Shown piece after piece: positions 1-34,611 of a stretch of 34,611 bases of DNA; positions within the stretch are counted from its first letter, which is position 1, and each line of letters begins with the position of its first letter. Under the pieces are notes generated by a model. The model was given only the letters and a program-made list of their open reading frames with translations. It was not told the origin of the DNA and ran no database searches. The DNA is taken from positions 1 to 34,611 of the forward strand of contig JASHPO010000161.1 of assembly GCA_030038075.1 (NCBI GenBank), written 5' to 3'. The position numbers were made by a program, and so were the translations under genes. The stretch comes from Nitrososphaerales archaeon. GTDB lineage: Archaea > Thermoproteota > Nitrososphaeria > Nitrososphaerales > CADDZS01.

Positions 1-621
1 GTCCATTTCGGAAATTTACTCTGATTGTTTCCAGATCTACGATAAGTTTGCGGATTGCCAATGTTACTCTCGATTCGCGAGTACAAACAAAGTATATTTA
101 ACATTAAGCAGGCCAGCGAAAGTTTCGCTTTCTGTACTACGTGAAAGACGTATGGAAGCTAACTATTCTTGGAATTTTGCTTGAACCGAAAGGCTCTTGG
201 CTCGATTTCGGCTACGAAATCGAAAACGGCCTCGGCATCAAGATTAACCGTTACTGTAACTTCGAGCTAGGTAAAATTCAAGTCATGTCTCTTAACTTAG
301 CAGAATCTCCTCCGTCGATAGATTAAAACGACTGCATTCCAAAAAATCTTGTTTGCAATCATAAAACGATACCGAGTAAGAAATATCCGCGGGATTAGCG
401 GCGGAATTCCAGAAAACAAACTCGAAAACTGGAATGAGACGGACAAACTAGCCGTGAAAAGCTAACACTCATTTGAGACACGAACAGTTTGGCTGTAAGC
501 AGTATGAACACGAGCAAAATCAAGCTCCCCCGTTGCAAAGATCCGCTCGATTACGCTGCTCAGGTTTTTCCGATCCATTGTTCTGGAATCTGACTGATAG
601 CGAGTCGTGAGTTGCCAAATA
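1..621. other. gene-poor stretch with several hairpins
   Basis: I see no convincing protein gene here. A GTG-initiated 61-codon frame at 141-326 has a TATA-like AGTATATTTAAC at about 91-102 ahead of it, but its composition is unremarkable and I do not call it. Four perfect inverted repeats are visible: CTCG/CGAG at 69-81, AGCGA/TCGCT at 115-129, CGATTTCG/CGAAATCG with a 4-nt loop at 203-222, and ATTCCAG/CTGGAAT with a 16-nt loop at 406-435. The 203-222 hairpin is the strongest. The stretch could be a plain spacer, a decayed gene or a non-coding transcript. Confidence 0.5.
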
Positions 622-920
622 CTATAGCAGTTACTTGAATACGGCCTCCTGCCCTAACCCCGTACCTTTGGACCCGATCTCTTCGAAATACCCGAATGCA
701 GCTCTTTCGCCTGATTACTTTGTGATCTACAATATTTGTAATGAACCAATTGTTATCATGGAAATAATCATTGAAAACAATAGGGGACCCCCTCGGAGGA
801 GGATCGTAGCTAGCTAATGTCTTTGGAGTTTGAGCAGGTCTTGGGTACAGGTCTTTTGATCAGGTCTTTGCAAAGAGCTGAGAACCCGAGATCCCGAGAA
901 TGTTTTTGCGATTTTGAAGA
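622..920 (+). repeat. dispersed repeat, copy A
   Basis: This stretch matches the minus strand of 15380-15690 (copy B) over about 300 bases. The best-matching core, roughly from 707 to 868, is about three quarters identical by eye. Shared landmarks in order are GTTAC(T/A)TGAAT at about 630-640, GATTACTTT then TACAATATTTGTA near 712-741, ATTGAAAAC near 770, a C/G-rich block (CCCCCT then GGAGG-like), AGCTAG.TAATGTCTTT, three CAGGTCTT motifs spaced 13 bp apart, and GAGAA.GTT.TTGCG. Copy A has a TTG where copy B has the ATG of a 60-codon frame (635-817). It ends close to the 3' end of gltX. Confidence 0.75.
835..868 (+). repeat. three CAGGTCTT motifs at 13-bp period
   Basis: The octamer CAGGTCTT occurs perfectly at 835-842, 848-855 and 861-868, a spacing of exactly 13 bp. 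The spacers GGGTA and TTGAT are not repeated. The same three-fold array with the same period occurs in copy B of the surrounding repeat. Regular short direct repeats of this kind are usually protein-binding iterons, but the ligand here is unknown. Confidence 0.8.
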
Positions 921-932
921 GTCCAAAGGAAG

Positions 933-2675
933 TCACTTGTGCGCCATAATAGCCTGACCGGGGGAATCTAACCTACAAAATCCAAAACGGACGAGTTGGA
1001 AAATTTCTCCCATTTTGATTGTTTTAGCGCCAGACTCTATCAAGCCTTCCACGACTCGCAAGCTTTCAGGGTTGTACTTGTCTTCCACAAGAAGTGGTCC
1101 TGGTACAGTGATCGAAATTGGAAAGGATTCGCCCGGAACAACCCACTGCACCTTCTTTATTCTATCTACATTCTCAAGAGTAAGGTACCTTGCTCTGATG
1201 GTTTTGCCGACTGATAAGATTTCAACATTGTAGGCCTCGATTAACCTTAACTTCATTCCGGGAGAAAACTCCTTTGCATCATCTGCCGAGATCAAAAACC
1301 TGCCGTCAGTTTTGATTTCCCGTTCTCCTAGATCGTGTTCTGGGTGGAACTTCAAACTCACAGTTGCGGTGGGGGCTCCTTCAACCTCGACGGCGATCGG
1401 ATTTCCCACAAAAAAGAATCTTCTGGCTATCGGATCGAGTATTTTTCGATTGATGCTTTCGAGAAGGTCCCATGTGGGTTGAGACTCCACTTTGCTCACG
1501 CCCATGCTTAGAACGAATTCGCGAATCGCTTCAGGAAGAAAGCCGCGTCTTCTGAGGCCTGCGATCGTCGGAAGCCTTGGATCATCCCACCCGTTTACTT
1601 GACCTTCCTCGATAAGCTTGCGAAGGCTTCGCTTCGAGACCGTAGTGTTCTGCATGTCCAATCGTGAGAATTCGACAATTTTCGGCTTACGCAGATTTAG
1701 TGCTTCGAGAATCGAGTAGTAGGACTCGTCCCTCAGCTCGTACTCCTTGCTTCTGAGCGCATGCGTGACCCCGTCAAGGCTATCTTCTACTGCGCCATCG
1801 AAATCGTATGTTGGCCAAACTCTGTACTCGCTTCCCTTCAGAGGATGCGTGTGATTTACGATCCTGAAAAGAACAGGATCGCGCATCGTTGTATTCAGAC
1901 TCTGCATATCGCCTACGAATCTGAGCGTAGATCCACTTGCTGCAGTTTTTGACATCATCTCTTTCCATAGGACGAGATTTTGATCTTTGGATTGCGATCT
2001 ATGAGAGCATGCCGTACCAGAAGCTCTGTTCTTCCTCATGACTTCTTGGGAGCAGGTGCACACGTATACCCTAGATCTTTCGATTAAGCTCTCTGCTAAT
2101 TTGTAAAAAGTCAAAATATCGTCCGAGGCATTTTTTATCCGGTCGGCGGTAATCTTGAGCCAATCTAGCGATTCCAAGAATGAAGAGTAATACTCCTTTT
2201 TCTCTGCAAGCGGATTAGTATCATCAAAACGAATGAGAAACCTGCCTTCATATTTTTTGGCATATTCAAAACCGATTATTGCGGCCTTCGCGTGGCCTAT
2301 ATGCATGAAGCCATTTGGTTCGGGAGGAAACCTGGTTACAACAGCTCCTTGGACGGCACCGGAAAGATCCGGAAGTGTAGGCTCTTTTTCGGAGTCCGCC
2401 CTAGAAAGTTCTTTTTTCTTTATAATCCGCCTGTTCAGCTCCCCAGGGAATTCTTCATTGATCATTTTCCTTTGACTCTCCAAGTCACAGAGATTTACCT
2501 CTGCAACTTCATTCAAAGCAAATTCCTTTACCCGACCTGCCTCCTTTCTCAAATCTTCATTCTCAGACATTATCCTGCCCACTACGGCACCGACGTTCGC
2601 CTTCCCGGAGTGCTCTATGGCGTTTAGGAGGGCAAGCTTCCTAGTCAATGTAGAGAGCTCTTTGTCATCTAGCAT
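933..2675 (-). CDS. gltX: glutamyl-tRNA synthetase, archaeal type
   Basis: Class I aminoacyl-tRNA synthetase charging tRNA-Glu, and possibly tRNA-Gln non-discriminatingly, since many archaea convert Glu-tRNA-Gln with an amidotransferase. The 580-residue length fits the archaeal/eukaryotic GlxRS subfamily. An N-terminal helical extension of about 110 residues precedes the catalytic fold; the HIGH signature is at residues 125-128 within RFPPEPNGFMHIGH, and the KMSKS-like loop is VSKRS at 346-350. The C-terminal third is the beta-barrel anticodon-binding region of the archaeal type. It starts with ATG and lies last in the operon, 41 bp after the polyprenyl synthase gene. Its 3' end faces repeat copy A. 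Confidence 0.96.
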   Translation of the reverse strand: MLDDKELSTLTRKLALLNAIEHSGKANVGAVVGRIMSENEDLRKEAGRVKEFALNEVAEVNLCDLESQRKMINEEFPGELNRRIIKKKELSRADSEKEPTLPDLSGAVQGAVVTRFPPEPNGFMHIGHAKAAIIGFEYAKKYEGRFLIRFDDTNPLAEKKEYYSSFLESLDWLKITADRIKNASDDILTFYKLAESLIERSRVYVCTCSQEVMRKNRASGTACSHRSQSKDQNLVLWKEMMSKTAASGSTLRFVGDMQSLNTTMRDPVLFRIVNHTHPLKGSEYRVWPTYDFDGAVEDSLDGVTHALRSKEYELRDESYYSILEALNLRKPKIVEFSRLDMQNTTVSKRSLRKLIEEGQVNGWDDPRLPTIAGLRRRGFLPEAIREFVLSMGVSKVESQPTWDLLESINRKILDPIARRFFFVGNPIAVEVEGAPTATVSLKFHPEHDLGEREIKTDGRFLISADDAKEFSPGMKLRLIEAYNVEILSVGKTIRARYLTLENVDRIKKVQWVVPGESFPISITVPGPLLVEDKYNPESLRVVEGLIESGAKTIKMGEIFQLVRFGFCRLDSPGQAIMAHK

Positions 2676-2716
2676 GATTTTTCATCTGAATGGTGGGTCG
2701 TGCAGACAGGTACCGT

Positions 2717-3796
2717 CTAATAATCGCGAGAGCTGAGATATTCCATTAGCGATTTAGTTACCAAGTAAGACTCTCCCTTGCTGATATGATATCTTGAAAT
2801 CATATCGTCAAACATCGAAATCGCCTTTTTTGAGAGTTTGCGCGATAATCCCTTTGCATAGTCAATTGAACCGGAATTGTGCATGCAATCGAGTATGTAT
2901 TTGACTTCCCCCAGTTCCTTTTTTTCGCGAGGCTTGGAAAGAATATCGGTTATCTTGCGTTTCTGAGCGCTATCTGAATGTGAAAGAAGATGAATGAGCA
3001 TAACCGTCCGCTTTCCTTCAAAAAGGTCACCCATAATCTCCTTTCCGTATTTCGTTTCTTCGCCCATCAAATTCAGGACATCATCAATTATCTGAAACGA
3101 TATTCCTAACTGCGTTCCGAACTCGATTGCTTCCTTCATGAGGTTCTCTGATTTGACAATTTCAAACTGCTTCTTTTGGAGAGTCGCTATGAGTATTCCA
3201 AGTCGGGCGGGAGATATGCAAGTATACCAAGCGGATTTTTTGGCCACCATAAGAAAATAATCCTCCTCTTTGATGTCCCATTTGTTTGTCGACGTCCAAG
3301 CAAGCTCCATTTGTTGCCCTTCCGTTGTCGCATTCAGCATCGATGCGAATTCTTGGAGTATTTTTATCGTGAGGTCCGACCCGAGTTTTTCCTGATTTCT
3401 TAGGAGCAATTCCCACATTTTTCCATGCAAAGCATCGCCCGCATTAATTGCAAGTTCAATTCCCACTTTCTTATGGAGAGCAGGCAACCCCCTGCGGAGG
3501 TCGGATTGATCCTCAATATCGTCGTGGATCAGTATCCAGTTCTGAAATAATTCTAGTGCTGAAGAAGTTATCAATGCGCTTTCATCTTTTCCTTCCAAGA
3601 GATTGCACCACAGTATGCACATAGATCCCCGAAGTCCCTTTCCGCCTCTGCTAGGGTAATCTCGCATCATTTCGTATAAATTGGTGATTTCCGCAGAATC
3701 ATGCCAAGCCGGCAGAAAATCCAAAACGATTCTATCGAGCCGTTTTTTGTTTCTGATGAGAAGCTCCTGCAGTCTTGCAGTCTCTAGTTGTTCCAT
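2717..3796 (-). CDS. idsA: polyprenyl (geranylgeranyl/farnesyl) diphosphate synthase
   Basis: Head-to-tail trans-prenyltransferase extending DMAPP with IPP units, probably to geranylgeranyl diphosphate for archaeal ether lipids. The first aspartate-rich motif is DDIED at residues 92-96, followed by the RRG signature at 101-103. The second aspartate-rich motif is DDVLN at 238-242, with N in place of the final D, followed by GDLFEGKRT. The 359-residue length is usual. It starts at an ATG 24 bp after ipk and precedes gltX by 41 bp, in an operon with mevalonate kinase and ipk that supplies its substrates. Chain length cannot be read safely from the sequence. Confidence 0.93.
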   Translation of the reverse strand: MEQLETARLQELLIRNKKRLDRIVLDFLPAWHDSAEITNLYEMMRDYPSRGGKGLRGSMCILWCNLLEGKDESALITSSALELFQNWILIHDDIEDQSDLRRGLPALHKKVGIELAINAGDALHGKMWELLLRNQEKLGSDLTIKILQEFASMLNATTEGQQMELAWTSTNKWDIKEEDYFLMVAKKSAWYTCISPARLGILIATLQKKQFEIVKSENLMKEAIEFGTQLGISFQIIDDVLNLMGEETKYGKEIMGDLFEGKRTVMLIHLLSHSDSAQKRKITDILSKPREKKELGEVKYILDCMHNSGSIDYAKGLSRKLSKKAISMFDDMISRYHISKGESYLVTKSLMEYLSSRDY

Positions 3797-3820
3797 TTAG
3801 ATTCAGCTCACAGTTTCGGA

Positions 3821-4642
3821 TTATATTTCAAGTGATTCCTTTCTCAGAGATGCCTTCGCATAAATCCTTGTTGACTTGACAGAATCCTGTCCCATAATCA
3901 ATGATTCCAGCCTTTCTGCCTTCCTGCCGTTCACATAATATACATTCGCACCGTGTTCAGCCATATGCATCCCAAACTCGATCTTCGCCGCTATACCGCC
4001 AGTCACGTCGAATTTCCTTTTCTTGCCCAAAAAAATCTCAGCAGAAGTGAGTTCATTGATAATTTCACCCTTCATATTTGAATTAGTGAATATTCCGTCG
4101 ACGTCCATTGCAAAAATTACCCGGTCAACGTTTCGATTTCGCACCAAGCTCATGGCTATCTGGTCTCCCGAAATAATCGAAGTTCCCCTCGGAGTTATAG
4201 AAACATTGCCAAATGATATGGGAACATATCGGCTTTGGAGGAGATTATTCAGTATGCCCTCACCTTTTTTTTCGATAGTGATTCCATCGGAAGAAAGGAA
4301 CTCTGAAGTTAGGACCGTTTTACAAGGAACACCTTCGCGCACCAGTTGATTTAGAACGAGTGAATGCAGAGCAATCATCGCCCAGGCAGTTTTTGACACT
4401 CCCTCAGTTCCAGTTTTCTTTCGAGCTGTCGAAAGACCGAATTTTGATGCATAATAATGTCCGAAGGAACCGCCTCCATGTATTATGAATAGCCTAGTTT
4501 GGTTTCCGTTTCGTAACGATTTCGCGATAGCATTTGCGGCAACCGCTATAGCTCTTCTGTTCGGTGTGAGAGGCCGGTCTTTATCAGTAATCAGGCTACC
4601 TCCCAGCTTGACTACTGTAAGTTTTGGAGTCAATTTTCCCAC
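3821..4642 (-). CDS. ipk: isopentenyl phosphate kinase
   Basis: Amino-acid-kinase-fold enzyme that phosphorylates isopentenyl phosphate to IPP, the last step of the archaeal alternative mevalonate pathway. The N-terminal glycine-rich KLGGS is at residues 12-16. The diagnostic GGGSFGH is at 56-62, whose His62 corresponds to the substrate-binding His of characterised IPKs and separates this family from glutamate 5-kinase. The sequence DVTGGIAAKI near residue 213 is the usual C-lobe signature. The start is GTG and overlaps the end of the mevalonate kinase gene by 13 bp, so the two are probably translated together. Length of 273 residues is typical. Confidence 0.95.
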   Translation of the reverse strand: MGKLTPKLTVVKLGGSLITDKDRPLTPNRRAIAVAANAIAKSLRNGNQTRLFIIHGGGSFGHYYASKFGLSTARKKTGTEGVSKTAWAMIALHSLVLNQLVREGVPCKTVLTSEFLSSDGITIEKKGEGILNNLLQSRYVPISFGNVSITPRGTSIISGDQIAMSLVRNRNVDRVIFAMDVDGIFTNSNMKGEIINELTSAEIFLGKKRKFDVTGGIAAKIEFGMHMAEHGANVYYVNGRKAERLESLIMGQDSVKSTRIYAKASLRKESLEI

Positions 4643-5568
4643 CGGAGGCCGGGCTGGGGTATCGCAGTGAAAAAACTCCAGCTGAATTTCTTAGTAGCAT
4701 ATTTTGAAAGCATGTCCATCGCCTTGGGTTTGGGGAGAGCAATCACACTTCCTCCTCCTCCAGCACAAGTCAGCTTTGCGCCTAAAACGTTCTGACCGGC
4801 GAGTTCTTCGATCAACTCGTCAAGTGAATCGTTAGACACTCCTATCCATGAAAGAGCTGCTTGTGAAATATTCATGAAAGCTCCAAGACGAGGCAGATCT
4901 CCGGCAGTTGCTGCGTTCGCTACTTCTTGGCTCAATATTGACGCAGACCGCGCTAGCGAGTCAAAAAAATTGGGGAATAGCTTCTGTTTTAGGGCAACCT
5001 TATTCACTAAGACAGACGTTCTTCTTTGCTTTCCGGAGTACACGACCAAGAAATGTAACGTTCGGGTCAAAGGTACGGACTTTGCCCCTGTGCTTCGGCT
5101 AAATAGAAGCAGCCCGCCCTGCAAACTAGATTCTACGTCTATTCCAGAAGGGTTTCCATGAACCATTTTCTCCCCTGTCATTGCGAGTTCGAAAATTTTC
5201 CGTGGTGATGGGTCGAGTCCGGCGAATTTGAGAGCCGCTGCGGATGTTGCGACGGCGACAGCAGCGGATGATCCCAATCCCGAACCCGGCGGAATTTCAG
5301 AGTCGACTGAAACAGCAATTGGGTCTACCAAATTGCCTTGTTTGCCCACATTCTTCAAAATAGCTTTCACCAGAACAAGCTTTCCGTCGTTATCCGACAT
5401 TTTCGTTTTAACATTTCCAGAAATTATGTATGAATCCTTGTAAACAGGGGAAATTGTGACCCTTGCTCTCTTGTTTATTGCGGCGGCAACAGAATGTGAC
5501 CCATGAACCACAAAATGTTCACCTGTTAGGATTATCTTGCCAGGTGCGCTGGCGGTAATTTCGTTCAA
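4630..5568 (-). CDS. mvk: mevalonate kinase
   Basis: GHMP-family kinase converting mevalonate to mevalonate 5-phosphate. The N-terminal substrate region is APGKIILTGEHFVVHG (residues 8-23). The ATP-binding GHMP motif PPGSGLGSSAA is at 93-103, and the C-terminal glycine-rich motif AGGGGS lies near residue 270. Length of 312 residues is normal for archaeal enzymes. The start is TTG in a TTGA overlap with the stop of the MEMO-family gene, and the 3' end overlaps ipk by 13 bp. With ipk and idsA alongside, the operon holds the first kinase, the last kinase and the prenyltransferase of isoprenoid synthesis; the intermediate dehydratase/decarboxylase steps are not in this window. Confidence 0.95.
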   Translation of the reverse strand: MNEITASAPGKIILTGEHFVVHGSHSVAAAINKRARVTISPVYKDSYIISGNVKTKMSDNDGKLVLVKAILKNVGKQGNLVDPIAVSVDSEIPPGSGLGSSAAVAVATSAAALKFAGLDPSPRKIFELAMTGEKMVHGNPSGIDVESSLQGGLLLFSRSTGAKSVPLTRTLHFLVVYSGKQRRTSVLVNKVALKQKLFPNFFDSLARSASILSQEVANAATAGDLPRLGAFMNISQAALSWIGVSNDSLDELIEELAGQNVLGAKLTCAGGGGSVIALPKPKAMDMLSKYATKKFSWSFFTAIPQPGLRWEN

Positions 5569-6452
5569 ATAAACCGCACTGATGAATAACCGACAACCGA
5601 AGACTTGTCTCCGCTGACATCTCCGCTAGTCGCGTATTTCAGAACTACACCTGTACTCCTTCTGAGTTTCTTCGCAACTTCAATGACCGTGGCGATTGCT
5701 CCGTATCCGCAAGCGGACACCGAAAGTCTCTCGAGGACATTATAGTATTCAAGGAGATTCATTTTTGCAACAGTATCTAGTAATTTGCAATCCTTCTCTC
5801 TTGCTCTTTCTTCCGCCTCATAGTGCGTAAGATCGCTCGACCCTAAGACCAGAAATTTCTCATCTTTTGAATCTTCAATCAACTCCGTGATAGATTGGGC
5901 GATTTGTCTGGCCGTTTCGATATCTTGTAACATCATCGAGATTGGAATAATCCCCCAGCTGGCCTCCTTTCTCGATACGATCTGAAGAAAGGGAAGCTGT
6001 ACCTCGATCGAGTGCTCCTTACTATGGGCGAGCTCGTCGAAATCTAAGATATTGCAGTTCCTAGAGAGTTTCTTTGACATTTCGATGCGTACATTCACGT
6101 CTCCAAGCGGTGTAGCCCATTTATCCGAAGGTGATAATGCGACTCCACTTCCCAAGCCATAGTGGTTAGGTCCCAAGATAATGACTGTCGTATTCTTTGA
6201 GTCGTTCGCATTGAAAAAATCAGAGGCCACATGGTAGGAATGAGAAGCGATAGGACCTGAGTATTCGTACCCCGCATGAGGAACGATTAAACATTCTACT
6301 CGGTCTAACGGTTTTCGAGTATTTTCCCTGGGAAGAAGCCCCGGTCCTAATGGGCTCGAAAAGCATTTTTGAATTATGGTGACAAGAGCTTGTTTCGCAC
6401 GGGGATAAAACATTCCCGCAACCGCGGGAGGCCTTGTCTTGCTTGCGGCCAA
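5565..6452 (-). CDS. MEMO1-family protein (AmmeMemoRadiSam system protein B type)
   Basis: MEMO1 proteins resemble extradiol dioxygenases but their archaeal role is unsettled. The family opening is clear: RPPAVAGMFYP near residues 7-17, then VPHAGYEYSGPIASHSY with the conserved His of the putative metal site. Later conserved parts include ILGPNHYG, HSKEHSIEVQLPFLQ and LGSSDLTHYE. Length of 295 residues is usual. The start is TTG, 33 bp after rpsB, and the stop forms a TTGA overlap with the mevalonate kinase start. The rpsB-MEMO-mvk order is widespread in archaea. An AmmeMemoRadiSam system would also need an AMMECR1 protein and a radical SAM protein, neither of which is here. Confidence 0.92.
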   Translation of the reverse strand: MAASKTRPPAVAGMFYPRAKQALVTIIQKCFSSPLGPGLLPRENTRKPLDRVECLIVPHAGYEYSGPIASHSYHVASDFFNANDSKNTTVIILGPNHYGLGSGVALSPSDKWATPLGDVNVRIEMSKKLSRNCNILDFDELAHSKEHSIEVQLPFLQIVSRKEASWGIIPISMMLQDIETARQIAQSITELIEDSKDEKFLVLGSSDLTHYEAEERAREKDCKLLDTVAKMNLLEYYNVLERLSVSACGYGAIATVIEVAKKLRRSTGVVLKYATSGDVSGDKSSVVGYSSVRFI

Positions 6453-6485
6453 GACTAAATCGTCAAATTTGGAAGAGATGACGCT

Positions 6486-7169
6486 TTAAGAACTTTCGAA
6501 GGATTGCTCCTCTTCTTCGTCCTCTTCGACCAGTTTTGTTTCGAAATCCTCGATTCGATACTTCATCTGTTGGTCGGACGTGATTGCACCAGAGTGCATC
6601 AGGACGTATCTCGCCAACAGCCAGAAAATAGCGGCTAATGCACTTCGGCCTCGGTTGTTAGCAGGAATTACAATGTCAACGCCCGCAGTGACGTTGTCGG
6701 TGTCGCAAATTGCCACCACTGGTATGCCAAGTTTCGATGCTTCATCCAGCGCTTGAAAATCTACAGCCGGATCAGCCACTACAACAATCTCAGGGTCAAG
6801 GTGATGTGGATATAGCGGGTTTGTAAAAGTCCCTGGCATAAATCTGCCCGTCAGAGCTATTGCGCCAGTCGCTTCGCAGAACTTTTCGATGGGAGTCTTC
6901 GCGTACTCCCGGGCAGAATACACAACAACCCTTCCGATATCCGACCTGCCGATGAATTTGGCTGCGATGTCGATTCGCCCAAGTGTCTTCGAGACGTCAA
7001 TCACATGTAGCCCGTTGGCTTGGGTTCTGCTCACAAAGTGAGCCATGCTCTTTGTCTTTACAAGTGTCCCAATGCGAATCCCAGTTGAGAGCAAAGCCCT
7101 TTCTGAGAGACCGGGCGCGATGGTAGCCTCTGCAGACCCCTCCTCTTCGACTTCGTCAGTTTGTGCCAA
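6486..7169 (-). CDS. rpsB: 30S ribosomal protein S2 (uS2)
   Basis: Small-subunit ribosomal protein of the archaeal/eukaryotic SA type. Recognisable blocks are GTLVKTKSMAHFV, HVIDVSKTLGRIDIAAKFI, GRFMPGTFTNP and the VAICDTDN block followed by IPANNRG. The C terminus is strongly acidic (residues 216-223 almost all D/E), common in archaeal S2. The start is TTG, about 36 bp downstream of the centre of a good TATA element (7201-7210), which would leave a leader of about 10 nt. It heads the operon running through the mevalonate genes to gltX. Confidence 0.96.
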   Translation of the reverse strand: MAQTDEVEEEGSAEATIAPGLSERALLSTGIRIGTLVKTKSMAHFVSRTQANGLHVIDVSKTLGRIDIAAKFIGRSDIGRVVVYSAREYAKTPIEKFCEATGAIALTGRFMPGTFTNPLYPHHLDPEIVVVADPAVDFQALDEASKLGIPVVAICDTDNVTAGVDIVIPANNRGRSALAAIFWLLARYVLMHSGAITSDQQMKYRIEDFETKLVEEDEEEEQSFESS

Positions 7170-7200
7170 CTAATGAGACCATCAACAAAGAAGTTTTTCA

Positions 7201-7210
7201 GTTTATAAAA
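7201..7210 (-). promoter_or_regulatory. TATA box of the rpsB operon
   Basis: The minus strand reads TTTTATAAAC here, a close match to the archaeal TATA consensus. A start site about 26 nt downstream would fall near 7179, roughly 10 nt before the TTG start of rpsB. It lies in the 76-bp gap between the peptidase gene and rpsB, so the operon can be transcribed independently. Confidence 0.55.
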
Positions 7211-7245
7211 TGGTCGCCATGCGGAACGGTTGCTGTGATCCGCAC

Positions 7246-7776
7246 TTATCTAATGTAACTTGTACTAGAACTGTCAAATTTCCGAACAACCTCAAAGTGG
7301 TTCGAATTAGGTTGATTCATACTTCTAAGCTGCGGATACATCTCTAACCAATCCGAACTTGCAAGCTTTACTGTCGGATGGTCCTTTCCAAGTGAGTTTC
7401 TACAAATTTCCTGAGCCAGATTCCTAACCTCTTTTTCGTCGATATATCCAAGGCTGTGTAAGTATTCATGCATCAATACCATGAAAATAAATGCGTTTAC
7501 TTCCCTTGGACTCTTTGTTGCCCACAAGAGACCATCAATAAGTGATTTGTTGACCACGATGACGTTTGCTCCCATCTGGTGGAATCCGCCGACTTCCTCT
7601 GTCATACTTGCGAGCACTAGAGTAAGCCCAGCTCTGTGACGCCCTAATTCTTCTTCCACAATACGCTTTACTAGCTCAAAGAGCTCATCAAAATCCTGAG
7701 CGGTATCGACTCTTCGGCGCCGCTCCTGCATTAATGCGCGCGAAGCACTAAAAAATTCGTCGGGCCTATCGTTCAT
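7246..7776 (-). CDS. predicted zinc metallopeptidase (HExxHxxGxxD)
   Basis: The 176-residue protein has a central HEYLHSLGYIDE motif: His103, Glu104 and His107 form the classical HExxH zinc site, with Gly110 and Asp113 in the metzincin-like HExxHxxGxxD arrangement. The preceding helix (FIFMVLMHEYLH) is hydrophobic, as usual for the active-site helix. I see no signal peptide or membrane segment, so it is probably cytoplasmic. It starts with ATG 9 bp after the thioredoxin gene and is likely co-transcribed with it. Substrate unknown. The C-terminal 50 residues show no recognisable domain. Confidence 0.75.
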   Translation of the reverse strand: MNDRPDEFFSASRALMQERRRRVDTAQDFDELFELVKRIVEEELGRHRAGLTLVLASMTEEVGGFHQMGANVIVVNKSLIDGLLWATKSPREVNAFIFMVLMHEYLHSLGYIDEKEVRNLAQEICRNSLGKDHPTVKLASSDWLEMYPQLRSMNQPNSNHFEVVRKFDSSSTSYIR

Positions 7777-7785
7777 TTTTCCATC

Positions 7786-8121
7786 TTATTGGGCAACATG
7801 ATTTTTTACGAGCATCCTCTCGTAGAACTCAGAAGGGGCCGCGCCTATTGCTTGATCTAGTGCCTTTCCTTCTTTGAATATCATAATTGTAGGAATGCTC
7901 ATAATGTTGAACTTCATCGCGAGTTCTTGGTTATCATCAACATTCACTTTCACTACCTTGAGCTTTCCTTCATACTTTTCGGCGAGTTTCTCGATTACAG
8001 GAGAGACCATCCTGCACGGACCGCACCACGGCGCCCAGAAATCTACAACGACCGGAACCTTTGCCTCTTCGACTTCCTGCTTCCAATTATTGTCTGTTCC
8101 TTCCGCGATTTGAGCTTCCAT
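7786..8121 (-). CDS. trxA: thioredoxin
   Basis: Small thiol-disulfide oxidoreductase of 111 residues. The active site is WCGPC at residues 32-36 within VVDFWAPWCGPC, and the cis-proline motif MSIPTIMIF comes later, so the fold is complete. No signal peptide, hence cytoplasmic. The ATG start lies 28 bp from the centre of a TATA-like CTTAAATAG (8145-8153), so the mRNA should be essentially leaderless. The HExxH peptidase gene follows after 9 bp. Confidence 0.95.
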   Translation of the reverse strand: MEAQIAEGTDNNWKQEVEEAKVPVVVDFWAPWCGPCRMVSPVIEKLAEKYEGKLKVVKVNVDDNQELAMKFNIMSIPTIMIFKEGKALDQAIGAAPSEFYERMLVKNHVAQ

Positions 8122-8144
8122 AAAGTTCTGTTGGCGCAGATATT

Positions 8145-8153
8145 CTATTTAAG
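8145..8153 (-). promoter_or_regulatory. TATA box of the thioredoxin-peptidase pair
   Basis: Minus strand CTTAAATAG is centred about 28 bp upstream of the thioredoxin ATG, the spacing expected of an archaeal promoter driving a leaderless or nearly leaderless transcript. Confidence 0.5.
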
Positions 8154-8186
8154 GGTTTAGTCCCAAAGTTGTGTAAATAATCCCAA

Positions 8187-8474
8187 TCATCCAGATTTAG
8201 CAAGTTTGAAGCATATTCTTCGCCGGCCATTATCGGACATGCCTTTTTTCAGGTAAGCCTCCACGATGCCTATTCTTTCTAGAAGATCCATGTGGTCCAT
8301 AACTGTTGAATATGATGCGCCCGTTTCCTTTGCAAGATCGTCCGCGGTCTTGTCTGACTTTGACAAGGATTCCAGTATCTTCACGCGCGTATCGCATGGA
8401 GTAACCAGCTTAAAGCCAGATATTTCGATGACACAAAAAGAGCCCATTCGGCTCGAAATTTGCTTTACTTTCAT
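8187..8474 (-). CDS. winged-helix transcriptional regulator (ArsR-like)
   Basis: A 95-residue DNA-binding protein. After about 25 residues comes a winged helix: TRVKILESLSKSDKTADDLAKETGASYSTV carries the helix-turn-helix, followed by a recognition helix (MDHMDLLERIGIV) and a wing with GRRRICFKL at the end. No ligand domain is present. Two cysteines (Cys14, Cys27) could serve as a redox or metal sensor, but this is speculation. It lies 65 bp upstream of the thioredoxin gene on the same strand and may control it or itself. A possible TATA (GACTAAAAAAG) lies near 8500. Confidence 0.7.
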   Translation of the reverse strand: MKVKQISSRMGSFCVIEISGFKLVTPCDTRVKILESLSKSDKTADDLAKETGASYSTVMDHMDLLERIGIVEAYLKKGMSDNGRRRICFKLAKSG

Positions 8475-8546
8475 TTCTTCGCAAGATTTTGGAACTGGGC
8501 GCTTTTTTAGTCTTTAGGCGCAAACCCTAAACTTTGGGAGTTGAAC

Positions 8547-8783
8547 CTAAAATCTATCGTTTGAAAACTCGGCGTGACGTTTCCAGAGGGCCTCGTTGTA
8601 GGGCATGAGCTGATCTATCACGTCCATGCTAGAAATCAGCATTCTCCGGCAGCAATATCTCTTCAAGCCCAAAGAGTCTAGGACTTTCTTCGGTTCCTCG
8701 CCGTTTTTTATTCGTGAAAGAAATTCACTGTACTTGTCTGCAACCAAGTTTCCACACGTGAAGCATCTTACTGGAATAATCAA
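8547..8783 (-). CDS. rpoN: DNA-directed RNA polymerase subunit N (Rpb10)
   Basis: Small zinc-binding subunit that anchors the D-L platform of archaeal RNA polymerase. It begins [11 protein letters not shown], with the CxxC pair at residues 7 and 10 and the conserved CC pair (Cys44, Cys45) in RYCCRRM. Length of 78 residues is slightly longer than the usual 65-70 because of the C-terminal tail. The start is TTG, 6 bp after the S9 stop, so it is the distal gene of the rpoD-L18e-L13-S9-rpoN operon. In many archaea rpoK and enolase follow; here a regulator gene follows. Confidence 0.96.
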
Positions 8784-8789
8784 TGTCTA

Positions 8790-9221
8790 TCACCTATAGG
8801 ACTTTTGCTTTCTTCTTCTCGCACCGGGGCCGCCGAATTTCTTCGTCTCGGATTGTCTTGCATCTCCGGAAAGCAGGTGAACGTCATACTCGACGATTCT
8901 TTTTCTGAGTTCCTGTCCTCTAGTCCAGTCTACGAGTGCCTTCGAAATCGCCATCGCTGCCGCCTCCGCCTGCCCCATGAATCCTCCTCCACTCACTCTC
9001 ACGTCGATATCAACCTTGTCGCGGAGTTCGCCGGACAAGACGAGCGGGGTCATAATTCGCTGTCTCGCCACGGTCGGAGTCACGATTTCAACAGGGATAT
9101 TGTTTATCCTGATTCTGCCGTTACCTGGCACTATCGCAGCAGTAGCACGAGCCTGCTTCCTGGATCCTGAATAAAGCTTCGTCTTTTTTCCGGGCAATGT
9201 AATTACGCCGCTCCCTTCCAA
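8790..9221 (-). CDS. rpsI: 30S ribosomal protein S9 (uS9)
   Basis: Small-subunit protein whose basic C-terminal tail reaches the P site. The family blocks are visible: SGSRKQARATAAIVPGNGRIRINN near the N terminus, GGGFMGQAEAAAMAISKALV in the middle, and the lysine/arginine-rich end GGPGARRRKQKSYR. The start is TTG at 9221, overlapping the L13 stop by 19 bp. A second in-frame TTG eight codons on is possible and would remove the N-terminal MEGSGVIT. Confidence 0.95.
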   Translation of the reverse strand: MEGSGVITLPGKKTKLYSGSRKQARATAAIVPGNGRIRINNIPVEIVTPTVARQRIMTPLVLSGELRDKVDIDVRVSGGGFMGQAEAAAMAISKALVDWTRGQELRKRIVEYDVHLLSGDARQSETKKFGGPGARRRKQKSYR

Positions 9222-9667
9222 CCTATTCTTGCTGCGACTTCGCCCAGGGGAACATAGTAAGCTAGAGGCTTTGTTGCTTTCGCCTCTTCGAAGGTACTGA
9301 ATGAGACTTTTCCATACTGGCTTGGAATCTCGGTATAAACTCGGAGTCTTCTCAAAGCTGCTTCGCCACTGGGTTTGTTTCGCGGTATCATTCCTCGAAC
9401 CATTCTAGTCATTATGCCGGCCGGCGTCCTGGGATGAAACGGTCCATGCTTAGGATGCACCACGCTTGCGATAGTCAGTCTATCAAAAAAGTTCTTCATG
9501 ACGCTCGACCTCGCTCCCGAGAATAGACACTTGTCTGCGTTAACTACGACAACGCTATTTCCGTTGAGTAGCAGCTTTGCCACCTTGGAGCACAATCTTC
9601 CGGCGATTTGGCCGCTGGCATCAATATAGAAGGTCTTTAGATTCGATTCTTTTTCCACTTTAGCCAA
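9203..9667 (-). CDS. rplM: 50S ribosomal protein L13 (uL13)
   Basis: Large-subunit protein of the archaeal L13 type, 154 residues. Diagnostic segments are YIDASGQIAGRLCSKVAKLL near the N terminus, VVNADKCLFSGAR, and the TPAGIMTRMVRGMIP block with PRNKPSGEAALRRLRVY. The start is TTG, overlapping the L18e stop by 8 bp, and its 3' end overlaps S9 by 19 bp, so the three genes are tightly coupled. Confidence 0.96.
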   Translation of the reverse strand: MAKVEKESNLKTFYIDASGQIAGRLCSKVAKLLLNGNSVVVVNADKCLFSGARSSVMKNFFDRLTIASVVHPKHGPFHPRTPAGIMTRMVRGMIPRNKPSGEAALRRLRVYTEIPSQYGKVSFSTFEEAKATKPLAYYVPLGEVAARIGWKGAA

Positions 9668-10019
9668 TTATCAACACGTCCGACACTTTAGACGTTTCTT
9701 TCATAAATTCAGCAATACCGCAGCACTCTCCACCAGCTGCAACTATCTTTGCCCTCGCGCCATGAGAGAAGGAAAAGGCGGCGACAGTAACTTTGTGATC
9801 TATCGAACCGGCTCCCAAAACTTTACCGGGAACAATGACTTTGGTGCCATCTTTTGAGTTCCGCGAGATCTCTGCCACATTGACCGACGCACGATTCTTC
9901 CCGCTCGAGAGAATTCTTTCGGATACGTTGCCCCAAATCTTTTGCTTAGATTTTCGCGATTGTTTCTCTAGCTCTCTGCCAAGTTTCAGTCTCAGATTAT
10001 TGGGCTTCAATGCGATCAC
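9660..10019 (-). CDS. rpl18e: 50S ribosomal protein L18e (eL18)
   Basis: Archaeal/eukaryotic-specific large-subunit protein, a marker of the domain. The 119-residue sequence shows the family blocks NVAEISRNSKDGTKVIVPGKVLG and VAAFSFSHGARAKI. The start is GTG in a GTGA overlap with the RpoD stop codon, and its end overlaps L13 by 8 bp. The order rpoD-L18e-L13-S9-rpoN is a standard archaeal arrangement. Confidence 0.95.
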   Translation of the reverse strand: MIALKPNNLRLKLGRELEKQSRKSKQKIWGNVSERILSSGKNRASVNVAEISRNSKDGTKVIVPGKVLGAGSIDHKVTVAAFSFSHGARAKIVAAGGECCGIAEFMKETSKVSDVLIIG

Positions 10020-10648
10020 TCTGCTGCAATTTGTGTAGAGAATTCAGTAAGACTTTTCTGAAGTTTTTCGATCGATCGAGTAAAAATCTCCGAGGCAGGG
10101 AGAGAACCGACAGATTCAATATACAGTTCGAATTCCTCAGGTTTTCCAGTTTCAATCAGTACAGATGCTGATGTTGGTTGCCACTTTGCATGCTCGCTTC
10201 CCTTTCCGAGCCGAGCGTAGGCTTCAAGTTTAATTTTCTGTCCCGGCGCCAGTTTTACAATCGGAATATTATTGGCAATCGGTTTCGTCTCCGGGTCTTC
10301 GGAAACAAGATCGCTCGAAGAAACGGTACGTACCTTATCGCTGGCTTCGGCGTCAAGAACAAGCAACACTCTACATTTCTGACAGCCCAAAGGATTTTTG
10401 CAGTCGCACTCTTCGGGCAAATTAAAACGGTTCAAATCAGTTTTCAGAGGGATTAAACCCAGTCTGTGTGCAACCAATTCGTCGAACATGACCGAAGAAT
10501 TTTCTAGTATCACGACGTCATCGATCGCCATTGTCGGCACCTGAGAAATTGCAATCCTCCGAATTGCATTCGCGTAAGCTCTGTCAACTCCCTTCAACCG
10601 CAGTCGAATCTGCGAGGGCCGTGATTCAACAACATCTATTGAAACCAA
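10016..10648 (-). CDS. rpoD: DNA-directed RNA polymerase subunit D (Rpb3)
   Basis: Archaeal homologue of Rpb3 and bacterial alpha, forming the D-L dimer on which the polymerase assembles. The N-terminal dimerisation motif is RAYANAIRRIAISQVPTMAI (about residues 23-42), followed by LAHRLGLIPL-like VAHRLGLIPL at 59-68. Domain 2 carries Cys81, Cys83, Cys89 and Cys92 in a CxCx5CxxC pattern that resembles the zinc loop of eukaryotic Rpb3 (CxCx3CxxC). I do not see the extra ferredoxin-like cysteines known in some archaeal D subunits. At 210 residues it is on the short side. The start is TTG; no clear TATA was found. Confidence 0.95.
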   Translation of the reverse strand: MVSIDVVESRPSQIRLRLKGVDRAYANAIRRIAISQVPTMAIDDVVILENSSVMFDELVAHRLGLIPLKTDLNRFNLPEECDCKNPLGCQKCRVLLVLDAEASDKVRTVSSSDLVSEDPETKPIANNIPIVKLAPGQKIKLEAYARLGKGSEHAKWQPTSASVLIETGKPEEFELYIESVGSLPASEIFTRSIEKLQKSLTEFSTQIAAE

Positions 10649-10759
10649 GATGACTTACGCTCCACCAAAGAAAACTAGTAAAGACAAGTACAGCACCTTA
10701 TCGTAAACATATGGACTTCCCCAGATCGGTTTAAAACCTTTATCATTGACTCGGCGACA

Positions 10760-11515
10760 TCACTCCTCGCTTTCCTCGCCCTGATTCATCTGCCTCGTTA
10801 TAATCGCGCTGAGCTCGATAAGTCCTTCCCTAGTGGTCGATGATACAGGATATAATTCATAACCAACACCCGCCCTCGCAAGATCGCGTAATACGAAAGA
10901 ATCCAATTCGTACGAGGCCGTAGAATCTTGCATCAAAGATTCCTCCAGTTTCCTCGCATTTGACGACCACGACATTACTTTTCTCAAATTTGGACCGAGA
11001 AGGTCTTTTCTAGATAGAACCGAAATTTGAGGCGTCTTTAGCCTCAACTGAATGGACGCTGCCAAGAGCGCGATGCTGACGAAATTCCTCGGAGTCGATA
11101 CCAGCGTTGAATCGAACATGAAGAGCACAGTCTTTCCCTCGGATCGCAAGTTTTCTACAATATACGGACCGCTGTTCCTGTATGCGAAAAGCTCTATCTG
11201 CCCCGGTGTATCAAAGATCGCATAATCCGGATTTATAGAGTCAAGGGATTCCTGAACGTCGTTCAAACGGGTCGCCACAAGATCCGCTGCCATTATGAGA
11301 GCTCCGTTGGGACCTAACTTGTAATTCTGCATCACAGTTGAAATGTCAAGGAAATCCCGAATGTCAATGTCCGGCTCGTAAGGAAGCTCCTGAACTCCCG
11401 GGTCCAGGTTGACGGATGCAACAGTCGCGTTCTTTTCTTCATACCACGGAAGAAGTGCAGAGCACAATGAGGATTTGCCTGAACCAGCCGTGCCGGTTAG
11501 GAATATTGATTTCAC
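10760..11515 (-). CDS. GPN-loop GTPase
   Basis: Dimeric GTPase of the XAB1/GPN family; eukaryotic homologues help import RNA polymerase II, while the archaeal role is unknown. The P-loop GTAGSGKSS is at residues 8-16, the family-defining Gly-Pro-Asn is at 68-70 in KLGPNGALI, and the switch II motif DTPGQIE is at 102-108. The specificity motif SVLSRKDLL carries the K-D pair. Length of 251 residues is typical. The start is GTG at 11515, divergent from and only 22 bp away from the CinA-domain gene, so their promoters must overlap. The next gene downstream is rpoD, 111 bp away. Confidence 0.93.
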   Translation of the reverse strand: MKSIFLTGTAGSGKSSLCSALLPWYEEKNATVASVNLDPGVQELPYEPDIDIRDFLDISTVMQNYKLGPNGALIMAADLVATRLNDVQESLDSINPDYAIFDTPGQIELFAYRNSGPYIVENLRSEGKTVLFMFDSTLVSTPRNFVSIALLAASIQLRLKTPQISVLSRKDLLGPNLRKVMSWSSNARKLEESLMQDSTASYELDSFVLRDLARAGVGYELYPVSSTTREGLIELSAIITRQMNQGEESEE

Positions 11516-11537
11516 CAGAGATCAGCTCAGTTTTAAG

Positions 11538-12377
11538 ATGCCGCGAGATGAACGTTTCCGTATGAGCGTCCGACAAAAGTCAGTCGAAATACTTGTGGTC
11601 GGGAATGAACTTCTAAACGGAACCACACCAGACACGAATTCCTTCTGGCTTTCGAAGCAACTTTCGAAAATCGCTTTCATCGTCCGGCGGAAAATCACCG
11701 TTAGAGATGAGTTGCAAGTCATTTCTTTGGCCTTCAGGGAGTCCATTTCCCGCAAGCCCGATTGGATATTCTCTCTCGGCGGACTGGGACCAACATTTGA
11801 CGACTTGACTGCCGAAGGATTGGCGCTCGCTCTCAGGAAGAAATTGAGGGTTAATCCTGAGGCAGTAAGAATGCTCCGAGAAAGCTACAGAAGAAGAGCG
11901 ATCCCCGTCCGCGGGCTCTCCAAAGCCCGTCTGAAGATGGCGACAATGCCTCAAGATTCGAAACCTCTCCAAAACGCCGTCGGAAGCGCGCCGGGCGTTC
12001 TTGCAGCTTCCGGAAATACTATGATCGTTCTGCTTCCTGGCGTTCCACGCGAAATGAGGTCAATTTTTTCAAATGAGCTCCTGCCTCTTTTGAGGAGTGA
12101 ATCGTTTTTCAGCGCGCAGAAGTGGATCAAAACACTGGGAATTTCAGAGTCACAGCTTTCTTCAGCCGTATCCAAACTCTTTAGAAAATACAAGTCAGTG
12201 CTGTACATCAAGTCGCACCCGAGCGGTTTTGAAAAAGGGCTATCCGTGATCAAGATACAGATCATCCTGACAGTCCCAGTCCAAGAGAAGGAGCACGGTC
12301 TCCGAGCGCTCGATGAGGTTGCTCTCGCCCTTGAATCTTCTGCGCGAAAGCTGGGCGCAACAGTCTCAATAAGATGA
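11538..12377 (+). CDS. CinA N-terminal-domain (MoaB/Mog-fold) protein
   Basis: A 279-residue protein of the molybdopterin-binding/CinA family; bacterial CinA members act on pyridine nucleotides, but stand-alone archaeal versions are uncharacterised. The motif VGNELLNGTTPDTNSFWLS opens the domain, GGLGPTFDDLTAEGLA is the canonical GGxGPTxDD site, and LLPGVPREMRSI closes it. The deamidase C-terminal domain of bacterial CinA is absent. The frame is open further upstream, but those codons lie antisense to the GPN gene, so I start at the ATG at 11538; the ATG at 11562 is a good alternative. It converges with and overlaps the zinc-ribbon gene by 12 bp. Confidence 0.88.
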   Translation: MPRDERFRMSVRQKSVEILVVGNELLNGTTPDTNSFWLSKQLSKIAFIVRRKITVRDELQVISLAFRESISRKPDWIFSLGGLGPTFDDLTAEGLALALRKKLRVNPEAVRMLRESYRRRAIPVRGLSKARLKMATMPQDSKPLQNAVGSAPGVLAASGNTMIVLLPGVPREMRSIFSNELLPLLRSESFFSAQKWIKTLGISESQLSSAVSKLFRKYKSVLYIKSHPSGFEKGLSVIKIQIILTVPVQEKEHGLRALDEVALALESSARKLGATVSIR

Positions 12378-12539
12378 CTCCGCGCTCGGCCTCAATAGGC
12401 GCATTCTTCTCACTCTGCCACACTTTTCGCACCTGAAATTCGCGTAACCCCGTGGGTTTCTCACGTTTTCAACGTTGAAGAAATTTTTTGTCCTGGTCAT
12501 GCATCGCTCGCAAAACCTGATTTCGAACTGTTCCGACAT
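12366..12539 (-). CDS. 57-residue zinc-ribbon protein coupled to lhr
   Basis: A small gene. It starts with ATG at 12539, overlapping the lhr stop as TAATG, and ends at a TGA at 12366-12368, giving 57 residues. It carries two CxxC knuckles, Cys10/Cys13 (FCERC) and Cys37/Cys40 (RCEKCGRV), separated by 23 residues, consistent with a single zinc ribbon, and is rich in Arg/Lys (RVRRMRLLRP). Such small basic zinc ribbons commonly bind nucleic acid or a protein partner. The overlapping start argues that its product is made with Lhr. Its end overlaps the convergent CinA-domain gene by 12 bp. I do not recognise a named family. Confidence 0.75.
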   Translation of the reverse strand: MSEQFEIRFCERCMTRTKNFFNVENVRNPRGYANFRCEKCGRVRRMRLLRPSAESSY

Positions 12540-15355
12540 TACTGATTCCAGTACTTTTTTGTCTCGATGAACTTGAGCTTTGCTTCCAGAAGGTCATCGT
12601 AGAACTCTTCGTCGGATTCGTGCATCCTTGATAGAACCCTCGCAGCCATCTGCGGGCCGATTCCGTATACCGACTGGGCTATTACTCCCTTCTTGCCGTA
12701 AGAGAGTACAATGTCAGCGGATCTTCTTGTCTTTGCAATGATTTCTTTTTCCTCAGGTGACAGCGTCTGCCCGGCCTTTTTCTTCAAAAGAGCACTCGTA
12801 GCAAATCTTGCCCCGTAAAACAAGACTGCGAGCAGTTTCGAGTCGCACTTCTCGCATTTCGGGATTTCTGGAAGATCTCCTACCCTCTGGAATTCCTTGA
12901 GCTTCGCGCATTCGAGGCAGAGCAGGCTAACGACCTCCTTGCCAGCGTTTGTCTTCATCGAATCAACAGAGTTTGTGCTCGCTTCTGCGTAATCTTCACT
13001 CTCGGCGTATCTTGAAAATATGTACATCGCGAGCGCGCTGGGTCGTTCGGTGTAAACGCTAACGAGCTCGGTCTTGCCTTCGCTACACTCTCTTAGGATC
13101 TCAGCTGCCCTAGGAATGTCGATTTTTGTGGCAAAGGCTTCCCTTAGCGTTTCGTCATAGATTGGCGTGAACCTGAATTTTACTCCGAGCTCCTTCAGCG
13201 CGTCTCCGGAAAGCATCCTGCCGCGCTTCAGGGCGCCGAACCTTTCCGCGATGAACTTCATCTCGTAGCCGAATGGAAAGTGCTTTCGGATGACAGCGTC
13301 CAGAAAACCGGAGACCGTAGAGTCGTAGTGGAAGAGCTTTTCCACGATTTCTTGGAGCTCGAATTCCTCCGTCGACAGTTCCAATAGAATCCTGTAGCCG
13401 TCGCTCCACCAGCTTCTGATAAGTCCGCCCATCCGCAGAAGCCTCTCCTCAAACAGTTCTCCAAGAGTCGAATTGACCCTGTCACCCGCCGACGTATGGA
13501 TCACGAAATAATTCTTGAATCTCTCGACAACAATTCTTTGCTCCGTCGGAACCTTCGATAACTGGCTCTGGTTTCTGATTTCGTCAATTACGGAGTCCCT
13601 TGCGAATTTTTCAACTCTCGAGAAGATTTCCGAATCCAAGACGCCTTTGCCCTGAAGCGATTGTTCGATCTTCCTCCGCTCTGAACCGACTTTCATTGCA
13701 ACAGATTCAGGTATGGGAATCAATTCGCCGTCCCAGCCCGGAACGGCCGCTTCCCTGTCCTGAACCGGCGTGACGTACACATTTTCCTCTTGAATCGACT
13801 CTATTTCCCAGGCTTTTCCCTTTATGACGAAGTGAAGGCCAACCTTTGCGTGGAGAATCATGAACTCTTCGCCCAGGATGCCGATCTTTTTCTGGGTCGT
13901 CAGGTCAATGACGGAGTATCTCCTTTCATCCCGAATTGTCGAGAGGTTTTGAAGATAATATTCCCTGCACTTTCGTCTCCTGATTATTCTTTCCCCGGAA
14001 AGCGAAAGGTAGCCCATCTTTTCCATGAACTTTACAACTGAGAGTAGATCGTTTTTCTCTAGGGAGTGAAATGAATAGGAAACCTTCGCGATTTTCAAAA
14101 TCTCTTCTAAGTCAATTTCGCTGTTTTCCATGAGCAATCCTGCGATCTGGTGGGAAAGAACATCCAGCGGGGCCAGATGTATGGCCGTGGGTTCCAGATT
14201 TCGCAAGAGTGCTTCCCGGGATATTGCGATCGATTCGGTTGCGTCTTCCGGGCTCACCGAAAGAATAATGCCCTCGGATTTGCGAGATAAGCTGTGTCCC
14301 GACCTTCCTACTCTCTGGACGAGCGAGTTTACCTGCCTCGGCGACATGTACTGAATTACGAGATCTACAGCGCCGATGTCAATTCCCAATTCTAGAGTCG
14401 CGGTACAAACCAACGCCCTTGTTTTTCCTTCCTTGAAATCCTGCTCGGCCCTTTCTCTTTCCTCTCTGGGAAGCGAACCGTGGTGAACTCCGACCTTGAC
14501 TCCCAGCATCACGAGCCTTGAGCAAAGTTCTTCGGCGATCGTTCTGCTGTTCACGAAGATCAGCGTCCTGTCATGGCCTTCTACAAGATCTATGATCCTC
14601 TGTATTCTCGAAACGGTCTGTGGAGAGACGAACAGCTCCCTTGCCTGCATCTCGTCTTCCCTTGTCGGCTTTGGGAACTCGATCGAGTAATCCACGAGCT
14701 TTGAAATTTTGCTGGTGTCTACAATCCGAAACTTCCTTCCTGTGCCGCAGAGAAATTTTCCGATCTCTTCGGGATTTGCAACCGTCGCGGAGAGGCCAAT
14801 CCTCTGAATTTTCTTTCCGACCACCCGCTCAAGGCGTTCCAGTCCGAAGGAGAGCTGCGATCCTCTCCTGTCGGAAGCGAGATGATGAATCTCGTCGATA
14901 ACAACGTGCCTTACGCTCTTCAGATTCGTGCGCAGCCTCGAACCGATTAAGAGTACCTGAAGAGTTTCGGGTGTGGTAATTAGAATGTCCGGGGGATTTA
15001 GCGCCTGCTTTCTCCTTTCGCTTTGAGGAGTGTCGCCATGCCTTACTTCTACCGATAGTCCCAAGTGCTTTGCCCACATCTGGACCCTCTTCAGCATGTC
15101 CCTGTTCAGGGCTCGCAGCGGCGTCACGTAGAGGGCCTTTATTCCCTGCTCTCTTGTTTCACTCCTTATCTTCTCAAAGACCGGTAAAAGCGCAGCTTCG
15201 GTCTTTCCCGATCCGGTTGGAGAAAGTATCAGAACGTCTTCTCCGCCGAGTATTGCAGGAATTGCTTCCGTTTGAACGGGAGTTTCCTTCTCAAAGCCCA
15301 GTTCAGATATTACTTTCCGGAGATCGTCGGAGAGAAGCTCAAACTTGGATTCCAT
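12539..15355 (-). CDS. lhr: Lhr-type superfamily 2 DNA helicase
   Basis: Large ATP-dependent 3'-5' helicase of 938 residues, close to the usual size of archaeal Lhr enzymes thought to act in DNA repair. Motif I is SPTGSGKT (45-52), motif II is DEIH (154-157), motif III is SAT (189-191), and the C-lobe motifs TATLELGIDIGAVDLVI and QRVGRSGHS follow. The long C-terminal part is the Lhr winged-helix/barrel region. Near the end a zinc ribbon is visible with Cys813, Cys816, Cys834 and Cys837, followed by a GIGPQMAARVL helical segment. It starts with ATG directly after repeat copy B, and its stop overlaps the start of a small zinc-ribbon gene. Confidence 0.95.
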   Translation of the reverse strand: MESKFELLSDDLRKVISELGFEKETPVQTEAIPAILGGEDVLILSPTGSGKTEAALLPVFEKIRSETREQGIKALYVTPLRALNRDMLKRVQMWAKHLGLSVEVRHGDTPQSERRKQALNPPDILITTPETLQVLLIGSRLRTNLKSVRHVVIDEIHHLASDRRGSQLSFGLERLERVVGKKIQRIGLSATVANPEEIGKFLCGTGRKFRIVDTSKISKLVDYSIEFPKPTREDEMQARELFVSPQTVSRIQRIIDLVEGHDRTLIFVNSRTIAEELCSRLVMLGVKVGVHHGSLPREERERAEQDFKEGKTRALVCTATLELGIDIGAVDLVIQYMSPRQVNSLVQRVGRSGHSLSRKSEGIILSVSPEDATESIAISREALLRNLEPTAIHLAPLDVLSHQIAGLLMENSEIDLEEILKIAKVSYSFHSLEKNDLLSVVKFMEKMGYLSLSGERIIRRRKCREYYLQNLSTIRDERRYSVIDLTTQKKIGILGEEFMILHAKVGLHFVIKGKAWEIESIQEENVYVTPVQDREAAVPGWDGELIPIPESVAMKVGSERRKIEQSLQGKGVLDSEIFSRVEKFARDSVIDEIRNQSQLSKVPTEQRIVVERFKNYFVIHTSAGDRVNSTLGELFEERLLRMGGLIRSWWSDGYRILLELSTEEFELQEIVEKLFHYDSTVSGFLDAVIRKHFPFGYEMKFIAERFGALKRGRMLSGDALKELGVKFRFTPIYDETLREAFATKIDIPRAAEILRECSEGKTELVSVYTERPSALAMYIFSRYAESEDYAEASTNSVDSMKTNAGKEVVSLLCLECAKLKEFQRVGDLPEIPKCEKCDSKLLAVLFYGARFATSALLKKKAGQTLSPEEKEIIAKTRRSADIVLSYGKKGVIAQSVYGIGPQMAARVLSRMHESDEEFYDDLLEAKLKFIETKKYWNQ

Positions 15356-15379
15356 AAGGTTACCAGTTCTCTCAAATCA

Positions 15380-15690
15380 TCTTTGAAATGCGCAACAACT
15401 TTCTCGACGTTTGACGAGACATTTTTCTTGAGAAGACCTGAAAAGAAGACCTGTACCCGAGACCTGCCCTAACTCGAAAGACATTATCTAGCTCCACCCC
15501 TCCCCCTAGGGGGTACCCTCTCGTTTTCAATTGATAATTGCATGATTACCATTGATTTTATACAAATATTGTAATTCATAAAGTAATCCAGCCTTGGCAT
15601 TAAATTCAGGTATTCGGGTATGCGGGTCTGGGGCAAAAACGCGGGTACAGGCTTTAGGGCGGCAGTCGGATTCATGTAACAGCTAACGCG
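15380..15690 (-). repeat. dispersed repeat, copy B
   Basis: The minus strand matches 622-920 (copy A) over its whole length, with a core about three quarters identical by eye. A 63-codon frame starts with ATG at 15675 and ends at 15484; its C-terminal 34 codons align without gaps to those of copy A (about 19 identical residues: DYF..YNIC...VIM...IEN.R.PPR). A second frame begins at the overlapping TAATG in both copies and shares MS.E..QV.GTGLL.RS.Q. A TATA element lies upstream at 15711-15717. Nucleotide differences in the aligned frame are not concentrated in third codon positions, so the repeat may be non-coding. Its 3' end lies about 25 bp before lhr. Confidence 0.75.
15433..15466 (-). repeat. 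three CAGGTCT motifs at 13-bp period (copy B)
   Basis: On the plus strand AGACCTG lies at 434-440, 447-453 and 460-466 of the 15,000 block, exactly 13 bp apart, reading CAGGTCT on the minus strand. Period and number match the array at 835-868, while the spacers differ. The array ends about 78 bp upstream of the lhr start codon. Confidence 0.8.
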
Positions 15691-15710
15691 ACAAATACCT
15701 CGACCCGGAA

Positions 15711-15717
15711 TATAAAC
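15711..15717 (-). promoter_or_regulatory. TATA-like element upstream of repeat copy B
   Basis: The minus strand reads GTTTATA. A start about 26 nt downstream would lie near 15687, some 12 nt before the ATG of the frame in copy B. It would transcribe the repeat and perhaps continue into lhr, for which I see no closer TATA box. Copy A has no comparable element at this position. The remaining bases up to the permease gene at 15788 show nothing else. Confidence 0.4.
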
Positions 15718-15787
15718 GATGGCTGAGTCGTCAGATCAAAGAGTGATTCGAAAGAGAATATTCTTGTGCGAGAAAGAAGCTCTTTGA

Positions 15788-16564
15788 TCAGCTTATGACT
15801 TTTCTGAACAGGTATAGCGTCGCGCCCATTGTCAGAATGGCTATCGCGGAAATCACCAGTAGAGCCGAGACTTCGGCGCTCCAAGAAAAGTAACTTTTGA
15901 TCGACAGGTCTCTGACCGCGTTCACCGCATAGCTTATCGGGTTGAAGCGAGATACGTCCTGTATCCAGCTGGGCATCGCGGCAACCGGCACAAGCGCAGT
16001 GCTCATGAAAAGCAGGGGAAAGGTTAGGAAAGCGCCGAATCCGAATACACTCTCCTCGTTCTTAGTTCTCATCCCGAGAGCGAGCGAGATTCCTGACCAG
16101 GCAAAGCCGAAGAATGCGATTATGAAGACTATCAGGACGATTCCTGGAATTCCGGCGCTGACTTTAAAGCCCAGACCGTAGGCGAGGCCGAGGATTATTA
16201 TGGACTGCACTGTTACTCGAAAGGCATCAGTTGCAAGCCGCCCAATCAGAATGGCTGGCCTCTTAACCTGCGTGACGAGCATCTTTTGCAAAAAGCCAGA
16301 ATTCAGATCCTGGACTATGGAGGTTCCGGACTGGAGCGCGCTGCTGAACGCGTTCTGGAGGAGTATGCCCGGAGTCGCGTATTCCAAGTACGTTATGCCC
16401 GATGGAAAGAGACCCGGCACCTCTGCGAATTTGCTGAAGAGCTGAGTGAATAGAAGCAGGAACAAAATCGGCTGAAATAACGAGAAGAATATCAGAATCG
16501 GGTTTCGTACGAGTTTCTTTATTGCCCTAACAAACAGTATTCGCGCGTCAAAGAAAACAGTCAT
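15788..16564 (-). CDS. ABC-2 type transporter permease (DrrB-like)
   Basis: Membrane component of an ABC exporter, 258 residues with about six hydrophobic segments: ILIFFSLFQPILFLLLFTQLF near residue 23-43, a glycine-rich reentrant-type region PGILLQNAFSSALQSGTSIVQ, then IIILGLAYGLGF, IVLIVFIIAFFGFAWSG, LTFPLLFMSTALV and a final LLVISAIAILTMGATLYLF. The segment RFNPISYAVNAVRDL is the typical ABC2_membrane signature before the last helices. It starts with ATG 5 bp after the ATPase gene, so the two form an operon. Exported substrate unknown; the divergent PadR regulator suggests a drug or lipid-like compound. Confidence 0.9.
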   Translation of the reverse strand: MTVFFDARILFVRAIKKLVRNPILIFFSLFQPILFLLLFTQLFSKFAEVPGLFPSGITYLEYATPGILLQNAFSSALQSGTSIVQDLNSGFLQKMLVTQVKRPAILIGRLATDAFRVTVQSIIILGLAYGLGFKVSAGIPGIVLIVFIIAFFGFAWSGISLALGMRTKNEESVFGFGAFLTFPLLFMSTALVPVAAMPSWIQDVSRFNPISYAVNAVRDLSIKSYFSWSAEVSALLVISAIAILTMGATLYLFRKVIS

Positions 16565-16569
16565 TTTTT

Positions 16570-17571
16570 CTAACGTCTCCTGCCCGTAGTTGGAGTTACT
16601 AGCTCTTCGACTCTGATTCTCTTGCCAGTGTGCTTTAAGAAAACGTCGTCTAGCGTAGGCGATGAGAGGTTTATCGATGCAAGCTTTATCTCCGATCTAT
16701 CGAATGCGCGTACGAGCTCTGGAACGAACGAGCCTCCGTCCTTAACATAGACGGTCAACCCGTTATCCGCATCAACTATGTCAACAATGTTTCCGAGGGT
16801 GGCGAGGATTTGCCTCCCCGCTTGTTTCACGTTATCGTCAAATTTTCCATTCACGTTTCTCAAAATGATGGTAATAGCATCGGCCGCTATCTCCTGTTTC
16901 AGCTGGGTCGGTGAACCCTGAGCCACTATTTTTCCTCCGTCAATGATGCAAAGCCTCTCGCACAATCTGTCTGCCTCCTCCAGATACTGTGTCGTCAGGA
17001 ATATCGTGATACCTTCCTTCTCATTCAGGTCTTCGATATACGTCCACACGGCGGCTCTCGATTGAGGATCTAACCCTGTCGTCGGTTCGTCTAGAAAGAG
17101 AATTTTGGGTTTATGCACGAGAATCGAGGCGAGATCGAGTCTCTTTTTCATTCCCCCGGAATAGCGTCCAGCCCTTTTGTTCTCGGCCTCCTTTAGTCCT
17201 ACAATATCCAGAAGATGCGTGACCCTTTCTTCCAGCCCCTTACCGTGCATGTGTTGCAGGTTTCCTTGGAGAATCATATTTTCCCAGCCAGTGAGTTCTG
17301 GATCTATTGAGGTTTCTTGGCTCTGGACGCCGATGATTTTTCTAATCTTCGGAGCGTCCTTTTCAATGTCGAAACCCGCCACGGTCGCCATCCCCGAAGT
17401 TTTCCTGAGGAGGGTCGTGAGAATCTTAATAGTAGTGCTCTTTCCAGCACCGTTTGGACCCAGAAATCCAAAAATTTCTCCCTCATTTACCTGAAAACTA
17501 ATCCCGTCAACGGCTTTGGTCCCGTCCGGATAGACCTCGACAAGGTCTTTGACGGAAATAATTTCTTGCAC
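16570..17571 (-). CDS. ABC transporter ATP-binding protein (DrrA-like)
   Basis: ATPase partner of the downstream permease, 333 residues. The Walker A motif GPNGAGKST is at residues 38-46, Q-loop region GVQSQET at 81-87, signature YSGGMKKRL at 137-145, Walker B ILFLDEP at 157-163, and the switch His is replaced by Gln in LTTQYLEEADRL, as is usual in the DrrA group (H-loop variants occur). The C-terminal extension ending SSPTLDDVFLKHTGKRI is typical of daunorubicin-resistance-type ATPases. The start is GTG. The 119-bp gap to the divergent PadR gene carries TATA-like repeats and an inverted repeat. Confidence 0.93.
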   Translation of the reverse strand: MQEIISVKDLVEVYPDGTKAVDGISFQVNEGEIFGFLGPNGAGKSTTIKILTTLLRKTSGMATVAGFDIEKDAPKIRKIIGVQSQETSIDPELTGWENMILQGNLQHMHGKGLEERVTHLLDIVGLKEAENKRAGRYSGGMKKRLDLASILVHKPKILFLDEPTTGLDPQSRAAVWTYIEDLNEKEGITIFLTTQYLEEADRLCERLCIIDGGKIVAQGSPTQLKQEIAADAITIILRNVNGKFDDNVKQAGRQILATLGNIVDIVDADNGLTVYVKDGGSFVPELVRAFDRSEIKLASINLSSPTLDDVFLKHTGKRIRVEELVTPTTGRRR

Positions 17572-17600
17572 GTCGAAAGCGTAGCAAAACCTGCGTATAA

Positions 17601-17629
17601 CTATATCTGATACATACTATTCTATATAG
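17601..17629. promoter_or_regulatory. candidate PadR operator between ABC operon and padR gene
   Basis: An inverted repeat CTATAT (17601-17606) / ATATAG (17624-17629) with a 17-nt spacer lies in the divergent intergenic region, just upstream of the ABC ATPase start and among TATA-like sequence. PadR-family repressors bind AT-rich dyads near exporter promoters and their own promoter. That this particular dyad is the operator is inference. Confidence 0.35.
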
Positions 17630-17655
17630 CGCTTTAAGGATTCAGTTAGACAATG

Positions 17656-17666
17656 CCTTTATAGAT
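17656..17666 (+). promoter_or_regulatory. TATA box of the padR-family gene
   Basis: CCTTTATAGAT is centred near 17661, 30 bp before the TTG at 17691. A transcript starting about 26 nt downstream would have a leader of only a few bases, which supports the TTG start over the internal ATG at 17763. Confidence 0.5.
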
Positions 17667-17690
17667 CATTTAGCCTTCATATCAATAGTA

Positions 17691-18284
17691 TTGGCCGCCA
17701 GAATTCGGAGAACCTTAGCAGAGCACCACGAAAGGCGCAGGTTAGGCCTTGGGCGGCACCTTATGCGACCCCAGTCGGTTCCAAGAGGCTTCCTCCGTAT
17801 GTATATGCTTTCGTTACTATCCCATGAACCACAAACTGGATACTCAATCATGCAGACGATCTACGAAAGGACAAACGGAACTTGGCGTCCAGGACCTGGA
17901 ACAATTTATCCTCAACTCAGAAGATTGGCCAAGGATGGACTGGCAAAACCTACAGAGCAAAGCAACGATAGCACGCGTACGCCATATTCTCTAACAGAAA
18001 AGGGAAAGTCCGAACTTCAAGAAATGCAAAAAATGCTGAGCGCAAGAGGAACGGAGGGGCAGGCGATGCTTAGTGTTTTTTCTGATCTGCTCCCTAACTC
18101 GTATTATGTCCCCTTTTTTCTGAAGCACTTTGATGTTGAAATGGAGACTTTCTTCTACAAGGTCTCGCAACTTCCTTCAGATCAGAAGATTGCAGTCCTA
18201 AAGGAGATGGACGCAATGTTGGAAAGGCAACTCGCTAGGATGAGGTCTCATGCTTTGGACAGAGGCCGTACGTTGTTACCTTAA
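17691..18284 (+). CDS. PadR-family transcriptional regulator
   Basis: A winged-helix repressor of the PadR type, 197 residues from the TTG start. The domain runs from LRMYMLSLLSHEPQTGYSIMQ through the recognition helix and RPGPGTIYPQLRRLAKDGL to the wing PYSLTEKGKSELQEM, all standard PadR features. The C-terminal half (about residues 115-197) is helical and probably dimerises. About 25 basic residues precede the domain; an ATG at residue 25 (17763) is the alternative start, but promoter spacing favours the TTG. It is divergent from the ABC exporter operon, its likely target. Its last four bases overlap the convergent membrane-protein gene. Confidence 0.9.
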   Translation: MAARIRRTLAEHHERRRLGLGRHLMRPQSVPRGFLRMYMLSLLSHEPQTGYSIMQTIYERTNGTWRPGPGTIYPQLRRLAKDGLAKPTEQSNDSTRTPYSLTEKGKSELQEMQKMLSARGTEGQAMLSVFSDLLPNSYYVPFFLKHFDVEMETFFYKVSQLPSDQKIAVLKEMDAMLERQLARMRSHALDRGRTLLP

Positions 18285-19081
18285 ACCTCGGCGGCGCGCA
18301 CGGAAAGTTTCGAAGCAATTCTCATAGTTGAGTCAAGGTTGTATTTCAGCGCGACGACAGTCGCAGCGGGAAAAGCCAGATACGCGACATAGTAGGCGGC
18401 CAATGAACCGGAAACGATGGCCGTCACGGGCGCGAACAGCGACAAAAGGAATGGAACCGAAAGGCAACATGTGGCACCTCCTACGACTCCCAGGGCAGGG
18501 AGCGCTACAAATACTCTTGACTTTTGACCGAAGGAACAATCTTTGGACAACTCTCGCACTTTCATCACATTGGTGACGACCAGAACCGCGACGATAATCG
18601 CGACTACAAAGCTGTAAAGCGTCAACCCCAAGGCGTAACCGGGAGGAATCGCTACGTTCAGCGCGGGATTGAATGCAAAATCCTCCAGCGTAGTAACGAA
18701 TGATTGCGGGTAGGCAAGGATAGCCGAAAACGAAAAGGCCGCCTGGTTAATGATGGGCGGCACCTTGTAAATGTACAGAAGGATTCCTTCGAGTATCAGG
18801 CCGTACAACAAGAGGTGGACCGTAAGGTAGATTGCGAAAATCAGAGTGCCCCAGACAGTTCTGATATATCGGGTGAAGAGCGATACTATGTATCTCAAGG
18901 GATAGATGAATAGCGCGAAGAGTAATGGAAGCCAAAAAAGAAGAGATGCGACTGCCTCATACGGATTGAATATTCCGGCTCCGATAAAATAGGAATAGAA
19001 TGAGACGACAAAGCTTGCGACAAACGGAATCACTAATGCATATGCGTAATTGGATTTCTTCTCGTTCGTCAAATCCATCAC
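18281..19081 (-). CDS. polytopic membrane protein with a CC motif, unknown function
   Basis: A 266-residue integral membrane protein with about six to seven hydrophobic segments. I do not recognise the family. Near residues 199-208 the segment GVVGGATCCLSVPFLL places two adjacent cysteines (Cys205, Cys206) followed by a proline in a membrane helix; vicinal cysteines with a nearby proline also occur in metal-transport proteins such as MerT, but overall similarity is not evident. Start is GTG or the ATG immediately after it. It begins 4 bp downstream of the 779-residue ferredoxin-like membrane protein gene, so the two are almost certainly co-transcribed and may work together, for example in electron or metal transfer. 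Confidence 0.75.
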   Translation of the reverse strand: MMDLTNEKKSNYAYALVIPFVASFVVSFYSYFIGAGIFNPYEAVASLLFWLPLLFALFIYPLRYIVSLFTRYIRTVWGTLIFAIYLTVHLLLYGLILEGILLYIYKVPPIINQAAFSFSAILAYPQSFVTTLEDFAFNPALNVAIPPGYALGLTLYSFVVAIIVAVLVVTNVMKVRELSKDCSFGQKSRVFVALPALGVVGGATCCLSVPFLLSLFAPVTAIVSGSLAAYYVAYLAFPAATVVALKYNLDSTMRIASKLSVRAAEV

Positions 19082-19085
19082 GGAA

Positions 19086-21425
19086 TCAAGTGTCGTTTTG
19101 ATCCGTTTGGGAAATTTTATTCTTGATTACGGGAAGTTGCGGCAAAATGTTACTAGGATTTGGTCCCACTTTTCGGCCAAACCAGTGACGGACATCGTAA
19201 ATGTACTCGTTTTCATAAGGACACGAAGAAACGCAATCTCCCACGCCGATACATTTGTGGCTCTTGAATTGTCCGCTTGAAATGAACTTGCTGGGCAGGT
19301 CGGTGAGACCGACAGGGCAGGCCTTGGCGCAATCCTTCGTCTCGCATTTTGCGCAGATTTGCGGATCTTTTACTTTCAACTTGAAAAAGCCGAACCTGCT
19401 AATGAACTGGTTGAAAAGTCCCCAGTGACACATTCCTGTGCTCACGCATGCATAGGTACCCATGAAAGGAATTGATATGAATAGAATGTACCACAGGAAA
19501 TTGAAGTAGAATCCGTACAGAAAATAGGCAACGTCACTGCCGAATATTGTCACGTTCATCAAGCCCACAGAGTCGAGGTATGAAACCGCCGCGGCTATGA
19601 TTATCGATGCGATTACAACAGAAGATATTGTCTTGTAGAGGCCGGACATTCTGCTCGTTAGTAGCTTCCTACCAATTTTGGAAGTTCTGTTGAACTCTTT
19701 CATTGAGTCCGGAAAAGTGCCCTGATACATCAGAGCGGCGGTGCAAAAGAGCGAGCAGACCTGCCTGCTCCCAAACAAAAATGACAATCCTCCGCTCAGT
19801 AAGTAGGTGATAGCAATTACGGAGATCAGCGCGGGGGCAACGGCTCCAGCCGTTCCTATACCCATACTCCAGCCGAGCAGCGGAATTTTAGACAACTGGC
19901 TAGATGAAAAGAAAAAGAACGGCAGAAAAATGGAATAAATTGCGTACACGATTACTATCAGCGCCAGCCTGATTTTGGTCTCTAACTCGCGAGTGTATTT
20001 TATCTTGAAAACGACGAGCGTCCCCATTTCAGCGCCCATCATAATGTAAAACCAGCTCGATGCCGTAATAGTGGTGAAGAAAACTAGGAAATTATACAGA
20101 GACCCGCCGACGATTCCGGCTATCGAGCCTGAAAGAGGAGTGAATGAAAACCCGTCAACGAACGCCTTTCCGTAGAACTGGGCGTCGATGAGTCCGGCCA
20201 TGAAGAATTCGGCGACAAGTGTCACCAACAAAAATCCGAACATCCAGAGCGGTTGACTCATCCACGATTTCTCCTGGAGCGACATACTCGATGTCCGTTT
20301 GAAACCAGTCTGGGCTAGCGCCGCGTTGAAGTAGAGAGCCATCTCGCCAATTATAGAGATTGAAAAAAGCAGCAGGTTACCTTCAATTAACCAAACGAAC
20401 AGTCCCGCCATCATCACCGCATAGAGAGTGACGAGGCTCAACAGGTAGCCCCTCGTCGGACCGTTCAGCATCCTTTGCTTGTAGAGAAATTCGAACACCA
20501 GTATCAAGAGAACTATCATCGCTGCGCTGCCCGTGTAGATGCTGAACGATTTCCACACCGAATCTTCAATCGCCATCGGGGCAAGGAGCATCACCACTGA
20601 CTGCAGGATAAAGACGGGAATGAAGCCCTTCTGGAAATCATTCCTGAGCAGGTAGATTGTCAACATCATCTCCAAGACCATCGTGAAGATGAACCAGTCC
20701 GAGCCGACTATAGTTGCAAAAGATTCAATCGGTGAAAAGAATCCGCCCGCAGGTATCGAAGGCGTACCAGAAGCGATTACGAAAGCCCATCCCATCAATA
20801 GCTCGTTGAATAAGACTAGAGAGATGAGCAACCCCCGCACGGAATAGGATTTGAGCATGTTGGAGCGAAGAGGATTTACCATTGCGTTGGTTCTGGCGGT
20901 GCGTCTGAGAATCGGAATGGTACCCGCTGTCATTATGGCCGTGCCGACGATCAGTCCCAACTCCAACCCAAGCGGACCAGAAACTATGAGGTAGACAAAT
21001 CCAATCGTGAACATGCTTGCCATCATGACGAGGAAATAAAGCACGTATGCACTAGCCAAAGTTGTCGCATGTTCCAGCGCGGCCCTGTCCGAAGCGGTCT
21101 CCGAGGTCATAGTCAAATTAGCTGCAGAATTTGCGGAGACGCTGATTTCTTTCGCTACGGCACCTTGTTCCCAGTACTTCAGAATCACAACTACGCCCAG
21201 GGTCATGACGACCATGTTGAGAGCTATTGCTTCAATGATCCCGGTTGCATTCGGAGAATAGAGATAGATCAACCATCCCCCGAGCATTGTGGCCATCGTG
21301 ATCAGAAGGTAGAAGACGAGTGCGTTATTGGTCGTTGAATTTGAAATCGAGGCGCGCTTTACGAGCCAAGACATGAAATAGGCCATGGAAGCAGCGACGA
21401 ACCAGTAAATCCAGTAGTCAATCAA
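19086..21425 (-). CDS. multi-spanning membrane protein with C-terminal ferredoxin-like domain
   Basis: A 779-residue protein with about 16 hydrophobic segments and a cytoplasmic-looking iron-sulfur tail; I do not recognise the N-terminal part. Membrane-embedded cysteine pairs occur at Cys557/Cys561 (CSLFC) and Cys660/Cys666 (ACVSTGMC), an arrangement reminiscent of NapH/NosR/CcoG-type membrane ferredoxins. The tail has a full CxxCx4CxxxCP cluster site (Cys691, 694, 699, 703) and a second site C725-I-G-V728-G-D-C731-VSS-C735-P, in which Val728 sits where a ligand cysteine is expected, so it could hold only a [3Fe-4S] cluster or none. The start is TTG; no TATA was found. The 266-residue membrane protein gene follows after 4 bp. 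Confidence 0.85.
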   Translation of the reverse strand: MIDYWIYWFVAASMAYFMSWLVKRASISNSTTNNALVFYLLITMATMLGGWLIYLYSPNATGIIEAIALNMVVMTLGVVVILKYWEQGAVAKEISVSANSAANLTMTSETASDRAALEHATTLASAYVLYFLVMMASMFTIGFVYLIVSGPLGLELGLIVGTAIMTAGTIPILRRTARTNAMVNPLRSNMLKSYSVRGLLISLVLFNELLMGWAFVIASGTPSIPAGGFFSPIESFATIVGSDWFIFTMVLEMMLTIYLLRNDFQKGFIPVFILQSVVMLLAPMAIEDSVWKSFSIYTGSAAMIVLLILVFEFLYKQRMLNGPTRGYLLSLVTLYAVMMAGLFVWLIEGNLLLFSISIIGEMALYFNAALAQTGFKRTSSMSLQEKSWMSQPLWMFGFLLVTLVAEFFMAGLIDAQFYGKAFVDGFSFTPLSGSIAGIVGGSLYNFLVFFTTITASSWFYIMMGAEMGTLVVFKIKYTRELETKIRLALIVIVYAIYSIFLPFFFFSSSQLSKIPLLGWSMGIGTAGAVAPALISVIAITYLLSGGLSFLFGSRQVCSLFCTAALMYQGTFPDSMKEFNRTSKIGRKLLTSRMSGLYKTISSVVIASIIIAAAVSYLDSVGLMNVTIFGSDVAYFLYGFYFNFLWYILFISIPFMGTYACVSTGMCHWGLFNQFISRFGFFKLKVKDPQICAKCETKDCAKACPVGLTDLPSKFISSGQFKSHKCIGVGDCVSSCPYENEYIYDVRHWFGRKVGPNPSNILPQLPVIKNKISQTDQNDT

Positions 21426-21597
21426 GAGCTTCTATCTCCAAGACAACTTTGTCTGTGTCTACTTGAGCTAACCAACAAGCAGTTACGTTTCGTCAGTGAG
21501 TAATGGCGCGTTAATTATGACTTGCTGAAGCTCAAGTCGGATATTGCGTAGAACTGCTGTTCAAACACATGTTAACGTAGCTGAAGATCTAGCACAG

Positions 21598-21612
21598 TGA
21601 GCAAATTGCTCA
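21598..21612. other. perfect hairpin over the stop codon of the surface-protein gene
   Basis: TGAGCA-AAT-TGCTCA forms a perfect six-base-pair stem with a 3-nt loop. On the minus strand the TGA opening it is the stop codon of the Ser/Thr-rich protein. No U-run follows immediately, so it is not a typical terminator; it could stabilise the mRNA end or be chance. Confidence 0.4.
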
Positions 21613-22269
21613 GTTGACGAGCTTGTATCTTGGACTCTTCTTCAAAAGCATGTATCCTACAGCGACCGCGGTGACTACTGCTGCAACAGGCAAAAGTGCG
21701 AGACCAAAACTGGGATTGAGCGCAATAGCTTTTGACGTAGTGGATGCAGTCGAAAGTGAAGACGTTGTAACTTGAGTGGAGCTGGTCGTTGTGGACGACG
21801 ACGAAGAAGCAGTGGTCGTTGAGGTTGGCGTTGTCGTGGAAATCGAAGTGTCGGTCGCGTTTATCGTCGTTTGACCCGTGCTTGCTGCGTTCGCCTCATC
21901 TCCAGAATAATCGCCCGTTATGGTGACTTCAGTGTCAGTTGCCGAGGGACTATAATATACAGTGCAGGTTGATGTAGTGGGGATGTTGCCCACAACGAGC
22001 GTGCAGGTCGAAGAAGGTGTGAAGCTCCCGCTGCCGCTAGTCGAAAACGTCACTGTCCCAGTGGAAGGGGAGCCTGTGGTTCCGTCGTTTGTGATCGTCG
22101 TCGTACAAGTGAACTGCCTTGGTGTTACCGACGTTAAATTACAACTAATTGCGGTATTTGTCAGCTGTTCCGCTGCTTGGGGGCGGATAAGCAATGTCCC
22201 GGACATTGCTACTAAGGACAGGAAAATTATTATGGCCAATGAAATTGTAATTATACTTGTATTCTTCAT
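21610..22269 (-). CDS. Ser/Thr-rich cell-surface protein, anchored at both ends
   Basis: A 219-residue predicted envelope protein. The N terminus has a signal or anchor segment (TIISLAIIIFLSLVAMSG type, residues about 5-28). Residues 35-130 form an immunoglobulin-like beta domain with four cysteines (two in FTCTTT/CNLTS contexts, two in STCTLVV and STCTVYY) and a GDYSGDEAN end typical of bacterial Ig-like repeats. Residues about 137-180 are nearly all Ser and Thr, a probable glycosylated stalk. The C terminus has a membrane helix (LALLPVAAVVTAVAVGYMLL) and a positive tail. It starts with ATG. It is probably displayed outside the cell; the partner is unknown. It lies next to, but not in, the membrane redox operon. 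Confidence 0.8.
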   Translation of the reverse strand: MKNTSIITISLAIIIFLSLVAMSGTLLIRPQAAEQLTNTAISCNLTSVTPRQFTCTTTITNDGTTGSPSTGTVTFSTSGSGSFTPSSTCTLVVGNIPTTSTCTVYYSPSATDTEVTITGDYSGDEANAASTGQTTINATDTSISTTTPTSTTTASSSSSTTTSSTQVTTSSLSTASTTSKAIALNPSFGLALLPVAAVVTAVAVGYMLLKKSPRYKLVN

Positions 22270-22503
22270 GCATTACCATCTCGCAGCTGGAATTTGAAAA
22301 ACCAGCAACATGTGAGCTCGTCCTCTTCCATAATAAGAGTTGTTGCAAATTCCTCGTAAATAGCGTTTGCACAACGATTTTCCACATGTACCTATGCTTT
22401 TTCACAAATATCGGTGGCCATGATCGCGAACAATAGATGAAATTAAATAACAGTATACGACTCAAGGCGGGCCTGGTGGGATTTGAACCCACGACCTCCA
22501 GCT

Positions 22504-22564
22504 TTCTACTTATACATGTTTTTGCACAAAAGCGAAAAACGCTCTTTGCAAATTTTTCTGTAAA
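22504..22564 (-). other. tRNA-Arg intron 2 (canonical 37/38 site)
   Basis: 61-nt intron removed between G37 and A38. The last four exon bases before the 5' bulge (CUGC) pair with GUAG before the 3' bulge, and UUA/UAA starts the inner helix, so both cleavage sites sit in 3-nt bulges as required by archaeal splicing endonuclease. Confidence 0.85.
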
Positions 22565-22583
22565 CCGCAGGCTGACGCCCTAA

Positions 22584-22664
22584 TCCATGTTAGGTCTACT
22601 ATTGGGTATCTCTGATACTCTAGTAAAGCCTACTTTCTGGCTCAGGACTGGTCTTTCCTTCGCA
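22584..22664 (-). other. tRNA-Arg intron 1 (D-loop, non-canonical site)
   Basis: 81-nt intron inside the D-loop, after nucleotide 20. The palindromic CAUG at each border pairs with its counterpart to make the 4-bp central helix and leaves symmetrical GA^U bulges. An internal hairpin GTATC-AGA-GATAC is visible. The outer helix coincides with the D-stem but contains one A-A mismatch. Confidence 0.8.
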
Positions 22665-22896
22665 TCCATGCTAGGCTACAGGCCCTCGTTCAACAGATAC
22701 TTTTCGTAACTCGAATTAAGGATATTCCTCAGATCTAGTTCGCTTTTAACCTGCAACACGATTTATGGCAGAATTGATTTCCGAAATTAGGAACTCGTTA
22801 TGACCTGAAGATGACATATCCACACGAATCTGACCCGGTAGCTCTCAGAGTGTATCCAAATCTCGAACTTGAAACTCCATTCGAACTTTTCGGCTT

Positions 22897-23439
22897 TTAG
22901 ACATCAAAAGAAATTGAAAAGCCACGCTCAGATATGTCGGCCTCGCCCTCTACCGTATCAATCTTTGCCAGATCTAGGATTGCCCTAATGATATTATAGT
23001 AGACCTTTGAGAATGCAAGATTGACGTTGTGAGTTATTGCTAGTGTATGCGTAGAATTCTGGTCGTCAAAATGTCTGAAAGATTCAAACCTGCTACCAAA
23101 TATATCGAGATAGTCTACTACCGTTTTCTTGCTGACTTTGCCGTACAGATGCCTGATTATCTCTCTGTGAACTTTTGCGCCTTCGTGCTCGGCGATTTCT
23201 TTAATCTCTTCTTCAGTCAAGTTGGCAAACGCCATTTGAATTAGCCCGTTGCTAATGGAATGGAAGCCGAACTTGAGATCGAATACCCACAGTCTTAGAT
23301 AATTGTGGACGAGCTGCGAGACGAGGGTATTGAGACTGATTCTACTTGTTCTGGCAATCAATCGCAGTTGGTCCAAATCAGCTTTTTCGAGCCTGAAGCT
23401 GATAGCCACAGTGTCTCGTTTATCGTTAGAATCATCCAT
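22897..23439 (-). CDS. ribbon-helix-helix DNA-binding protein with unknown C-terminal domain
   Basis: A 180-residue protein. Its N terminus (DTVAISFRLEKADLDQLRLIARTSRISLNTLVSQLV in outline) is a ribbon-helix-helix domain: a beta strand with alternating residues followed by two helices. The remaining 125 residues are mixed alpha/beta with YLDIFGSRFESFRHF and a helix NLAFSKVYYNIIRAIL, which I do not recognise and which may sense a ligand or dimerise. I start at the ATG at 23439 because a TATA box is centred 26 bp upstream; the TTG at 23457 lies too close to it. It is divergent from the winged-helix/receiver pair, with which it shares the control region. Confidence 0.75.
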   Translation of the reverse strand: MDDSNDKRDTVAISFRLEKADLDQLRLIARTSRISLNTLVSQLVHNYLRLWVFDLKFGFHSISNGLIQMAFANLTEEEIKEIAEHEGAKVHREIIRHLYGKVSKKTVVDYLDIFGSRFESFRHFDDQNSTHTLAITHNVNLAFSKVYYNIIRAILDLAKIDTVEGEADISERGFSISFDV

Positions 23440-23461
23440 GCGGAGTAAACGCGACAAACTG

Positions 23462-23468
23462 TATTTAT
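23462..23468 (-). promoter_or_regulatory. TATA box of the ribbon-helix-helix gene
   Basis: Minus strand GATAAATAC is centred at about 23465, exactly 26 bp from the ATG at 23439, indicating a leaderless transcript and deciding the start codon. Confidence 0.6.
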
Positions 23469-23492
23469 CTTAGCTACATCTAGTGGCAATGT

Positions 23493-23514
23493 ATACGCAG
23501 AATATTTAGCGTAT
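23493..23514. promoter_or_regulatory. inverted repeat in the divergent RHH / wHTH-receiver promoter region
   Basis: ATACGC (23493-23498) and GCGTAT (23509-23514) are perfect inverted arms around a 10-nt spacer AGAATATTTA. The spacer contains the likely TATA element of the rightward operon, about 45 bp before its GTG start. A dimeric regulator bound here would block that promoter. The ribbon-helix-helix protein or the winged-helix protein are the obvious candidates. Confidence 0.5.
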
Positions 23515-23548
23515 CCAAAGCTCCTTCACAACGAATTATTTCTATCGG

Positions 23549-23791
23549 GTGGTATGGTTGGAAGGCGAGGAAAATCAACTGAGCCGTAGCGATCTAGTCG
23601 TATTGAAGACGTTGCACGGTGATAAACTCTCGCCTTGGCAGATAGCTGAAAGATCGCATCTTAATGTGCACGTAGTCCAAGACTTGATTGTGTCCCTTTT
23701 GGAGAGGGGTCTCATAATCAAGTCATCGGACGGCTTTACGAGCTTGATTGAAATTACAAAGCGCGGCGAGGTTCTTCTGAATGCAAGATAG
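23549..23791 (+). CDS. small winged-helix DNA-binding protein
   Basis: An 80-residue single-domain winged helix: LSRSDLVVLKTLHGDKLSPWQIAERSHLNVHVVQDLIVSLLERGLI in outline is the helix-turn-helix core, and the wing SLIEITKRGEVLL ends the protein. The GTG start at 23549 gives the full domain; a TTG three codons on is an alternative. It is followed after 9 bp by a stand-alone receiver gene on the same strand, so the pair may work as a DNA-binding protein and a phosphorylation-controlled partner carried by separate polypeptides. Confidence 0.75.
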   Translation: MVWLEGEENQLSRSDLVVLKTLHGDKLSPWQIAERSHLNVHVVQDLIVSLLERGLIIKSSDGFTSLIEITKRGEVLLNAR

Positions 23792-23800
23792 AACAAAGGT

Positions 23801-24199
23801 GTGAAATTGTCAGCACGGATTTTGATTGTTGATGACGAGAAAGACGTAACGGATTCTGTTAAAATTGGACTCGAACGTCTCGGATTCTGCGTTGATGCTT
23901 ATAATGACCCTATGATTGCCCTGGCCAACTTCAAATCGACCAAATATGACATCGCTATCCTAGATATACGGATGCCAAAGCTTAACGGCTTCGATCTCTA
24001 CCGAGAAATGAGGAAGCTCGACAGCCAGACTAGTTTCTGCTTCTTTACAGCATTCGACATCTTTGTGAGCGAGTTTGAGAAGATATTTCCAGATACGAGT
24101 GTGAAGACGTTTCTGAAAAAGCCCGTCTCAATTTCTGAGTTAGCCAAGTTGCTGAATGAGATACTCGGCGAACGGCAGAAGATCGTCAAAACTCAGTGA
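23801..24199 (+). CDS. stand-alone response-regulator receiver domain
   Basis: A CheY-like receiver of 132 residues with nothing attached. The acidic pocket is Asp11/Asp12 (VDDEKD), the phosphoacceptor is Asp55 (LDIRMPKLNG), Thr83 stands in FFTAFD, and the conserved lysine is Lys107 in FLKKPVS, so it should be phosphorylatable. The start is GTG. No histidine kinase gene is in the window, so the input must come from elsewhere. The winged-helix gene directly upstream is the likely output partner. Confidence 0.9.
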   Translation: MKLSARILIVDDEKDVTDSVKIGLERLGFCVDAYNDPMIALANFKSTKYDIAILDIRMPKLNGFDLYREMRKLDSQTSFCFFTAFDIFVSEFEKIFPDTSVKTFLKKPVSISELAKLLNEILGERQKIVKTQ

Positions 24200-24381
24200 A
24201 GTATCCGTAAGGCAAAAGTCGAGCGTACGGCACTGCTCATTGAGGGTACGATCCAAGCTTCCCTAGCTCAACTTTCGGTCATTTTAGCTTCCAGACACCA
24301 ATTGATTCTAGTTCGGGGGATTTATTTAGCCGCGAAAAGGTTATGCACGCATAATAGTAAGACATCATCAGATAAAAGAAG

Positions 24382-25086
24382 TTGAACCTGAAGGCATTTG
24401 TTTTTGACATCGATGGAACAATTTGCGATTATGATGGATTGCTCAATCTCGAAGCGGCTCATTCAATCAGATGGCTGAGGAAGCTTGGTTACGAGGTATT
24501 GCTTGCCTCGGGCAGAGGTCCCTGGGACGCCTACTATCTAGGCGTTTTCATAGGATGCTCAAAGATTGCAGTCTGCGAGAATGGCGGAATTTTGATGACT
24601 TCGCCAACCAATATGAGAATTTATGGGGACAAGACTGTCTCGCTTCAAGCATATGATGCTTTGTGCAAAAATTTCAACGTTCAAATCAAACCTGTTAGCG
24701 CGAGGCTTACGGAAGTAGTCTTGCTCCGAACTTTTGACGCAGAAAAAGGGCAAGTAATTCTGGATCAGCAACACATTCCAGTGACAATAAACGATAGCAA
24801 ATTTGCTCTTCATCTGACAAAGAACGGAATTAGCAAGTCAAGCGCGCTTTCTGAAGCATTAAAGTTCTTGAGGATAGATCCGGTTGACGTCGCAGTGGTA
24901 GGGGACAGTGAGACCGATGTCCCAATGTTCCAGCTGTGTGGATACAGCGCAGCTGTAGGGAATGCGACACAGGCTGTAAAGTCGAAAGCGAGCTACGCAT
25001 GCACAGAAGAAATAGGAAATGGCGCAGTCGAGGCAATTTCTCACATCGTGCGAAAGTTTGGAAATCATAAGGAAGATCCCTCTTGA
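24382..25086 (+). CDS. phosphoglycolate phosphatase (archaeal HAD, Cof-like)
   Basis: HAD-superfamily phosphatase of 234 residues, resembling the archaeal phosphoglycolate phosphatase family. Motif I is FDIDGTICDYDG with nucleophile Asp9 and acid/base Asp11; motif II is LLASGRG; motif IV is VVGDSETDVPMF. The cap region between them is of the C2 type, as in Cof/SPP phosphatases. The start is TTG; possible TATA elements are TTTATTTAG at 24321-24329 and CATAATAGT near 24350. It overlaps argS by 4 bp (TTGA), so the two are co-translated. Glycolate formed here and the glyoxylate-type aminotransferase gene nearby would fit together, which is inference. Confidence 0.85.
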   Translation: MNLKAFVFDIDGTICDYDGLLNLEAAHSIRWLRKLGYEVLLASGRGPWDAYYLGVFIGCSKIAVCENGGILMTSPTNMRIYGDKTVSLQAYDALCKNFNVQIKPVSARLTEVVLLRTFDAEKGQVILDQQHIPVTINDSKFALHLTKNGISKSSALSEALKFLRIDPVDVAVVGDSETDVPMFQLCGYSAAVGNATQAVKSKASYACTEEIGNGAVEAISHIVRKFGNHKEDPS

Positions 25087-27020
25087 GTTTTAGAGAATTT
25101 GTAAAGGACGCGGAAGGTCTTGTTAGACAAGCATGCAACTCATTGGGTTATGAGGCTCCTACGAATCTCGACTGGAGCGTTCCCCCCTCGAAAGAATTAG
25201 GCGACGTGTCCTTCAGAACAGGTTATCAACTCTCCAAAGTCGCAAGGAAGGAACCGGCTAAAGTCGTCGCAGAGATCGCAAAGAAAATCGAAGAGGAACT
25301 TCCGACAAATAGGAATTATGTCAGGAGCGTAGAAGGGCACCCTTCCGGCTATCTTAACTTTCGTTTCGAACCTACTTCGCTTTTCCTGGACGTACTGAAA
25401 GCCGCAGTGAGGGAGGGCTACGGTAGCATCGACCTGGGCGAAGGTGCGAGCGTCCTAGTAGAGCATACTTCCGTCAATCCAAACAAAGCTCTCCACGTCG
25501 GCCACCTCCGAAACGTCGCAATCGGAGATTCTATCGCCCGTCTGCTTCAATTTACGAATCACGACGTGAGGGTCCTGAATTATGTTGATGACTCCGGCCT
25601 GCAGGTTGCCGACGTAATTGTCGGAATCAAATATCTAGGGTTTGCAAGCACCAACGATTCCAAAAAGTTTGATCACTACGCGGGCGACGATATCTATGTT
25701 TCAGTGAATAGAAGATATGAGACCGATTCTTCCCTTGCCGAAAAGAGAAAACTAGTCTTAAAAGGGATCGAAGATCGAGACGAGGATATTTTTCCTCTCG
25801 CTTCAGAAATTACAAACAAGATACTCAAAGAACAGCTGAGGACGTGTTGGCGATTCAACGCTTCATATGATCTTCTTGTCTTTGAGTCGGACATCATCGC
25901 ATCAAAACTCTGGGAGGAGGCATTCTCGGCTCTGAAGTCCAAAGGAATCGCGAAACTCGAAACCGAAGGAACCTTTGAGGGCTGCTGGATAGTAACGATA
26001 AAGGGCGAAAAGGAGGGGGAAGACAAAGTCCTAGTTAGAAGCGATGGCACCGCAACTTACGTGGCGAAGGACATCCCATTCGCTGCACTAAAAACGGGAC
26101 TGATCAAAGACAGGTTCACTTACGATCAGTTCACCGTACAACCAAATGGGAAGCATCTCTGGAGAACGATTGCAAAAGATGCAGGAACGAAAAAATCGCC
26201 CGTGCATTGGGGGGCCCAAAAGAGCATCGCCGCCATCGGATCTGAGCAGTCGAGGCTCCAGAGAGTTATACTACGCGTGTTAGAGCAGCTGTCCGGCGAG
26301 GATCTCTCTCAGCGATATGTTCATGTCGGATATGCGTTGATGACGCTCAGCCCTAAAACAGTGGCCTCTCTGACCGACCTTGGTGATTCTAAACCTTCGC
26401 AGGAGCAAGATGCTCACGCTCTGCGAATGTCCGGCAGGAAAGGTCTGTATGTCAACGCAGATGATGTTTTTGATGCTGTGAAGAATGCCGCACTCGTTGA
26501 AACCAAAAAGAGAAACCCCAACATTGATGATCAACATTGGTACGATGATGTCTCTGAAAAGATCTCAATTTCGGCAGTGAGGTTCAGTCTACTCAAGCAA
26601 GATTTGGACAAGACTATAACCTTCGACCTCGAGGAATCGCTGAAACTCATCGGCGAAACCGGACCGTACATGCTGTACACATATGCGCGGGCGAATAGCA
26701 TACTTTCAAAGGCCGAATCGCCTGACGAAACGATAAACGCAGCCCTGTTAGAATCAGAAACAGAAGTTGATTTGATCACTTCGCTCTCAAAATTTGATCT
26801 CAATGTCGAGAAAGCGGTGAAGATGATGGCGCCAAAGTGGATCGCACACTATTCTTTCGAATTATGTGAATCATTTAACAAGTTCTATGAAAAAAACCGC
26901 GTTTTACAGACCGAGCAAGAAGACCTCCGGTTCGCAAGGATCACACTAGTAAGAGCTTTTCAGAAGGTATTGAGACGGTCACTAGAGCTTCTCGGAATAG
27001 ACTGCCCGGAAAAAATCTAG
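25083..27020 (+). CDS. argS: arginyl-tRNA synthetase
   Basis: Class I synthetase charging tRNA-Arg, 645 residues. The N-terminal Add-1 domain covers about residues 1-100. The HIGH box is HVGH at 138-141 in VNPNKALHVGHLRN, a strong ArgRS signature; the KMSKS counterpart is the MSGRKGLYV loop, the weakened form common in ArgRS. The C-terminal alpha-helical anticodon-binding domain runs from FSLLKQDLDKTITFD to the end. The TTG start sits in a TTGA overlap with the phosphatase stop. It converges with the aminotransferase gene, 1 bp apart. A tRNA-Arg gene lies 2.4 kb upstream. Confidence 0.96.
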   Translation: MSFREFVKDAEGLVRQACNSLGYEAPTNLDWSVPPSKELGDVSFRTGYQLSKVARKEPAKVVAEIAKKIEEELPTNRNYVRSVEGHPSGYLNFRFEPTSLFLDVLKAAVREGYGSIDLGEGASVLVEHTSVNPNKALHVGHLRNVAIGDSIARLLQFTNHDVRVLNYVDDSGLQVADVIVGIKYLGFASTNDSKKFDHYAGDDIYVSVNRRYETDSSLAEKRKLVLKGIEDRDEDIFPLASEITNKILKEQLRTCWRFNASYDLLVFESDIIASKLWEEAFSALKSKGIAKLETEGTFEGCWIVTIKGEKEGEDKVLVRSDGTATYVAKDIPFAALKTGLIKDRFTYDQFTVQPNGKHLWRTIAKDAGTKKSPVHWGAQKSIAAIGSEQSRLQRVILRVLEQLSGEDLSQRYVHVGYALMTLSPKTVASLTDLGDSKPSQEQDAHALRMSGRKGLYVNADDVFDAVKNAALVETKKRNPNIDDQHWYDDVSEKISISAVRFSLLKQDLDKTITFDLEESLKLIGETGPYMLYTYARANSILSKAESPDETINAALLESETEVDLITSLSKFDLNVEKAVKMMAPKWIAHYSFELCESFNKFYEKNRVLQTEQEDLRFARITLVRAFQKVLRRSLELLGIDCPEKI

Positions 27021-27021
27021 C

Positions 27022-28173
27022 TTATTTCGCTTGAAGCAACGGCATTGCGGTCTCTACCGCAATTCCCGGTCTTACGTTCGAACTGCCAGTTAAGGTAAGC
27101 TCCAATGCTCCAAGTAGTGCTAGAACATCAGTTGCGGAAATGTTTCCAAAGTGTCCCACCCTGAGCATGAACTCCTTGTAATCGCCAAAACCCAAGGCAA
27201 GATGAATTCCATATTTTGACCTGAGCGTATCTTGAATTTCGGCAGATTTGCCCTTCGGGACGTTAAACGCGGTCACCGTCGGTGATCTGCTTTCCATGTC
27301 TGGCATGGGCTTCAGGTTCAACGCTTCCAATCCTGCTCTAAATGCTTCGGCAAGAGTTTCATGCCTCTTCCATCTCGCTTCAATCCCCTCCTCTTTCACC
27401 TCCAGGAGTGCTTGTCTCAAGGCGAGCATCACCTGAACTGCAGGTGTCGTGAGGTAGATTTTCGGATCGTCCATTATCGGCTTCCAGCGGAGCAGGTTCA
27501 TGTAGTATGATGCGATTGGAGTCTTTCTGTTTTGCATCGCCTCGTAGGCGCGATTTGAAACGGCAAGAAGTGTCGCTCCCGGTGGAGCAGCTATCGCCTT
27601 TTGCGAGCCGGTGAGAACGATATCAGCCTTGATTTCATCAAAGTTGAGCCGTGCTCCGGCGATTCCACAGACAGAATCACACACTGCCAGTACACCATTA
27701 TCGCGAGCAATTTCACAAATCCTCGCGGGATCGTTCATTATCGAAGTTGAAGTGTCTACATGCGTAAAGAAGACGGCCTTGAATCCACCCTTTCTCAAGG
27801 TCGAATCCACTAGATCGTAATCAACATGGTGGCCGGGCTGCGAAGCGATTTTCTCCACTTTGGCGCCGTGAATTTCGAGCATCATGCTGAATCTCTGACC
27901 GAAATGGCCAGTCTCTATGCTGAGAACTTTGTCTCCCGGCTCTATAAGGGAGACAACCGAGGTCTCCATCCCGATCGATCCAGCGCCGGTAAAGACATAC
28001 TGAATACCCTCCTTGTTACCGAAAGCGTAACGGGCGAGCTGGAGCAGTTCCTTGAAAGCGTTGTAAAATTCAGGTGCAACATGGCTCTGTTGGGGTTTCG
28101 ACATCGCTTCACGTACCCGAGAGCTTAGCGTCGTAGGCCCTGGAATGAGCAGAAGCTCGTCTTCGTCTATCAA
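27022..28173 (-). CDS. class V aminotransferase (alanine-glyoxylate / serine-pyruvate type)
   Basis: PLP-dependent aminotransferase of 383 residues. The N-terminal LLIPGPTTLSSRVREAM is the signature of the alanine-glyoxylate aminotransferase branch, the cofactor-binding Asp166 is in VCDSVCG, and the PLP lysine is Lys192 in TGSQKAIAAPPG. It probably interconverts glyoxylate, alanine, serine and pyruvate; the exact substrate is uncertain. The start is TTG; a TATA-like CTATAAG near 28200-28206 would give an almost leaderless mRNA. Its end is 1 bp from that of argS. The neighbouring phosphoglycolate phosphatase could feed the same two-carbon metabolism. Confidence 0.92.
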   Translation of the reverse strand: MIDEDELLLIPGPTTLSSRVREAMSKPQQSHVAPEFYNAFKELLQLARYAFGNKEGIQYVFTGAGSIGMETSVVSLIEPGDKVLSIETGHFGQRFSMMLEIHGAKVEKIASQPGHHVDYDLVDSTLRKGGFKAVFFTHVDTSTSIMNDPARICEIARDNGVLAVCDSVCGIAGARLNFDEIKADIVLTGSQKAIAAPPGATLLAVSNRAYEAMQNRKTPIASYYMNLLRWKPIMDDPKIYLTTPAVQVMLALRQALLEVKEEGIEARWKRHETLAEAFRAGLEALNLKPMPDMESRSPTVTAFNVPKGKSAEIQDTLRSKYGIHLALGFGDYKEFMLRVGHFGNISATDVLALLGALELTLTGSSNVRPGIAVETAMPLLQAK

Positions 28174-28406
28174 AAATGCATCAACCGTGAATTTGCGTCT
28201 TATAGATTTAAACTATCAGTTAGATTAGAAGAATCTTCAAGATTGGATAAGGATCGGAAATCTGGCACTTGAAACGCGACCATTTTGATCCATCATGGAC
28301 GTACGTGTATTCCAGAGAGATCATCGAATAACGCCGGCGGAAACACTAGTGCCTTTCAAATCCCAATCGGTAAATATACACTCAAGACTCCGGAACGAAT
28401 GAGAAA
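28174..28406. other. intergenic region with the aminotransferase promoter
   Basis: The part near 28195-28215 carries TATA-like TTTAAAT and CTATAAG on the minus strand for the aminotransferase gene. The rest up to 28406 shows no gene, repeat or strong hairpin that I can support. Confidence 0.4.
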
Positions 28407-28905
28407 TTGATCGTTGGAAGGCCATTGAGCAGGCAAGGTCCTTTCGACTTCAGTACACACCATCAGGGCGAACCCAATCCTTTTGGTCCCGCATGCGCTC
28501 AGGCTGATTCCGAATCTGCTTGGGCTCATCCCTTCGGCTCTCGCGTCAATCTTGGAGGTAACTTCGCTTTTGTTATCGGCATTATCGTCAGTGGCGCTTA
28601 TCCTTCATTGGTCAGAGCAGTACTTGATCATACTCAGTTTTCAGTAACTGAAGCTATGACAAGAGCCTTCCACTATTCGGCCATGTCATCCACAGAATCC
28701 CTTTTGTCGCCGTCATCGCTTGGGAATCAGTAATCTTTGCCTATAACGACATCTCCTACGGACCGTCCTCAGTTCCCGCCTGAACAGAAATGCCGGCCCC
28801 GTCCTTCCCAGACGTGCAGGGTTCTGTGAACCTTTTCTGTCCATCGTGTGGCTCGGGCTCGAACTTGGTGCAAAGTTTTGCAGCCACTGCGGGAATCCCG
28901 TCTAG
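28407..28905 (+). pseudogene. decayed membrane/zinc-ribbon protein gene
   Basis: Pieces of what looks like one protein lie in different frames. At 28838-28905 the end of a double zinc ribbon is readable: FCPSCGSG in one frame, then, after a one-base shift near 28857, LELGAKFCSHCGNPV and a stop. Upstream, between about 28497 and 28660, one frame gives a hydrophobic helix-like run (LGLIPSALASILEVTSLLLSA in outline) while another frame stays open from a TTG at 28407 to 28733. Stops interrupt every path from these to the ribbon. A C-terminal zinc ribbon behind membrane helices is a common archaeal design. The alternative is that the 108-codon frame at 28407-28733 is a real unknown gene. Confidence 0.4.
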
Positions 28906-28951
28906 ATTAACGACTGCCGTTCGTTGGCTCTTATGATTGAGATGTCCACAT

Positions 28952-30061
28952 TTATGCGGAAAGAGATTCTTTGAAAGCCATCTTATCGAGACCTTTTTTG
29001 GCTAGATATTCCGCATTAAGAACGGCCATACCCGCCCCACCGCGCACAGTATTGTGAACAAGAACCATCATCCTGAAACCTTCCCCCTGTTCTCTGACTC
29101 TGCCGACAACTACGCTCATCCCATGATTTGTGTTGACGTCAAGCTTTGGCTGGGGCCTGTTTTCCTCTTCTCTCACAACTATAGGACAATCAGGAGCGCT
29201 GGGCAGACCCATTTCCTGCGGTTCGCCTCGGAAGCGTTTCATGAATCGTTTTAGATCTTCGGCCCCGCATTCATTCCCAGTCTCAAAATAGACATCCTCC
29301 ATGTGACCGTAATCGACCGGAACTCGGATACAACTAGAATATACGGGGAATGTCGCGTTGTTGATCTTTCCATCTTGAAACTTTCCGAGTATCTTGGCGG
29401 TTTCGTCGCGCAATTTGATCTCTTCTCCACTGATGAATGGAAGTACGTTGTCTGTGATAGCAACAGGAGATAGCCCAGTGTATCCCGCCCCGGACATGGA
29501 CTGGAGTGACGTTACAACAACTCGCTTTATTCCGACGTTATCAAGTATCGGTTTTAGCGCCAAGACCAAACCAGAAGTTGTGCAGTTAGGATCAGAAATT
29601 ATCGCACCGTTCCCCCCAAATTTGTATTTGCTTCGCTGAGCTGGAAGAATTTGAAGGTGTTCCGTATTTATCTCGGGAACAAGCAAAGGAACGAGTGGGT
29701 CTCTCCTGTTCGAGCTTGCCTTGGAGACTACCCAAAAGCCGGCTTCTGCCGACTGAAATTCAAGATCGCGCGAAACATCAGAAGGCAATGCGGAAAACAC
29801 AATCTCGACCCCTCCGGCTTCTTTGACGGCTGCAAGGCTTGTTTCCGATAAATGCATGCCTGCGATTGAATCTGGAATCTCTAATCCGTTACCAGAGGTC
29901 TCAGCATACCAAGAAGTGCAGTCTGCGTATCTTTTGCCAATTTTATCTTTCGATGCCGTGATGATCCTAATGTCGAGCAGAGGATTGTTTGCCAAGAAAC
30001 GGACGAATTGCTGACCTATGGCACCGGTGGCGCCGAAGATAGCAACTCCGATCTTTTTCAT
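28952..30061 (-). CDS. asd: aspartate-semialdehyde dehydrogenase
   Basis: NADP-dependent enzyme reducing aspartyl phosphate to aspartate semialdehyde, leading to lysine, threonine and methionine. The N-terminal nucleotide-binding motif is IFGATGAIGQQF (residues 8-19), the catalytic cysteine is Cys160 in SDPNCTTSG, and MSGAGYTGLSP and the VPVDYGHMEDV block carry the substrate and general-base residues. Length of 369 fits the archaeal/fungal class; malonyl-CoA reductases share this fold, so that activity cannot be excluded. The start is ATG with a good TATA 28 bp upstream, suggesting a leaderless transcript. No other amino-acid pathway gene adjoins it. Confidence 0.93.
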   Translation of the reverse strand: MKKIGVAIFGATGAIGQQFVRFLANNPLLDIRIITASKDKIGKRYADCTSWYAETSGNGLEIPDSIAGMHLSETSLAAVKEAGGVEIVFSALPSDVSRDLEFQSAEAGFWVVSKASSNRRDPLVPLLVPEINTEHLQILPAQRSKYKFGGNGAIISDPNCTTSGLVLALKPILDNVGIKRVVVTSLQSMSGAGYTGLSPVAITDNVLPFISGEEIKLRDETAKILGKFQDGKINNATFPVYSSCIRVPVDYGHMEDVYFETGNECGAEDLKRFMKRFRGEPQEMGLPSAPDCPIVVREEENRPQPKLDVNTNHGMSVVVGRVREQGEGFRMMVLVHNTVRGGAGMAVLNAEYLAKKGLDKMAFKESLSA

Positions 30062-30084
30062 TGTTCAAGATTATTCGAAAATTC

Positions 30085-30093
30085 GATATAAAT
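30085..30093 (-). promoter_or_regulatory. TATA box of asd
   Basis: Minus strand ATTTATATC is centred about 28 bp upstream of the asd ATG at 30061, the spacing expected for a leaderless archaeal gene. Confidence 0.55.
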
Positions 30094-30116
30094 GATTTCA
30101 ATAGCTTGCCCGCAGT

Positions 30117-30251
30117 TTAGGATTGCGCCTCTAGTTTATTCCCGCGTAATCCAATGTAGTTGCGCCCGCCGAACAGGACTGATGTGACGTGGAACGAGAC
30201 AACAATAGTAGCCCAAAGTAGGTTCGAGGTAGTAAATTCTATTCTACTCAC
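30117..30251 (-). CDS. possible 44-residue single-span membrane protein
   Basis: A GTG-initiated frame reads MSRIEFTTSN, then a hydrophobic stretch LLWATIVVSFHVTSVLFGG long enough for one membrane helix, then a short polar tail ending KLEAQS. It ends 55 bp upstream of asd on the same strand. I see no clear TATA or ribosome binding site, and 44 codons can occur by chance, so this is tentative. It could also be the surviving tail of a longer membrane-protein gene, since an in-frame stop lies not far upstream of the GTG. Confidence 0.3.
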   Translation of the reverse strand: MSRIEFTTSNLLWATIVVSFHVTSVLFGGRNYIGLRGNKLEAQS

Positions 30252-30312
30252 ATTCGCTTCTAGGGTTGCCCGAAAACCGTGACGGAGTCATTCTCATTCC
30301 TTTGAAATCGTA

Positions 30313-30411
30313 GGGTGGTACCCACCGGTGAAAAGGCGGACTTTCGAAGTCAAGCCTAGGCATCGGCGAGGCTATTGCGCGCCGGGTTGTAAGAATCCTC
30401 TTTTTTTAGGA
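30313..30411 (+). ncRNA. candidate structured RNA (chain of hairpins)
   Basis: Three perfect five-base-pair hairpins follow one another in under 65 bases: GGTGG-TAC-CCACC (30314-30326), GACTT-TCG-AAGTC (30339-30351) and AGCCT-N11-AGGCT (30353-30373). They are followed by TCCT-N8-AGGA (30396-30411), whose loop contains seven Ts at 30401-30407 that could end transcription. No open frame explains the stretch. It matches no RNA family I know, and the strand is a guess from the T-run. The rest of the 30252-30493 gap shows only the vapB promoter. Confidence 0.3.
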
Positions 30412-30456
30412 CGCCACTATCAGTCGGGTTTTTGGTGTTGGTTTGGACTGTTGCTA

Positions 30457-30473
30457 TGTTTAAATATAAACAC
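30457..30473 (+). promoter_or_regulatory. vapB promoter with overlapping dyad
   Basis: GTTTAAATATAAAC (30458-30471) is a strong TATA element centred about 30 bp upstream of the vapB ATG. It is itself an inverted repeat GTTTA-AATA-TAAAC, so an antitoxin or toxin-antitoxin complex bound to it would block TBP. Autoregulation is the rule for VapBC operons; this site is inferred. Confidence 0.5.
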
Positions 30474-30493
30474 GAACACACGGTACACTGACC

Positions 30494-30712
30494 ATGACGA
30501 AAACACTTACCATAAGAGATGAAGTGTACAAGAAGTTGGTGTCTGTCAAGGCAAAGGATGAAAGCTTTAGCGAGCTCTTCGAAAGGCTCGTGGAGGGTCG
30601 ATCTCCGTCTGAGATTCTGGGCTCGTTAAGAGGGAAAATAGAATTTGGAGCAGATGAGAAGAGAAAACTCCTTGCCGACATTGATCAGAAAAGGAAAGAG
30701 CTTCGACTATGA
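30494..30712 (+). CDS. vapB: VapB-type antitoxin
   Basis: A 72-residue antitoxin. The N-terminal part KTLTIRDEVYKKLVSVKAKDESFSELFERLV matches archaeal VapB antitoxins that pair with PIN toxins: a short strand and helices for DNA binding. The C-terminal half is highly charged (EKRKLLADIDQKRKELRL) and is expected to wrap the toxin. It starts with ATG a few bases after the predicted transcription start and overlaps the toxin gene by four bases (ATGA), the standard coupling that keeps antitoxin in excess. Confidence 0.88.
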   Translation: MTKTLTIRDEVYKKLVSVKAKDESFSELFERLVEGRSPSEILGSLRGKIEFGADEKRKLLADIDQKRKELRL

Positions 30713-31119
30713 TTCTCTTGGATAGCGACGCACTTGTGGAGATACTGGAAAAGCGATCAAAGACGGGGGAATATCTCTATTCAACTGTAATAGCCAGTGG
30801 CGAGGCTATAGGCACGACTTCGATTAATCTTCACGAAATTATGTATGGGCTGAAAAAGTACGGCAAATCCATCAAGGAGTTGCTCCAACTCCCTATCATC
30901 GATTATTCAAGAGAGGCTGCCTTGCTTTCTGCAGAAATTGAATATGAATCGGAGAAAGGCGGAACCCCGGTACGCAGGACAGATTCGATGATAGCTGCTG
31001 TGGCAATTAAGGAATCGATGCAACTACTTACATTGAATACAAAACACTTTGAACCTATCGCGAGGAAGGGACTAAAATTTTTCAAACCTCAATATTCGCC
31101 TGAAAATCGAGGTAGATAG
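30709..31119 (+). CDS. vapC: VapC toxin, PIN-domain ribonuclease
   Basis: A PIN-domain endoribonuclease of 136 residues, partner of the preceding antitoxin. The metal-binding acids are Asp5 (LLDSDALVE, with Asp7 alongside), Glu43 in NLHEIMYGL, and Asp92 in RRTDSMIAA. The fourth position is in LTLNTKHF, where Asn110 stands instead of Asp, a common variant. All of these suggest an active Mg-dependent nuclease, probably acting on tRNA or rRNA as other VapC toxins do. The ATG overlaps the vapB stop. A tRNA-Gln gene follows on the opposite strand. Confidence 0.9.
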   Translation: MILLDSDALVEILEKRSKTGEYLYSTVIASGEAIGTTSINLHEIMYGLKKYGKSIKELLQLPIIDYSREAALLSAEIEYESEKGGTPVRRTDSMIAAVAIKESMQLLTLNTKHFEPIARKGLKFFKPQYSPENRGR

Positions 31120-31171
31120 TTGGCGGTTGTCATAACTCTAGAATAGAACTAGTGAAATAAAATAAGACAAG

Positions 31172-31246
31172 TAGCCCCAAGCAGATTCGAACTGCTGTCT
31201 CAGGCTCCAGAGGCCCGCATACTTGACCTAGCTGTACTATGGGGCT
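31172..31246 (-). tRNA. tRNA-Gln (anticodon CTG), no intron
   Basis: The 75-nt minus-strand sequence folds fully: acceptor AGCCCCA/TGGGGCT with discriminator A, D-stem GTAC/GTAT with loop AGCTAGGTCAA, anticodon stem CGGGC/GCCTG, loop CTCTGGA with anticodon CTG, variable loop AGAC, T-arm AGCAG-TTCGAAT-CTGCT. CCA is not encoded. A TATA-like CTAATATGG lies about 32 bp upstream. It lies between vapC (convergent) and the PINA-like gene. Confidence 0.95.
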
Positions 31247-31330
31247 AAAGGGCAGAAACATGATTTCCACGCCATATTAGAATCTTTCAGAGCTCTTAGG
31301 CTTTGAATCAAAGGCCGGGATAGCGACGGC

Positions 31331-33154
31331 TTATTCGACCTCGACTCTGATGTCTTCACCGTCCCGCAAAGCCTGGGCTATTTTCCTTCCAGCTTCCGAT
31401 TTCTTTGAAAGCTTTATTCTTGATTTCCGACCGATGATGGTCTTCATTACTTCATCGTTTCCGATGTAAAGAGTTGCTTCATTTCCTATCGAATCGGAAT
31501 CGCAGAGAATTTCGAGAGAGCCCCCCTTTTCGCGATAATCGAATTTCATGACCCGTCCTTCGCCACGATCCGTTCTTTCCCTCGGTCTGATGTCCAGCCC
31601 GATGGACAATAACTGCTCGGTTTCTTTGATTTGCGCGCCCCCCTTGCCGATAACTCGGGGAATTATGGCTTCGTCCACAAAAACCTGAGCCTTTGAGGGA
31701 GAAAGAATTTTCACTTCAGCTTTGGGGTCATATTTTCTGAAGACCTGCAATATCTTTTCTGCTGCAAGTTTCTCAACGCCAGAAGAAGCCCTTCCGCTGT
31801 CAAGATCTTTGATCGGAATAACTACGTTCTCCTCACCAAAAGTGTAGATTTCGTATGCAAGGTCGCCGGATTCAAAGTCTCTGACCTCTACGACGGGACG
31901 CGCAAGATCAGGTTCGTTCATTCCAGAAGGAACTTTGACTACGAGATTTAATTCCAGAACCTGCTGAATCTTTCCCGCTTTGACAAAAATTACAGTATCC
32001 ACGATGTGGGGTATCATTCCGAGCTCAATTCTGCTCATAAAGCGTTGCACAGCGTTCACAGGATCGCTTGCGTGAACCACTCCCACCATCCCCACTCCCG
32101 CAAGCCTCATGTCCGAAAATATCTCGAAATCCCTGCTTTTCCTCACCTCGTCGAATATAGTGTAATCCGGACGAACTAGCAGAAGTATCTCGGATGTTTT
32201 TTCGAAATCTCCTTCCAGAGGGCCGTATTGCGTGATACCTTTCGAGACCTGGAGATCCTTGGGCGATTCGAAGGTTTTTACCACTTTTCTATTTTCTAGG
32301 TAAAAATCGGCTACGCTGCTCGCAAGAGTAGATTTGCCCGATCCTGGTGGCCCTGCAATCAGTATTCCCTCCGCTTTGCTTTCCAGTCTTTTGACCAATT
32401 TTTCGGAAGGATGGTAATCCGACAAAGAGAGCCTGACGAGAGGCTTGACTATAGTCACTTCCAAGCCGTCAGAAAATGGCGGTCTTGCTATGGCCACGCG
32501 GTACGAGCCCAGTTGAATAACCGTTGCGCCGCTCCTGCTAATTTCTACGGAGCCAAGTTTGGAGATTCTTGCAGCTTCGGTTATTTCCTTCGCGATTTCT
32601 TCTAGCTGTTCCTTCGTCAATTCTTTTTCAGCGATCGGTAGGTAATCGAAATTGCCGGGAACTCCTTTCTTAGCCGAAGGCACTACGCCTTCCTTCAGAT
32701 GGAGACTGAGCATGTCGTTCTGGAAGAACTTTTCGAATTGCAGTCCTGAAATCCTAACTTCCGAAGGAAAGTGTCTGACATTGATACCTTCGGCCCTCCC
32801 CACCAGCGCCTGCACGTAATCTCCCGTGAGAAGCGTTGCCCCCTGAGTTTTCGCTACGTCTCTGATGATAGCATCGATCCGACCGCTTCCCGCGAGTCTG
32901 ATATCATCCATAGAAGGGCGCTCACCTTCGAACTCGATCGATATCTTCTTCTCCTCGCAGAGAGTTCGCAGTCGCGTCAGTTCTTCCAACCCGACAAAAC
33001 CCTCCTGCCTGTGTTTCGAAGCTTGTGCCTGAAGCTCGTCCAGCGCGGCCCTCGGAACGATAACGAGCGAGCCGCTGACAAGCTCGCCGGACTGAATCAA
33101 CTCAGTTGCTTTGCCGTCTATGATGACGCTGGTGTCTAGGACTACTTTATCCAT
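31331..33154 (-). CDS. PIN-ATPase-KH protein (PINA-like)
   Basis: Three-domain protein of 607 residues. Residues 1-130 are a PIN domain (VVLDTSVIIDGKATE with Asp7; LLTGDYVQALV). A PilT/VirB11-type hexameric ATPase follows with Walker A GPPGSGKST near 270, IFDEVRKSRDFEIFSDMRLAG as the Walker B/Asp-box region and HASDPVNAVQRF as the His-box. The C-terminal KH domain has the GxxG loop VIGKGGAQIKE. This matches archaeal PINA, described in Sulfolobus as a Holliday-junction branch-migration ATPase. Start is ATG, 27 bp after the HAD hydrolase gene, with which it probably forms an operon. Confidence 0.92.
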   Translation of the reverse strand: MDKVVLDTSVIIDGKATELIQSGELVSGSLVIVPRAALDELQAQASKHRQEGFVGLEELTRLRTLCEEKKISIEFEGERPSMDDIRLAGSGRIDAIIRDVAKTQGATLLTGDYVQALVGRAEGINVRHFPSEVRISGLQFEKFFQNDMLSLHLKEGVVPSAKKGVPGNFDYLPIAEKELTKEQLEEIAKEITEAARISKLGSVEISRSGATVIQLGSYRVAIARPPFSDGLEVTIVKPLVRLSLSDYHPSEKLVKRLESKAEGILIAGPPGSGKSTLASSVADFYLENRKVVKTFESPKDLQVSKGITQYGPLEGDFEKTSEILLLVRPDYTIFDEVRKSRDFEIFSDMRLAGVGMVGVVHASDPVNAVQRFMSRIELGMIPHIVDTVIFVKAGKIQQVLELNLVVKVPSGMNEPDLARPVVEVRDFESGDLAYEIYTFGEENVVIPIKDLDSGRASSGVEKLAAEKILQVFRKYDPKAEVKILSPSKAQVFVDEAIIPRVIGKGGAQIKETEQLLSIGLDIRPRERTDRGEGRVMKFDYREKGGSLEILCDSDSIGNEATLYIGNDEVMKTIIGRKSRIKLSKKSEAGRKIAQALRDGEDIRVEVE

Positions 33155-33181
33155 CAGTTATCACTGAATTTTTATCTAATT

Positions 33182-33880
33182 TCAATTTGGACCGCCAAAC
33201 AGTATAGCATCAAGGTCCTGAATTTTTTCCAGCATATAATCTGGGTACAGATTTTTCAGCGCGCCCGCTGAATGTAATCCGCTCGCTATGGATGCGCATT
33301 TTATCCCGGCGCGTCTCGAAGCTTCAATGTCTAGCACGGAATCGCCGACGTACAACATTTCATCTGATTGAGCTTGGAGGAGTTTCCGCGCCTCAAGCAG
33401 ACCATCCGGGCTCGGCTTCATCCTGGGAACCTCGTCCCTGCTTACAACGATTTTCAGATAAGGAAGAAATCCGCATTCGGACAATATGGAAATGACCGGG
33501 CCTCTTCCCGTATTGCTCACGACGCCAGCGGTCAATCCAGACAAGCTGATTTTCTGAACAATTTCGAGGCAGCCGGGAAGCGCCTTCGAAGTCTTGATCG
33601 AATTGAATTCGAAGTCGTCAAGAATTCGATATAGACTCTGTTTCAATTCGCCAAAAGAGTGCTCCTGTTGTTTTTCCTTCGAGACTTTCCACTCTGCTTC
33701 AGCTTCATCAATCAAATCCTGCGTTCTCATGTCTTCCACGAAATGATCAATTCTGTATCCGTTCTTTTTGAGAAAATCAAGCATCGCTAACCTCGACTCC
33801 TTTACTGGAAATTTGAACTCGATCAGCGTTCCGTCAAGATCGAACAAGACAACTTTGAATCGAGCAAAATTTTTCGGCAA
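33182..33880 (-). CDS. HAD-superfamily hydrolase (phosphoglycolate phosphatase-like)
   Basis: A 232-residue HAD phosphatase of the C1-cap type. Motif I is LFDLDGTLIEF with Asp14 and Asp16, motif II is VVSNTGRG, motif III Lys is in MKPSPDGLLEA, and motif IV is YVGDSVLDIEASRRAG. The small helical cap lies between motifs I and II. The substrate is unknown; the family hydrolyses small phosphate esters. It starts with TTG and is followed 27 bp later by the PINA-like gene. It is distinct in cap type from the Cof-like phosphatase at 24382-25086. Confidence 0.9.
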   Translation of the reverse strand: MPKNFARFKVVLFDLDGTLIEFKFPVKESRLAMLDFLKKNGYRIDHFVEDMRTQDLIDEAEAEWKVSKEKQQEHSFGELKQSLYRILDDFEFNSIKTSKALPGCLEIVQKISLSGLTAGVVSNTGRGPVISILSECGFLPYLKIVVSRDEVPRMKPSPDGLLEARKLLQAQSDEMLYVGDSVLDIEASRRAGIKCASIASGLHSAGALKNLYPDYMLEKIQDLDAILFGGPN

Positions 33881-34025
33881 GACCGCGGACGCTTAAATCA
33901 TTCTAAATGAAGAGGGTAATATACACTTAAATGACATTTTCGAGCAATCACCATTAGACTCGCTAGAAATTCGCGGGCGATCTGTTAGGTTCTGATCGGA
34001 AAAGCTCAGGATTAGCTTTCTCGAT

Positions 34026-34502
34026 TTACTCATAATGCCCGAGAGGCACCCAGCCGCCCGTTCTCGGGTCAATAGTCCAGCCATCGATCACGAATTTACC
34101 CGTGAATGGCCGATCTGATGAAATAACCAACGGTGCCAAATATGGCAGTGGATAGTTGTTCGCGGGATACGTATTTGGAATTTGATAAGCTGGTTGTGGT
34201 TCATAACTCGGTGCCGAATACTGATTCCTTTCTCTCGTCTTTGGAGCCTGAGGCGGTAATATAATTCCCGATTGTTGTACTACAGGACTAGGCAGTTGCT
34301 CACTCAAACTATAGTTCTTTTCGTGCCCGTTGCCAGTCAATACGGATTTTACTAGTCCTCTTTTCTCAAGTTTTGAAAGTGTCTTACTTACAGCCGATTG
34401 CGACAAGCCACTGGACTTTACAATCTGACTTTGATTACAGCGGCCCAACATTCTTATCGAGTTGATCAAAGTTTGTTCTTGGATTGTGCTTTCAGTGGAC
34501 AA
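34026..34502 (-). CDS. winged-helix protein with Pro/Tyr-rich linker and conserved-looking tail
   Basis: A 158-residue protein from a TTG start. Residues about 6-65 form a winged helix (INSIRMLGRCNQSQIVKSSGLSQSAVSKTLSKLEKRGLV in outline, MarR/IclR-like). Residues about 70-125 are a low-complexity linker rich in Pro, Tyr, Gln and Asn. The last 25 residues (FVIDGWTIDPRTGGWVPLGHYE in part) are ordered-looking, with three aromatic Trp/Tyr positions, and may be a peptide that binds a partner. I do not recognise the tail. A weak TATA (CAATAATCTT) lies about 37 bp upstream. It is the last gene of the window; bases 34503-34611 hold only its upstream region. Confidence 0.7.
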   Translation of the reverse strand: MSTESTIQEQTLINSIRMLGRCNQSQIVKSSGLSQSAVSKTLSKLEKRGLVKSVLTGNGHEKNYSLSEQLPSPVVQQSGIILPPQAPKTRERNQYSAPSYEPQPAYQIPNTYPANNYPLPYLAPLVISSDRPFTGKFVIDGWTIDPRTGGWVPLGHYE

Positions 34503-34611
34503 AAATTCCTACCCTGAGTACACCTGAAAGTACAAGATTATTGAAAAGGATATTCGTGAATATTCCCAAAGAGCCGGGGTACCAAAGTCAAATTATGTTT
34601 AATGCTAATTC

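Follow-up and report, generated by a model that had tools for sequence, protein, structure and literature searches.

Intergenic repeats that are scattered over the genomes of uncultured archaea tend to be written off as remnants of mobile elements in decay. Transposons of the Tn7/Mu type (e.g. TnsB sites) carry three short sites at each end, which are inverted between the ends and regularly spaced at one end and irregularly at the other. The REP/BIME and REPIN sequences of bacteria (PMC1525189; PMC3116915) are dispersed, extragenic, palindromic and species-specific and are targets of insertion sequences (IS). Archaeal and bacterial MITEs (see PMC10969869 for a review) are short, non-coding, intergenic elements of high copy number with arms in inverted orientation.

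The element described here was analysed in a window of 34,611 bp, which corresponds to contig C68 in the metagenome-assembled genome of an archaeon (2.6 Mb in 170 contigs, with a completeness of 86%). It shares the listed properties of REP sequences and MITEs. Like REP/BIME it is intergenic, occurs in many copies and contains a short GC-rich palindrome (core CCCCCTAGGGGG, 20 exact sites in the genome); however, REP/BIME units are tetranucleotide-tagged, linked to TnpA-REP and measure 20–40 bp, whereas the present unit is about 230–300 bp long, forms no alternating arrays and has inverted iteron arms at fixed geometry. Like MITEs it is dispersed, non-coding and multi-copy, but no perfect terminal repeat, target duplication or parent transposase was found, and its interior is constrained in length. 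By analogy, its arms may be compared to Tn7/Mu-type ends, as arrays of one motif with three short sites per arm are inverted between the two sides, one arm being regular and the other irregular. In contrast to Tn7-like ends, with their TnsB-type transposase and TGT..ACA termini, the element has a fixed core of 148 nt, no cargo, no apparent transposase and no definable terminal nucleotides.

Anatomy of the element and its two copies in the window

The features of both copies are listed below.

622..909, + strand: copy 1 of the dispersed element (profile match 645–909; longer left homology from about 622)
662..692, + strand: left arm of copy 1 (GTACC 662–666, GGACC 670–674, ATACC 688–692; spacing 8 and 18)
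728..740, + strand: AT-rich dyad of copy 1, TACAATATTTGTA
783..796, + strand: GC palindrome of copy 1, GGGGACCCCCTCGG; the same site is taken by an IS in other copies
807..830, + strand: conserved block of copy 1, TAGCTAGCTAATGTCTTTGGAGTT
835..867, + strand: right arm of copy 1 (CAGGTCT at 835, 848 and 861; 13-bp period)
868..909, + strand: variable linker and 3′ module of copy 1
15382..15690, − strand: copy 2 of the dispersed element
15609..15648, − strand: left arm of copy 2 (GTACC 15648, AGACC 15629, ATACC 15621, ATACC 15613; spacing 19, 8 and 8)
15561..15573, − strand: AT-rich dyad of copy 2, TACAATATTTGTA
15502..15518, − strand: GC palindrome of copy 2, GGGTACCCCCTAGGGGG
15434..15466, − strand: right arm of copy 2 (CAGGTCT at 15466, 15453 and 15440; 13-bp period)
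15382..15433, − strand: linker and 3′ module of copy 2, terminating in TCTCGTCAAACGTCGAGA...GATG

The original prediction had placed two copies with three CAGGTCT motifs each at these sites, and this was exact: CAGGTCT-N6-CAGGTCT-N6-CAGGTCT is present without mismatch at 835–867 (+) and 15434–15466 (−), is absent from the rest of the window and did not occur in 100 shuffles of the sequence. The predicted common length of about 300 bp was approached by the family profile, which stretches similarity to about 265–273 bp per copy, whereas direct comparison of the two copies yielded 80% over 156 bp (713–868 vs 15433–15588). The neighbouring genes had been named correctly. Copy 1 adjoins the 3′ end of an archaeal-type gltX (933–2675, −), and copy 2 lies about 25 bp upstream of the lhr ATG (15355, −). 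Archaeal GltX and an isopentenyl phosphate kinase scored above the NCBIfam cut-offs and mark the source as an archaeon. A paralogue of the Lhr-type helicase gene (window 12539–15355) is present at L041 613–1815 (40% identical); each of the two is located downstream of an element copy, which is possibly a coincidence.

From 5′ to 3′ the element consists of a 5′ module, the left arm, the dyad, an AT-rich variable stretch, GGGGTACCCCCTAGGGGG, a G-rich run with AGCTAGCTAATGTCTTTCGAG, the right array, a linker and a 3′ module. Several 5′ modules occur; type A is TAGCAGTCACTTAAATAC..GCCTCCTGCCCTAAC, whereas in type B GCCCTAAT is preceded, at about 18 nt, by a TTAATTT-N-CTTTATAT-like sequence. The right arm contains AGGTCT (within CAGGTCT) at positions 0, 13 and 26 and GGTAC at position 8. 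The left arm carries three [T/G]ACC[T/C] motifs (GTACC/AGACC), which match the right motif as its reverse complement, in slots at 0, 8 or 18, and 26 bp, with the inner motif about 40 bp before the AT-rich dyad (TRCAANNNTTGYA in the family). A total of 84 left motifs were counted in 32 copies, compared to 12.9 ± 3.2 in shuffles, and motifs in the other orientation amounted to 0.03 per copy. The left-arm motifs of copy 1 are likewise inverted relative to its own right array. Thus, the claim that no terminal inverted repeat is visible holds for a perfect one, but the left arm does contain the inverted counterpart of the array. The arms form imperfect inverted repeats (motifs at 0/18/26), and exact termini are not definable. 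The right array is followed by a linker of varying length and then by one of two 3′ modules. In most copies a 3′ module of about 40–70 bp is present beyond the third CAGGTCT, which had been proposed as the end of the element.

Size and distribution of the family

Searching the whole genome with either window copy as query retrieved at least 40 matches. A profile built from 34 copies detected 54 places in the 2.6-Mb genome, of which about 35 are near-complete over the 148-nt core and the others partial. A repeat regarded as two-copy is therefore a large family. The flanks of the 54 places are unrelated and the orientation of neighbouring genes is mixed. Since the assembly is fragmented, with many of the copies located where a contig ends and some having one flank in common but not the other, a few copies may be chimaeric. 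Copies in which one flank or arm is common and the other different were seen in L025/L041/L129, L002 and L016, L019 and L028, and L010 and L018, frequently at the end of a contig; they may reflect gene conversion, a mixture of strains or chimaeric assembly.

The search in genome and relatives that had been suggested yielded the further copies within the genome, but no full copy in relatives. The family consensus found no full match by blastn in 120 relatives. No profile match was obtained in congener G002 or in six genomes of the same family, while congener G001 showed one weak match to the core (E = 2.7e-4); the profile with stricter filters had the same outcome in a larger set of 200 relatives. 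A pattern scan of 84,980 GTDB species did not reveal the element; its one match, in Flavobacterium, was dismissed as a chance match. An origin from a phage, plasmid or virus was rejected, as viral contigs, phages and plasmids gave no match to the element. At the sensitivity used the element is confined to one archaeal species.

Congener G001 has a dispersed family of its own around the same CCCCCTAGGGGG palindrome, with eight sites (AGGGCCCCCTAGGGGGTCATNSCAWGCGGGGGGAG; L139, L142, L144, L146, L148, L150, L152, L154) and differing surroundings. According to this, palindromic elements that change rapidly seem to be present in the genus, and the present family would be one amplified version of them. 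One copy of the G001 family lies upstream of a DRG GTPase gene, where the genome of the window also has an element, although the gene order is otherwise different. Because gene order around lhr and the DRG GTPase gene differs in the congeners, no clean empty site is readable.

Conservation and fixed geometry of the core

Scoring the alignment of 34 copies, as had been proposed, supported the special status of motif and period in part: the CAGGTCT motifs contain 1.84 bits per column compared to 1.41 bits in the spacers, and 28 of the 34 copies keep the three motifs at exactly 13 bp. The TRCAANNNTTGYA, GC palindrome and AGCTAGCTAATGTCTTTCG blocks are kept as well as the iterons. The core is exactly 148 nt long in 27 of the 34 copies, and the others deviate from this length by a single nucleotide (147 or 149 nt), although the mean pairwise identity is only 78%.

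Compared to the consensus, the 148-nt cores of the 34 copies have accumulated 723 substitutions and six indel events, of which one lies outside the G/C run and the other five within it. In a tree of the copies about 417 substitutions fall on terminal branches, with a median terminal branch of 0.087 substitutions per site. If neutral substitution-to-indel ratios of 20:1 to 10:1 are assumed, 21–42 indels are expected on these branches, and even at 20:1 the probability of six or fewer is 1e-4. In the same copies length is free to vary on either side of the core, in the linker that follows the array and in the region preceding the left arm. Indels thus do occur, and these outer regions serve as an internal control for the core. 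With few core indels despite many substitutions on terminal branches, the copies look individually constrained in geometry. Gene conversion or chimaeric assembly blurs the tree and may inflate terminal divergence, but would not remove indels. Passive decay is hard to square with 723 substitutions and six core indels.

The original prediction of a bound protein or RNA rather than passive duplication is supported in part by the motif conservation, the few indels and the quantised left arm; other blocks, however, are kept equally well, the size of the family had been underestimated and the inverted left arm overlooked. The combination of plentiful substitutions with hardly changing spacing is a signature that is open to experimental test.

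Proposed nucleoprotein complex

We tentatively favour a recently amplified non-autonomous element, the inverted multi-site arms of which would assemble a nucleoprotein complex of fixed geometry. A putative DNA-binding protein with sequence specificity, possibly a transposase or a domesticated derivative of one, would occupy both arms, and the bound arms would be bridged over the core with the dyad and the GC palindrome held between them, so that the geometry must be exact. Binding and bridging of the arms by one protein is suggested by the inverted fixed arrays, the two positions of the middle left motif and the spacing that is kept despite changes of the letters. The middle left motif is found at 8 or 18; these two positions differ by about one turn of the helix, as would be expected if a protein bound to a single face of the DNA. 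The approximately 50 elements are probably landing sites for such a protein, and less likely RNA genes.

That the element reached about 50 unrelated sites within a single genus points to mobility in the past. The family may therefore have spread as a non-autonomous mobile element whose copies would still be held to the geometry. As transposition does not call for a constant spacing of the two transposon ends, the fixed core length would have to stem from another use of the complex. Either the complex would have another function, or the interior itself would be part of the recognised structure. Comparison of flanks gave no indication of a target-site duplication (match 5.70 vs 5.75 ± 0.15 for swapped flanks, with element boundaries that are only approximate), and no recurrent neighbour gene that could represent a mobilising enzyme or parent transposon was found around the copies. 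Arm binding alone leaves the GC palindrome and the AGCTAGCTAATGTCTTTCG block unexplained. Counting against a reading as DNA site, TATA-like stretches precede some copies and the purine-rich strand could pair with UGUCUUUC.

A broader interpretation, which we regard as rather doubtful, is a genome-wide lineage-specific system in which about 50 docking sites of fixed geometry, as looped nucleoprotein complexes or else as about 50 paralogous structured RNAs, would have been newly amplified within the genus and selected at each locus. Such a system would serve to organise the chromosome or to regulate genes. Provided that the copies have a function, about fifty new sites with an architectural or regulatory role would have been gained by one archaeal species within its genus.

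Alternative explanations

A protein-coding family was rejected because of stops in all frames of both strands and the lack of codon-phase or third-position bias. This also applies to in-frame stretches such as ELANVFRVRAGLGYRSFDQVF and MSFELGQVLGTGLLIRSS; some copies hit a stop at the fourth codon. A function as 5′ leader of downstream genes was rejected as well, as neighbours are found in all orientations and do not include a recurring gene family.

The main alternative, a family of multi-copy structured non-coding RNA genes, is possible but on the unlikely side. A TATA promoter preceding GCCCTAA would drive transcription of each copy, and the ACC motifs of the left arm and GGU motifs of the right arm would form a long-range stem around the conserved core. 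The constant length and the strongly conserved core blocks would suit such an RNA, and TTAATTT-N-CTTTATAT-like stretches precede GCCCTAAT by about 18 nt in some copies with otherwise unrelated flanks; the distance from TATA to GCCCTAA is nevertheless unequal between the two 5′ types. The arms are complementary (about 17 bp of near-perfect pairing in one copy; duplex energies of −17 to −42 kcal/mol), but a long-range stem was rejected for lack of covariation: the pairing count equals that of the shuffled control (covariation 0.045 vs 0.045), and the two arms of a copy do not pair better with each other than with arms swapped between copies (p = 0.15). Single copies folded as a whole no better than shuffles (z = 0.15 and 0.10), and no known RNA in Rfam matches the element. 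In one predicted helix, GGRGGRG:UGUCUUUC, changes opposite U are purine-only, which keeps the RNA alternative alive. A partial match to archaeal SRP RNA (L012:1–191, −; 34.4 bits, below the gathering score and cut by the end of the stretch) falls outside the element.

It is improbable that the copies represent an ordinary MITE or REP-like family, once mobile and now neutral, which owes its regularity to recent expansion from few master copies. The many intergenic copies, their restriction to one species, the imperfect inverted arms and the subfamilies with differing 5′ and 3′ modules are what such a family would show. However, the terminal branches are long but almost free of indels, conservation is patchy and motif-centred rather than uniform, and the flank comparison did not reveal a target duplication.

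Replication-related sites, in which CATTGAAAAC-N-GGGG would be a degenerate origin recognition box (ORB) for Orc1/Cdc6, are very improbable: the elements resemble archaeal ORBs (TCCAGTGGAAA dyad plus G-string; CAGTGGAAACGAAGGGG in the boxes upstream of cdc6 of this organism) in a dyad-plus-G-string stretch with a partial match, the best one lying at one position in 33 of 34 elements with 3–6 of 17 mismatches (mostly 7–8 in shuffles), but runs of G make such matches look better than they are, all aligned copies have TGA in place of the TGG of the box, the profile reaches only E = 0.22 at the origin, and unlike ORBs the element has about 50 copies, with iterons and arms that are unrelated to the origin and missing from it. 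The probable replication origin itself is located at L168:3320–3500 upstream of cdc6/orc1 (3671–4897) and contains the origin-box-like sequences CAGTGGAAACGAAGGGG, CAGTGGAAGGAAAGGGG and CAGTGGAAAGAAAC.

Insertion sequences within the GC palindrome

In eight copies (L057, L059, L060, L061, L062, L063, L130, L132) the sequence is broken at the same point, GGTACCCCC(T/C)A^GGGG, by an end of one IS6/IS240-type IS family, and all eight identifiable IS ends lie at this single position of the palindrome. They represent at least four independent insertions, since an interrupted copy may have been split over two contigs and so have contributed two of these halves. The transposase belongs to PF13610 and reached 120.4 bits with the IS6 model (cut-off 125). 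The junctions, the two ends of which come from different contigs, would fit a 4-bp CCTA duplication. Apart from degenerate relatives of the transposase (C139, C94, C102), which are not in the element, no IS ends were found outside the element. The repeat was rejected as part of an IS6-type element, because the IS has its own ends, unlike those of the repeat, and sits inside it.

The IS families described as targeting REP sequences are IS3, IS110, IS4, IS256 and IS5 (PMC1525189), whereas the present one is IS6-type and would add a family to this set. Furthermore, five right half-copies (L133, L134, L135, L136, L137) were observed, most of which begin at or near the centre of the palindrome without a visible IS; they are possibly scars of IS-mediated deletion.
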